The position numbers were made by a program, and so were the translations under genes. Shown in pieces: positions 1-39,294 of a DNA stretch of 39,294 bases (position 1 is the first letter of the stretch; each line of letters opens with the position of its first letter). The notes beneath the pieces were generated by a model, which saw only the letters and a list, made by a program, of their open reading frames with translations, did not search any database and was not told the DNA's origin. This stretch comes from a virus, in IMG/VR virus record IMGVR_UViG_3300015199_000007, positions 1-39,294 of that record; one strand, written 5' to 3'.

Positions 1-147
1 GGTCAGCACGAAAAAACGCCCGAAGTGGAGTCGATTTTGCGGTTAGTCCTCCACGTCCGCTAATTCCCTAATCCCGCTCGGGTATTGGGTGATTTGACCC
101 GTCCGATTGCGGCGGTATCACGCGCACACGCGCGGAGGGGAGACTTT
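1..147. other. Left-end noncoding region
   Basis: No convincing gene is seen here. The region holds a putative promoter (94-121) and a strong ribosome binding site, GGAGGGGA at 134-141, which serves the ORF starting at 148. If the molecule is circular or the ends join, an ORF entering from the right end (39193 onward) would continue in frame to a TAA at about base 61. No cos site can be recognised from sequence alone. Confidence 0.5.
94..121 (+). promoter_or_regulatory. Putative promoter for the left (late) operon
   Basis: TTGACC (94-99) and TATCAC (116-121) are separated by 16 bp and resemble a housekeeping sigma promoter. Transcription would start just before the ribosome binding site of the first small gene. 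It is the only reasonable promoter I see ahead of the long run of head and tail genes. Unlike promoters in the right half it has no TTGC-N7-GCAA operator. Confidence 0.4.
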
Positions 148-258
148 ATGGCTCGCAGGATTCGGCTCGCAGCATGGCGTTTGCGCGTCCGCTGGGATGT
201 CTATGCGGACTTTGCGCGTCGCGTCTACGTGTCTCGCCGTGGTCGGTGGGGCGCCTGA
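148..258 (+). CDS. Small basic protein (36 aa), unknown function
   Basis: The ATG at 148 is six bases behind a strong ribosome binding site, GGAGGGGA. The 36-residue product is very rich in arginine and aromatic residues and has no recognisable domain. Its stop overlaps the next start as TGATG at 256-260, which indicates translational coupling. It is accepted as a gene because of the ribosome binding site and the overlap. Function is unknown; nucleic-acid binding would be a guess from charge only. Confidence 0.5.
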   Translation: MARRIRLAAWRLRVRWDVYADFARRVYVSRRGRWGA

Positions 259-455
259 TGGTTACGGGCTCGCATGAACCGCGGGGCGTGTCTGCGGCTT
301 TCCGGGATGGCGAGGAGCGGGCGGATTTGCGGCTGCGCCGGGTGCAGCACGGGGAGATGCTTCGCGCGCTCGCCGTGATCGCTGAAACGGCGCCGTGGCC
401 GACGTGCGAGTTCGCATCGGACACTATTGAGGGGATCGTGCGATGGGCGGATTGA
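258..455 (+). CDS. Hypothetical protein (65 aa)
   Basis: I chose the ATG at 258 because it overlaps the upstream stop. An in-frame ATG at 174 exists but has no ribosome binding site and would overlap the preceding gene almost entirely. The product is charged in its first half (GEERADLRLRRVQHGE) and predicted helical. No family is recognised. Its end overlaps the start of the 27-aa membrane peptide at 443. Confidence 0.5.
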   Translation: MVTGSHEPRGVSAAFRDGEERADLRLRRVQHGEMLRALAVIAETAPWPTCEFASDTIEGIVRWAD

Positions 456-526
456 TCCTGTGTGTCGCGACGTTTGCGGCCTACTTGGGCGTGCTGCGGT
501 GGGTCGAGCGGGCGTTCCGCGGATGA
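443..526 (+). CDS. Single-span membrane micropeptide (27 aa)
   Basis: A 27-codon ORF starting with MGGLILCVATFAAYLG has a hydrophobic stretch over residues 2-19 and a positively charged end (RWVERAFRG), so it would insert as a one-span membrane peptide with the basic end inside. It overlaps the gene upstream by 13 bases and the methyltransferase downstream by ATGA at 523-526. The tight coupling argues that it is translated. Function is unknown; it is not near the lysis genes. Confidence 0.4.
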   Translation: MGGLILCVATFAAYLGVLRWVERAFRG

Positions 527-1215
527 CCACGGGAACGCTGATGGGGCGCGTGGTGTTAGGGGAATGCGTGTCCACGATGCGCGCTATGCCTGCCGAATGC
601 GTCGACCTTGTGGTGACCGATCCGCCGTACGGTATCGCGTACCGCTCGAACATGCGCATTGCCCGCGAGCGCTTCGACCCGATCGCCAACGATGCCGGGT
701 TTGATCCGGAGTTTCAGTCTGTGTGGCTAGCCGAATGTTATCGGCTGCTGCGGCCCGACACGCACCTCTACGTATTCTGCTCCGATCATCATTTGGGCGA
801 GTTTAGGGCCGCCGTCGAGGTCGCAGGCTTCAACGTGAAGCGAACCCTCGTCTGGTGTAAGGGTGGGGGGGGTATGGGCGACTTGTCGGGCGACTACGCG
901 CACGAGACGGAGTTCGTCGTGTTCGCGCACAAGGGCGCGCGTGCGTTGACGGGTTCACGCATCAGCAACGTGCTCAGGGTGCCGAAGGTGCGGCCCGGAG
1001 ATATGCGGCATCCGACCGAGAAACCGGCGGGCGTGCTGCGAACGCTGATTGTCAAGTCGTCGGAGTTTGGGGATGTTGTGCTAGACCCGTTCGCTGGTTC
1101 GGGATCAACAGCGGTTGCGGCCCGCGAGGAGGGCCGCGGGTTCGTGGTCATCGAGCAGGATGCGCGCTACGTGAGTGTGATTGAGTCCCGGTTGGCGCAG
1201 GGCGGCTTGTTCTAG
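523..1215 (+). CDS. DNA adenine or cytosine-N4 methyltransferase (beta class)
   Basis: The 230-aa product carries the catalytic motif DPPY at about residues 33-36 and, near the C-terminus, the AdoMet-binding motif DPFAGSGST at about 189-197. The order DPPY first and FAGSGST last places it in the beta class of exocyclic-amino methyltransferases. It would methylate an adenine N6 or cytosine N4 in phage DNA, most likely to evade restriction. No cognate endonuclease is visible nearby. The ATG at 523 overlaps the upstream stop; earlier in-frame starts would run through two other genes. Its place just before the small terminase suggests late expression, so newly replicated DNA would be marked before packaging. 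The target sequence cannot be predicted. Confidence 0.88.
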   Translation: MTTGTLMGRVVLGECVSTMRAMPAECVDLVVTDPPYGIAYRSNMRIARERFDPIANDAGFDPEFQSVWLAECYRLLRPDTHLYVFCSDHHLGEFRAAVEVAGFNVKRTLVWCKGGGGMGDLSGDYAHETEFVVFAHKGARALTGSRISNVLRVPKVRPGDMRHPTEKPAGVLRTLIVKSSEFGDVVLDPFAGSGSTAVAAREEGRGFVVIEQDARYVSVIESRLAQGGLF

Positions 1216-1251
1216 GGAAGCGCTGTTCCAATTGAACGTTAGGAGCCACAT

Positions 1252-1623
1252 ATGGGGCACGCGGTAAAGGGATGTCCGGCCGATTTCGACGCCACGGGCA
1301 AGGCGCGCTGGCGCCTGGTGAAGGCGGATTTCGGTGAGGACTGGGCGGACGTGTTTACGCCGACGCTTGAGCGGTATCTCCGGTTTCTGGCGCAGGTCGA
1401 CGAGGCTACGGATGAGATTGCCCGCATGGGCGGGCTTCCGGCGCTTATCACGCACGGGTCGCAAGGGCAATTGGTCCAACATCCGTTGTGGAATAGTTAT
1501 CAGCAGGCACAGCGTGGCGCGGCGGATGCGGCGGAGGCGTTGTGTTTGACACCGCGTGCCCGGCGTCGTGCGGTCGAGGCAAAGTTGCCGCCTGCGGGTG
1601 GCCGTTTGTCGGGTCGGCTGTGA
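1252..1623 (+). CDS. terS: Terminase small subunit (P27-like)
   Basis: The 123-aa product starts at the ATG at 1252 behind AGGAG (1241-1245). Its length, its helical central part with WADVFTPTLERYLRFLAQVDEATDEIARMGGLP, and its place immediately before the large terminase fit the P27-like small subunits that recognise phage DNA and load it for packaging. The stop (1621-1623) overlaps the GTG of the methyltransferase remnant. The assignment leans on context as well as sequence, since small subunits diverge quickly. Confidence 0.75.
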   Translation: MGHAVKGCPADFDATGKARWRLVKADFGEDWADVFTPTLERYLRFLAQVDEATDEIARMGGLPALITHGSQGQLVQHPLWNSYQQAQRGAADAAEALCLTPRARRRAVEAKLPPAGGRLSGRL

Positions 1624-1775
1624 CGCGCCTTCGTGTCCTGTCGCTGTTCTCGGGTATCGGAGGGTTTGATCTTGGTCGGGTGGACCGACTTAGGAGTCTC
1701 AGAAACGCACTAGTTCCGCAGATCGCGGAGTGGCCGGGCCAGCGCATCATTGCCCACGAATCCGGGCGACCATGA
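1620..1775 (+). pseudogene. Miniature cytosine-C5 DNA methyltransferase remnant (51 aa)
   Basis: This short ORF begins GTG at 1620. Its first 19 residues, including LSLFSGIGGFDLG, match motif I (AdoMet binding) of C5 methyltransferases. Residues 22-45 (DRLRSLRNALVPQIAEW and following) match motif X at the extreme C-terminus of the family, normally RLKALGNAVVPQ. Everything between, about 250 residues including the catalytic Pro-Cys and the target-recognition domain, is missing. This is an in-frame internal deletion, so enzyme activity is impossible. The ORF still overlaps the small terminase stop and the large terminase start by 4 bases each, so it may survive as a translational coupler between them. 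Confidence 0.75.
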
Positions 1776-3391
1776 GCGACGACCGGCTGCGCTGGTGCTA
1801 CGAGGACTTCTGTTATTTCTACGAATCGCTCACGCTGCCGCAAGGGCAGCCCGCGGCGCTCGAAGGGTTCCAGCGGCTAATCCTGCGGTGCATCTTCGCA
1901 GGGTACGTCGAGCTGCTGGTACTCATCCCGAAGGGGCAGGCCAAGACGACGCTGATGGCGGCGCTCGCGGTCTACCACATTATCGTCACGCCGAACGCGA
2001 ACTGTTACATCGGCGCGGCGACGAAGACGCAGGCCGGTGAAATGTACCGCTTCGTCTGTCATTTCGTGGAGTCCGAGCCTGCGATCCTTGCGCTCGTGAA
2101 ACTCAACAAGTCGACCAAGGAGGCGTTTAGTCGGCGCGACCAAGGATTCATCCGCGTGCTGGCGTCCGATGATTCGCGTCAAGGCGGAAAGGCGCAGGGT
2201 TACAATCCGACACTGGCACTGATCGACGAGTTGCACGCACATGAGAACGACAATCTGTACGTGGACATGCGGTCAGGGCTGTTCAAGTCGAAGGGCATCC
2301 TGATCGTCATTACAACGGCGGGCTGGGATTTGGAGGGCGTGCTCGGTCTGTTGCGTGCGGGGTTCCTGGCGGCCGATCAGATGGGCGGTACGGTGCTGCA
2401 TGGGCTGAACGCTACGGATGATGGACTGTTTAGGGCGGAGCCGTTAGGACGGCTCACATATGCCTTGACGCGCGGCTCTAGGCCGCTGACCGCATCGTCG
2501 GCGCACACTATTGGGCAGCCACGTAAGGGTAGTGTCATGCTGGCGTGGGAGCTGCGCGCGGCGGGCCATCCGCTAGGCGAGGATAACCCGGACGATATGG
2601 CGGTAGTGAACCTCGCCAATCCGGCGTCATGGGTTACGGCCGACACGTTGCAGGATGCGTTCGATGCGCCGGGTATCACGCCGTGGCAGTTTCGGCGGTA
2701 TCGGGCGAACTTGTGGACGCTGGCGTTCGATTCATGGCTACCGGCCGCCGCATGGCTCGACTTGGCGCATCCGAACGTGGCTGCGCTGCCTGCGCACTCG
2801 TGGCTGGATTGCACAAACGATGATCTCGACGCGCACATCTCCGCGATGTTTCCGCACGGCTCGACCGTGGCGGCCGCAATCGACATGGCACGTTACCGCG
2901 ACTGTGCGGCCCTCGTGACACTGGGCGACGGACCGGACGGGAAGCGCACTCCGCGTGCGCTGATCTGGCGCTCCGGCGGAAAGGACCATCCGATCCCGTA
3001 CGGGCCGACGAAACGCGCCTGGCAGAAACTACACGAGTTCTACAATGTGAAGGCGGGTGGCTTCGACCCGAAGTATTACGACAGTACGGGACATGAACTG
3101 TTGGCCGAGGGGATTCGCATGGAGGAGTTCCCGCAATCCTTGGAGCGTATGTGTCCTGCGGCGGCGGATTTGCGGCAAGCGATCGTTGCCGAGCGCAAGT
3201 TCGCGCATGATGGCGACCCGCTTCTGGCGGCCCATGTCATGGCCGCCGTGTCTGTCGATGTCGGGGCGGGCGCGTTCAAGTTGGCGAAGACCAAGAACAC
3301 TGGTCCGCCGATAGATGCGTGCGTGGCGTTGGCGATGGCGAACGTGCTGGATGACATTCCCGAAGTGCGCCCGTGGGCGCTGATGGCGTAA
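1772..3391 (+). CDS. terL: Terminase large subunit
   Basis: The 539-aa ATP-driven packaging motor and nuclease starts at ATG 1772, overlapping the upstream stop. The N-terminal ATPase has a Walker A-type loop IPKGQAKTT (about residues 52-60), an adenine-motif region after it, and Walker B LALIDE (about 148-153) with the catalytic glutamate. The C-terminal RNase H-like nuclease region holds AAAIDMARYRDCAAL, whose aspartate fits the first metal ligand. The Walker A loop lacks the usual GKT/S spacing, which is common in this terminase group. It acts with the small subunit and the portal at the procapsid vertex. Confidence 0.93.
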   Translation: MSDDRLRWCYEDFCYFYESLTLPQGQPAALEGFQRLILRCIFAGYVELLVLIPKGQAKTTLMAALAVYHIIVTPNANCYIGAATKTQAGEMYRFVCHFVESEPAILALVKLNKSTKEAFSRRDQGFIRVLASDDSRQGGKAQGYNPTLALIDELHAHENDNLYVDMRSGLFKSKGILIVITTAGWDLEGVLGLLRAGFLAADQMGGTVLHGLNATDDGLFRAEPLGRLTYALTRGSRPLTASSAHTIGQPRKGSVMLAWELRAAGHPLGEDNPDDMAVVNLANPASWVTADTLQDAFDAPGITPWQFRRYRANLWTLAFDSWLPAAAWLDLAHPNVAALPAHSWLDCTNDDLDAHISAMFPHGSTVAAAIDMARYRDCAALVTLGDGPDGKRTPRALIWRSGGKDHPIPYGPTKRAWQKLHEFYNVKAGGFDPKYYDSTGHELLAEGIRMEEFPQSLERMCPAAADLRQAIVAERKFAHDGDPLLAAHVMAAVSVDVGAGAFKLAKTKNTGPPIDACVALAMANVLDDIPEVRPWALMA

Positions 3392-3401
3392 GGAGGCTTG
3401 A

Positions 3402-4745
3402 ATGAGGAACCCTTTTAGGGCTGAGCGGAAGTCTGCGCCGTCACTGTTTGACGATGCGTTTTGGGAGGCGATCGAGCACGCATCGGGCGCGGGTCGCGGT
3501 GGTATGACGTTGGAGCGCGCCGTGGGCGTGCCCGCGATTCTCGCGGTAATCCGGTTACTGTCGCACGCGCTCGGGATGGTGGAGTTCCGTGTCGTGCGTG
3601 GGCAGCCGGGCGGTGTGATGGAGAACGCAACGGATTCGTGGCAATGGCGGTTGCTAAACCGCCGGCCGGGCGTGGCGCCGATGACGCCGTTCACGATGAA
3701 GGCGGACATTGCGGCGAATTATGCGGGGCGCGGTGACGCTTACTTGCGGAAGATCAAGCCGGCGTACCGCGAATCGGGGAGGCCGGGCATCCTCGAGTTC
3801 GTCGGAGTTGACGCGGCATATGTGGTTCCGCGGCGCGGCGAGGACGGAAACGTTCGGTACACGCTGGCTGACGGCGTTTACGGCAACGGCACGGATCTGA
3901 CGCCCGACGACCTGTTACAAGTGCGGTCGTTCTCGACAGGCGGTCCCGTCAACGAGTTCCGTGGCGTGTCGCCGATCACATCAGCTCGGCTGATGATTTC
4001 GGCGGGGCATCGCCGCATGGAGTTCGAGGAGGCGCATCTCAAAAATGGGATCTTTCCGGGGATGGCGCTTGAATATCCGACCGGCGTAACCGAGGATCAG
4101 GCGAAGCAATGGGTTTCGTTCCTTGAGGGGAAGATGCGTGGCGCCCGGAAGGCTGGCAAGATCGCGGCCGTGGGAGGCGGGGCCAAATTGGTCCCTATGC
4201 CAATCTCGCTCGCGGACGCACTGTTCGCGGAAATGACGCATCTAACGCTGGAACAGGCAGCGGCGATGTGGAATATCCCGCCCGCGTTCGTAATGATTAC
4301 GCGGCAGCAACCATCGGACTCGGATGTGCGGCTTTTGACGACGTTCGGCGTAGCGCCGATGGCGATTGCGTTCGCGGAAGCGCTGAACGCTGACGTTGAC
4401 ATGTTCGGGCCTGATGAGCAGGACTTGCTAGTGGTTCCCGATTTCACGCGGCTGATGACTGTCGATCCGCTCGTGTTGGCGCAGGTACAGCATCAGCAGG
4501 TTCAGTCGGGCGTGCGCGTGCCAGACGAGTTGCGTGCCAAGGATGGGCTAGCACCGCTTCCGCCGCTCGCTGCTGACTGGCAGAAGACACCGGGCATGGT
4601 GCCGCAGATCACTCCTGTGGGCGGCGCACCAAACCCGGCGTTTGCGTCGGGCACGATCCCGGCGGGGCGCGCGGCACCGGGTGTTACGGCAACCGTAACG
4701 GCGGGCGGCAATGAATCGGATCATGCGACTGGCGAGGGGAACTAA
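3402..4745 (+). CDS. Portal protein (HK97 family)
   Basis: The 447-aa protein starts at 3402, eleven bases after the large terminase, behind AAGGAGG. It has features of HK97-type portals: an N-terminal region with repeated contacts (AVGVPAILAVIRLLSHALGMVEF), the stretch VNEFRGVSPITSARLMI, and the conserved helix region AAAMWNIPPAFVMI near residue 290. It forms the dodecameric ring at one capsid vertex through which DNA enters and leaves. The last 40 residues are proline/alanine rich and probably disordered. Confidence 0.93.
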   Translation: MRNPFRAERKSAPSLFDDAFWEAIEHASGAGRGGMTLERAVGVPAILAVIRLLSHALGMVEFRVVRGQPGGVMENATDSWQWRLLNRRPGVAPMTPFTMKADIAANYAGRGDAYLRKIKPAYRESGRPGILEFVGVDAAYVVPRRGEDGNVRYTLADGVYGNGTDLTPDDLLQVRSFSTGGPVNEFRGVSPITSARLMISAGHRRMEFEEAHLKNGIFPGMALEYPTGVTEDQAKQWVSFLEGKMRGARKAGKIAAVGGGAKLVPMPISLADALFAEMTHLTLEQAAAMWNIPPAFVMITRQQPSDSDVRLLTTFGVAPMAIAFAEALNADVDMFGPDEQDLLVVPDFTRLMTVDPLVLAQVQHQQVQSGVRVPDELRAKDGLAPLPPLAADWQKTPGMVPQITPVGGAPNPAFASGTIPAGRAAPGVTATVTAGGNESDHATGEGN

Positions 4746-4747
4746 AC

Positions 4748-5629
4748 ATGCACGTAGAATACAAGGCGTATGGTTTGAAACTCGACGGGCCGCCGGACGC
4801 CGAGGGCCGATTTAGCGGCATGGCGTCCGCGTTTGGCAACGTGGATAAGGGCGGCGATGTCGTGGGCGCGGGCGCGTTTACTAAAACGCTCTTGGAGCAG
4901 CCTGTCGTCCCAGTGCTTTGGATGCATGACCCGACAGAGCCGATCGGCGTTTCGGTCACGCTAGAGCAGACCGCGGGCGGTCTGAAGATCGAGGGGCAGC
5001 TAGTCATGGATGTGCAGCGCGCCCGCGAGGCGCACGCGCTCATGGCCGCGGGCGCCGTGAAGGGGCTGAGCATCGGGTACAAAGTTGTTACCCGTTCGTT
5101 CAAGGGCGCTGTGCGGCACCTCCATGAGTTGAAGCTCGTCGAAGTATCCCTGGTGCCGTTCCCGATGAACACGCTCGCAACGATCAGCGCGGTCAAAGCT
5201 GCCGGCGCAAAGGGTTACGGGCTGTACGGTGATGTCTCAGAGGCGCAATGCCTGATGTCAATGATGATGGCCGGGCTCGATTATCTGTGCGGCGAAGTGA
5301 GCGAAGGTGACGCGGATGGCGTTGCCGCGATGCAAACGATCCTTGGCTTGCTTTCGGACCTTCTCGCAGCCGAGCTGGTCGAAGTGTCCGTTGACGCCAA
5401 CGATCAGATGCCCGCGCCGGATGATGGCGCAGACGACCCGTACACGGGAATGATGGCCGAGCCAATCCGGCACGCCATCAAAAGACTTGGCGCACTCCTA
5501 GAGCGGTCGGAGCCGACGTTCGTCACTCCGCCCACCGAGGACGCCGCGCCCGACGCAAAGACAGAGCCGGGCATCGCAGCCACTCTGACTGACCTTGCTC
5601 GCGCAATTCGCGGGCACTCACTCTCCTAG
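4748..5629 (+). CDS. Prohead protease (HK97 U35 family)
   Basis: The 293-aa serine protease cleaves the capsid protein's delta domain and itself during maturation. The family histidine is seen in VLWMHDPTEPIG (H60) and the nucleophile in KGLSIGYKV (S108); the acidic or third residue probably lies in the following HELKLVEVSLVPFP strand. The protease domain ends near residue 150. The remaining acidic C-terminal part is longer than in the shortest family members and may act as a scaffold. It lies between portal and capsid, as in HK97. Confidence 0.92.
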   Translation: MHVEYKAYGLKLDGPPDAEGRFSGMASAFGNVDKGGDVVGAGAFTKTLLEQPVVPVLWMHDPTEPIGVSVTLEQTAGGLKIEGQLVMDVQRAREAHALMAAGAVKGLSIGYKVVTRSFKGAVRHLHELKLVEVSLVPFPMNTLATISAVKAAGAKGYGLYGDVSEAQCLMSMMMAGLDYLCGEVSEGDADGVAAMQTILGLLSDLLAAELVEVSVDANDQMPAPDDGADDPYTGMMAEPIRHAIKRLGALLERSEPTFVTPPTEDAAPDAKTEPGIAATLTDLARAIRGHSLS

Positions 5630-5643
5630 CGAAAGGTCCAATT

Positions 5644-6804
5644 TTGGACGACACGCAGAAGGCTATCGCGGAACTCAAATCCGCATGGGAGTCCGAGTTC
5701 AAGCCGCGCATCGACGAGATGCAGGCCGAGACGAAGACGAACGGCGAAGCATCCGCCGAGACGAAGGCGGCCGTTAGCCGCGTACAGGATCGACTCGACG
5801 ACCTGGAGGCGAAGGCGCAGCGCGCCGCCATGTTCGCCGGCCGCAGCAGCGACGCGGGCGAGATGTCCGCGGAGCGCAAGGCGTTCATGGCGTTCTCTCG
5901 CAAGGGCGAAGCCGGCATGACCGAGCACAAGGCGCTCGGCGTCGATGACGAGTCGACGGGTGGCGTTCTCGCTCCGAGCGAGTTCATCGCACTCATCACG
6001 AAGGGCATCATCGAGTACAGCCCGATCAGGACGGTTGCGAACATCCGCCCGACTTCGGCGCGCAGCTCGAAGATCCCGAAGCGCACAGGTCTGGGCGCCG
6101 CGGTATGGACGGGCGACAAGAATGCCCGGCCGGACACGCCTAACCCGACCTATGGTATCGACGAGGTTGCGAACCACGAGCTGTACGCCCGCATTACGGT
6201 GAGCGTGCAGGATCTCGAGGATTCGGCTGTTGATCTCGAGGCGGATCTCGTGTCCCAGATGGTCGAGCAGTTCGGCGTTGCCGAGGGCTCGGGTTTCGTT
6301 ATCGGTAACGGCGTCGGCAAGCCAGAGGGGTTCCTCGCTAACGCCGACGTTCAGGTCATCGCCAATTCGGCGGCGACGTTCACGAATGGCGACGGACTGA
6401 TCGATCTGCGGTTCTCCCTCAAGGAGCCATACTGGCGTAACGCCCGGTTCATTCTGAACCGGCTGACGCTGCGTGACATTCGCAAGATCAAGGACGCTGA
6501 CGGAAACTACATGTGGACTCCTGGTATCGGACTTGGCGCCGGCCTCCAGGGTGCAGTCCCGGCCACGATCATCGACACGCCGTACATCATGGCGACTGAC
6601 ATGCCGACGACCGCGAGCGGCGCGAAGACCGTCGCTATCGGTGACTTCGGCAAGGGGTACGTCATTTCGGACCGCGTTCAGCTTTCGTGGCTGCGCGACC
6701 CGTACACGGCAGCGAACACGGGCAGCGTCGTGTTCCATGCACGCAAGCGCGTCGGCGGGCAGGTCATGCTGCCCGAGGCGATCAAAATCCTCCAGATGGC
6801 CTAA
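5644..6804 (+). CDS. Major capsid protein (HK97 fold)
   Basis: The 386-aa protein probably starts with TTG at 5644, behind GAAAGG at 5630-5635. Residues 1-75 are a charged coiled coil, the expected delta or scaffolding domain removed by the upstream protease. The mature shell domain probably begins in the segment before SERKAFMAFSRKGEAG. Features typical of the fold follow: ESTGGVLAPSEF, the spine-helix and P-domain segments, and a C-terminus ending VFHARKRVGGQVMLPEAIKIL. It builds the icosahedral head. Confidence 0.93.
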   Translation: MDDTQKAIAELKSAWESEFKPRIDEMQAETKTNGEASAETKAAVSRVQDRLDDLEAKAQRAAMFAGRSSDAGEMSAERKAFMAFSRKGEAGMTEHKALGVDDESTGGVLAPSEFIALITKGIIEYSPIRTVANIRPTSARSSKIPKRTGLGAAVWTGDKNARPDTPNPTYGIDEVANHELYARITVSVQDLEDSAVDLEADLVSQMVEQFGVAEGSGFVIGNGVGKPEGFLANADVQVIANSAATFTNGDGLIDLRFSLKEPYWRNARFILNRLTLRDIRKIKDADGNYMWTPGIGLGAGLQGAVPATIIDTPYIMATDMPTTASGAKTVAIGDFGKGYVISDRVQLSWLRDPYTAANTGSVVFHARKRVGGQVMLPEAIKILQMA

Positions 6805-6819
6805 GGAAAGGGATAGATA

Positions 6820-7230
6820 ATGAACTTCGGTCAACGTCTTACCCTCATTCCGACAGTTTCCCTGGTCCCGGATCAGTACACGGCGGCCGGTAACGGCTCG
6901 GGCGTGGACACGAAGGGCGCCGAGGCCGCGATGATTTCGGTCATCACCGGCGCATTCGGTGGCACGGCTCCGACCGCATCGTTCAAGGTGCAGGAGTCGA
7001 ACGATAACGCGACGTTCACGGACGTTGCGGACTCGGATCTCGTGGGCGCCACGGGTAACACGAGCGGCGTCGCGCTGGCGGCTTCATCCGCTGTGCGCAT
7101 CGACTACATCGGTCTGCAGCGGTATGTGCGGGTCGCCATTTCGGCGGTCACTGGTACGACTCCGGTGATCCGTCTGGGCGGAAACGTGCTCCTGGCGCAC
7201 CTGCGTCACGCGGGCCCGCAGCCCGTCTAG
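6820..7230 (+). CDS. Probable capsid-associated beta-rich protein (136 aa)
   Basis: The 136-aa protein starts at ATG 6820 behind GGAAAGGG. It is small-residue rich and looks all-beta (SFKVQESNDNATFTDV, VRIDYIGLQRYVRVAI), resembling single-domain beta-sandwich virion proteins. Its place between capsid and head-tail connector is where decoration or head-stabilising proteins are often encoded. That role is inferred from position; no specific family was recognised. Confidence 0.55.
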   Translation: MNFGQRLTLIPTVSLVPDQYTAAGNGSGVDTKGAEAAMISVITGAFGGTAPTASFKVQESNDNATFTDVADSDLVGATGNTSGVALAASSAVRIDYIGLQRYVRVAISAVTGTTPVIRLGGNVLLAHLRHAGPQPV

Positions 7231-7236
7231 CAGGAT

Positions 7237-7307
7237 GGACGGCAAGGCATCGGCAGAAGATGCCCGATGGTTTGGCTTGGGCCGGGGTTCGATTCCCCGG
7301 CCGTCCC
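7237..7307 (+). ncRNA. tRNA-like element with intact acceptor and T arms
   Basis: A 7-bp acceptor-like stem pairs 7237-7243 (GGACGGC) with 7300-7306 (GCCGTCC). Next to it is a perfect T arm: stem CGGGG 7283-7287 with CCCCG 7295-7299, loop TTCGATT. A D-arm-like hairpin pairs GGCA 7246-7249 with TGCC 7261-7264, or a longer 6-bp version with a 7-base loop. Only 18 bases separate the D and T arms and no normal 5-bp anticodon stem forms. An alternative 6-bp stem, 7262-7267 with 7277-7282, leaves a 9-base loop. No CCA is encoded. It is either a degenerate tRNA or a tRNA mimic in the structural-gene transcript. Confidence 0.5.
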
Positions 7308-7341
7308 ATCAGTTGCACACTTCGACACCTTAGGAGGGCAC

Positions 7342-8538
7342 ATGGCCGACGATACCGCCTATTCGGGCGCTGTCTATTATTCGTTCATCAGCGGCGCCCC
7401 GACTGGCGCCGTGGGCCGGATCATGTTCGCGCTGAAGTGGCCGAACGGGGATGTCGCGGTCGCAGCCACGGCGGCGGGCATCGTCGAAACGGCGCCCGGT
7501 TCGTACGTGGCGACACAGATCGCGCCGAGGGTTTCGGCTCCAACCGCGTATGTCCGCGTGTGGGCGGACCCAGACTTTCCGAGCCTGTCGGCCACGGAGG
7601 CGCTTACTGTGCTGCCTGTCGCGTCGGCGGGCATCGACGCCGGTGCGCGCGCGTTGCGCCGGCAAGCACGGAGCAAGGCGCGGGCGGTTACGCGCGTCGG
7701 CGCGGTACTGTCGATCGTGTACGGGCAAGATGCGGATGCCATACCGTCCGGCGCCGTCACTGTTCTCGTCGTGAATGCGGCCGGCGTCGCCGTGTTCACG
7801 GGCACCGCGACGCAGGTTGGCAGCTCAGCGCAGTACACGATCCCGCTGCCGTCCGCATCCCTGTCGTTTGTGGACGATTTCGCCGTTGTGTGGACTGCCG
7901 TCGTCGGGTCGGATACGCGCACGGATGTGACCGCGCTGGATGTGTGCTCGGCTCGCCTGTTCACTGTGGCGCAGATGCGCGCGCAGCGGGACGTGACGAA
8001 CGCGCAAACCGATGCGCAGATCGAGTTGGCGCGGGTTGCGGCCGAAGATTTCATTGAGGCGGCATGTGGTCGGGCATTCGTGCTGCGGTACTTTGAGGGC
8101 GTCCGCAATCAGGTCGAATGGTTCCGTCACGCGGGGCTGCGACTGGAGCACCCTGACGTCCAAACGTTGCGGGCGCTAAGCATTGGCGGTGTGCCAGTGA
8201 CAGTCGCGCCTAACCCGCTGCCGGCGGCGACTATCCCGCCGACACGGTACCTGTCGGATTTCAACGTGGGCGACTTCGGGTTCCTGTACGGGCCGGACAA
8301 GGTGACGCGCGTAAACGTGGATGTCGCTTATGAGCATGGCGAGTTCGCGGCGGGCGCATCCCGCGCGGCGCTGATCCTCGCACGGCACTTCCTGATCTCC
8401 GGGCCAATCGACGACCGGGCGACGGGGCTCCCGGTCGAAGGAGGGGGCGTCATTTCGCTGCTGACTCCGGGCGTGAAGGGCTCCCTGACGGGGCTCCCAG
8501 AGGTTGACGCTTTCATCGCCGCGAACGTGGCCGCCTGA
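7342..8538 (+). CDS. Head-tail connector fused to N-terminal beta domains
   Basis: The 398-aa protein uses the ATG at 7342 behind AGGAGG (7332-7337); an upstream in-frame start would fall inside the tRNA-like element. The C-terminal half, from about residue 205 (FTVAQMRAQRDVTNAQTDAQIELARVAAEDFIEAACG), matches the helical adaptor proteins (HK97 gp6-like) that bind the portal. The first 200 residues look like two immunoglobulin-like beta domains (GVAVFTGTATQV, GTYEVA-type strands). Typical adaptors are only 100-200 aa, so this is an extended form. It joins the head to the tail completion proteins encoded next. Confidence 0.7.
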   Translation: MADDTAYSGAVYYSFISGAPTGAVGRIMFALKWPNGDVAVAATAAGIVETAPGSYVATQIAPRVSAPTAYVRVWADPDFPSLSATEALTVLPVASAGIDAGARALRRQARSKARAVTRVGAVLSIVYGQDADAIPSGAVTVLVVNAAGVAVFTGTATQVGSSAQYTIPLPSASLSFVDDFAVVWTAVVGSDTRTDVTALDVCSARLFTVAQMRAQRDVTNAQTDAQIELARVAAEDFIEAACGRAFVLRYFEGVRNQVEWFRHAGLRLEHPDVQTLRALSIGGVPVTVAPNPLPAATIPPTRYLSDFNVGDFGFLYGPDKVTRVNVDVAYEHGEFAAGASRAALILARHFLISGPIDDRATGLPVEGGGVISLLTPGVKGSLTGLPEVDAFIAANVAA

Positions 8539-8969
8539 TGGCATTCGCGGTCAAAGACACGAAAGCCGCGATCGTGGCGAAGCTGAGTGCCCGCGCCGGC
8601 CTGGCGGGCGTGCTCATCCGACGCGGGCTGCCGGTTGCGGTGCCCGCGCAGCCCGAGCGGATCTACATTTCGACGACAGACGGCGTGTCGCGTACCGCGC
8701 AGCCGTCGCACGGTATAGGCGATGAAGTGTTCATTATCCATGTGATGGTGGAAGTCGTTGGAGTGTCGGGCGCGGACCATCAGGCGGTAGAGGACCGCAT
8801 GTGGGATGTGGCGGCCGAAGTTGACGCGCAGGTTACCGCCGACCCGGAGTTCGGCGTCGCGCTGTGCGCGTCGTGGCTGACACTGGTAGGAGAGCATACC
8901 GCGCCGGCGCCCGGTGACAGGTATGTTGCGCGCGGACTGTTCCAACTTCACTGTCGCCAGCGGTTCTAG
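8538..8969 (+). CDS. Head-tail joining or tail terminator protein (143 aa)
   Basis: The start overlaps the connector stop (TGATG at 8536-8540). The length, the mixed alpha/beta pattern with a helix DHQAVEDRMWDVAAEVDAQ between strands, and the location between connector and tail tube fit the tail-terminator or minor-tail fold that caps the tube. The sequence alone does not separate terminator from stopper. With the next gene it makes up the head-tail joining set. Confidence 0.55.
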   Translation: MAFAVKDTKAAIVAKLSARAGLAGVLIRRGLPVAVPAQPERIYISTTDGVSRTAQPSHGIGDEVFIIHVMVEVVGVSGADHQAVEDRMWDVAAEVDAQVTADPEFGVALCASWLTLVGEHTAPAPGDRYVARGLFQLHCRQRF

Positions 8970-8972
8970 CCG

Positions 8973-9416
8973 GTGGCTGACACGCTCCGAGCGGAAGTTG
9001 ATATCCGCGGGCTCGCCGCTGATCTGAAACTAGCGGGCGGCGGGCTCGACCATGAGCTGGGACTCGTCGTGCATGACGCGGCGCGGGACGCCGCGGATGG
9101 CGGCAAGGCGCGGATGCGACGCGGGTTGAAGGATTGGCGCGTCGGTCCCGGCAAAGTTCAATTGCCGCACATCGCTGATACTTACCGCGCGACTGGCGGG
9201 TTCGGCTTGACGGCGGAGATCACGTCCGACCATCCGGCGGCGCCCGTGTGGGAGTTCGGCGGGATCGTCGGTCCGATTCATCCGCGGTCACACCGCGAGT
9301 TCATCATCTTCCCCAAATTGGCGCCCGTTCACGAAGCGGCATACGCCGGCCTCAGTCTGTTTGAGGCGCACTTACAAGCAGCGGTCGACCGACTGCTGGC
9401 GACATTCAATCTCTAG
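8973..9416 (+). CDS. HK97 gp10-like tail completion protein (147 aa)
   Basis: The GTG start at 8973 lies 3 bases after the previous stop. The N-terminal amphipathic helical region (LDHELGLVVHDAARDAADGGKARMR) is followed by a beta region with VWEFGGIVGPIHPRSHREFIIFP, the pattern of HK97 gp10-family proteins that complete the tail end facing the head. The position before the tail tube gene supports this. Confidence 0.6.
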   Translation: MADTLRAEVDIRGLAADLKLAGGGLDHELGLVVHDAARDAADGGKARMRRGLKDWRVGPGKVQLPHIADTYRATGGFGLTAEITSDHPAAPVWEFGGIVGPIHPRSHREFIIFPKLAPVHEAAYAGLSLFEAHLQAAVDRLLATFNL

Positions 9417-9435
9417 CAGCTAGGAGACTCACATA

Positions 9436-10098
9436 ATGAGCGGAACCCTTCCGTTTGACCTTACCGCGCTCGCCGCGGGCGCTGTGCGCGTCATCGTTCA
9501 TCCGATCACTACCGCGATCTTCCATAACCCGTCCGGTGCGTTTCTCCAGGTCGCGCCGTACACGCCGACTACCGGGGGCGTCGACTTGGGCGCCACTACG
9601 GGCCCGGCAACGTACGATCGAAACCTGACGGTACAGTCATATAAGATCGAGCAGTCCACGGCGGTCGTCCTCGAGACGCCGCTGGAGTCGATTCGGCAGA
9701 TCCATATTCCGATGGGCCAGCTCACGCCGGCTAATATCGGGATGTTCGAGAACTCGGCGGCTATCGGCACGGTTGCCGCGGCGACCGGGCATAGTGCGTT
9801 CGCCACGCTTGCCGCGGGCGACGTGACAGACCTGACGGCGTACCGCGTGACGATCGTGGGGATGCGCCAGAAGTCGCAGGGGCTGGTAACTGAGACTGGT
9901 GGAGTGACTACACGCGGCCGGTTCTATGGGCTCATTGCGTTCCGCGCGACGATGACGGCCGATAATGGTACTGTGTCGTTTGGCGCTAACGCGCTCGCTT
10001 CGATGACGGTCACCCTGAAACTGTACCCGGAGCCGGGCGAGGTTCAGGGGCAGGATCAGGTTATCTGGTTCGACGAGGCCGCGGGCCTCATCACCTAG
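9436..10098 (+). CDS. Major tail (tube) protein
   Basis: The 220-aa protein starts at ATG 9436 behind TAGGAG. It is beta-rich with threonine/valine strands (DRNLTVQSYKIEQSTAVVLET, RGRFYGLIAFRATMTADNG) as in siphophage tube proteins that stack as hexameric rings. Its place directly upstream of the frameshifted chaperone pair and the tape measure gene is the standard place for this gene. Assignment rests on context and general pattern. Confidence 0.75.
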   Translation: MSGTLPFDLTALAAGAVRVIVHPITTAIFHNPSGAFLQVAPYTPTTGGVDLGATTGPATYDRNLTVQSYKIEQSTAVVLETPLESIRQIHIPMGQLTPANIGMFENSAAIGTVAAATGHSAFATLAAGDVTDLTAYRVTIVGMRQKSQGLVTETGGVTTRGRFYGLIAFRATMTADNGTVSFGANALASMTVTLKLYPEPGEVQGQDQVIWFDEAAGLIT

Positions 10099-10120
10099 TA
10101 GCACACGCCCGACGACGAAC

Positions 10121-10163
10121 CCGTGTGCGCTCCTGGGGATGTTCATTCCGGGGGCGCACACGG
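10121..10163 (+). terminator. Hairpin after the tail tube gene
   Basis: A perfect 10-bp inverted repeat (CCGTGTGCGC 10121-10130, GCGCACACGG 10154-10163) follows the tail tube stop. No T run follows, so it may act as a weak terminator, a processing site or mRNA stabiliser. A hairpin here would suit the very high expression needed for the tube protein relative to its neighbours. Confidence 0.4.
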
Positions 10164-10199
10164 TATGCCCATGCCCATCGCCAGACCAAATCGGAGGCT

Positions 10200-10643
10200 A
10201 TGCCCGTGAACCAGCCCACTATTGTTACTCTCGGCACGTATGAGTTCCCTGTTGTCGCGCAGCCGCATTCGCGCATCCGGCGCGGGATCGTGTCCTTGAT
10301 CGACCGTTTGCCGGCTATCAGTGCCAACCTCGATGGGCTTAGCGATCCGACGAACGTTGCGACGCTGATCGCGGAGGCCGGTGAGTCGGCCGCGTATGAC
10401 GCGCTCGCACTGTTCATCCCCGCGTATGCGAAGCGCGTTCCGCTGCATGAGTTTATGGGTTTTGCCTCCGTCGAGGCTATGGACATGGATGTCTACGATG
10501 CGGACTTGGCGACTGACCCGACTGTGCCACAGATCGTGACCGCACTCAAGGCAGGCCTGGAGGCTAACGACCTGAACAGCTTGGGAAAAGCGCTGACGCA
10601 GGGCCCGGCGGCGACGGCGCTCAATGGGATCTTGCAGAGCTAG
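10200..10643 (+). CDS. Tail assembly chaperone, short form (gpG-like)
   Basis: The 147-aa protein starts at ATG 10200 behind CGGAGG. It is mostly helical and is the unshifted product of the tail chaperone pair found between tube and tape measure genes in most siphophages. It coats the tape measure protein and recruits tube subunits. A slippery site at 10583-10589 lets a fraction of ribosomes shift -1 and add the T domain encoded to 10888. Confidence 0.8.
   Translation: MPVNQPTIVTLGTYEFPVVAQPHSRIRRGIVSLIDRLPAISANLDGLSDPTNVATLIAEAGESAAYDALALFIPAYAKRVPLHEFMGFASVEAMDMDVYDADLATDPTVPQIVTALKAGLEANDLNSLGKALTQGPAATALNGILQS
10583..10589 (+). promoter_or_regulatory. -1 ribosomal frameshift site (G GGA AAA)
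   Basis: The heptamer GGGAAAA is in the canonical X XXY YYZ register relative to the gpG frame (codons GGA AAA). A -1 slip moves ribosomes into an open frame that runs without stops to 10888. The sequence just downstream is G/C-rich and can form a stem from AGCGC (10589-10593) and GCGCT (10617-10621), a possible stimulator, although its spacing is tighter than usual. Confidence 0.85.
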
Positions 10644-10888
10644 CAGCACGCGAATGGGGTGTCGGGTTTGACGAGTTTTTCTCGGAGGAACCGAACTATG
10701 ACATCGAGCGCGGCATAACGTTTCCAAGGTTGCGTCATCTTACGGATGCGTGGAAACGTCGCAGGGGGCGCGAGTTGCGCGAAGCGGCGATCGTTACTCA
10801 CGCCCCGGAGAAGATCGACCTGTATTACCCGCCTCCTGCATCGCGCGGCGGGGCGGCACCGGCACTCGAAGCGAAACGATGGTGGTAA
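10589..10888 (+). CDS. Tail assembly chaperone T domain (frameshift extension)
   Basis: This frame has no plausible ATG or GTG of its own and is reached by the -1 slip at 10583-10589, giving a fusion of about 229 aa (130 from gpG plus 99). The added part starts with a helical segment containing WDLAELAAREWGVGFDEFF, typical of T domains, and ends in a basic and proline-rich tail. The T domain binds the tape measure and tube subunits. It stops 3 bases before the tape measure start. Confidence 0.82.
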   Translation, partial: SADAGPGGDGAQWDLAELAAREWGVGFDEFFSEEPNYDIERGITFPRLRHLTDAWKRRRGRELREAAIVTHAPEKIDLYYPPPASRGGAAPALEAKRWW

Positions 10889-10891
10889 CAT

Positions 10892-13648
10892 ATGCCTGAA
10901 CGTAACGTGTTGCTACGAGTCACGGGCGACAACTCGCAGGGGAAAAACTCCCTCCGGGAAATCGGCGCCGAACTTGTCCGCCTGACCGCCAAGGATTATG
11001 TGGCGAAGCTGGGTCTAGATGATAAGGGTGCGGCAGCGAAGATCGAGGCACTCCGTGCGCGGCTCGGAAATCTGTCGGGTGAAGCGAAGGTTGACCTACG
11101 GATCGACGGCGCGCAGGCGAAGCTGGAAATCCTGCGGGCGCGCCTGGCGCGACTGTCGACGCTTGCGGCGTCGCCGGATGTTCGGCTGCGGATTGGCACG
11201 GTAACGGCACAGATCGTTGCCGTGGAAACGTCGCTGAAGGATCTGGACAAGCAGAAGGCGCAGCCACGTGTGAACGTCCGCGGTGAGAAGGCACTCGCGG
11301 ACTTGGATCGCATCGAGGCGGCATTGAAGGTACTCGGTGCCCGCAAGGTGTCAACTAAGGTCGAGGCTAAGGTCAAGCTGGATCTGGCGTCCGTGGTGAA
11401 GGCGCGCGAGGAACTGAAGCATTCGCTGGCGGGCGGGCAGTTCTCGAGCCCGCTAGAGTCCGTCCTAAAGGATGTTTCGAAGCTCGGGGATGGCCTAGTG
11501 CAGGTCGGCTTTGAGGCGGCGAAGGCCGGTGGCGATTTCCGGTCGTTTGTGACTTCGACGGTAACGGGCGCGCAGAAGGTGGCATCATCCGTTGCATCGT
11601 CACTGGTCGAGACGATCGGTAGCGCGTTTGCGAGTTTCGGCTCCACGATCGCTCTGGTGGCCGGCGCGATTGTCCTGATCGGTCCTGCGATCCTGTTGCT
11701 AGTCGGCGCGCTCGGTGCGCTAGTGGCCGTCCTCCTGTCGGCTACTGCGGGCGCCGCGGCGCTGGGCGTGGCGTTGCTTGCGGCGCTCGGCCCGGTTGGG
11801 GCGTTGCTAGTGTTCGTGGTGAGTCAGATCACGAAGGCGACGGCCGCGCAGCAGGCGGCTACCCGTGCCGTGAGCACGGCACACTCGGCGCAAATCGCGC
11901 TCGCGCAGGCCGAGTCGAACCGCGCTAAGGCGGGCGTGGCAGCTAGTACGCAGCGCATCGCCGCGATCCAAGCGGAAAAGGATGCGATCCTAGGGCTCGA
12001 GAATGCACAGAACGCGGTCGCTAACGCGCAATTGGGCGTGACCGGAGCACGGTTGAATCTGGACCAGGCCGAGCAGGATCTAAAGGCATTCGCTAACACG
12101 GCTGGGACGGCCGGTAATTCGCTGGCGAGGAAGTTTGCGGATGTGGCGGCGTCGAAGCTGCCGGGCGTTTTGGATGGTGTGATCGCGTCGGGCGGTTCGC
12201 CCGCGGCGACCGCGCTCGCGTATCAGCAAAAGCTGTTCGCGGTGAAGACCGCTTTGCAAGGTGTCCAAAACTCTGAGCTGGCGGTTGCTAACGCGCAGGA
12301 TCAGCACTCGAAAGCGCAAGCAGTCGTAAACGACTTCCAGTCAAAGGGGCTCGCCGCGTATGGCGGGTATAACTCGGCGCTCGGCGCGACTGTCACGGCG
12401 CAACGGAATGTTGAGAAATCGACGCTTGCGCTCCAGCGGGCTGAGGCGGCGCGCGCGAAGGCGCTCGATAATCTCACGCCGGCGCAAACGAAGCTTGCGA
12501 GCGAACTCAAGAAGTTCTCGACTGACATCACGAACGCGCTCGGGCCGGCGGCCGATAAGGTGCTCGGGCCGTTCGCGGACGGACTGAAAGCGATCGTCAA
12601 GTTTGCGTCTAGTCCGGGCGTGCAGGCTGGGCTAGATTCGGTTGGGAAGGCACTCGGGTTCGTCGTTCGCGCACTGTCTGCGAAGCTGAACTCCGCGGGC
12701 GCACAAGCGGCGTTCAAGGCGTTTGCGGATGGCGGCGCAGCGCTCACCCGCGTGTTTGGCGGCGGGCTCCTGCCGGATCTGCTGCGGTTCCTGTTGGCTA
12801 TCGCGCGGGAGGCGCTGCCGGCTCTGCTCGGGGGGGCGCGAGGCCTCGCTAAGCCATTCCATGCGTTCGTTGACGCGGAGATTCATAGCGGCGCGCTTCA
12901 TCGACAGATCAAGCTCATTCTGGGCGCACTGAAATCCGTGGGCGGTCTTGCGGGGGCGTCCATTGGGTTGCTCGCATCACTATTCCCGACCGCGACGAAG
13001 GCGGGTGGGGGGCTCGTCGATTCGCTCACGCGGCTGATCGAGAAGGAGACGCGGTTCCTTGGCACGAAGGCGGGGCAGGAGCGGCTGAAACAGTTTTTTC
13101 GGGATGCTAAGACGGAAGTGCATAATCTGACGGGCGCGCTAAACGGAACGGTAAGCGCACTGAACACTATCCGCGACATCGTGAACGGGCTGGTCGATGG
13201 TTTCAAGGCGATCACGGCGTTTGTGAAGTTCGGCCCGGTCGGGCGGTTTGTGTCTGGGATCGCGGGCGCCGCGGGTGGCGCGGCGGGCACGCAAGGCGGG
13301 ATCTTCAGCAAGATCAAGGGCGGGTTTAAGAGCTTCCTCGACGAGATTTCCCATGCTGATGGTGGTATTACGACCCGTGCCAGTCTGGGCGTGATCGGAG
13401 AGGCGGGACCGGAGGCGGTTCTGCCGCTGCGCGCGGACGTGCTATCGAGGCTTGGCGCCGCGATCGCGCAGTTTGTGCCGCACTATCCGACGCTAGATGC
13501 TGTTACGGGCGGCGCGAGGGGCGCCGTGCGGGCTCCTGCGGGCAATCGAAACACGACAGTCAACATCACCGCGCCCGCTGGTCACTGGCCGGATATGGGG
13601 CACGCGATGGCCGTGATAGACCAGCGGCTGAACGCCATCGGGGCGTAA
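10892..13648 (+). CDS. Tail tape measure protein
   Basis: The 918-aa protein is the longest in the window. It has a long helical N-terminal part (residues 1-180) with repeated short segments such as KLEILRARLARLS, a strongly hydrophobic stretch at about residues 250-312 with several membrane-type segments, and further alanine-rich coiled coils (330-540). These are typical of tape measure proteins, which set tail length and are ejected into the host envelope. By the rough rule of 0.15 nm per residue the tail would be about 138 nm. No peptidase or muramidase motif was recognised. Confidence 0.92.
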   Translation: MPERNVLLRVTGDNSQGKNSLREIGAELVRLTAKDYVAKLGLDDKGAAAKIEALRARLGNLSGEAKVDLRIDGAQAKLEILRARLARLSTLAASPDVRLRIGTVTAQIVAVETSLKDLDKQKAQPRVNVRGEKALADLDRIEAALKVLGARKVSTKVEAKVKLDLASVVKAREELKHSLAGGQFSSPLESVLKDVSKLGDGLVQVGFEAAKAGGDFRSFVTSTVTGAQKVASSVASSLVETIGSAFASFGSTIALVAGAIVLIGPAILLLVGALGALVAVLLSATAGAAALGVALLAALGPVGALLVFVVSQITKATAAQQAATRAVSTAHSAQIALAQAESNRAKAGVAASTQRIAAIQAEKDAILGLENAQNAVANAQLGVTGARLNLDQAEQDLKAFANTAGTAGNSLARKFADVAASKLPGVLDGVIASGGSPAATALAYQQKLFAVKTALQGVQNSELAVANAQDQHSKAQAVVNDFQSKGLAAYGGYNSALGATVTAQRNVEKSTLALQRAEAARAKALDNLTPAQTKLASELKKFSTDITNALGPAADKVLGPFADGLKAIVKFASSPGVQAGLDSVGKALGFVVRALSAKLNSAGAQAAFKAFADGGAALTRVFGGGLLPDLLRFLLAIAREALPALLGGARGLAKPFHAFVDAEIHSGALHRQIKLILGALKSVGGLAGASIGLLASLFPTATKAGGGLVDSLTRLIEKETRFLGTKAGQERLKQFFRDAKTEVHNLTGALNGTVSALNTIRDIVNGLVDGFKAITAFVKFGPVGRFVSGIAGAAGGAAGTQGGIFSKIKGGFKSFLDEISHADGGITTRASLGVIGEAGPEAVLPLRADVLSRLGAAIAQFVPHYPTLDAVTGGARGAVRAPAGNRNTTVNITAPAGHWPDMGHAMAVIDQRLNAIGA

Positions 13649-13667
13649 GGCCGCGCGACGAAACATA

Positions 13668-13693
13668 CGGCCGGCGCGCTTCGGCGCCGGCCG
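13668..13693 (+). terminator. Strong GC hairpin between tape measure and distal tail genes
   Basis: A perfect 10-bp stem (CGGCCGGCGC 13668-13677, GCGCCGGCCG 13684-13693) with a 6-base loop lies in the 67-bp gap. No T run follows. It may partly terminate or protect the upstream mRNA. Confidence 0.45.
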
Positions 13694-13715
13694 CCAAACT
13701 TAGGGAGGCGCGCGC

Positions 13716-14576
13716 ATGGGCGTGATACTGACTGACGGCGTGCTCGGGCTGGAAGCCACATGGGTTTTCAACTCCTTCACGATGAACGATCGTGCAGGCG
13801 GTCCGCCTTGGACGGAACTAACGCAAATCGACAATCCGTCCGGGGACTTCGTGGAGGCGTCGACGCCCGCATCAGGGCCGTACGGGGAAATCCCGATCCG
13901 GGCACGGATGGGCGGGAAGTCGCTCACGTTTACCGGGACCATGCGGACAGGTGGCTTACAGGCGTTACGCGCACTCGGCGCATCGTTCAAGACCGCATCA
14001 TCGATCACAGACCAAACGCAGATGCTTGTTACGCCGCATCCGTCATGGGGCACTGTCGCATGGACTATCTTTGGGCGGCCGATTGCGTTCGCGTCACCCG
14101 AGAAGCAGGATCGTAGTCCGTGGGCGGCCGGCTCGGCGTATCAGCGAGATTTCGTGCTGACGTTCCATGCGCGCGATCCGCGTGCGTTCGCGCTCGGACT
14201 GTCGCAAACGGCCGGCGCGGCGGACACGGTTTCGGCCACGATCACACCGGGCGGACGGGCGCCGACCGAGCCGATCTTCACGATCGCCGGGCCGGCGGGC
14301 GCCACGCTCGTGCTCACACACAACGGCACGGGCCGCAAGATCACTTTCACGAGCCTGCCGCTCCTGGCGGGGCATAACCTGATCGCGGATTTCGGTGGCA
14401 CGCAGGAGCGCCGCACTTTTACTATCGATGGTGTGGACGTGTCCGGCTTTATCAACTGGGCGCAAACGGACTGGCTGCGTGACGACACTTTCGGTTTGGC
14501 GCCTGGCGCAAACTCGGTGAAGTCCGCGGGCGCGGGCGCGTGGACGGTTGGGGCGTTTCCTGCGGTGTTCTCCTAA
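13716..14576 (+). CDS. Distal tail protein (Dit-like)
   Basis: The 286-aa protein starts at ATG 13716 behind AGGGAGG. It has an N-terminal beta region and a later segment PRAFALGLSQTAG followed by galectin-like beta strands (TEPIFTIAGPAGATLVL, RTFTIDGVDVSGFINW), which is the domain order of siphophage Dit proteins. Dit forms the hub between tail tube and tail tip. Position immediately after the tape measure gene supports it. Confidence 0.78.
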   Translation: MGVILTDGVLGLEATWVFNSFTMNDRAGGPPWTELTQIDNPSGDFVEASTPASGPYGEIPIRARMGGKSLTFTGTMRTGGLQALRALGASFKTASSITDQTQMLVTPHPSWGTVAWTIFGRPIAFASPEKQDRSPWAAGSAYQRDFVLTFHARDPRAFALGLSQTAGAADTVSATITPGGRAPTEPIFTIAGPAGATLVLTHNGTGRKITFTSLPLLAGHNLIADFGGTQERRTFTIDGVDVSGFINWAQTDWLRDDTFGLAPGANSVKSAGAGAWTVGAFPAVFS

Positions 14577-15775
14577 TGCCGCCGCTTCACTTCGTTGCGG
14601 TCGACCTGAAAGGCGACCCGACCGGCCGCGGCTCCATCATCGAATATGACGCGGGCATCGTGACAATCCCGCTATCGGACCGACGCACGGGCAGCATCAC
14701 GGTACGGATGGAGAATCCCGCATCCGAATACTTTGGGTGCGGCACAATGGCGCTCAAGGCCGTTTACGGGGATGCCCTCATCATGCACGCCATTGTCACG
14801 AAACCTGTCGATGACTTCGCGGCCGGTACGGTCACGGCGAACGCACTGGACCCAACCGTGCGGCTTGAACACCGGGCGTTCAGATACGGGCACTCGTCAG
14901 TCGTAGCTAGCACGGCGCCGAATCCCGGCATACCGCTCGACGGGACAGGGTTCCGTATGCCGATCACGGACGCGGCCGGCGGCGGAACGATCCCGCACAC
15001 GCACATTACGGCAGGGACCGACACCGTACCCGCGCAGCCCGCGCCCGGCTCGGGTGGACTGTACGTGCAAGTTAGTCGCGGGCAAACCATGTGGGACGCC
15101 GTGAACCAAATGACGCAGGCTGCGTCCGGCTTCGACGTGGACTGGGCGCCGATTGACGCCGACCATCCGGGCGCTGGCTGGGTCGCGGGTGACATGGTGG
15201 AAGCGCGAACTGTTCCCGTTCAGGGCACAGACAGGCGGACGACAAACATCCTTGGCAACAAGCCTGTGACGTTCGTTCACGGCATAGAATGTAGCATCGT
15301 GTCGGAGCCCGACGCCGAGCATACTGTCAATTATGCGGTGAAGGTGATACCTGGAGGCCAGAGCGGATCGACTGACACGGGGTCAAAAGCCGGCGCATAC
15401 AATCGTGCATCATGGGTCGCTATCGGGATCTGGGAGCAATGGGAGTCCGTGGGCGACAATCTAGATCCTGCGGTTCGCCAAGCCGTCCTGAAAGACCGCG
15501 CGCTAGCACAAGTACAGGCGTACGGGACGCCGCCCGCGTACGTGACTGTCACGCTCGCGCCGACTAACCCGCTTCGCTTCCCCGCGGACGTGAACGTTGG
15601 CGACCTGGTTGGCGTCTATGCGCGGCGCGGCTTCCGCACGTTCGCAGCGGACGTGCGGATCACGCAAGTAACGATTACTGGCGCGGGCACGGCGGACGCG
15701 CAAGTGCAGTTTTTGTGCGTCCCGTTCGCGGACACGCTCGCCACGATCATATTCGACGACACGCCTGGAGACTAA
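14576..15775 (+). CDS. Tail tip / baseplate protein (Tal-like minor tail protein)
   Basis: The 399-aa product starts at ATG 14576, sharing its first base with the Dit stop. The N-terminal half has beta strands typical of hub domains (GIVTIPLSDRRTGSITVRMENPASEYFG); the central part includes YVQVSRGQTMWDAVNQMTQAASGFDVDW and the C-terminal part VNVGDLVGVYARRGFRTF, common in hub proteins of actinophages. It would close the tube below Dit and contact the host. It is the second gene after the tape measure, the usual Tal position. Confidence 0.7.
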   Translation: MPPLHFVAVDLKGDPTGRGSIIEYDAGIVTIPLSDRRTGSITVRMENPASEYFGCGTMALKAVYGDALIMHAIVTKPVDDFAAGTVTANALDPTVRLEHRAFRYGHSSVVASTAPNPGIPLDGTGFRMPITDAAGGGTIPHTHITAGTDTVPAQPAPGSGGLYVQVSRGQTMWDAVNQMTQAASGFDVDWAPIDADHPGAGWVAGDMVEARTVPVQGTDRRTTNILGNKPVTFVHGIECSIVSEPDAEHTVNYAVKVIPGGQSGSTDTGSKAGAYNRASWVAIGIWEQWESVGDNLDPAVRQAVLKDRALAQVQAYGTPPAYVTVTLAPTNPLRFPADVNVGDLVGVYARRGFRTFAADVRITQVTITGAGTADAQVQFLCVPFADTLATIIFDDTPGD

Positions 15776-15777
15776 GA

Positions 15778-15804
15778 ATGACTAACACGGGACCGGCTCA
15801 ATGA
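15778..15804 (+). CDS. Possible 8-codon coupling ORF
   Basis: ATG 15778 opens MTNTGPAQ and stops at 15802-15804, overlapping the next gene's ATG (15801) as ATGA. It is two bases after the tail-tip stop. It may serve only to hand ribosomes from the tail-tip gene to the coiled-coil gene, which has no clear ribosome binding site of its own. Confidence 0.3.
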   Translation: MTNTGPAQ

Positions 15805-16238
15805 AGCCGACTGACGCGCTCCGCGTCATGGCCGCTAGTGATGATACGGTGAATCGTGTCACTGTGGCGCTCGTCTACGAGGCGGTGCGTGGCTCGCAAG
15901 CGTTCATCGAAGCCGGCTTCTCCAACGTGCAGCGTCAGCTCGACGGGCTCGCGCCACTACAGGCGATGATCGCCTCCGAGCATGAGCGCGTATCCGTGCT
16001 CGGGATCGAAGTCGTAGCCATTCGCGCCCGGCAAGATCGCGCGGACGCCGAACGCGAGGAAACGGCACGCAAGGTAGAGGAGGCGCGTGAAGCGCGCGCC
16101 CGCGTCATCGAGGAGCAAACGGGGACACGAGCAGATGAGGAACGATCATACCGGCGCGTCCACATCCCGACGATCATCATTGCGGGGCTTGGGGTTGCGG
16201 CGGGATCGGCACACTACTGGGCGCCACTATTCGGCTGA
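15801..16238 (+). CDS. Coiled-coil protein with C-terminal membrane segment (145 aa)
   Basis: Residues 70-118 form a highly charged heptad-rich helix (ARQDRADAEREETARKVEEA), followed by a hydrophobic span at about 122-142 (IPTIIIAGLGVAAGSAHYW). The topology is a tail-anchored membrane protein with a long cytoplasmic coiled coil. No family is recognised. It ends the first structural block and could be a membrane-associated assembly or lysis helper; the clear holin-endolysin pair lies 20 kb away. Confidence 0.5.
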   Translation: MKPTDALRVMAASDDTVNRVTVALVYEAVRGSQAFIEAGFSNVQRQLDGLAPLQAMIASEHERVSVLGIEVVAIRARQDRADAEREETARKVEEAREARARVIEEQTGTRADEERSYRRVHIPTIIIAGLGVAAGSAHYWAPLFG

Positions 16239-16262
16239 TGCTCGAACCACACGGGAGGGCAT

Positions 16263-17474
16263 ATGCCCAATTTTGACCGGCAGCAGGTAGCCGACACACT
16301 GGCCGAGCATGGCTCCATCGCGGCGAGCGCGCAGGCGCTCGGCGTTGACCGGCGCCGGCTTAGTGAATACGTGAACGCGGACACGGATCTGAAAGCGTTG
16401 CATCGTGTGCGCACGGGCGAGCGCGTATCCGTGTCGATCGAGGGCGACGAGGGGCGCGTGGACATGCCCGCGAATTGTACGCGCCTAGGTGACATGGACA
16501 AGCTAGTTAGCTCACATGGGCTCGACCCAGCCGAGTGGTATGTCGTCGCATTGAAGATGTGGGAGACGTACCATGGCGAGTCTCGCACCACGGCGATGCT
16601 TCGCAGGATCGCGTCACTGGCGGTCATTAGTCCCGCGCAGCATGTACCGGAGCTGATCCGCCCGGTTGCGGTTGCGCGTGACGCAGGGCAGCCCGAGCTG
16701 ATCATCGTAGAAGGTGACCATCAGGCGCCATACTTCGACCCCGGACTGGACGCTTGCGCGACGGCGTTCTGGCATGACATGCAGCCTGTCGAGGCCGTGT
16801 TCCTTGGCGACACCGCGGACTTTCCGACGATCTCCCGGCATCCGGATCATCCTGCCGCGTCCGCGACACCGCAGGAATGTGTCGACGCGGCCTACGGCAT
16901 TCTACGGCGGCGCATGGAGGCGTCGCCCGTGACGCGCGCCCGGAAGCTGAAGGGTAACCATGACTGGCGCATCGAGGGAGAGATGCTTGCCCGCTCGGAG
17001 CGGATGCATGGGCTCCGACCGGCGGGCGAAACCGTGCCCGCGCTAAGCTTGCGCCGACTGTTGCAGCTCGATGCGCTCGGTATCGAACTGATCGAAGATG
17101 CGCGCGGATGGGAGCACGCCGAAGTCGTGCTCGTCGAAGGTGGTAACGGGCTTGTCGTGCGTCACGGCCTGGTTACGGGCGAGGGGACTGCACGCAAGAC
17201 TCTGGCGAAGCTCGGACGGTCGTGTATCGTCGGGCACGGGCATCAGAAGGAGTCGGCGTGGCGTTTGGTGTACCCAAAGAAGCGGCTGCAATGGGGCTTC
17301 GTTGCGGGCACCATGTCGAGGAATGACGAAATCTTCCCGCACTTCGCCACAAATCCGGGATGGCACCAGGGCTTTGTTACTGTGGAGCGCTGGCCTAATG
17401 GTACGTTCAATGTGGAGCACGCCGTCTATCAGGGCGGCGCGCTTTACTGGCGGGATAGGAGGTGGACGCCTTGA
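16263..17474 (+). CDS. Metallophosphoesterase with N-terminal HTH
   Basis: The 403-aa protein starts at ATG 16263. Residues 8-42 form a helix-turn-helix (AEHGSIAASAQALGVDRRRL). From residue 146 it is a calcineurin-like phosphoesterase with all metal-ligand motifs: GDHQ (151-154), GDTAD (182-186), GNHD (231-234), RHG (300-302) and GHGH (324-327). It would be a two-metal phosphatase, nuclease or nucleotidase; the substrate is unknown. It sits beside an HD nucleotidase, which suggests a joint role in nucleotide or nucleic-acid turnover. Confidence 0.82.
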   Translation: MPNFDRQQVADTLAEHGSIAASAQALGVDRRRLSEYVNADTDLKALHRVRTGERVSVSIEGDEGRVDMPANCTRLGDMDKLVSSHGLDPAEWYVVALKMWETYHGESRTTAMLRRIASLAVISPAQHVPELIRPVAVARDAGQPELIIVEGDHQAPYFDPGLDACATAFWHDMQPVEAVFLGDTADFPTISRHPDHPAASATPQECVDAAYGILRRRMEASPVTRARKLKGNHDWRIEGEMLARSERMHGLRPAGETVPALSLRRLLQLDALGIELIEDARGWEHAEVVLVEGGNGLVVRHGLVTGEGTARKTLAKLGRSCIVGHGHQKESAWRLVYPKKRLQWGFVAGTMSRNDEIFPHFATNPGWHQGFVTVERWPNGTFNVEHAVYQGGALYWRDRRWTP

Positions 17475-18358
17475 CACGCATCGAGACGGCATCGGGGCAG
17501 ATAGTCGACCTTGCGCATCCCGACCCGGCAACGATCCGGCTCGGGGACATCGCGCACGGACTATCGATGACATGCCGCTTCGCGGGGCACACGTCCCGAT
17601 TCTATTCGGTAGCCGAGCATGCGGTGCTCGTCGCCCGGCGCGTACAATCACTCGGACACAGCGAGCGCACCGTATTGGCGGCGCTACACCACGACGACGC
17701 CGAAGCGTTCCTAGGGGACATCCCCGCGCCGCTAAAGTGTCTCGTGCCCGACTTCGCGCCGCTAGAGGAGCAGATGCTGCGGGTGATTGGATGCGCGCTC
17801 GGGCTGCTGGAAGTGTCACGAGTTGATCATGATGTCGTGAAGAAAGCTGACGTGTGGGCGCTGCGCCACGAGGCCTACCAGCTCATGCGTTCACAGGGCG
17901 CGGAGACTGCGCCGGGGCCGATCCCTGACGATGCGCAACATAATGCGGATCTCGGGCTCCCGCCCGCTGCCGCTGCCGCTGCGTGGCTCGGGGCGCACCA
18001 GGCGCTAATGGCGGGCAGGCCGATCCTGACAGGGCACGAGCCCGTGCAGGCGCCCGAGCAGCCCGTGCATCCGTCGAGCATCCGGTTTCATGATGTGCTG
18101 ACCGAACTGGCGACGCTGCACGATCTGAAATCCCGCGATTACGGGCGCGATGACGACCCGTTCGCGAACGTGCGTGCGTCCGCGGACTGGGGAATGCCGG
18201 CATGGGTTGGCGCGATGGTTCGCGCCACGGACAAGGTGCGTCGACTACAATCGTACGCACGCACAGGGCGTTTGGCGAACGAGGGGGCGGCCGACGCCTT
18301 CCTCGATCTCGCCGTATACGCGGTGATCGGATTTGTCTTGCATGAGCAGGGTGACTAG
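17471..18358 (+). CDS. HD-domain nucleotidase fused to a DUF1599-like domain
   Basis: I favour the TTG at 17471, spaced 8 bases from AGGAGG (17457-17462); a GTG at 17462 overlaps that sequence. The 295-aa product has an N-terminal HD domain like YfbR-type 5'-deoxynucleotidases: H50, H74-D75 and the following EAFLGDIPAPLK. Residues about 197-293 (LHDLKSRDYGRDDDPFANVRAS, LVRATDKVRRLQS-type helices, FLDLAVYAVIGFVL) resemble DUF1599-type all-alpha proteins linked to phage nucleotide metabolism. A fusion of the two suggests coordinated handling of nucleotide pools. HD assignment is strong; the C-terminal name is from memory of the family pattern. Confidence 0.75.
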   Translation: MTRIETASGQIVDLAHPDPATIRLGDIAHGLSMTCRFAGHTSRFYSVAEHAVLVARRVQSLGHSERTVLAALHHDDAEAFLGDIPAPLKCLVPDFAPLEEQMLRVIGCALGLLEVSRVDHDVVKKADVWALRHEAYQLMRSQGAETAPGPIPDDAQHNADLGLPPAAAAAAWLGAHQALMAGRPILTGHEPVQAPEQPVHPSSIRFHDVLTELATLHDLKSRDYGRDDDPFANVRASADWGMPAWVGAMVRATDKVRRLQSYARTGRLANEGAADAFLDLAVYAVIGFVLHEQGD

Positions 18359-18503
18359 AACATTTGTCCGATCAGCCTAATGTTCGATGGCGAATCGGCC
18401 GACTGTTGCATCATTGCCGCGAAACCCGATGTTGGCGCGTTGGGTCGAGTTGGAGGACTCGGGCCGCCGCCGCGGACATCATCAGAGAGAAGGGATACGG
18501 CAC

Positions 18504-18719
18504 ATGAACTTGCCCGTTTCGCCTGACGCGCCGGCCGACTTCGGTCCGGCGTATTTGCTGCCGCGTGAGCGCCGGGCATACCTTGCCCGCGCATTGTTCA
18601 TCGAATGGACGGAGTGCGCTGGCATGGGCCCGGCTGGGACGATCGGTCCTGCTGAGCTGGCTATGCGCACGTTCCTGGCGGCGCGCAGCCGCAAGGATGC
18701 GCTACTACCCGTTCTCTAG
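18504..18719 (+). CDS. Hypothetical protein (71 aa)
   Basis: ATG 18504 follows AGAGAAGGGA. An in-frame ATG at 18387 would add 39 basic residues but has no ribosome binding site. The product, with RERRAYLARALFIEWTECA and AELAMRTFLAARSRK, looks helical and resembles no known family. It is the last gene of the long plus-strand operon and its final 15 bases overlap the end of the minus-strand repressor gene. The 145-bp gap before it contains an inverted repeat (GAACATT 18358-18364, AATGTTC 18379-18385). Confidence 0.5.
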   Translation: MNLPVSPDAPADFGPAYLLPRERRAYLARALFIEWTECAGMGPAGTIGPAELAMRTFLAARSRKDALLPVL

Positions 18720-18956
18720 GTAGAGCTGGAACGTCTCCGCCCAGAGTTCGCGGGCGGGGACGTGAAGCGTTGTCGCATACCCGTCGACGACACCATCTAT
18801 GTTCGTCGTGCCGTGCCCGTTCTCCCAGCGTGAAAGCTGGGTAAACCCAACGATCGAGTGCGAGGCGACATCGCGCAGGCTATAGCCTTGCTCGCGCCGC
18901 CTCGTTGCGAGGACGTGCCGAAGCGTGGGGATAACATGGGATGGTGCGGCCATCAT
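18705..18956 (-). CDS. XRE-family repressor, probable immunity repressor (83 aa)
   Basis: The product has a single helix-turn-helix over residues 10-60: RREQGYSLRDVASHSIVGFTQLSRWENG, with Q and R at the usual base-contacting positions, followed by DGVVDGYATTLHVPARELW. It lacks a C-terminal peptidase or extended oligomerisation domain. Two ATGs are adjacent; the second (18953) has better spacing from AGGAG. It is the only HTH regulator transcribed against the early genes, and its upstream region carries two palindromic operators, which makes it the best candidate for the lysogeny repressor. Confidence 0.78.
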   Translation of the reverse strand: MMAAPSHVIPTLRHVLATRRREQGYSLRDVASHSIVGFTQLSRWENGHGTTNIDGVVDGYATTLHVPARELWAETFQLYLENG

Positions 18957-19047
18957 TCTCTCCTGTCAGACGCGCAGCGTGGACTCCGTATCCGGTGGTT
19001 GCACGCCGAGTCCACTCCTGTCTCGCCGCCTGCCGGGGTTGACCGGG
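18957..19047 (-). promoter_or_regulatory. Leader of the repressor gene with an inverted repeat
   Basis: This 91-bp leader on the minus strand includes a perfect 8-bp inverted repeat (GTGGACTC 18979-18986, GAGTCCAC 19008-19015, 21-base loop) that could fold in the repressor mRNA. The ribosome binding site AGGAG is just upstream of the repressor ATGs. No ORF is seen. Confidence 0.4.
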
Positions 19048-19076
19048 ATCGTAGCTAAACGGATAGGCAATTGCAA
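19048..19076 (-). promoter_or_regulatory. Repressor promoter
   Basis: Read on the minus strand, TTGCAA (19071-19076) and TACGAT (19048-19053) are separated by exactly 17 bp. The -35 box is the left half of operator O1, so the bound repressor would cover it and could limit its own synthesis. Confidence 0.6.
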
Positions 19077-19085
19077 GAGATGCAA
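19071..19085. promoter_or_regulatory. Operator O1
   Basis: TTGCAAGAGATGCAA fits TTGC-N7-GCAA and has 5-bp symmetric arms. It overlaps the -35 box of the minus-strand repressor promoter and the -35 region of the plus-strand early promoter. Confidence 0.65.
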
Positions 19086-19108
19086 CTGCTGTCGATGCGT
19101 GCTATGTT
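19080..19108 (+). promoter_or_regulatory. Early promoter
   Basis: TATGTT (19103-19108), preceded by TGC as in extended -10 promoters, has a weak -35 (ATGCAA 19080-19085) at 17 bp. Operators O1 and O2 overlap its two boxes, the layout expected of a repressed lytic promoter. It would drive the early genes from 19149. Confidence 0.5.
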
Positions 19109-19121
19109 GCATCTCCCGCAA
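19107..19121. promoter_or_regulatory. Operator O2
   Basis: TTGCATCTCCCGCAA fits TTGC-N7-GCAA. It overlaps the last two bases of the early -10 box and extends past the expected transcription start, a position that blocks initiation. Centre-to-centre distance to O1 is 36 bp. Confidence 0.65.
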
Positions 19122-19148
19122 CATTCGAGCCCGAAAGGAACCTCCACC

Positions 19149-19328
19149 ATGCCTCACCCGATGCGCTATTCGTCTCGCCCGCGCCCTCTGGCGTCGGGCG
19201 CCCCCGTCCTGCAGTTCGCGTCGGCCGCGGATCGTCGCGCCTCCGATCAGCGCGAGGTTGCGCGCGAGCAGCGGCGCCGTTCGATCGAGCGCGCGATCTG
19301 GGATGGCGTTCGCCGTGATGACCGATGA
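19149..19328 (+). CDS. First early gene, small basic protein (59 aa)
   Basis: ATG 19149 follows GAAAGGA. The product is arginine-rich with a helical C-terminal half (SDQREVAREQRRRSIERAIW). No HTH is recognisable, so it is not an obvious Cro. It lies first behind the early promoter and its stop overlaps the next ATG (19325). Confidence 0.55.
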   Translation: MPHPMRYSSRPRPLASGAPVLQFASAADRRASDQREVAREQRRRSIERAIWDGVRRDDR

Positions 19329-19525
19329 ACGTCGCTCAGCAGCGGAGGACGGCGTTTTTGTTGTCGGCGTTCCGGTTGGCGCGGGCGGGTGGCGCGCTCA
19401 CGTCGGGCGAGCTTATGTCGGCGGTCCGCAACGAGGTTCGGGCGGGCGACCGGGTGCGGGCACGCGCATTGAAGCGGGCGCGCGGAGCCACGAAGGCGGC
19501 GCGACGTGCGGGAAGGGGTTCGTGA
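19325..19525 (+). CDS. Hypothetical basic helical protein (66 aa)
   Basis: It starts in the ATGA overlap at 19325. The product contains TAFLLSAFRLARAGGALTSGELMSAVRNE, which may be a helix-turn-helix-like arrangement, and ends in a very basic tail (RALKRARGATKAARRAGRG). No family is recognised. Nucleic-acid binding is a guess from composition. Confidence 0.5.
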   Translation: MNVAQQRRTAFLLSAFRLARAGGALTSGELMSAVRNEVRAGDRVRARALKRARGATKAARRAGRGS

Positions 19526-19812
19526 TGGCGCGCGATCTTCGCCCGATTCTGCCGACTGTCGCTGCGGCACACATCGCTCTATATGAGGCGGCGAAGTTGC
19601 GTGGCGAGCGCGTCGTGTTCGCATCGCCGCCAGCTTCGGTTCCTGTTGCGGGGCGGGATAGATATGACCGGCTCCCTGCGGATGAGGCGTGCGCTGCGCG
19701 CCGGCACAATAAGGAGCGGTTGGCGTTGCTTGACGCGGATCGTGACGCGCGGTTGGCGCGGTTGGGGCGGTTGGGGCGCATTGCTGAGGGCACCACAGCG
19801 CCTGGTGAATGA
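19525..19812 (+). CDS. Hypothetical protein (95 aa)
   Basis: ATG 19525 overlaps the previous stop as TGATG. The product has a helical N-terminus (ILPTVAAAHIALYEAAKLRGER) and a C-terminal basic helix with leucine repeats (KERLALLDADRDARLARLGRLG). No family recognised. A terminator-like hairpin follows at 19828-19879. Confidence 0.5.
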   Translation: MARDLRPILPTVAAAHIALYEAAKLRGERVVFASPPASVPVAGRDRYDRLPADEACAARRHNKERLALLDADRDARLARLGRLGRIAEGTTAPGE

Positions 19813-19827
19813 AGTCCTAATCCCCTC

Positions 19828-19879
19828 GCCGGGTAGTCGCGCGATGCGGGCCGATCGAATCGGCCACCCGGCACTTTTT
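19828..19879 (+). terminator. Terminator or attenuator inside the early operon
   Basis: An outer stem GCCGGGT (19828-19834) with ACCCGGC (19866-19872) encloses an inner stem GGCCGAT (19849-19855) with ATCGGCC (19859-19865). TTTTT follows at 19875-19879. It separates three small genes from the recombination genes and, with no promoter seen behind it, implies read-through or antitermination. Confidence 0.6.
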
Positions 19880-19911
19880 CCAAACCATTTCCCAAACACG
19901 CAGGAGGATAG

Positions 19912-20613
19912 ATGGCTCGGCAAGAAGACGACGACTACATCGACGTAGCGCAACGTGTGCAGGATTTCAAGGACGAACATCCGAACGGGTCGCTGCAAAC
20001 GATCGGCTGGGAGATTGTCGAGGCGCACGGGTATCACCGCAAGAATAGCGAGGACATGACGCAAACATATGTCGTGTACCGTGCGGCCGCGTACCGACAC
20101 GCGGATGACCCGCGGCCCGGTATGGGGATCGCGTGGGAGCCGTGGCCGGGGCAGACGCCGTACACGGCGCATTCTGAGCTGATGAACGCGGAAACTGCCG
20201 CGTGGGGGCGCGCAATCGTGGCTCTAGGGCTCACGGCAAATAAGAAGCTGGCATCCCGCGTCGAGGTTCGCAACCGGGTAGCCGAGCAAGCCGACGCAGT
20301 TGCGTCACCCGCAACGGATAACCCTTCGAGGCCGGCCGCGCCGCGCGTACCAAAGCTCATGCCGGCCGAGCGTAAGGAACTCCAAGACCTGTACATCGCG
20401 TCCGGGTGGGACGTTAGCACGCTCTGTATGCAGCTCGTGCTGTGCGGCGCCATCCCCGATAAGGCCGCGTCGGCGCTGGGCGACCATCCGGCGGACGCCG
20501 ACTATGCAACCCTCGTCGGGCCGGCAACGAAGGCGCTCACACCGAACCAGTTCGCCGCCGTGAAAGCAGCGCTCGCGGACGCCGCGGCCGAGCGCACGAA
20601 GGCGGCAGCATGA
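19912..20613 (+). CDS. ERF-like single-strand annealing protein
   Basis: The 233-aa protein starts at ATG 19912 behind AGGAGG. Its N-terminal domain ends in SELMNAETAAWGRAIVALGL (about residues 84-103), the hallmark NAETxAxGRAL segment of ERF/Rad52-like annealing proteins in phages. The C-terminal half is a linker plus a helical domain (LQDLYIASGWDVSTLCMQLV). It pairs complementary single strands and normally partners with a nuclease, here probably the one at 20858. Confidence 0.75.
   Translation: MARQEDDDYIDVAQRVQDFKDEHPNGSLQTIGWEIVEAHGYHRKNSEDMTQTYVVYRAAAYRHADDPRPGMGIAWEPWPGQTPYTAHSELMNAETAAWGRAIVALGLTANKKLASRVEVRNRVAEQADAVASPATDNPSRPAAPRVPKLMPAERKELQDLYIASGWDVSTLCMQLVLCGAIPDKAASALGDHPADADYATLVGPATKALTPNQFAAVKAALADAAAERTKAAA
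20300..20314. promoter_or_regulatory. Operator-like site inside the annealing-protein gene
   Basis: TTGCGTCACCCGCAA fits TTGC-N7-GCAA. It lies within coding sequence with no obvious promoter, so if bound it would act as a road-block rather than by blocking initiation. A chance occurrence cannot be excluded. Confidence 0.4.
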
Positions 20614-20858
20614 AGCCCGCGGGAGTCAAGTCGAAGCGGGATGCGGAAGTCCCGGACGTGAGCGTGAAGTGCGCCGGGTTCGGGCATGTGGCGCAGGCGC
20701 ACGATCGGGTTCACGGGTCGAAGGCCGGACTGGAGGCGACGCGGCATTTGCTGCCGCGGGCGCGACGCCTTGCGCTTGGCATGAAAGGCGTGAACGCGCC
20801 GCTGCCACTACCCGCGCGTAAGCCTGATCGCGCGTTGCGTTCGGCAAAGGGTTCCTGA
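20610..20858 (+). CDS. Hypothetical protein (82 aa)
   Basis: The gene overlaps its neighbours by ATGA at both ends (20610 and 20858). The product is basic with no recognised domain (KCAGFGHVAQAHDRVHGSKAG). Located between the annealing protein and its presumed nuclease partner, it may belong to the same recombination set. Confidence 0.5.
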   Translation: MKPAGVKSKRDAEVPDVSVKCAGFGHVAQAHDRVHGSKAGLEATRHLLPRARRLALGMKGVNAPLPLPARKPDRALRSAKGS

Positions 20859-21748
20859 TGGCCGGCAAGACAGGCATCGTTACGGATGGCGGCTGGAGTT
20901 TCCACGAGCCACCCGAGGCACGCTACCGACACTACCGGCACAACGGGTCGACGACGGTTGACGGACATGACGGCCCACTCGAAATCCTGTCGGTAACGCA
21001 GGCGCTCGGCATCATCGATAAGAGCGGACCGTTGCAACATTACGCCGCGAAGATGACGCTGGAGGGTGTGTGCGCCACGCTGCGGGGCTTCGGTTGCGAG
21101 AAGGATGCGAACGGCGATCTCCCGACCGCGCTCGATGTGGAGGACATCTGCCTGGTCGCGGGCGACCCGCGATATTTGGGTGACACGTTGAAGCGCAATG
21201 GTCGCGCATTCTATCAGCGGACCGCTGATGCAGCGTCGCGCGGCACGGCGATCCACACTGTGCTCGAAGACTGGGCGGAGCGTGGCAAACTGCCTGTCGC
21301 GGACAGTCACCCGATGGCACATCGCGGGTATGTGCGCGGGCTCGCCGCATTCCTGATCACGGAACGTCCGAAGTTCCTGGAGAACGAGATGATCGTCGGG
21401 TCTGTGACGCATGGCGTTGCGGGCGCGCGGGACACTGTGCTTGTGCTGAACGATGCGACGCGCGGGCGCTGCCTAGTGGATCTGAAGACATCTAAGGGTG
21501 TCTATCCGTCCTCGCACTTCCGGCAGCTCACGGCGTATGACCGCCTAGGTGTCGAGTCGGGCCAGCAGCCGACCGATGCGCAGGGCATTCTGCGGGTTGG
21601 CGAGGACGGATCGTACGAGTTGCGATGGCTTCAGGATTTCGGGTTCTCGACGGATTTCTGGTGGCGCGCGTTCCTTGAGGCTTTGTCGACACAGCGATCG
21701 GAGCGGGCGATCACAAAGCAGTCCCCGAAGGTGGGGTACCGGCGATGA
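20858..21748 (+). CDS. RecB/Cas4-like PD-(D/E)XK exonuclease
   Basis: The 296-aa product has the motifs of this nuclease group: SRGTAIHTVLEDW (about residue 127), VAGARDTVLV with the metal-binding Asp (about 190), LVDLKTSKG with the D-x-K pair (about 206-214), and QLTAYDRLG, the Q-motif helix. It would resect DNA ends so the ERF-like protein can anneal strands. The start overlaps the previous stop. Confidence 0.85.
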   Translation: MAGKTGIVTDGGWSFHEPPEARYRHYRHNGSTTVDGHDGPLEILSVTQALGIIDKSGPLQHYAAKMTLEGVCATLRGFGCEKDANGDLPTALDVEDICLVAGDPRYLGDTLKRNGRAFYQRTADAASRGTAIHTVLEDWAERGKLPVADSHPMAHRGYVRGLAAFLITERPKFLENEMIVGSVTHGVAGARDTVLVLNDATRGRCLVDLKTSKGVYPSSHFRQLTAYDRLGVESGQQPTDAQGILRVGEDGSYELRWLQDFGFSTDFWWRAFLEALSTQRSERAITKQSPKVGYRR

Positions 21749-21981
21749 TGCAGAAGATGCGTCCGCGCGAGCACATCCTGGCACGCAATCTCGTGGCCGG
21801 TGACTGGACATTCTATGACGGCTTCCGCTGCGCAACGGGTGTCATGCCCATCCTCACGGTTTCGGGGCGCGGCAAGAATCGCACGGAAACCCTTACGTCC
21901 GTGCGAATCATGCGCGGTGATGGGACGACAGATGATGTCATGGCCGATCAGCTAATCCTCGTGAGACGGGCCGCATCGTGA
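21745..21981 (+). CDS. Hypothetical protein (78 aa)
   Basis: Two ATGs (21745, 21748) overlap the nuclease stop. The product looks beta-rich (LVAGDWTFYDGFRCATGVMPI, LTVSG, LTSVRIMRGDG) like a small SH3-type or beta-barrel domain. No family recognised. Confidence 0.5.
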   Translation: MMQKMRPREHILARNLVAGDWTFYDGFRCATGVMPILTVSGRGKNRTETLTSVRIMRGDGTTDDVMADQLILVRRAAS

Positions 21982-22487
21982 CCGGGGAAACGCGCGGACC
22001 AGAGCGGCACACGCGCAGACGGCCTATTGGGGAATTGAGCATTCCACATCCGCCGAGCCGCATGGCAGGCTATTGTCGGAGCGGGGACGTGTGCGCAAGG
22101 AAGGTCAAGGATGGCACTCGGTTTTGTGCGCATCATGGGGCCGAGCTGGCGCGCGTGCGCCAGCTACTAGGCTACGACGATGCCGCGGCGGGGTTTCATC
22201 GGACCATGGCGCAGGCGCCACGCAAGAAGGCTCCACCAGCCACGCATCGCGGCCCGCACGGGCGTATGACGCTCCCGTTTCGTGGGATGGTGGACTCTGC
22301 GCAGTTCGTCGCATACCTTGAACGCAAAAGCACTTTCGCGCCGCTGCCGCCAACGATCCTGAAAGCGCTCTGGCGGGCGCGCGTAAACAGTCGCGTCATG
22401 CCCGCAACGATCGAGAGGGTTCTCGTGGAGTTCGGGGAAGACTACCTGCTTACCGAGATGGTGGGCGCAACGGCGATGGGATGGTGA
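21978..22487 (+). CDS. Hypothetical protein with a zinc-knuckle-like segment (169 aa)
   Basis: The GTG start at 21978 overlaps the previous stop. Residues about 33-55 (YCRSGDVCARKVKDGTRFCAHH) carry a C-x4-C ... C-x2-H set that could bind zinc. The C-terminal half is helical (PTILKALWRARVNSRVMPATIERVL). Function unknown. Confidence 0.5.
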   Translation: MTGETRGPERHTRRRPIGELSIPHPPSRMAGYCRSGDVCARKVKDGTRFCAHHGAELARVRQLLGYDDAAAGFHRTMAQAPRKKAPPATHRGPHGRMTLPFRGMVDSAQFVAYLERKSTFAPLPPTILKALWRARVNSRVMPATIERVLVEFGEDYLLTEMVGATAMGW

Positions 22488-22491
22488 GCAC

Positions 22492-22722
22492 ATGGCAAGG
22501 GTTGGAATGAACGCGGAAAAGAAGCTCTATTCGCGGCGCGAAGCCGCGGACGCGCTCGGCATGAGTATGGATTCGTTTGAGCGGTACGTTCAGCCGTTCG
22601 TGCCCGTGGTGATGGTGGGGCGTCTCGTGCGCGTGGCTCCTGCTGTTCTCGATGCGTGGATTTCGGAGAACTCCTGCACGGTTCGCCCGGCCCGGTCAAC
22701 GACGTTCGCGCGGGGTTTCTGA
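22492..22722 (+). CDS. Excisionase-like HTH protein (76 aa)
   Basis: ATG 22492; a second in-frame ATG at 22507 is possible. Residues 12-55 fit a MerR/Xis-type winged helix: KLYSRREAADALGMSMDSFERYV, then VVMVGRLVRVAPAVLDAWI. Such proteins direct excision or act as Cro-like regulators. It lies 3 kb from the integrase and reads directly into the fibre genes (overlap at 22722), so excisionase is the first option but not certain. Confidence 0.6.
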   Translation: MARVGMNAEKKLYSRREAADALGMSMDSFERYVQPFVPVVMVGRLVRVAPAVLDAWISENSCTVRPARSTTFARGF

Positions 22723-23132
22723 TGGCAGCCGAGTGGCCGCAGGCGGGCGCGCCGGGCCCGACAGGCCCGGCGGGTACAGGATCGATCGCGTCGGGCGTTG
22801 CGGGTGTCGCGCTATCAGGACACCGGGCGGTCATGCCACGCCCGGACGGTACTGTGACGTATGCGAGCAACGGCACGCCGGGAGACGCCCGCGGGCCGAT
22901 CTGGGTGTCGACCGCGGCGGTTGCGCTTGGCGCGACGGGGACGTTTACGACAGGTGGTATCGTCGTAGAGCCGTCATGGGCTTGGACGCCGGGGCTGCCC
23001 GTGTTCTTAGGCGCCGCGGGCGTGCTGACGCAGGCGGTTCCTGTTGCGCCCGCGTTCCTGATGGAACTGGCGGTAGCCGTGGACGCTACGTCCGTGTTCC
23101 TTGATCCTAAACCACCGATCACACTAATCTAA
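22722..23132 (+). CDS. Tail fibre-like protein with collagen-type segment (136 aa)
   Basis: ATG 22722 overlaps the HTH gene's stop. Residues 8-20 contain Gly-x-y triplets (GAPGPTGPAGTG), a short collagen-like stretch common in phage fibres. The rest is small-residue rich and beta (TATGTFTTGGIVVEPS-type strands). It begins a three-gene fibre block set apart from the main tail genes. Confidence 0.6.
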   Translation: MAAEWPQAGAPGPTGPAGTGSIASGVAGVALSGHRAVMPRPDGTVTYASNGTPGDARGPIWVSTAAVALGATGTFTTGGIVVEPSWAWTPGLPVFLGAAGVLTQAVPVAPAFLMELAVAVDATSVFLDPKPPITLI

Positions 23133-23145
23133 AGGAGAACGAACA

Positions 23146-23652
23146 ATGGCCAAGTACATTGCGAACGTGACAGGTACGCTGACTGAGGTTGCGGCGATTG
23201 CAACGTCGGCCGGCGCGGGCGATGCGGCGAAGATCCCCGCGACCGATGGGACGGGTCGGCTCGACTCGTCATTTATGCCTGTTGGGTTGGGCGCGGATAC
23301 TGCGGTGATCGTGGCGTCTGAGGCGCTGGCGGCCGGTGACCTGGTGAACGTGTGGAGTTCGGCGGGCGCGTTCAAGGTGCGCAAGGCGGATGCGAGCACG
23401 TCAGGTAAGGAGGCGCATGGGTATGTTTTGGCGGCCGTCGCATCAACCGCTAACGCAACAGTGTTTTTCACGGATTCGGACACGCAGGTTACGGGGTTGA
23501 CGCCGGGCGTGCAGTTCTTGTCGGCAGTCACGCCGGGGCTCGCGTCGGCTACAGCTCCGACCGCTACGGGGCAGACTGTGCAGCGCGTCGGGGTTGCGAC
23601 TTCGGCTACGGTGCTGAACTTCCGGTCGGGCCCGCCGATCGTTCTGGCGTAG
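23146..23652 (+). CDS. Virion or fibre-like beta-rich protein (168 aa)
   Basis: ATG 23146 follows AAAGGAG. The product alternates small and hydrophobic residues (DTAVIVASEALAAGDLVNVW, HGYVLAAVASTANATVFF, GQTVQRVGVATSATVLNF), a pattern seen in phage fibre or decoration domains that build trimeric beta structures. No enzyme motif. One TTGC-N7-GCAA motif lies inside (23189-23203). Confidence 0.55.
   Translation: MAKYIANVTGTLTEVAAIATSAGAGDAAKIPATDGTGRLDSSFMPVGLGADTAVIVASEALAAGDLVNVWSSAGAFKVRKADASTSGKEAHGYVLAAVASTANATVFFTDSDTQVTGLTPGVQFLSAVTPGLASATAPTATGQTVQRVGVATSATVLNFRSGPPIVLA
23189..23203. promoter_or_regulatory. Operator-like site inside a fibre gene
   Basis: TTGCGGCGATTGCAA fits TTGC-N7-GCAA but lies in coding sequence of the fibre block. 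With roughly 39 kb searched, one match could occur by chance, so this copy is among the least certain. Confidence 0.25.
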
Positions 23653-23656
23653 ACGG

Positions 23657-24394
23657 ATGGCTGATCGTGAGCCACTGGTGGTTGCCGCGGGGGCTCTACG
23701 GGAGCTGCCCGCGGGCGATTTTCTCTCGCTGGCGAATCCGGTAACGGCGCAGCATCCTGCCACGAAAGCGTATGTCGATGTGTCGGCACCGCGCCCCGTG
23801 CTCGATGATCCGTTCACTGTCAACAGCCTGGCGAATTATGTGGCAGACCAGGGGACAAGCATGACCGGACTGTCTGTGTCGGGTGGCGTCCTAGTGGTGT
23901 CGGATGCAAACGATCATACGTTCCACCATGTGTCGCTGACTGCGACGGATAGTAAACAGATCGTGAAGGTTAACCCGGACACTAACGCACTGGTCGCGAT
24001 TGTGGTGAAGTTCGTCGATAACAATAACTGGATTGCGTTTCAGCACATCCACGCGAACAGCACGTTCGTCATAGTCCGAATGGTCGGCGGCACGCTTGTG
24101 AATTCGCTTGCCATCCCGAGCGTCCCGATCGGCACGTTTTGGATGAAGGCGCAGATGACGGGTAATATCGTAGCCATGTCAACGTTTGCCGTCGATCCGA
24201 TGATTGGCGGCGCCGAGCCGTTCTCCATAGCCTCATTCACGTTGACAGGATCGGAGGTTACGGCGCTTGGCGCGGCCGTGTCGGGGGCGCCCGGACTGCG
24301 GCTTGCTGGGTACAATTTGTCGGCGCTGGTTACGACGACCACTACGCTCGATGATTGGGTTGTGGTCACGTCGGTCCCGCGGTCGGCGTTCTGA
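23657..24394 (+). CDS. Tail fibre / receptor-binding-like protein (245 aa)
   Basis: The segment NPVTAQHPATKAYVDVSA (about residues 28-45) is typical of phage tail fibres. The rest resembles a lectin-type jelly roll (VVKFVDNNNWIAFQHIHANSTFVIVRM, FWMKAQMTGNIVAMSTF, LRLAGYNLSALVTTTTTLDDWVV). It is the last gene before a strong terminator and the best candidate for host recognition. Confidence 0.65.
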   Translation: MADREPLVVAAGALRELPAGDFLSLANPVTAQHPATKAYVDVSAPRPVLDDPFTVNSLANYVADQGTSMTGLSVSGGVLVVSDANDHTFHHVSLTATDSKQIVKVNPDTNALVAIVVKFVDNNNWIAFQHIHANSTFVIVRMVGGTLVNSLAIPSVPIGTFWMKAQMTGNIVAMSTFAVDPMIGGAEPFSIASFTLTGSEVTALGAAVSGAPGLRLAGYNLSALVTTTTTLDDWVVVTSVPRSAF

Positions 24395-24416
24395 TGTCGT
24401 GGGCATCCGTCCTTGC

Positions 24417-24455
24417 GACTCGGCTGGATGCTTTCGAGCGTCCAGCCGAGTCTTT
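24417..24455 (+). terminator. Strong rho-independent terminator closing the fibre block
   Basis: A perfect 12-bp stem (GACTCGGCTGGA 24417-24428, TCCAGCCGAGTC 24441-24452) with a 12-base loop is followed by TTT. It insulates the fibre transcript from the promoter that starts 10 bases later. Confidence 0.75.
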
Positions 24456-24465
24456 CGCCGTCGAC

Positions 24466-24508
24466 TTGACGGACACGCGGAGTCGCGCTACGATTGCGGG
24501 AGCCGCAA
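24466..24508 (+). promoter_or_regulatory. Promoter with operator (24494-24508) for the integrase operon
   Basis: TTGACG (24466-24471) and TACGAT (24489-24494) are separated by 17 bp. The operator TTGCGGGAGCCGCAA (24494-24508) begins on the last base of the -10 box, covering the transcription start. Together with the upstream terminator this forms a clean, repressor-controlled transcription unit for the genes from 24535 to the integrase. Confidence 0.75.
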
Positions 24509-24534
24509 CAAACCCGCAACGAAAGGCGCATGCC

Positions 24535-24741
24535 ATGTCCAAGGAGCAAGATGCCGAGATCACACGCGAGCAGGCCGAATATCAGCGGGACTTGACCGCG
24601 GATAACGCCGTATCCTCCGCCGTCCACGCGCTCACGTCCGAGGGTTACATGTCGTCTGAGATCAAGGCCGCGGTGGACCGCGTTATCTCCCTGATGACTG
24701 AGGAAGCCGCTCGGCGCACCTATGATCGTCGGCCGGCATGA
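24535..24741 (+). CDS. Hypothetical acidic helical protein (68 aa)
   Basis: ATG 24535 follows GAAAGG. The product is helical (EITREQAEYQRDLTADNAVS, VDRVISLMTEEAARR) with no recognised domain. It ends TYDRRPA, a tail repeated in the 14-codon ORF at 24998. It is the first gene behind the 24466 promoter and overlaps the next by ATGA. Confidence 0.5.
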   Translation: MSKEQDAEITREQAEYQRDLTADNAVSSAVHALTSEGYMSSEIKAAVDRVISLMTEEAARRTYDRRPA

Positions 24742-24746
24742 CCCGC
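24717..24746 (+). repeat. 30-bp direct repeat at a gene junction, copy 1
   Basis: This 30-bp segment covers the last codons (TYDRRPA, stop) of the 24535 gene and the first codons (MTR) of the next. An exact copy lies at 25018-25047, 301 bp downstream, at the next equivalent junction. Confidence 0.85.
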
Positions 24747-25001
24747 TTTGTTTTCAGGAGTGCCGTTGCGATCGAAGCCCCGACCATAGAGGACGCCTAC
24801 GTCCTCATGGGGCAAACGTTCGACACCGACTGCGAGTGGGTGGAGCTAGCCCCGAACGTTGAAGTCTTCTCGCCTGACCCGGAGCCCGAGGACGTGCAGG
24901 AGGATGAGCCCGCCGCCGTGTGCATCTGTTGGCCGGGGCTTGTTGAGCGCGGTGGGTGGCGCAGCTCATGCCCGGAGCATGGAACGGGGGTGCCGTCATG
25001 A
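24738..25001 (+). CDS. Hypothetical acidic protein with Cys pairs (87 aa)
   Basis: The start overlaps the previous stop inside the 30-bp repeat. The product has a short beta-type N-terminus (TRFVFRSAVAIEAPTIEDAYV), an acidic proline-rich middle and C-terminal cysteines (VCICWPG, SCPEHG) that could bind metal. It lies exactly between the two repeats, as a removable cassette. Confidence 0.5.
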   Translation: MTRFVFRSAVAIEAPTIEDAYVLMGQTFDTDCEWVELAPNVEVFSPDPEPEDVQEDEPAAVCICWPGLVERGGWRSSCPEHGTGVPS

Positions 25002-25042
25002 GCGCGGTCGAGTCGGACACCTATGATCGTCGGCCGGCATGA
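24998..25042 (+). CDS. 14-codon ORF, duplicated gene end
   Basis: MSAVESD followed by TYDRRPA, the same C-terminus as the 24535 gene. It overlaps both neighbours by ATGA. It appears to be a by-product of the 30-bp repeat rather than a gene with its own function, but it preserves translational coupling. Confidence 0.3.
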   Translation: MSAVESDTYDRRPA

Positions 25043-25047
25043 CCCGC
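25018..25047 (+). repeat. 30-bp direct repeat at a gene junction, copy 2
   Basis: Exact match to 24717-24746. Recombination between the copies would delete the 24738-25001 gene cleanly and keep the reading of both flanking genes. Confidence 0.85.
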
Positions 25048-25218
25048 GAGTGCGATGCCGCGGAACGCGAATGGTGGTTGCGGGTGAGCGTGGTACGGGG
25101 ACCGGACCGTCCGGCCGCGGCGGCGCGTTACGAGACATTGCGCGCCGCACAGATTGCGCGAGCCCACACGAACTGCGGGACGGATGCGTGCTGCGGCGGA
25201 TGCGGGACGGCGACATGA
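25039..25218 (+). CDS. Hypothetical small protein with Cys cluster (59 aa)
   Basis: Start ATG 25039 overlaps the mini-ORF stop; the stop (25216-25218) overlaps the next start. The C-terminus NCGTDACCGGCGTAT has four clustered cysteines that could bind a metal. The middle is arginine/alanine helical. No family recognised. Confidence 0.5.
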   Translation: MTRECDAAEREWWLRVSVVRGPDRPAAAARYETLRAAQIARAHTNCGTDACCGGCGTAT

Positions 25219-25445
25219 GCGCGCCGCCGAGAGACGGCACACGGGCGGCAGTTCGCTTCTGGGCGCAACGCACGCGCGAGTCCCTAAGGCGTGCGGTGGA
25301 CTTGGCGTTAGCGGCCGTCGCATGTGCGGACGAGTTCTACGGGGCCATTCGGGCGTGCGCCGCCCGCGCGGGGATCGACATGCCATGTGCGGTCGCGGTC
25401 ATCGACATCCGCGGCTACCCGCGGGAGCGGCAGCCCGTACTATGA
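25215..25445 (+). CDS. Hypothetical protein (76 aa)
   Basis: The start overlaps the previous stop and the end overlaps the integrase start by ATGA. The product is helical (VRFWAQRTRESLRRAVDLALAAVACADEF). It is immediately upstream of and coupled to the integrase, so a recombination directionality role is possible but unsupported. Confidence 0.45.
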   Translation: MSAPPRDGTRAAVRFWAQRTRESLRRAVDLALAAVACADEFYGAIRACAARAGIDMPCAVAVIDIRGYPRERQPVL

Positions 25446-26707
25446 GCGCGTTCCGCAAATCCAAGACTCCGGGCGTAAGCGTCCGGCACCAGATCGGATG
25501 CCCTGCGGCCGACCAGGACGGGCCACGATGCCGCTGTAAGCCCGCCTACCGCTCGCAAAAGTGGGGCGTAGGATTCTCGCCATCCTTCCCAACCATCGCC
25601 GCCGCGCAGTCGTGGAAGGCGTCCGCGGTCAAGGGTGAGCGGACGCGCGCCGAACGCGCGTCACGCGGTATCACGTTCGGCGCGCTGGCGTTGCAATGGT
25701 GGGAGGGTGTCGAGGCGGGCTCGATCGGCAAGCGCAAGGGGCGCAAGGACGTGCCCTACACAGCCACGACGCTGGCCGGCTACCGGCGGACTGTTGCCTA
25801 CACGCTCGCGCCGCGCGCATGGTTCCTGGCGGGCAATGGCTCGGTCATGCGGGCCGTCATCGCGGCATCCTCGCACGAGCACGAACCGGCGGCGTCGCTC
25901 GGCCCGGAGCACTGGCAAGCATGGGTCGATGACCTTGCGGCGGGCGGCCTGTCACGATCCCGTATCGCCAATCATCTTGCGGTCGTGTCCGCCATCTATG
26001 GCTGGGCATCACGGGCGACCCGGAAGATCGTCCCGTCGAACCCGACAGTGAGCGTGGAAATGCCGCCAAACGACGAAGTGCGGCGCGAGCGCGTGGCGAC
26101 CGCCGACCATGCCGCAGCACTCCTGGCCGCGCTCGGTGAAGCGGACCGCGTGCCGTACGCCATCGCGTTCTATGCGGGGTTGCGTCGCGGTGAGATCGCG
26201 CGACTGACGTGGGCTGACGTTGATTTCGAGAACATGCGACTGACTGTGCGCGTGGCGAAGTCGGAGGCGGGCACGGGCCGGCAACCGCCGATCGCCGCGC
26301 CGCTCGTGGAGATCCTGCGGGCATGGGATGGCGACGGCGCCGTGTCGTGGCGTCTGCGCGCCGAGGATGGGCAGCTCGTGCCCGTCTCGCCCGTGTCGGT
26401 CATGTCCGGCAAGCTCGCCGCCCGCGCGTCGTCTGCGTGGCTCGCTGCTGGGCTGAAGCCGATCGGGCTTCACGAATGCAGGCACACGTACGCTAGCCTT
26501 CTCGTGGCAGCCGGATACAACCTAAAGGAGATCATGTCCTATTTGGGACATGCCGATCTGACCACGACGAGCCGCTACGTCAAGCTGCTGCCGCAGCCGG
26601 GCGAGGCCTCAGCAGCGGACAGGCTAAACGCCTATCTGGGGGCGCCGGATATCCGACGCGAGCCCGTCTGCGCTGAGCGGTCCCGCGCGGATCATGGCGA
26701 CGCATAG
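25442..26707 (+). CDS. int: Tyrosine integrase
   Basis: The 421-aa tyrosine recombinase has the catalytic residues in order: R248 (AGLRRGE), H344 and R347 (HECRH), H370 (YLGHAD) and nucleophile Y379 (TSRYVKL). The N-terminal part includes an arm-binding-like segment with a Cys/His cluster (IGCPAADQDGPRCRCKPAY), then a core-binding SAM-like domain (about 77-195). The attP lies 139 bp downstream. It integrates the phage by recombination between attP and the 3' half of a host tRNA gene. Transcription probably comes from 24466, which has a repressor operator. Confidence 0.93.
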   Translation: MSAFRKSKTPGVSVRHQIGCPAADQDGPRCRCKPAYRSQKWGVGFSPSFPTIAAAQSWKASAVKGERTRAERASRGITFGALALQWWEGVEAGSIGKRKGRKDVPYTATTLAGYRRTVAYTLAPRAWFLAGNGSVMRAVIAASSHEHEPAASLGPEHWQAWVDDLAAGGLSRSRIANHLAVVSAIYGWASRATRKIVPSNPTVSVEMPPNDEVRRERVATADHAAALLAALGEADRVPYAIAFYAGLRRGEIARLTWADVDFENMRLTVRVAKSEAGTGRQPPIAAPLVEILRAWDGDGAVSWRLRAEDGQLVPVSPVSVMSGKLAARASSAWLAAGLKPIGLHECRHTYASLLVAAGYNLKEIMSYLGHADLTTTSRYVKLLPQPGEASAADRLNAYLGAPDIRREPVCAERSRADHGDA

Positions 26708-26718
26708 CGCCCGCTAGC

Positions 26719-26739
26719 GGTGCATAGCGCGGTGCATAG
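26719..26739 (+). promoter_or_regulatory. Integrase arm-type sites, left pair
   Basis: Two exact copies of GGTGCATAG lie at 26719-26727 and 26731-26739, 12 bp apart. A weaker copy (CGCATAG) overlaps the integrase stop at 26701-26707. The same motif recurs in the same orientation on the other side of the core, as arm sites do in lambda-type attP. Confidence 0.6.
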
Positions 26740-26845
26740 AACTGTCAGGCAAACTAGCGGTAGCGTGCGGTTCCTAGCGGTCGTAGTGCACCGAGCCGCT
26801 GGCGCCAAAAGCCCGCAAACGTTGGGCAAACGTTGGATTCATTGA

Positions 26846-26886
26846 TGCCGGAGGAGGGACTCGAACCCCCGACACGCGGATTATGA
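26846..26886 (-). other. attP core: 3' half of a tRNA-Met(CAT) gene
   Basis: On the minus strand these 41 bases read TCATAA (anticodon loop with CAT), TCCGC (anticodon stem), GTGTC (variable loop), a T arm GGGGG-TTCGAGT-CCCTC, the acceptor strand CTCCGGC and discriminator A. The 5' half of a tRNA is absent. This is what a phage attP carries when it integrates into a tRNA gene and restores its 3' end. No CCA follows. The host tRNA would have GCCGGAG as its 5' acceptor strand. Confidence 0.85.
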
Positions 26887-26901
26887 TTGCGCTAGTCGCA
26901 A
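26887..26901. promoter_or_regulatory. Operator-like site in attP
   Basis: TTGCGCTAGTCGCAA starts on the base after the tRNA identity block. If bound by the repressor it would touch the integrase core region directly. Confidence 0.5.
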
Positions 26902-26919
26902 CGCATCCGAGACGCAATC

Positions 26920-27022
26920 CGCCCAACGAATCCGGGGGCGTCATGTTCGGTGAAACAAGGCGGTGCATAGGCTCAGTGCATAGATCCGCCAAACGGGACG
27001 CAAACGCCGGATTCATTGGGCG
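26920..27022. repeat. Inverted repeat in the right attP arm
   Basis: CGCCCAACGAATCCGG (26920-26935) is the inverse of CCGGATTCATTGGGCG (27007-27022) with one mismatch. A partial third copy, TTGGATTCATTG, lies on the left side at 26833-26844. These may be further recombination-protein sites. No gene is seen between 26708 and 27089. Confidence 0.55.
26962..26983 (+). promoter_or_regulatory. Integrase arm-type sites, right pair
   Basis: GGTGCATAG at 26962-26970 and AGTGCATAG at 26975-26983, 13 bp apart. They mirror the left pair about the tRNA core. Confidence 0.6.
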
Positions 27023-27054
27023 AATGGCACGCGCTGGCCTAAATGTCCAGATCG

Positions 27055-27083
27055 TTGTGCCAGACGCAACAAGCCTGTATCTT
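27055..27083 (+). promoter_or_regulatory. Promoter with imperfect operator (27055-27069)
   Basis: TTGTGC (27055-27060) and TATCTT (27078-27083) are 17 bp apart. TTGTGCCAGACGCAA over the -35 differs from the operator consensus by one base. An ATG lies six bases after the -10 (27090), compatible with leaderless translation. The same -10 and spacing recur at 28247. Confidence 0.6.
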
Positions 27084-27119
27084 AGGGGAATGGGCATCAT
27101 GACCAACAAGGAGCGCAAC

Positions 27120-27278
27120 ATGCCGACCACAGAGGCATCCCCGATCTGCGTCGTCTGCCGCGGGTGGGGCGACCGGCCAATCCGGCCGATCCCGCAGTCC
27201 GTCCCGTGCGTCCGGTGCTCGGGCACGGGCCACAGCGCCGACCGTAGCCCATGGCTGCGCGACCCGCGGGAGGGCTGA
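27120..27278 (+). CDS. Zinc-ribbon-like small protein (52 aa)
   Basis: ATG 27120 has AAGGAG at 27108-27113; in-frame ATGs at 27090 and 27099 could give 62 or 59 aa and the first would suit leaderless initiation. The product contains CVVCRGWGDRPIRPIPQSVPCVRCSGTG, a pair of CxxC(R/S)GxG knuckles like the zinc-binding repeats of DnaJ. Function unknown. It overlaps the clamp-like gene by one base. Confidence 0.55.
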   Translation: MPTTEASPICVVCRGWGDRPIRPIPQSVPCVRCSGTGHSADRSPWLRDPREG

Positions 27279-27862
27279 TGTACGCGCTCCTACCGAAGGG
27301 CGCGAAGCCGTCAAAGGCGCTCAGCAAGGACACGGAACGACCCACGCTATGCGTGGCGTTCCTGCAAGAAACGGCCGCGGGCGGATGGGAAATCGTCGGC
27401 ACGGACTCCTACAAGCTTGTCCGCATCCCGCTCAACATTCACGACGCGAACGACGCTATCCACGGGCGACTCGCATCCGGCCCGATCGGCGCGGACGCCA
27501 TGAATGCCATCGAGCGCGCGGGCGGGCTCGCCTTGACCGCGGACGGGCGAAGCTTCCCCGTTGACCGCTACGGCGTCGAGGCCGGCGCGACCTACGCGCG
27601 ACCGACGCTGGGCCACCCGTACCCGGACGTGAACGTGCTGGAGCCCAAGCAGGACGGGTCGGAGTTCACGATCGGACTCGATGCCAAGTCCCTGTATGAG
27701 CTGGCGCAGTCGATGGGTGGCACCGGACGGAATGCGCACAAGGTCGCGCTGACGTTCGCGTCCGGGGATGACGGCCGCCCGTCCGCGTTGCGCCCGATAG
27801 CGGTCCGGCCGGTAGGGAGCGGGGGACTCGGCACAGCGATCCTCATGCATGTGCGCGTCTGA
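27278..27862 (+). CDS. Sliding-clamp-like protein (DnaN-like, short)
   Basis: The 194-aa product starts at ATG 27278 overlapping the upstream stop. WEIVGTDSYKLVRIPL (about residues 38-53) resembles the clamp motif with LVATDGHRL, YPDVNVLEP recalls the FPDY-type loop, LDAKSLYELAQSMGG resembles the helix of a clamp subdomain, and the end ILMHVRV resembles the clamp C-terminus MPVRL. The length fits about two of the three clamp subdomains. It could tether a polymerase to phage DNA. No DNA polymerase is seen in the window, so a host polymerase would be the partner. Assignment by pattern, not by alignment. Confidence 0.55.
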   Translation: MYALLPKGAKPSKALSKDTERPTLCVAFLQETAAGGWEIVGTDSYKLVRIPLNIHDANDAIHGRLASGPIGADAMNAIERAGGLALTADGRSFPVDRYGVEAGATYARPTLGHPYPDVNVLEPKQDGSEFTIGLDAKSLYELAQSMGGTGRNAHKVALTFASGDDGRPSALRPIAVRPVGSGGLGTAILMHVRV

Positions 27863-27890
27863 GTCAATTGTTTGGCTGGTGTCCTTTCCC

Positions 27891-28211
27891 TCACGGCACG
27901 ATCGGGGCCGGACCGATCATCAGATCGACGACGGCCCGATATCGCGTGCGGCTCCCTGCCGCACGCGACTGCCCTGTCACGGGCGGGTTGGGTATGACAT
28001 GCCGCAGCCCGCACACGCCAAACGGCTTGGACGTGATCGGCGTGCGCCCCGTGGCGTTCACGATGCGCCAGCGCAGCCCGCGATGCGCGAGCGCGCATTC
28101 GGCATGCAGGAGCGAATGGCGGACGAGCGCGGGGACGATGATTGGCTGCGGCGGATGGCTGAGCATGGCGTCTACGGTATCGGGGCGCGGCCCGGCAGGC
28201 AAGTAGATCAT
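27891..28211 (-). CDS. Minus-strand hypothetical protein (106 aa)
   Basis: Codon use is clearly phage-like on this strand (G/C in third positions, ordinary amino acids), whereas the plus-strand frames here look like shadows. ATG 28211 is the probable start; an in-frame ATG at 28229 lies within the 28224 operator. The sequence begins MIYLPAGPRPDTVDAMLSHP and contains GLRWRIVNATGRTPITSKP. No domain is recognised. It is one of only two minus-strand genes, the other being the repressor, and its start region adjoins an operator, so a lysogeny-related role is possible. Confidence 0.6.
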   Translation of the reverse strand: MIYLPAGPRPDTVDAMLSHPPQPIIVPALVRHSLLHAECALAHRGLRWRIVNATGRTPITSKPFGVCGLRHVIPNPPVTGQSRAAGSRTRYRAVVDLMIGPAPIVP

Positions 28212-28223
28212 TCGTCCAGCGCG

Positions 28224-28252
28224 TTGCATTAGCCGCAACGCTGCGCTATCTT
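28224..28252 (+). promoter_or_regulatory. Promoter with operator (28224-28238)
   Basis: TTGCAT (28224-28229) and TATCTT (28247-28252) are 17 bp apart. The operator TTGCATTAGCCGCAA covers the -35. The site lies between the minus-strand gene (start 28211) and the plus-strand gene at 28338, so a bound repressor could affect both. Confidence 0.7.
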
Positions 28253-28259
28253 GGATGAA

Positions 28260-28299
28260 TGCCCGAATCTGGGTCACGGTTCGATTCCGTGCGGGCGAC
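28260..28299 (+). ncRNA. tRNA-like minihelix in a 5' leader
   Basis: A perfect T arm (stem CACGG 28275-28279 with CCGTG 28287-28291, loop TTCGATT) is stacked on an acceptor-like stem: TGCCCG 28260-28265 with CGGGCG 28292-28297, including one U-G pair. D and anticodon arms are absent; nine bases (28266-28274) take their place. It lies at the predicted 5' end of the mRNA for the 28338 gene. Confidence 0.45.
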
Positions 28300-28337
28300 C
28301 TTTCAAACAATCGAATCAACGAACAGAGGAGCCCGAA

Positions 28338-28568
28338 ATGGCCACTGTCTCCCACATCGCCGCCGCAGACCTTCACCAGAACGACACGCTAATTATCGAC
28401 GCGTCGCTCGTCATCGTCGACGAAGCTGGCTACGACGACGATGACGACAACATATGGCTGCACGTGACCTGCATATCCGGCAACTTCGACCAGTTCGACC
28501 AGCCGATATGGGCCGCGCCAGACGCTACCTTCCGGGTGCTCGACGCTGAGCCGCGGCGCACGCGATGA
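28338..28568 (+). CDS. Hypothetical acidic protein (76 aa)
   Basis: ATG 28338 follows AGAGGA. The product is strongly acidic and beta-rich (NDTLIIDASLVIVDEAGYDDDDDNIWLHVTCISG), like a small OB- or SH3-type fold. It is the first gene of a long operon of small genes from the 28224 promoter. It overlaps the next gene by ATGA. Confidence 0.55.
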   Translation: MATVSHIAAADLHQNDTLIIDASLVIVDEAGYDDDDDNIWLHVTCISGNFDQFDQPIWAAPDATFRVLDAEPRRTR

Positions 28569-28786
28569 CCACCGACCGCGACACCGCAGTCACGATCTCC
28601 CCAAATCGCAAGATCGTCAGTGAATGCATCTTTGAGAAGATGCTGGACCGCGCCGTGATGTCCGCACTCGCAAGCGACCCAGCCTACCTCAACGCTAACG
28701 GCCCTGATGAGCAGGCCGAGCGCGAGCGCGACATCGAGGACTGGTGCTTGGCAATTCTCGAGGATTCGTACAGGTGCGGCCGATGA
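28565..28786 (+). CDS. Hypothetical acidic helical protein (73 aa)
   Basis: The start overlaps the previous stop and the stop overlaps the next start. Helical and acidic (SECIFEKMLDRAVMSALASDP, QAERERDIEDWCLAILED). No family recognised. Confidence 0.5.
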   Translation: MTTDRDTAVTISPNRKIVSECIFEKMLDRAVMSALASDPAYLNANGPDEQAERERDIEDWCLAILEDSYRCGR

Positions 28787-28956
28787 ACCCGACTGCAGCA
28801 CAGACCCGCAGCGCTGAAACGCTCGTGGTGAAGCACGGCCCGACCACGAAACGCCGGCTAATCCCGCACGCCGAGGGCGCCGACTACGCGCTCACATGGG
28901 CCTCACACGGCTACATTATCGTCCCGGATGGCCGCGCCATTCGGATGCCCGCATGA
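28783..28956 (+). CDS. Hypothetical protein (57 aa)
   Basis: The start overlaps the previous stop. The product looks beta-rich (ETLVVKHGPTTKRRLIPHAEG, TWASHGYIIVPDGRAI). No family recognised. Overlaps the next gene by ATGA. Confidence 0.5.
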   Translation: MNPTAAQTRSAETLVVKHGPTTKRRLIPHAEGADYALTWASHGYIIVPDGRAIRMPA

Positions 28957-29147
28957 CCCTATACGCGCGCGGATGCTCCGAGTGCGGCGTTGGCTTCTAC
29001 ACGCACGCCGGCCCATCCTATCCGGGCGGTGGGGCGCGGCCCGCTTACCCGTCGCAGGAAGCGAAGCCCGTTGCGTGCGCCGCGTGCATCCCAGCGTTGA
29101 AGGCGCGCAAGCTCAAGACATGTCGTTTCCGAAAGGACGCCCCATGA
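28953..29147 (+). CDS. Zinc-ribbon-like protein (64 aa)
   Basis: Two CxxC pairs (CSECGVGF near residue 8 and CAACIPA near residue 42) spaced by about 30 residues suggest a single zinc ribbon, followed by a basic tail (LKARKLKTCRFRK). Likely nucleic-acid binding by type; function unknown. Confidence 0.5.
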   Translation: MTLYARGCSECGVGFYTHAGPSYPGGGARPAYPSQEAKPVACAACIPALKARKLKTCRFRKDAP

Positions 29148-29150
29148 AGG

Positions 29151-29321
29151 ATGGAAGTCGTGACGGTCTACATCGATGACGCCTTCCAAGGGGACTGGGG
29201 CAAGTGGTCAGGCGGCGCCCGGACGCCCGGAGCACGCGACGGACGCTCGCCCGCCTTTGAGCGGCGCGCGCCACGCTTCCCTGTGTTTCTGGGCTTCCGC
29301 TCAGACATCGACGGCCGATAG
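29151..29321 (+). CDS. Small protein with DUF4031-like start (56 aa)
   Basis: ATG 29151; the stop codon ends one base before the 29322 operator. The first residues VTVYIDDAFQGDWGKW resemble the start of DUF4031 proteins (VTVYVDD), which are usually 80 to 120 aa. The remainder (GARDGRSPAFERRAPRF) does not match, so this may be a truncated or degenerate copy. An 11-codon ORF at 29144 overlaps it. Confidence 0.4.
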   Translation: MEVVTVYIDDAFQGDWGKWSGGARTPGARDGRSPAFERRAPRFPVFLGFRSDIDGR

Positions 29322-29336
29322 TTGCACTAACCGCAA
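29322..29336. promoter_or_regulatory. Operator upstream of the 29363 gene
   Basis: TTGCACTAACCGCAA fits TTGC-N7-GCAA. A possible -10, GATAGT (29317-29322), ends on its first base, as at 24494, but the -35 is poor (TTCCGC). It may mark an internal promoter or a road-block. Confidence 0.55.
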
Positions 29337-29362
29337 CATGACTAAGGAAGGGGTACGCCCCG

Positions 29363-29614
29363 ATGGCAGGTAAATCGGTTACGCCGCAGACGGATAGGAC
29401 GCGCCATCGCGCAGCGGAGGATGCGAAGCGGAAGCGGACGCGGAAGGCGCGTGGCGAGATCCACGCGGCGATGGACGTGGCGGCCCGTATGAAGCGGTCC
29501 CGGAGGAAGGGCACGTCAGACATCGCAGCCAACTTGGCAATGCTCGGCTGGCACCAGGTCGACTGGTCGCCGGGCGCGGACGTGCTCGAGAAGTTCGAGC
29601 GGATCGCCGCCTGA
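29363..29614 (+). CDS. Hypothetical basic protein (83 aa)
   Basis: ATG 29363 lies behind GGAAGGGG. The N-terminal two thirds are very basic (RTRHRAAEDAKRKRTRKARG), the rest helical (SDIAANLAMLGWHQVDWSPG). A DNA-binding role is plausible from charge only. The last base is shared with the next start. Confidence 0.5.
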   Translation: MAGKSVTPQTDRTRHRAAEDAKRKRTRKARGEIHAAMDVAARMKRSRRKGTSDIAANLAMLGWHQVDWSPGADVLEKFERIAA

Positions 29615-29796
29615 TGGGTTCGTTCCGCGTCGTCGCGCAGGACTGCCCGATCGGTGTTTGTGTCTTCGGACGATGCGCCGAGCGCGGCAGATGGCCGGAT
29701 GCGAAGCCGTGCGTCCGCGGCTCCGGGCACGAGGGTACGCACTTCGACGGCGACGACACAACTTGGTACACAAAGACCCAACCCGAAGGAGCCTAA
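29614..29796 (+). CDS. Hypothetical protein (60 aa)
   Basis: The start overlaps the previous stop. Cysteines in CPIGVCVFGRCAERGRW and KPCVRGSGHEGTHFDGDD suggest a small disulfide or metal-bound fold. No family recognised. It overlaps SSB by one base. Confidence 0.5.
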   Translation: MGSFRVVAQDCPIGVCVFGRCAERGRWPDAKPCVRGSGHEGTHFDGDDTTWYTKTQPEGA

Positions 29797-30173
29797 TGTC
29801 TGGCATTTCGACATGCGTAGTCGCAGGGAATATCACGCGCGACCCCGAGCTGAACGATCGCGGAACTGTGCTCAGTTTCAGTGTCGCGGTGAATCGATAT
29901 GAGAAGGACCGCGATGGCACGGCAGGCGAAGCCGTCCACTTCTTTGACGTGCGCGTACTCGGCGCCCGCGCGAAGGGGCTCGCCACGTTCCTTGTCAAGG
30001 GGCAGGGCGTGACCGTGCAGGGTGATCTCGTGCAGGAGAAGTGGGAGAAGGACGGGCAGAAGCGGACTGCGGTGCGCATTCTGGCGCGCGAAGTGGTCAC
30101 GCATGGCAAGGCAGATGGCGCCAGCAAGTCGAGCCCGGTCGTGCAGCGCGAGTCCGCACCGGATCTGTTCTAG
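29796..30173 (+). CDS. ssb: Single-stranded DNA-binding protein
   Basis: The 125-aa protein has the OB-fold pattern of bacterial SSB: VVAGNITRDPELNDRGTVLSFSVAVNRY, then HFFDVRVLGARAKGLATFLVKGQGVTVQGDL. The C-terminus ends APDLF, a shortened version of the acidic tip (DDDIPF-type) that recruits partner proteins. It would protect single strands in replication and recombination. It starts in an AATG overlap with the previous gene. Confidence 0.9.
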   Translation: MSGISTCVVAGNITRDPELNDRGTVLSFSVAVNRYEKDRDGTAGEAVHFFDVRVLGARAKGLATFLVKGQGVTVQGDLVQEKWEKDGQKRTAVRILAREVVTHGKADGASKSSPVVQRESAPDLF

Positions 30174-30175
30174 AA

Positions 30176-30361
30176 ATGTTTAGCAAAAGGGTATCAACGC
30201 GCTACGGCGGGCAGGCACATGTGTCGGGAAGTGCGGGGACTATCCGTCTCTGGCAGTCCTTCCCGTATGAACTGGCCAGAGACGGCGATATGGACATGTC
30301 CCCGGCACAGTCCAGGCGGCTACGGAAGGCGCTCAAGCGCGCCGAGAGGGCTGCCCGATGA
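30176..30361 (+). CDS. Hypothetical basic protein (61 aa)
   Basis: ATG 30176 is 2 bases after the SSB stop. The C-terminus is basic and helical (SRRLRKALKRAERAAR), the middle contains IRLWQSFPYELARDGD. No family recognised. It overlaps the next gene by ATGA. Confidence 0.45.
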   Translation: MFSKRVSTRYGGQAHVSGSAGTIRLWQSFPYELARDGDMDMSPAQSRRLRKALKRAERAAR

Positions 30362-30588
30362 CAGGCTACCGGCCAATCATCCGCACCGCACGATTCATCG
30401 CCAAGCCATGCCCTCACCTTGGGGGCGATCACGCAATCCTCTGCGCGGGCGGCGGGCGCCTACTTGGGGACGTTCACCAGATGACGCACAACGGCATGTT
30501 CCAGCTTTGGGATGGTGTCGGGTACGGCCGCAACTATAGGACGCTGACGTGCGCGGCAAACGCGCTGTGCGTGGCTCAGCATGTCTAG
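30358..30588 (+). CDS. Hypothetical protein (76 aa)
   Basis: The start overlaps the previous stop. Beta-type pattern with histidines and cysteines (CPHLGGDHAILCAGGG, MTHNGMFQLWDGVGY). No family recognised. Ends 8 bases inside the next gene. Confidence 0.45.
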   Translation: MTGYRPIIRTARFIAKPCPHLGGDHAILCAGGGRLLGDVHQMTHNGMFQLWDGVGYGRNYRTLTCAANALCVAQHV

Positions 30589-30850
30589 GACCATGATCGA
30601 CGTTGTGGAAGCGGCTGAGGCGGCACACATCGCCGCCCGGCTAGCATGGCTGTACCCAGACGATCCCGACATGCAGGAGGCCGTAAGTGATGCGGTGCTC
30701 GGACTGTCAGGGCATCGGATCTCCTATGTGGACCTTGTGGTTCGCAAGATCGACATGGGTTGCGGGCTCGACATCGAGCAGGCGCGGCGTGCCGTGGCCG
30801 AGGATTTCCGGCTGATAGCTGACCGGCTGTACGCGGGCGAGGCATGCTGA
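30581..30850 (+). CDS. Hypothetical helical protein (89 aa)
   Basis: ATG 30581 or 30593. The product is acidic and helical (VVEAAEAAHIAARLAWLYPDDPDMQEAV, DIEQARRAVAEDFRLIADRLY). No family recognised. Confidence 0.5.
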   Translation: MSRTMIDVVEAAEAAHIAARLAWLYPDDPDMQEAVSDAVLGLSGHRISYVDLVVRKIDMGCGLDIEQARRAVAEDFRLIADRLYAGEAC

Positions 30851-31152
30851 TGGACATGTGCTCGGTCTGCGAGACGCCCGAAGGGTGCTCATCTCAGAGG
30901 CTTTGCGTCGTGTCTGCGGGATGGGAGTTTCAGATCAGCGGCGGGGCCGGCAACCCCTACACGCGCAGCGGCGAATACCGCGTCGGCGCGGACCCACACG
31001 CACGGCGGGCCAACGTCGAAGCGCGCCTCGAACGCCTCGAAACGTTCGCGGCCGGTATCAGGTGCGGCATCTGTCATGTGTCCGTGGCGATCCCTGCTGT
31101 GGGCGCGTGCAGGGCTTGCACGCGCATAGCGGTCGAGCGGATGGCTGGCTGA
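30850..31152 (+). CDS. Protein with Cys pairs, possible zinc binding (100 aa)
   Basis: ATG 30850 shares a base with the previous stop; an ATG at 30844 is also in frame. CSVCE near the N-terminus and CGICH plus CRACT near the C-terminus bracket a helical middle (HARRANVEARLERLETFAAG). This could be a zinc ribbon with an inserted coiled coil. Function unknown. Confidence 0.5.
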   Translation: MDMCSVCETPEGCSSQRLCVVSAGWEFQISGGAGNPYTRSGEYRVGADPHARRANVEARLERLETFAAGIRCGICHVSVAIPAVGACRACTRIAVERMAG

Positions 31153-31745
31153 TGGTTGCCCGTCATCCGCGGCAGAAAGCGATCCTAACGTTGCGCGAGC
31201 GCGTCCGTAAAATCGAGGTTGGCTCACCGCGCGTTGTGCCGCCCGCCGCGGGCGGCCTGGAACTGGCGCTCTGGCAAGGCATCTGCGCCGTGGACAGTTC
31301 GTCGGGCATCATAAAGCTGGCCGACACGCCTGTAATGGGCAGTAGCGGTATCACGTCTCCCGGCGCTGCCGGGCCCGGCAGCGGCACGTTTTATGTGCTC
31401 CCAAATATCGAGACGGTAATGTTCGCGCGCATCGTCTTCAGCATGCCCGCGCAGCCGATCATAGCGAACACCGCGACGATGCACGTTTCCCTAGGGGTAA
31501 GCCAGTCGCGGTTACCGTCGAGCGTGCCCGGCGCGTCAAACACACTTAGCTTTCCGGGGCATGTGTTTGGCCATGTTGCCAACTTCGTGACTGGAACTAT
31601 GGAAGCACAGTTCACCATACCGCTGCTGAATTTCTTCAGCGGTGATGTGTATATAGTCATGCGGGCGCAGGTGTTCACACCAGGCGACGAAACCGTAACG
31701 TTGCCGGCCACAGTGTTTGCTATCGTGGCCGTGGAGCAGCGATGA
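31152..31745 (+). CDS. Beta-rich protein, possibly virion-associated (197 aa)
   Basis: The start overlaps the previous stop. After a basic helical start (QKAILTLRERVRKIE) the rest is glycine, serine and proline rich with beta strands (VMFARIVFSMPAQPIIA, ATMHVSLGVSQSRLPSSVPG, ETVTLPATVFAIVAVEQR), like structural proteins rather than early proteins. Bases 31501-31529 are an exact inverted copy of 29 bases in the endolysin gene. It overlaps the endonuclease gene by ATGA. Confidence 0.5.
   Translation: MVARHPRQKAILTLRERVRKIEVGSPRVVPPAAGGLELALWQGICAVDSSSGIIKLADTPVMGSSGITSPGAAGPGSGTFYVLPNIETVMFARIVFSMPAQPIIANTATMHVSLGVSQSRLPSSVPGASNTLSFPGHVFGHVANFVTGTMEAQFTIPLLNFFSGDVYIVMRAQVFTPGDETVTLPATVFAIVAVEQR
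31501..31529. repeat. 29-bp inverted repeat shared with the endolysin gene
   Basis: The reverse complement is identical to 36844-36872. Similarity continues a few bases past one end with mismatches. The host gene reads it as SQSRLPSSVP, the endolysin as GTLDGNRDW. Confidence 0.9.
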
Positions 31746-32095
31746 CACGCATCTGGACATGCCGCCGCCAATCGCGCGGCCTGAAATGCGGTGCCGTGAA
31801 TCCGCTGCGCAACCGGAACTGCATGGGTTGTGGGAAGCCGCGGCCCGCGACGAAGCGGCCCGCGCACATGGGCGCGCTCGATATGCCGTATGAGGCCTGG
31901 GTCGAGCGGTTCGGGGATGTGTGCGGGATCTGCGGGCGCACGGCGTCCGCTACCCGACGCCTAGATAGGGACCACGACCATAGGACAGGCGAGCCACGCG
32001 GTTTGCTGTGTGCGCTTGATAATCGTTCGCTGCCACGCCATGTCACGACCGAATGGCTACTCGCTGCACACGCATATCTAACGAGGGAGCTGTGA
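31742..32095 (+). CDS. Endonuclease VII-like resolvase with N-terminal zinc finger
   Basis: The 117-aa product has a RanBP2-type finger at residues 5-33 (W-T-C ... C16 ... C27-x2-C30) fused to a recombination endonuclease VII domain: CGICG (61-65), RRLDRDHDHRTGEPRGLLC (72-90) with the D-x-D-H active-site region, and LDNRSLPRH with the catalytic Asn. This His-Me finger nuclease cuts branched DNA, for example before packaging. The added finger probably helps DNA binding. Confidence 0.85.
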   Translation: MTRIWTCRRQSRGLKCGAVNPLRNRNCMGCGKPRPATKRPAHMGALDMPYEAWVERFGDVCGICGRTASATRRLDRDHDHRTGEPRGLLCALDNRSLPRHVTTEWLLAAHAYLTREL

Positions 32096-32096
32096 A

Positions 32097-32924
32097 GTGC
32101 TGACTGCGTTGCCTGACGGTTCATCCTGGACTTCTACGCCCGGCGACGCGCGGTCATCCGTGGGCGCATGGTTCGAGGCCGCATACGGGCGCTGGCAGCG
32201 TGATCGTGGCGAGCGCCAACTGTACGCCGAGCATGTTCGCGCAACGTGCGTCCGTGAATCCGGGTATGAGGATCTGCTCGGGCTACCCGTGGGCTTGTGT
32301 CCGCGACGACGCAACTGTTGGGAGTCCACGCCGTGGACAGACCCGCAGCGGCGCGTGCGGCTCGTGTGGGCCGGTGGGGATGTTCGACTCGCGGATGGTG
32401 GCGCGCTTGCCTACTATGCGCACCGGGACGGGCGACCCTACCCGTACCGGGCGCCGCGCCATGAGCGCGCCACGGCGGCCGACAGGCTCGACGCGGCGCA
32501 ACGCCGAGAACTGCTCGACTCCGCGACAATCCACGCGATGATGCCCGCAAGTAAGCACATCCTGACGATGCAGGATGCCCGCGACTACGCGGACGCGGCG
32601 CCCGGTACGGCATGGCTTCGGGAGTATGGCGCTAATACGTTTGACGCGGTGTCGCGTGCGTGCGCATCAGTCGGGCTGTGCATGGCCGATGTCATGCCGG
32701 CACTGTCATCTAAGGGGCGGCCAACCCTCAAAGCGGCCAAGGTGCGGCAGGATGCGCTCGTCGCAATGGCTCCCCTATTCACTGAGGTTTGCTCGTATGT
32801 GGACGGCGCCGCGGTGTTCGGGATGCACGCGGACCGCTTCGCTATGGCCATCGCAACGGCTAAGGGTAGGGTTGCTAACACGCCGTTGCAGGATGTTGCG
32901 GCTACCGCAACGATCGGCGGCTAG
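32097..32924 (+). CDS. Hypothetical protein (275 aa)
   Basis: GTG 32097 is one base after the nuclease stop. The N-terminal half has many basic and aromatic residues (EAAYGRWQRDRGERQLYAEHV, AYYAHRDGRPYPYRAPRHERAT); the C-terminal half is helical with repeated HTH-like segments (SVGLCMADVMPALSSKGRPTLKAAKVRQ, MAIATAKGRVANTPLQDVAA). No family recognised. It may be a DNA-binding replication protein since helicase and primase follow. An operator motif lies at its very end. Confidence 0.45.
   Translation: MLTALPDGSSWTSTPGDARSSVGAWFEAAYGRWQRDRGERQLYAEHVRATCVRESGYEDLLGLPVGLCPRRRNCWESTPWTDPQRRVRLVWAGGDVRLADGGALAYYAHRDGRPYPYRAPRHERATAADRLDAAQRRELLDSATIHAMMPASKHILTMQDARDYADAAPGTAWLREYGANTFDAVSRACASVGLCMADVMPALSSKGRPTLKAAKVRQDALVAMAPLFTEVCSYVDGAAVFGMHADRFAMAIATAKGRVANTPLQDVAATATIGG
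32896..32910. promoter_or_regulatory. Operator-like site before the helicase gene
   Basis: TTGCGGCTACCGCAA has 6-bp symmetric arms. It lies in the last codons of the 32097 gene, 156 bp before the helicase, where a road-block could cut off replication-gene expression in a lysogen. Confidence 0.5.
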
Positions 32925-33004
32925 CGGCCCGCAGCGGCCCGGTGCCCTCGTCAACGGCGAGTGTAAACGGCGCACGGAAACCTAGCAGGCACACTAGCCA
33001 GACA

Positions 33005-33042
33005 CACCGGCCCGGACACCGCAAATGCGATCCGGGCCGGTG
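33005..33042 (+). terminator. Hairpin upstream of the helicase gene
   Basis: A perfect 12-bp stem (CACCGGCCCGGA 33005-33016, TCCGGGCCGGTG 33031-33042) with a 14-base loop fills most of the 141-bp gap. No T run follows. It could be an intrinsic pause site or a structured leader of the helicase mRNA. Confidence 0.5.
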
Positions 33043-33065
33043 ACGTTGAAAGGACGTGACCGCCG

Positions 33066-34133
33066 ATGCCGCTTGACTGGGTTGACCTTGCCAGCGTCCT
33101 AGACCAGCCCGACCCGCCCGCCGACTATTTGATCGAGGAGGGCGCAAGTCGAGGACTCCTCGAACGCGGCACCATCACCATTCTGGGCGCCGAGTCGGGC
33201 GCCGGCAAATCAATGGTGGTTGGCGCGCTCGCCGTGGCGATGACCGAGGGAGCCATGTGGCTCGGCCGTCAGGTGAAGCCCGGCCGCGTGCTCTACATCG
33301 ACGGCGAAATGCCCGCCCGCCTAGCAGCCACACGGCTGCGCGCATTCGGGCTCACGAGCGACGGCGCCGCACGGCTTCGGCTCGCCTGCCGGCCCGGCAT
33401 AACCATCATGGACTCGGACGATTTGCGCGACCTGCGGGAGGCTGTGGCCGAGCACCGCACGGACCTTCTGATCCTCGACACGGCCATGAGTTTGACTGAG
33501 GGCTTAGACCCGATGGATAACGGGGGGGTTACGGCGCTCTACAGCCGCCGGCTCGGCCCGATCGCCGCGGATTTCGACTGCGCCATCCTTATCACGCACC
33601 ATGAGCGGAAGCGCGACGAGAAGGCGGAGCGTGGCGCGTCCGCGTCCGCCGGCGCGCTACTTGGCGCGCAAGCGTGGAGGGCACGAGCCGATTCGCAATG
33701 GGCGCTCGAAGTGGAGCCGGACCCATCTAGCGTGCGTCACACTATCGACGGGCAGGTGGAGCGCTACAACGTGCGGATGCGATTCCCCAAAAATCGGGAG
33801 TCGGGGGACCGGAGCAAGAATGAGCAGGTGACTATCGAGTCGTTGCATGACTACGAGTCGGGTTCGCTTCGCTGGATGACAGTTTCGACGGACCGCGAGG
33901 TTCCGACGCCCCCGAACGCGGCGCAGCGTGCCACATGGTGCCGCGCGGTTGCGCATATCGTCGAGGCTGCGGGCGGCACGGTTACCGTGGACACTATCGC
34001 AGAGAAGCTGAGCACGCATCCGACCGCGGCGCAGCTTTGCAAGGGGCTGGCGCACATGATTGGTAGTGGCCAGCTTCTGCAGCCTACGGCGAACGTGCTC
34101 GCGTTGCCGACGACGAAGATCGGGGGCGTCTGA
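33066..34133 (+). CDS. RepA-like replicative helicase / RecA-fold ATPase
   Basis: The 355-aa product has Walker A GAESGAGKS (41-49), a strand LYIDGEM (76-82) and Walker B LLILDTA (134-140). LITHHERKRD follows as sensor region, as in RepA/DnaB-type hexameric ATPases with an AAA_25 core. The C-terminal 90 residues look like a winged helix (WCRAVAHIVEAAGGTVTVDTI). It should unwind DNA at the phage fork, together with the primase at 34420. Confidence 0.82.
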   Translation: MPLDWVDLASVLDQPDPPADYLIEEGASRGLLERGTITILGAESGAGKSMVVGALAVAMTEGAMWLGRQVKPGRVLYIDGEMPARLAATRLRAFGLTSDGAARLRLACRPGITIMDSDDLRDLREAVAEHRTDLLILDTAMSLTEGLDPMDNGGVTALYSRRLGPIAADFDCAILITHHERKRDEKAERGASASAGALLGAQAWRARADSQWALEVEPDPSSVRHTIDGQVERYNVRMRFPKNRESGDRSKNEQVTIESLHDYESGSLRWMTVSTDREVPTPPNAAQRATWCRAVAHIVEAAGGTVTVDTIAEKLSTHPTAAQLCKGLAHMIGSGQLLQPTANVLALPTTKIGGV

Positions 34134-34150
34134 TAGCGCCCCGCCGATGT

Positions 34151-34402
34151 TTGCAGCGCGGTTGCGGGGCGCTAATCCCCCGCGGCACGTTCTGCCCGGC
34201 TCACCGGCCTTACGGCCGCGGCTGGGCTTCGCTATCAGGGCTCGTGCTCGCACGCGATAGTTACCGTTGCTTCGTTCCGGGTTGCCGTGTGCGGGCTTCG
34301 ACTGTGGATCACATTATCCCGACGAGTCAGGGTGGCACGGACACGGCGGGCAACTGTCGCGCCGCCTGTCGCCAGCATAATAGTTCACGCGGCGGGGTGT
34401 AG
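34151..34402 (+). CDS. HNH endonuclease (83 aa)
   Basis: The HNH motif is clear: C40 and C45 zinc knuckle, DHIIP (53-57), N68, C73 and HN (76-77). An N-terminal half-knuckle is seen (CGALIPRGTFCPAH). TTG 34151 is used provisionally; the frame is open upstream to a CTG at 34130 overlapping the helicase stop, which would add 7 residues. It may nick DNA during packaging or replication. HNH nucleases also occur as selfish genes. Confidence 0.8.
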   Translation: MQRGCGALIPRGTFCPAHRPYGRGWASLSGLVLARDSYRCFVPGCRVRASTVDHIIPTSQGGTDTAGNCRAACRQHNSSRGGV

Positions 34403-34419
34403 CGAGAGGAGGGCGCGTA

Positions 34420-35394
34420 ATGGACGCCGAGCACTTCCTGCGTGAGCTGTGGGGTGATAAGCCGTGCGGCTTCACGCAACTTTGGGAAATGGCGACGCGG
34501 CGGTCATGCTACTTAGACCCGCGAACGCCGAATGTGAACCGGGCAATCCTCGCTAAGGTGGCGGGGGCGCCCAATGTCTATCATGCGGTCGGGCTTGGGC
34601 CTGTCGACTGCGGCCGATCACGGCGGACTCATGCCGCGGACGTGTGCGCGATCCCTGGACTCTGGCTGGACATCGACGTGAACCACGACGGGCGCAAGTC
34701 CACGGACGGCGTACCGGACATCGACGCGGCACATGAGCTTGCCGGCGCGTTCCTGCCGCCCACCATCCTCATCCATTCGGGGCGGGGCTTGCACGCATAC
34801 TATCTTTTTGCGGATGGCGCATGGTGCTTCGGTGGCGATGCGGCTAACCGCGACGCCACGAACATGGCGTGGGGATGGTATGAGGCGCATCGTAAGGTAT
34901 GCAGGCTGTGGGGTTGGGGCCTAGGTGGCACCCATGATCTGGCTCGACTTCTGAGGCTCCCTGGGACTGTGAACGCGAAAGACCCGCGCAGCCCGGTCCC
35001 GGTGCGGGTGATCCTCCCCGATGGTCCGCGGCACACGCTGCCAGACCTGGCGCGCGTTTGCGCGGCGGCCGGCTCGGCGCCCGCGGCAACGTGGCACGGG
35101 GACGGGGCGCTGATCTTCGATGACGCGCCCGAGTGGCTGACGCCACTCCTGCGGGACGCTAAAGGCGTGCGGATGGCGTTCGAGCACGATCCCGCGCGCG
35201 AGGGATGGAGCTGTAGCGAATGGGATCTGGCGCTCGCCACGCGCGGCGCCGAACCGAAGCTCGGGCTCGATGATGCGCAGCTCGCATCGCTGATCGTGGC
35301 GCATCGTCGGGCGCATGGTGCCGATGAACGTAAGACGACCCGCGGAGCCTACTTGTCTGTCACAGTGGCTAAGGCGCGGGCGCGGCAACGCTAA
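34420..35394 (+). CDS. AEP-type DNA primase (prim-pol family)
   Basis: The 324-aa product carries the archaeo-eukaryotic primase signatures: LWLDIDVNHDG with D84 and D86, the catalytic acids; HSGRGLHAYYLF with H125; and HDLARLLRLPGTVNAKDP, the conserved R-containing motif. It would make primers, possibly also extend them. Helicase, HNH and primase form a compact block. ATG 34420 follows AGAGGAGG. Confidence 0.82.
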   Translation: MDAEHFLRELWGDKPCGFTQLWEMATRRSCYLDPRTPNVNRAILAKVAGAPNVYHAVGLGPVDCGRSRRTHAADVCAIPGLWLDIDVNHDGRKSTDGVPDIDAAHELAGAFLPPTILIHSGRGLHAYYLFADGAWCFGGDAANRDATNMAWGWYEAHRKVCRLWGWGLGGTHDLARLLRLPGTVNAKDPRSPVPVRVILPDGPRHTLPDLARVCAAAGSAPAATWHGDGALIFDDAPEWLTPLLRDAKGVRMAFEHDPAREGWSCSEWDLALATRGAEPKLGLDDAQLASLIVAHRRAHGADERKTTRGAYLSVTVAKARARQR

Positions 35395-35576
35395 TGGATG
35401 GGAGCCACGCTATGGACACTTGCAAGGCTAAGAATGGTTCGCTGTTCGATTGCACGGCTGACTGCGCCCTTCCGTGGCTCTGCCCGGCGTCCCAGTGTTT
35501 TGACGCGGCGCGTGCCGAGTACGTTCGTCGCAACCGCGAGGCGATGGTCTGCAAGATGCGCCGGGCCGCAGAGTAA
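35394..35576 (+). CDS. Cys-rich small protein (60 aa)
   Basis: ATG 35394 overlaps the primase stop; ATG 35412 is also possible. Cysteines in DTCKAKNGSLFDCTADCALPWLCPASQC suggest metal binding or a small disulfide fold. The C-terminus is helical and basic. No family recognised. Confidence 0.5.
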   Translation: MDGSHAMDTCKAKNGSLFDCTADCALPWLCPASQCFDAARAEYVRRNREAMVCKMRRAAE

Positions 35577-35580
35577 GCCC

Positions 35581-35970
35581 GTGGACCGGCGCAGGCCGTA
35601 TGTCGCGCTCGATATCGAGTATTTGGGACGTGACCGTATCGAGGCTATGTTCGACGGACACGCACACGCTGGTCCGTATGCGTTTCTGGCGTTGATCCTA
35701 GAGGCGGGGAAGCCGCACAATGTGGGCCGCCCGCTAACGATGCGGTTCCGAGCGTTTGCCCGCCTGGCGCGGTGCCCGGAGGATGTGGCACGGGCGATCT
35801 TCGCTACGGCGATCGGGGAAGGGCTGCTCACTGTCGTTGCTATCACGGGCGACGGGTTTACGGTTACCTTCCCGGACGCCGCGGGCTGGGAGGCGCGCAC
35901 CGCGCCCCTGACGGCGGCGGAGCGCGCACATAACTACCGCGGCCGGCAAGCCGCGTCACGGGCTACGTGA
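35581..35970 (+). CDS. Probable replication initiator (winged-helix, 129 aa)
   Basis: GTG 35581 is 4 bases after the previous stop. The product resembles N-terminal domains of phage replisome organisers: a start RRRPYVALDIEYLGRDRI, a helical middle LTMRFRAFARLARCPEDVARAIFATAIGEGLL and a wing VVAITGDGFTVTF. The last codons run into long repeats that look like its own binding sites, as in lambda O. Assigned by pattern and context. Confidence 0.55.
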   Translation: MDRRRPYVALDIEYLGRDRIEAMFDGHAHAGPYAFLALILEAGKPHNVGRPLTMRFRAFARLARCPEDVARAIFATAIGEGLLTVVAITGDGFTVTFPDAAGWEARTAPLTAAERAHNYRGRQAASRAT

Positions 35971-36063
35971 CGCGTCACGTTCGCGTCACGGCCTGCGTGA
36001 CGCGTCACGTTCGCGTCACGCAATATCACGCGCGAACGACAGAGACAGAGGCAGAGACAGAGT
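35967..36063. other. Candidate replication origin with iterons
   Basis: A 24-bp unit at 35967-35990 is repeated exactly at 35997-36020, a 30-bp period. Each contains the palindrome GTGACGCGTCAC plus a further CGTCACG. Additional CGTCACG copies flank them (35954-35960, part of 36026-36032). A purine-rich tract of GACAGA-type repeats (36038-36062) follows and could be an unwinding or loading site. It overlaps the end of the initiator-like gene. Confidence 0.6.
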
Positions 36064-36064
36064 A

Positions 36065-36086
36065 GCTAAGCCCTAAAGGGCTTAGC
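36065..36086 (+). terminator. Hairpin between origin and lysis genes
   Basis: A perfect 9-bp stem GCTAAGCCC (36065-36073), tetraloop TAAA, GGGCTTAGC (36078-36086). No T run. It may end replication-gene transcripts or form part of the origin. Confidence 0.5.
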
Positions 36087-36113
36087 ATACCAACTACAGA
36101 GGAGGCCGTCACA

Positions 36114-36506
36114 ATGGAGCCGAAACGCCCGAGCATCACGCCCGCACAAATCCCGATGTTCCTCGGAGTCATCGCTGAAGGGCTGCACGCCTTCGGCGTG
36201 TTCACGCTCACGAAGGCGCAGACCACGAGCCTGACGCAGATGGCGACGCTCGCAGTCGGCGCCGGCCTCGTTGACGCGATCCTGCGCGGCTTCCGCAACA
36301 TCGGGCTCCGCCCCGCCGCCGTGAACGCGCCTAAGCCATCCTCCGTCGTTGCGGTTGCCGCAACGCCCGTTCTATCCTCCCCGGCCACGCCTGCCGTCAC
36401 GGACGCTCCCAGCGCCCCCGCAGCGGCATTCGTGCCGTTCATCGTCGACACAACCGCGAGCGACGCGAACGCGCAGGACGCTTCGCCCGCACCGGCCGTC
36501 GCCTGA
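36114..36506 (+). CDS. Putative holin (130 aa)
   Basis: ATG 36114 follows AGAGGAGG. There are two hydrophobic segments at about residues 13-32 (IPMFLGVIAEGLHAFGVFTL) and 43-60 (MATLAVGAGLVDAILRGF), then a long alanine/proline-rich tail (68-130). This matches small phage holins and the gene overlaps the endolysin by one base. It would form the lesions that let the endolysin act and time lysis. Confidence 0.7.
   Translation: MEPKRPSITPAQIPMFLGVIAEGLHAFGVFTLTKAQTTSLTQMATLAVGAGLVDAILRGFRNIGLRPAAVNAPKPSSVVAVAATPVLSSPATPAVTDAPSAPAAAFVPFIVDTTASDANAQDASPAPAVA
36349..36363. promoter_or_regulatory. Operator-like site inside the holin gene
   Basis: TTGCGGTTGCCGCAA, nearly the perfect palindrome, is encoded in the low-complexity tail where the coding constraint is weak. 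It precedes the endolysin and could act as a road-block in the lysogen. Confidence 0.5.
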
Positions 36507-37249
36507 TGACGTTCGCACCGGCCGCATCACTCGCGCTCTGGCTACGTCGCTACCACTACCGCAACGTCAAAGCAACGCAATACCTCCACGCGCTCCGGCA
36601 CGCCAAGACCGCGGCCGACCAGGCCGCGGCACGCGCACAGCTCGCGCGCTGGGAAGCACTCATGAGCGCCGCACAGAGCATGGTCCACCGGCGCGAAACC
36701 CAAATCGCCGCGCAGAAGCCTGCGCGCATCATGGAATGGATGCCCGGCGCAATCCACATGCCACGGGCCGGCTCTGGCACGCACGCCAGCGGATACGCCC
36801 CGAAAGGGCTGCTGCACACGACAGACGGCATGAGCGACGCCACGGGCACGCTCGACGGTAACCGCGACTGGCCGAACTTTGAGGTTATCCGCGACGGCCG
36901 CATCATCCAATACTTCCCGGTCAACGCATCGTCACGCGCGCTCGTCCACAACGGATACCCGGAAACGAACAATGGCGGCCCGTGCCAGATCGAGATAGTC
37001 TCACTAGAGCCGATGACGCTAACGCCGTCGCAGCGCACATCCCTGAAACGACTCATGCGGTTCATCGAGGCGAACCATGGCGTGCAACGCGCATCCCATG
37101 TCCGATGGGGGCACGATGGCGCATACCGGCTCCGCGCGGGCGTCTGGGTGGGTCTGCACGGATGGTGCGGGCACGAGCACGTCCCGGAGAACGATCACAC
37201 AGATCCGTCTGGGCCGGGCACCATCGCCATCAGCGACCTTCTCTCCTAG
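36506..37249 (+). CDS. Endolysin, N-acetylmuramoyl-L-alanine amidase type
   Basis: The 247-aa product has the amidase_2 pattern: GLLHTTDG with zinc ligand H104, the strand WPNFEVIRDGRIIQYFP, LVHNGYPETNNGGPCQIEIV, and GWCGHEHVPENDHTDPG-type end (H223-H225, D230-H231-D233) with the remaining ligands. Residues 1-75 are a basic helical extension, possibly for wall or membrane binding. It cuts the bond between muramic acid and the stem peptide. No signal peptide, so it depends on the holin. Confidence 0.85.
   Translation: MTFAPAASLALWLRRYHYRNVKATQYLHALRHAKTAADQAAARAQLARWEALMSAAQSMVHRRETQIAAQKPARIMEWMPGAIHMPRAGSGTHASGYAPKGLLHTTDGMSDATGTLDGNRDWPNFEVIRDGRIIQYFPVNASSRALVHNGYPETNNGGPCQIEIVSLEPMTLTPSQRTSLKRLMRFIEANHGVQRASHVRWGHDGAYRLRAGVWVGLHGWCGHEHVPENDHTDPSGPGTIAISDLLS
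36844..36872. repeat. 29-bp inverted repeat shared with the 31152 gene
   Basis: Exact reverse complement of 31501-31529. In the endolysin it encodes GTLDGNRDW, which appears to belong to the amidase core, so this is more likely the source copy. Confidence 0.9.
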
Positions 37250-37257
37250 TCGCACTG

Positions 37258-37272
37258 TTGCGGTTACCGCAA
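37258..37272. promoter_or_regulatory. Operator between endolysin and the leader-peptide ORF
   Basis: TTGCGGTTACCGCAA is a perfect palindrome around the central base. It lies 8 bases after the endolysin stop, with no good promoter boxes beside it. Confidence 0.6.
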
Positions 37273-37298
37273 CATCCCTAACCGAAGGAGGCGCCCCG

Positions 37299-37406
37299 AT
37301 GCGCAAACTATGGCACGCACTCGCAGCGTGCGCCGCAGCACTCGCCGTGGCACTCGCTGCGTGCGCCGCAGCACTCGCCATCAGCGACCTGTTTGCGCGA
37401 GCGTGA
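37299..37406 (+). pseudogene. Truncated secreted-protein start (35 aa)
   Basis: ATG 37299 has the same ribosome binding site and leader as the metalloprotease gene at 38206: MRKLWHALAACAAALAVALA against MRKLRHALAACAAALATLAL. The signal region is internally duplicated and the frame ends after AISDLFARA, without a mature protein. It is a broken duplicate, or a peptide with only a signal sequence. The following segment carries the inserted methyltransferase. Confidence 0.6.
37359..37393 (+). repeat. 35-bp direct repeat, left of the inserted gene
   Basis: Identical to 38083-38117. A 15-bp part of it (CGCCATCAGCGACCT) also occurs at the end of the endolysin gene (37225-37239). The pair brackets the AT-richer methyltransferase segment. 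Confidence 0.85.
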
Positions 37407-37460
37407 GCGTGGCGAGTGCTGCACAGGCTTGCTTGCCAATCGCAGGAGTTGGAGAAAATC

Positions 37461-38168
37461 GTGTCTAGTCATACTCCCATTGTACCACTACGCATTTTAG
37501 TAGCCTGTGAGTTTAGTGGTCGGGTACGTGAGGCTTTTCGCAAAATGGGTCACGATGCTTGGAGTTGCGACATTGAACCAGCAGCAGACGGTAGCCCATA
37601 TCACATACAGGACGATGTACTAAAACACCTGGGCGATGGTTGGAATATGATGATTGCTCACCCACCTTGCACCTACCTAAGCTATGTCGGCAACCGTCAC
37701 TGGAACAAGCCAGGACGAGCAGAGTTGCGTGAGGACGCACTACGGTTCTTTGTAGCACTAGCGGAAGCACCGATACCAAAAATCTGCGTAGAGAACCCGC
37801 TAGGCTACGCAGGCAAGGCATATCGCAAGTACGACCAGATAATTCAACCCTACTATTGGGGCGAACCATATCAGAAACGTACTTGCCTGTGGCTGAAAGG
37901 TTTACCGCCACTAACGTACGACAAGGAGAACGCCGTTAAGCCACCGCCGTTGTTCTATCTTGGCACTACGGGTAAACCTATCAACTGGGTAGAGGGTATC
38001 AAGGGTATGAGTGCGAAAGACCGACAGAAAGCACGTAATACGACCTTTCAAGGAATAGCAAATGCGATGGCAGAACAGTGGGGCGTGCGCCGCAGCACTC
38101 GCCATCAGCGACCTGTTGCGGTAACCGCAACATCCCAACCTTCTCTCCTAGTCGCACCGTTGCGGTAA
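37461..38168 (+). CDS. Cytosine-C5 methyltransferase-like protein, recent insertion
   Basis: GTG 37461 follows GGAGTTGGAG. The 235-aa product has RILVACEFSGRVREAF (AdoMet motif I), SCDIEP, and AHPPCTYLS with the Pro-Cys catalytic pair (C70), as in C5 methyltransferases of phages. Composition and codon use are clearly more AT-rich than all neighbours. The last 27 residues (RRSTRHQRPVAVTATSQPS and onward) are read from the flanking 35-bp repeat and the operator region, so the original C-terminus was lost or replaced. It lies between 35-bp direct repeats and looks like a horizontally acquired cargo gene. Confidence 0.8.
   Translation: MSSHTPIVPLRILVACEFSGRVREAFRKMGHDAWSCDIEPAADGSPYHIQDDVLKHLGDGWNMMIAHPPCTYLSYVGNRHWNKPGRAELREDALRFFVALAEAPIPKICVENPLGYAGKAYRKYDQIIQPYYWGEPYQKRTCLWLKGLPPLTYDKENAVKPPPLFYLGTTGKPINWVEGIKGMSAKDRQKARNTTFQGIANAMAEQWGVRRSTRHQRPVAVTATSQPSLLVAPLR
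38083..38117 (+). repeat. 35-bp direct repeat, right of the inserted gene
   Basis: Identical to 37359-37393. It runs directly into the operator at 38116. Confidence 0.85.
38116..38130. promoter_or_regulatory. Operator, first of a pair before the metalloprotease gene
   Basis: TTGCGGTAACCGCAA, a perfect palindrome around the central base. It is 44 bp from the next identical copy. Confidence 0.6.
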
Positions 38169-38174
38169 CCGCAA
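38160..38174. promoter_or_regulatory. Operator, second of a pair before the metalloprotease gene
   Basis: TTGCGGTAACCGCAA, same sequence as at 38116, 32 bp before the ATG at 38206. The surrounding 90 bp duplicate 37249-37338. Confidence 0.6.
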
Positions 38175-38205
38175 CATCCCAACCCTAACCGAAGGAGGCG
38201 CCCCG

Positions 38206-38763
38206 ATGCGCAAACTACGGCACGCACTCGCTGCGTGCGCCGCAGCACTCGCCACGCTCGCGCTCGCGCAACCCGCGAGCGCACTCCCGTACTATCCGCA
38301 AACATGGCTGAACACGGCGGCGGTCATCGCCAATAACTACTGGACACCTATCTTCGGCTTCCTCGGAACCAACGCATTCTACCCATCCGTTGCGGGCGGA
38401 TGGTGCAACACGCGCGGCGGCCTAACCTACATCGAGAAGGTGCCCACACCGGGCGACCCGACATACAGCAACGGCGCCTATGTGCTCGCGTACACCACCC
38501 TGGGCGCACCATGCCACATGACGATGACCACGGAACTGTACGGCGCGTCCGCGACCGCGCAAGCACTCTGGCAGCTCTACTGCTACATCATTGTTCACGA
38601 AGTAGGGCACGCCGTGCTCGGGCCCAACTTCTTTATCAACTCCAACGGCTTCGATCCCGCGCACTCCGCCGACCCGGCCAGTGTAATGAACGGCGTGCTC
38701 GGGTACGACCCCGGCTCCCCGCGTATGCCCGGCGGCTGCCTCCGCGGATACCCGGCACCCTAA
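38206..38763 (+). CDS. Secreted zinc metalloprotease-like protein
   Basis: The 185-aa product has a signal peptide (residues 1-26, cleavage expected after PASA). HEVGH at 131-135 gives two zinc ligands and the catalytic Glu, H153 in AHSADPASVM is a good third ligand, and M161 fits the Met-turn. This matches the matrixin pattern HExxHxxGxxH...M with about 12 extra residues before the third His. Four mature cysteines (67, 103, 126, 178) could form two disulfides. It may cut host surface or wall proteins, help lysis, or alter the lysogen. ATG 38206 follows AAGGAGG. Confidence 0.72.
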   Translation: MRKLRHALAACAAALATLALAQPASALPYYPQTWLNTAAVIANNYWTPIFGFLGTNAFYPSVAGGWCNTRGGLTYIEKVPTPGDPTYSNGAYVLAYTTLGAPCHMTMTTELYGASATAQALWQLYCYIIVHEVGHAVLGPNFFINSNGFDPAHSADPASVMNGVLGYDPGSPRMPGGCLRGYPAP

Positions 38764-38770
38764 CCCCGCG

Positions 38771-39082
38771 GTGCCCGACATCACAAACCGCGCCCGCATC
38801 TGCGCGGCGCTCAAGGAAGCCATGCGGTACACGGACGATGCGTACGGCAACGAACCCGCCGACGTTCACGAGCTGTTAGGCGAGCTGCTAGGCCGCGACC
38901 AGGTGGAGCCCGTCATCCAAGTCATGATCAGCACAGCCATCGAAGCATGCGACATCACAGACGAAATACCGCAGGCCACCATGGCAGCCATCATCAGCAT
39001 CACAGCCGCATCCCTAAGGCTCGGCTACTCGCTCGCCGTGCTCGACCATGCCGAACTAGCAACGCTAACAGACGGGATCTAA
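38771..39082 (+). CDS. Hypothetical acidic helical protein (103 aa)
   Basis: GTG 38771 is 7 bases after the protease stop. The product is mostly helical (RARICAALKEAMRYTDDAYG, VIQVMISTAIEACDITDE, TMAAIISITAASLRLGYSLAVLDHAEL) with one hydrophobic helix that could be buried or membrane associated. No family recognised. Confidence 0.5.
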   Translation: MPDITNRARICAALKEAMRYTDDAYGNEPADVHELLGELLGRDQVEPVIQVMISTAIEACDITDEIPQATMAAIISITAASLRLGYSLAVLDHAELATLTDGI

Positions 39083-39086
39083 CCCA

Positions 39087-39179
39087 ATGCACAAGACGAC
39101 ACGCAAGCTCGCGCTGGCGCTTCTGACGGTAACGATCATCGGGATCGCCAAGCTCGTCACACGCGGCACGCACAGATGA
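39087..39179 (+). CDS. Membrane micropeptide (30 aa)
   Basis: ATG 39087 gives MHKTTRKLALALLTVTIIGI followed by AKLVTRGTHR: a basic N-terminus, one hydrophobic span and a basic end. It may be a small membrane helper of lysis given its position, but no family is recognised and the ribosome binding site is weak. Confidence 0.4.
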   Translation: MHKTTRKLALALLTVTIIGIAKLVTRGTHR

Positions 39180-39294
39180 CGCTCGCACTTCCATGCTAAC
39201 GGATTCGTGCCAGCGCCGAGTGGCGTACACGGACACGCCGAGCTACAGGGCACAGTCGCAAGCCTCTCCAACCGCGACCTTTCAATCACGGTCG
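39180..39294. other. Right-end region
   Basis: No complete gene is seen. An ORF opened by ATG 39193 stays open to the last base in frame (34 codons) and would continue for 20 more codons if the right end joins the left end. Coding support is weak. Confidence 0.35.

What the first reader, a model, noticed from the sequence alone, without database searches (positions are those of the whole stretch)
7237..7307. tRNA-like element inside the structural operon
A 7-bp acceptor stem and perfect T arm with TTCGATT are intact, but the anticodon arm is abnormal and the D-to-T distance is too short by about 5 bases. It lies between a capsid-associated gene and the connector gene, an odd place for a tRNA. 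It could be a decayed tRNA, an RNase P cleavage signal that splits the late mRNA, or a tRNA mimic.
Basis: partly seen in the sequence, partly recalled or inferred. Interest (0 to 1): 0.6.

Follow-up and report, generated by a model that had tools for sequence, protein, structure and literature searches.

The report
tRNA-like RNA punctuation in phages
The odd tRNA-like stretch between two capsid-region genes looks like one member of an unannotated class of stripped-down tRNA look-alikes that sit between genes of many phages, often six or more per genome, and probably mark where the phage's long messenger RNA is cut.

Summary
Window 7237-7306 has a perfect 7-bp acceptor (GGACGGC/GCCGTCC) and a canonical T arm (CGGGG-TTCGATT-CCCCG), but no tRNA: ARAGORN and Rfam tRNA thresholds fail. 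This geometry arose in 0 of 300 shuffled windows (Watson-Crick; 9 of 300 with G-U).

It is not conserved in the phage's own relatives (0 of 193 related loci). It does resemble an unannotated class that I found in other phages: acceptor plus T arm stacked to 11-12 bp, a short linker carrying GG (as in tRNA D loops), TTCRANY loop, no D or anticodon arms. Streptomyces, Mycobacterium and Gordonia phages carry about 6-13 copies each. All 52 annotated-context copies are sense-strand, a median 9.5 nt after a stop and 45 nt before the next start. A motif naming only unpaired bases gave 47 matches, all 47 with all 11 pairs intact across 14 acceptor and 20 T-stem sequences. Haloviruses have it too. Rfam 15 lacks it.

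A model built without the window finds 7266-7308 as its best window hit (E=5e-4); a second candidate lies at 28260-28297. Most likely these are tRNA-type processing signals (RNase P) punctuating polycistronic phage mRNA. The structure is shown; the cleavage is inferred.

The parts
7237..7306 (+). E1, long-insert reading: 7-bp acceptor 7237-7243/7300-7306, GG at 7246-7247, hairpin 7248-7253/7264-7269, T arm 7283-7299 (12-bp acceptor/T stack)
7266..7305 (+). E1, short-linker (40-nt minihelix) reading: acceptor GATGG/CCGTC (one G-U), 11-nt linker TTTGGCTTGGG with GG at 4-5, T stem CCGGGG/CCCCGG, loop TTCGATT; excludes the long reading
7282..7300 (+). T arm shared by both readings (can extend to an 8-bp hairpin 7280-7287/7295-7302)
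6820..7230 (+). upstream gene: 136-aa protein (phrog_5707), directly after the major capsid gene; stop 6 nt before E1 (long reading)
7342..8538 (+). downstream gene: head-tail adaptor (phrog_442); AGGAGG before ATG 7342, 35-36 nt after E1
28260..28297 (+). E2, second candidate minihelix: acceptor TGCCCG/CGGGCG, 9-nt linker AATCTGGGT, T arm CACGG-TTCGATT-CCGTG, tail ACC
   Evidence: the sequence models see only its T arm
28338..28568 (+). ORF 40 nt downstream of E2 (76 codons, no family)
26847..26895 (-). 3' half of a tRNA with anticodon CAT beside the integrase gene 25154-26707: the likely attP core, not a class member

Best explanation
E1 is a tRNA-like punctuation element, one member of a class of phage intergenic RNAs that keep only the top half of a tRNA: an acceptor helix stacked on a T arm (11-12 bp together), a T loop TTCRANY, and a linker whose GG can dock on the T loop as G18-G19 do in the tRNA elbow. 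Copies sit between co-directional genes, just behind a stop codon and about 45 nt before the next start. Shown: the class, its covarying stems, its position and strand rule, and E1's fit to it. Inferred: in the polycistronic transcript the element folds into a minimal pre-tRNA shape, host RNase P cuts at its 5' side (and possibly RNase Z behind N73), so that the capsid-side message and the head-tail-adaptor message become separate RNAs with different stability; the downstream message starts with a stable minihelix. In this phage E1 would split the late transcript behind the capsid genes, where two relatives carry strong hairpins instead.
For: Class: 8 loci of Streptomyces, Mycobacterium and Gordonia phages give 67 descriptor hits in 265 kb (one of them at an annotated tRNA-Gln of L354 was dropped later), against 5 hits in 150 shuffles of one 50-kb phage locus and 0 in 1.14 Mb of the window phage's relatives. 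A motif that names only unpaired bases gives 47 matches in the 8 loci, 47 of 47 with all 11 pairs, 14 acceptor and 20 T-stem sequences; 3 and 2 matches in two control sets, none with 10 or more pairs. Covariation 0.742 and 0.829 against 0.152 and 0.170 shuffled, 10 of 11 pairs changed on both sides (rows picked by a pairing descriptor). Context: 52 of 52 copies in 6 annotated loci on the strand of both neighbours, median gaps 9.5 nt (upstream) and 45 nt (downstream), 43 of 56 same-strand gaps of 60-200 nt hold one. Flanks that the descriptor did not select: +1 G in 214, -1 A in 179, N73 purine in 213, N74 C in 211 of 241 distinct elements; stack 11 bp in 182 and 12 bp in 48. E1: model R2, built without the window, puts 7266-7308 first in the window, full length, 26.7 bits, E=5e-4, next hit 14.6; two descriptor hits in the window against 4 in 200 shuffles; the long reading fits a long-insert form seen 7 times in 132 phage loci and 1 time in 150 window shuffles. 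A prophage-like locus of the probable host order has two copies, one with the same 19-nt T arm. RNase P cleaves model acceptor/T-stem/T-loop hairpins, M3 RNA, C4 RNA and some mRNAs (PMC11143913, PMC10731613, passages), and measures the acceptor/T stack from the elbow (PMC4919913, passages). Two relatives have a strong hairpin or terminator-like structure at the homologous gap.
Against: No cleavage, RNA end or small RNA has been seen. The class mostly has 11, not 12, stacked pairs, and A at -1 where E. coli and B. subtilis RNase P prefer U (PMC10731613 passage). E1 departs from the class: tail C-A-T or C-C-A instead of purine-C; in the long reading the leader GAT can pair with ATC behind the acceptor, and pairing of leader with tail is described there as an anti-determinant; in the short reading there is one G-U pair, and the 40-mer alone prefers the 8-bp hairpin. 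E1 lies in the late operon, whereas the copies in the annotated phages I read lie outside the structural operon. None of 193 loci from the phage's relatives has it. E2 is supported by the descriptor but not by the sequence models beyond its T arm.
Confidence: 0.58

Rival explanations
1. A plain structured spacer: a strong hairpin behind the capsid genes that stabilises or ends the upstream mRNA, with a T-loop look by chance.
For: Two relatives carry an unrelated strong hairpin at the same gap, one of them followed by a T run; E1 can form a simple 8-bp hairpin of -19.5 kcal/mol.
Against: No T run follows E1, and the terminator scan does not list it. T loop, T stem, acceptor and GG together are rare by chance.
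Confidence: 0.17
2. A tRNA mimic with another partner: the minihelix binds CCA-adding enzyme, EF-Tu, a synthetase, the ribosome or a host anti-phage tRNA nuclease, as decoy or as translation element, without being cut.
For: The same top-half features are read by several tRNA-binding partners (elbow readers in PMC4919913 passages). The tight 45-nt distance to start codons would also suit a translation role.
Against: Acceptor sequences vary freely (14 kinds in 47 matches), so no single amino-acid identity; placement right behind stop codons suits cutting.
Confidence: 0.15
3. A decayed tRNA gene or an attachment-site remnant of a tRNA.
For: Generic tRNA T arm and acceptor; the same window does hold a tRNA 3' half at the likely attP.
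Against: That attP copy is elsewhere, beside the integrase. In 232 genomes of the probable host order E1 matches short pieces only. Both stems are intact, which decay does not explain, and the truncated form recurs in other phages.
Confidence: 0.06
4. A DNA-level repeat, such as a repressor or stoperator site, that happens to be palindromic.
For: Multi-copy, intergenic, one orientation to transcription, as described for 13-bp stoperators of cluster A phages (PMC3029335 passage).
Against: The conserved letters are the unpaired ones; the stem letters change in compensating pairs. Stoperators are described there as asymmetric 13-base sites with a consensus sequence.
Confidence: 0.02

Closest known systems
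Minimal RNase P model substrates (acceptor stem, T stem, T loop hairpins such as AT1)
   Same: Same part of tRNA kept: acceptor/T-stem stack closed by a T loop, with nothing of the anticodon arm (PMC11143913 passage).
   Different: Those are synthetic; these are natural, repeated between phage genes, and carry a GG linker.
Phage RNAs cut by RNase P: phi80 M3 RNA, P1/P7 C4 antisense RNA
   Same: Phage-borne non-tRNA RNAs processed by host RNase P (PMC10731613, PMC11143913 passages).
   Different: [quoted passage not shown] as far as I recall both are single RNAs, not a multi-copy series between genes. M3 was not compared by sequence here.
mascRNA/menRNA (RF01684)
   Same: tRNA-like with acceptor, T arm and a reduced middle; nearest Rfam family to E1 (22.7 bits), also a weak hit for E2 (16.6).
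   Different: Below the family cut-off of 42.5; known from eukaryotic lncRNAs; no match for the class copies.
tRNA punctuation of polycistronic mitochondrial transcripts (recalled)
   Same: tRNA shapes between genes mark where RNase P and RNase Z cut.
   Different: There the signals are real tRNAs; here they are 40-nt shells that cannot decode.
RNase P cut in hisCD operon mRNA of E. coli
   Same: RNase P acting on a polycistronic mRNA hairpin, proposed to stabilise part of it (PMC10731613 passage).
   Different: One site in one operon, not a series of T-loop elements.

Membership tests
canonical tRNA | 7-bp acceptor and 5-bp T arm with TTCRANY | tested here: met
canonical tRNA | 4-arm cloverleaf with 5-bp anticodon arm and usable anticodon | tested here: not met
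   (only a forced pseudogene model with 'intron')
canonical tRNA | reaches Rfam tRNA cut-off | tested here: not met
phage acceptor/T-arm minihelix class (described here) | acceptor plus T stem 11-12 bp with TTCRANY | tested here: met
   short reading 5+6, long reading 7+5
phage acceptor/T-arm minihelix class (described here) | GG near the start of the linker | tested here: met
   position 4 (short) or 3 (long)
phage acceptor/T-arm minihelix class (described here) | covariance model of the class, built without the window | tested here: met
   R2: 26.7 bits, E=5e-4, full length, best of the window; R1: 22.2 bits, partial, E=0.008
phage acceptor/T-arm minihelix class (described here) | tail purine-C behind the acceptor | tested here: not met
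   E1 has C-C (short) or C-A (long); in the class N73 purine 213 of 241, N74 C 211 of 241, so it is a common, not a universal, feature. E2 has A-C-C
phage acceptor/T-arm minihelix class (described here) | sense strand, between genes, about 45 nt before the next start | tested here: met
   35-36 nt for E1, 40 nt for E2; class median 45, quartiles 39-50
RNase P substrate | cleavage at the 5' side of the acceptor | not testable with these tools
   needs RNA; only shape and flank features were examined
mascRNA-menRNA RF01684 | reaches the family cut-off | tested here: not met
   22.7 against 42.5 bits
intrinsic terminator | hairpin followed by a T run | tested here: not met

The most novel reading that the evidence does not exclude
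Tailed viruses of bacteria and of haloarchaea carry a shared, so far unnamed RNA system in which minimal tRNA shells, without D or anticodon arms, are set between genes as general cutting marks, so that the host's own tRNA-maturation enzymes turn one long viral transcript into many single-gene messages: a tRNA punctuation system made of shells instead of tRNAs.
Probability: 0.45. Interest if true: 0.9.

Novelty: new variant of a known kind. Interest (0 to 1): 0.78.

Why it matters
If right, a structured RNA class has been overlooked in laboratory phages (Streptomyces phage phiHau3, Mycobacterium phages Konstantine and Candle, haloviruses HF1 and HF2), because tRNA finders reject it and Rfam 15 has no family for it. 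It would show viruses using the tRNA-maturation machinery to process mRNA on a genome-wide scale, give many natural minimal RNase P substrates, and explain one kind of conserved gap between small phage genes. It is directly testable in standard hosts.

Tried and rejected
Looked for E1 in the phage's own relatives: searches with the MCP, the 136-aa gene and their alignments, and an MCP search of the host order with the prophage stretches it led to, gave 193 loci (the adaptor-gene search gave none). None has the element; ARAGORN on them listed no tRNA. blastn of 25 kb and 1.7 kb of the window against phages: nothing. Exact-pattern scans for E1 with its own acceptor letters in viral contigs: none, so no homolog could decide between the two readings of E1.

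Considered E1 as attP: rejected, the tRNA 3' half beside the integrase (26847-26895) is the better attP.

The model hit in G046 (L358/L360) lies inside a reading frame and is taken as chance; it scores 29.6 bits with R2, a warning that E1's 26.7 bits is only significant because the window is short.

Weak points of the counts: the 54 and 37 aligned copies were picked by a descriptor that demands pairing, so '100% paired' is by construction; one search is the test without that demand, though its unpaired letters were learnt from the same phages. Many viral loci duplicate known phages; only distinct cores (241) were counted, after one hit at an annotated tRNA-Gln was dropped. 39 further T arms in class-bearing loci had neither form; some look like degenerate or long-insert class copies, some are coding.

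Literature: searches found no description of the class; this library lacks most subscription journals, so absence is weak. Papers seen only as passages: PMC10731613, PMC11143913, PMC4919913, PMC3029335; all others only as search listings.

Full report
What was checked. The element at 7237-7307 is real. Seven Watson-Crick pairs (GGACGGC/GCCGTCC) close a T arm of five pairs with the loop TTCGATT. In first-order Markov windows the same geometry occurs 0 times in 300 with Watson-Crick pairs and 9 times with G-U allowed. The RNA is unusually stable (-40.3 kcal/mol, z = -3.59). It is not a tRNA gene: ARAGORN default and Rfam cut-offs fail. The window is an IMG/VR virus record of a temperate phage with HK97-type head genes and an integrase; a tRNA 3' half beside the integrase (26847-26895, minus strand) is the likely attP and points most often to Solirubrobacterales hosts. 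A prophage of that order has an MCP 56% identical.

Relatives. Across 193 loci that carry relatives of the capsid or the 136-aa gene or lie beside them (1.14 Mb), none has a T arm with a full acceptor on either strand, short or long form. In the host-order prophage the same gap holds a long GC hairpin; in L002 it holds a hairpin followed by a T run. So close relatives put strong structure at this gap, but not this structure.

The class. A blastn of E1 against phages hit un-annotated gaps in Streptomyces phages. Reading them showed a 40-nt element: acceptor of 5 bp, 11-nt linker with GG at positions 4-5, T stem of 6 bp, TTCGAGT, then ACT. Whole records of Streptomyces phages Yosif and Sitrop and the larger part of Mycobacterium phage Konstantine hold about eight copies each, all on the strand of the genes. 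Candle, Fowlmouth, Cafasso, Zemlya and phiScoe3 follow. Cafasso has copies on both strands, each matching the local gene direction. In Sitrop one copy lies inside a feature annotated as tRNA-Arg.

Is it RNA? The alignment of 54 copies has invariant GG in the linker and invariant G-T-T-C-(R)-A-n-n-C around the loop: the letters that in tRNA are G18, G19, G53, T54, T55, C56, A58, C61 (tRNA numbering recalled). 10 of 11 pairs change on both sides (114 for 37 diverse copies), but those rows were chosen by pairing. Therefore I searched the eight loci with a motif that names only unpaired bases: 47 matches, 47 with all 11 pairs, in 14 acceptor and 20 T-stem sequences; in control loci 3 and 2 matches, none with ten or more pairs. 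This is hard to explain except by selection on RNA folding.

Where it sits. Of 52 copies in six annotated loci, 52 lie on the strand of both neighbours; 3 overlap an annotated CDS by more than 12 nt. The gap to the upstream stop has median 9.5 nt and quartiles 7 and 20; to the downstream start 45 nt, quartiles 39 and 50. Of 56 same-strand gaps of 60-200 nt, 43 hold one. Among 241 distinct elements the first acceptor base is G in 214, the base before it A in 179, N73 a purine in 213, N74 C in 211; the stack is 11 bp in 182 and 12 bp in 48. The flank letters were not asked for by the descriptor.

How far it reaches. Halorubrum virus HRTV-14 has two copies on the gene strand, one of them seen also in HF1, HF2 and relatives by blastn. 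A prophage-like locus in the probable host order of the window phage (anti-restriction protein, DNA methyltransferase, weak terminase small subunit hit) has two, one directly behind a stop codon; it was the only genome of 399 drawn from the host class with a hit at E <= 0.001. Rfam 15 has no family for it: on eight loci only a real tRNA and a GOLLD RNA were found (permissive search of three loci).

E1 as a member. Model R2, built from 37 diverse copies without the window, puts 7266-7308 first in the window, full length, 26.7 bits, E=5e-4, the next at 14.6. R1, built from 54 mostly Streptomyces copies, gives 22.2 bits, partial, E=0.008. The short-linker descriptor hits the window twice, E1 and E2 at 28260-28297, against 4 hits in 200 shuffled windows; by Poisson arithmetic two or more has a chance near 2 in 10,000. 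Such long-insert forms with GG and a hairpin occur 7 times in 132 class-bearing loci, 0 times in one shuffle of them, and once in 150 window shuffles. Given the T arm, chance gives the outer 7-bp stem with 0.012 and the inner stem plus GG with 0.0012, whereas energy favours the outer fold. I cannot decide between them; both are class forms. E1 lacks the purine-C tail; E2 has it (ACC).

How it most likely works. The parts kept are those that RNase P reads: the acceptor/T-stem stack, measured from the elbow, and the T loop (PMC4919913, PMC10731613, passages). Hairpins made of just these parts are cleaved, and RNase P is known to cut phage M3 and C4 RNAs and some mRNAs (PMC11143913, passage). Acceptor sequences vary freely, which speaks against a synthetase. 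Placement just behind stop codons is where a cut would free the upstream message without loss and leave the next one with a folded 5' end. So I take the class as processing marks, E1 as the mark between capsid and adaptor genes. The cut itself is inferred. Against it stand the 11-bp stack, A at -1, and E1's own tail and leader.

Novelty. Each ingredient is known (RNase P model hairpins, phage RNase P substrates, tRNA punctuation in mitochondria, the last recalled). A natural, multi-copy series of anticodon-less tRNA shells between viral genes was not found in Rfam 15 or in ten searches of the open library; subscription papers are not covered.

Noticed in passing
window 26847-26895 (-): 3' half of a tRNA with anticodon CAT next to the integrase gene: likely attP; the 36-base core occurs in at least 119 genome stretches, mostly Solirubrobacterales and Gemmatimonadota.
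   Followed up: partly
L350 (Sitrop) 41493-41575: The deposited record calls a tRNA-Arg over a class minihelix (41495-41534, minus strand); probably a miscall.
   Followed up: no
L352 (Mycobacterium phage Candle) 15228-15687: A GOLLD RNA (185.9 bits) lies in the 1.1-kb gap between genes 66 and 67 and is not annotated in the record.
   Followed up: no
L373, L393, L415, L424, L430, L441, L442, L447: A near-identical single element GGCTAGT-16 nt-CAGGG-TTCGAGT-CCCTG-GCTAGTC with tail ATT in eight viral loci: possibly a separate phage group with one copy each.
   Followed up: no
L354 6912 and 11080, L427 811, L468 3215: T arms with a matching acceptor but a hairpin-bearing insert of 30 nt or more behind GG, like tRNAs with a variable arm and no anticodon arm (by eye; the L354 11080 and L468 3215 copies also by descriptor).
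   Followed up: partly
L348 (gut phage MT837734) 493-537: GGGAGT-14 nt-CCGGGG-TTCGATT-CCCCGG-ACTCCC-CCC: the same architecture in a human-gut phage contig.
   Followed up: no
L170 6910-7000 and L002 3455-3500: At the gap homologous to E1, the Solirubrobacterales prophage has a long GC hairpin and L002 a hairpin followed by TTTTT.
   Followed up: partly

Follow-up and report, generated by a model that had tools for sequence, protein, structure and literature searches.

The last part of the window encodes an exported protein with a zincin-like motif in which the candidate third zinc-binding His is displaced downstream, and both the secretion signal and the motif are supported by the sequence. 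The window, the whole stretch of DNA analysed, is a viral record of 39,294 bases, and the phage it comes from is tailed and temperate. The gene is real, and its product (hereafter P0001) is a fair lead but not a demonstrated matrixin. The reading that we tentatively favour is that P0001 is a secreted, lysis-accessory metalloprotease-like protein that would cut envelope proteins, by analogy with the Listeria protease Mtz. The gene, its leader, its motifs and its position are read directly from the DNA, and the features concerned are collected in Table 1.

Table 1. Positions in the window of the gene for P0001, its motifs and the surrounding elements
Feature	Position	Strand	Basis or remark
Integrase	25154-26707		phage temperate
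Candidate holin of 130 aa with two stretches of moderate hydrophobicity	36114-36506	+	no family match
Endolysin, N-acetylmuramoyl-L-alanine amidase	36506-37249	+	Amidase_2 just below Pfam cut-off; PHROG endolysin
Duplicated endolysin-tail / palindrome / SD / protease-leader segment, first copy	37236-37351	+	sequence repeat
Palindrome GTTGCGGTTACCGCAAC	37257-37273	.	past endolysin stop; 25 nt before truncated leader ORF
Hydrophobic leader ORF of 35 aa, repeating the protease 5' end in truncated form	37299-37406	+	left by first copy
35-nt perfect direct repeat, left of methyltransferase	37359-37393	+	partner 38083-38117
DNA methyltransferase gene	37416-38168	+	phrog_757, E 1e-56; GC3 about 0.5
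35-nt direct repeat, right copy	38083-38117	+	partner 37359-37393
Palindrome GTTGCGGTAACCGCAAC	38115-38131	.	sequence
Duplicated segment, second copy, runs into intact P0001 gene	38138-38253	+	sequence repeat
Palindrome GTTGCGGTAACCGCAAC	38159-38175	.	30 nt before P0001 ATG
Shine-Dalgarno (SD) GAAGGAGG	38191-38198	+	ends 7 nt before ATG of P0001 gene
Secreted zincin-like protein gene (P0001), 185 aa	38206-38763	+	ORF call, codon usage, SD
Predicted Sec signal peptide, residues 1-26	38206-38283	+	cleavage after ASA by eye; hydropathy
HEVGH, residues 131-135	38596-38610	+	sequence
HSADPASVM, residues 153-161, with H153 as candidate third zinc ligand and M161 as putative Met-turn	38662-38688	+	sequence

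The open reading frame begins with an ATG at 38206, and its boundaries are exactly those given in the initial annotation. The GC contents of its codon positions 1-3 are 0.60/0.55/0.79, and the third-position value is like that of other phage genes (0.74-0.83). Together with the Shine-Dalgarno sequence, this phage-like codon usage makes it a credible gene. The leader is of the Sec/SPI type, with RKLRH, a hydrophobic core and a cleavage site between ASA and LP placed by eye and by hydropathy, which bears out the signal peptide proposed earlier. The mature part contains four Cys, an even number.

H131, E132, H135, H153 and the SVM at residues 159-161 sit where the initial annotation had placed them. 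H153 is the sole His downstream of HEVGH. It opens a segment separated from HEVGH by 17 residues, and M161 lies eight residues past it in the sequence. The earlier remark that the spacing to the third ligand exceeds that of classic matrixins also holds, with 12 extra residues before H153. When mature P0001 was shuffled 400,000 times, HExxH appeared in 572 shuffles, and HExGH followed by H[ST]x[DN]Px[AST][LIVM]M, a pattern composed after the P0001 sequence was known, appeared in none. The joint presence of HEVGH and HSADPASVM by chance is very unlikely.

P0001 carries the HEXXH signature of the zincins (clan MA) in its HEVGH. The metzincins (MA(M)) are defined by the motif HEXXHXXGXX(H/D), in which the ligand stands three residues past the Gly (PMC3427221). 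The strict motif is absent from P0001, which has L138 at the Gly place and N141 at the ligand place; Gly is residue 139, shifted by one, and residue 142 is Phe. The Peptidase_M10 profile did not match P0001, either with Pfam at an E-value of 1 or in the six-frame search at an E-value of 10. A matrixin HMM built from about 30 actinobacterial matrixins collected in this analysis scores P0001 at 7.2 bits, inside the range of HEVGH-keeping shuffled controls, and aligns to it solely at HEVGH and the neighbouring residues. With no profile match, no strict motif and an HMM signal no higher than HEVGH gives by itself, the matrixin-like identity originally assigned to P0001 is not supported as membership in the matrixins. 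AlphaFold2 gave low confidence overall, both for P0001 alone (mean pLDDT 35) and with 13 long-spacing proteins as rows (mean pLDDT 43), and the highest values were found in the HEVGH helix at residues 118-137 (pLDDT about 66).

A Glu-zincin identity is ruled out because no Glu follows E132. The same absence is consistent with a very improbable reading of P0001 as an Asp-zincin-like peptidase and not a metzincin, with D150 or D156 as its third ligand or with zinc bound just by two His and water. Asp serves as the third zinc ligand in Asp-zincins (PMC3890501), and D150 and D156 flank H153. However, HSADPASVM resembles the stretch of matrixins that carries the third His and the Met-turn, with the usual 8-residue step, and such a stretch would be needless in an Asp-zincin. 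The snapalysin and Asp-zincin profiles of Pfam and NCBIfam did not match P0001.

The residues at the classical places also bear on the alternative that P0001, though exported and disulphide-bonded, has no protease activity, its HExxH being incidental or belonging to a decayed site that has ceased to bind zinc. L138 and N141 fit such a protein, as do the lack of any family match and of any detectable similarity to matrixins apart from HEVGH. On the other hand, E132 and both His of HExxH are intact, and the rarity by chance of the combined HEVGH and HSADPASVM speaks against an incidental motif. On balance, we regard an inactive protein as somewhat unlikely.

Genome contigs were scanned for HE-x-GH, a variable gap and then H-[S/C/T]-x4-[S/C/T]-[hydrophobic]-M. 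At least 103 in-frame proteins fit this layout of HExGH plus H(C/S)x4(C/S)xM, their His and Met being imposed by the scan pattern itself, and the displaced third His therefore has natural parallels. Among the matches listed (at least 103 proteins), the spacer is 13-22 residues long with a mode of 22. Of the 103 listed matches, 94 carry Gly at the classical place, though the pattern left that place free, and 76 carry the archaemetzincin Cys pair (HCx4CxM), where the pattern made Cys optional. At the classical third-ligand place, 6 of these 103 have His, 49 Asn and 27 Asp. Some long-spacing proteins with His or Asp at that place may use it, as in the serralysin-like L042 (HELGHALGLKH). Most of the long-spacing proteins examined are sub-threshold relatives of metzincins, archaemetzincins or M6/M12 in Pfam and NCBIfam. 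We infer from these sequences that, in one set of metzincin-like proteins, the third His is borne on a longer loop.

P0001 aligns with this group through the motif alone, and motif-keeping shuffles scored as high as P0001 against the long-spacing proteins in 28 of 994 and 68 of 998 cases. As a result, the layout can be said to have parallels, and homology of P0001 to the long-spacing group is not established. The loci of the group are mostly unannotated and metzincin-like (L014, L006, L039, L065, L096, L115, L121 and at least about 95 others), and they are widespread, occurring in Actinomycetota, Bacteroidota, Poseidoniales and others.

By sequence comparison, P0001 is an orphan within the databases and genomes searched. 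It matched no family in the Pfam, PHROGs and NCBIfam profile libraries, and no sequence relative was found in the PDB by phmmer, among phages and plasmids by tblastn, or in viral and genome contigs by peptide-pattern scans. No homologue reached an E-value of 1e-3 in six-frame searches of two genome sets, 395 from one actinobacterial class and 396 sampled across the actinobacterial phylum. The strict HSxDP signature, with classical or long spacing, was absent from the viral contigs scanned. Six weak matches (E 0.005-0.017) have been dismissed, since none has a match to HExxH and their alignments are chance-like, and two matches of the motif scan of viral contigs have been dismissed as unrelated.

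The left end of the window carries terminase, portal, head protease and capsid genes, and the right end the lysis region. The terminase and endolysin are about 23-34% identical to their Streptomyces phage counterparts (27-34% for the endolysin). This likeness and a GC content of roughly 65% suggest a high-GC Gram-positive host, which is probably actinobacterial. A search with the endolysin for prophage kin in 395 actinobacterial genomes, at an E-value of 1e-12, found none, and a search with TerL gave one weak, uninformative viral match.

The initial annotation placed P0001 behind a holin and an endolysin. It does lie downstream of the endolysin, but a methyltransferase gene intervenes, and the holin is a candidate that matches no family in Pfam or PHROGs, which leaves the endolysin as the one supported lysis gene. 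Two 30-nt copies of CGCGTCACGGGCTACGTGACGCGTCACGTT, 93% identical and with inverted-repeat character, occupy 35952-36011, just before the lysis region. Downstream of P0001 there are ORFs of 103 aa and 30 aa, and the record ends soon after. The 30-aa ORF (39087-39179) encodes a hydrophobic peptide, MHKTTRKLALALLTVTIIGIAKLVTRGTHR, possibly an extra small membrane lysis protein.

The methyltransferase is up to 50% identical to phage methylases of many hosts, and the GC content of its gene is about 51%, against 65%. The gene is bracketed by the two copies of a segment of about 116 nt, which differ by 4 substitutions and a 5-nt indel, and its final codons and stop derive from duplicated DNA. A 30-nt inverted repeat is likewise present around it, beside the 35-nt direct repeats. 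A plain assembly duplication is a less likely source of the copies because they have diverged. We infer that the original order was endolysin-protease, with P0001 directly behind the endolysin stop and a palindrome before the duplication event.

Two perfect operators had been reported ahead of P0001. The palindromes are indeed perfect, but there are three of them in this region (37257, 38115 and 38159); they belong to a dispersed family, and their number near P0001 is partly a product of the duplication. The window contains five perfect copies of GTTGCGG-N3-CCGCAAC, and 24 sites with up to 3 mismatches where 5.8 are expected from shuffles. The sites include 4683, 20299, 24493, 28223, 29321, 32895, 36348, 37257, 38115 and 38159. 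Several copies stand just 5' of gene starts, sometimes by 25-30 nt, and others lie inside genes; the copies before P0001 are able to pair with each other in RNA. It is plausible that the palindromes ahead of P0001 act as operators, and possible that the dispersed palindrome marks repressor or regulatory sites.

This arrangement also bears on a distinctly unlikely alternative, namely that P0001 is the product of a moron with a promoter of its own. Expressed in lysogens, it would be secreted and, as a protease, change the surface of the host or the medium, for example to block superinfection or to feed or protect the host. The phage is temperate, P0001 has a secretion signal, and its gene stands at the end of the right arm behind the endolysin with palindromes and a Shine-Dalgarno sequence of its own. 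However, a scan that suits such organisms poorly found no sigma-70-like promoter in the P0001 region. The palindromes, if bound by a lysogeny repressor, would silence P0001 in lysogens; no repressor was recognised among the proteins scanned.

The reading of P0001 as a lysis accessory has a published precedent. Listeria Mtz is a Sec-secreted metzincin of the mtz-tim pair, of phage origin and prophage-borne downstream of holin-lysin (PMC8235301). It cleaves the lipoprotein Tim, and cells co-expressing Mtz and Tim are more sensitive to phage lysis and release about 5-fold more virions (PMC8235301). This prophage location weakens the earlier view that lysis cassettes seldom contain proteases of this kind (PMC8235301). 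P0001 likewise belongs to a phage, is secreted as judged from its leader, and lies downstream of a candidate holin and the endolysin with the methyltransferase between. An adjoining Tim-like partner was not found, as neither the 103-aa nor the 30-aa ORF has a Sec leader plus mature domain.

On the model of Mtz cutting Tim and thereby sensitising cells to holin-lysin, the right-end lysis region would express P0001 late, the host Sec system would carry it out of the cell, and it would fold there with at most two disulphides. H131, H135 and, via the long loop, H153 would bind zinc above the turn at M161, with E132 as the putative catalytic base. P0001 may then cleave a host envelope protein, or a few of them, and so allow more complete lysis of the cell by the amidase endolysin. 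Zinc binding, proteolysis, the substrate and the role in lysis are all proposed here.

If P0001 is active, the idea from Listeria that phage-exported proteases aid endolysins would extend to high-GC, probably actinobacterial, hosts, and it would become clear that a longer loop can provide metzincin-type sites with their third zinc ligand. A broader proposal, that P0001 represents a new zincin family, so far of one phage, in which a 12-residue loop displaces the matrixin-like segment of third His and Met-turn and which serves high-GC Gram-positive phages as an extracellular lysis-accessory protease, is unlikely as it stands. The published Listeria precedent makes P0001 less surprising; as an orphan with a displaced third His it is still of some interest. 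The displaced-His archaemetzincin-like group is a testable structural question of its own.

By comparison with matrixins (Peptidase_M10, PF00413), P0001 has HExGH and HSxDPxSxM with the usual 8-residue step from His to Met, but its third His comes 12 residues later, its Gly is off by one, the profile does not match and a matrixin-type C-terminal helix is not apparent. Snapalysin (M7) and the Asp-zincins are likewise small exported or compact HExxH enzymes, some of them from high-GC Gram-positive organisms, but they have Asp at the classical place, where P0001 has N141/F142. The archaemetzincin-like proteins with a displaced H-C-x4-C-x-M share the long spacing (13-22 residues there, 17 in P0001), but place 8 is Gly in 94 of the 103 listed and Leu in P0001, and where most of them have a Cys pair, P0001 has Ser/Ser. 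Listeria Mtz, compared by its description, is also a Sec-exported putative zinc protease, encoded by temperate phages downstream of holin-lysin; it has a Met-turn, for which M161 is the candidate in P0001. Its spacing is the classical HEXXHXXGXX(H/D) and it has the lipoprotein partner Tim, whereas the third His of P0001 is displaced and no partner is recognised beside it.
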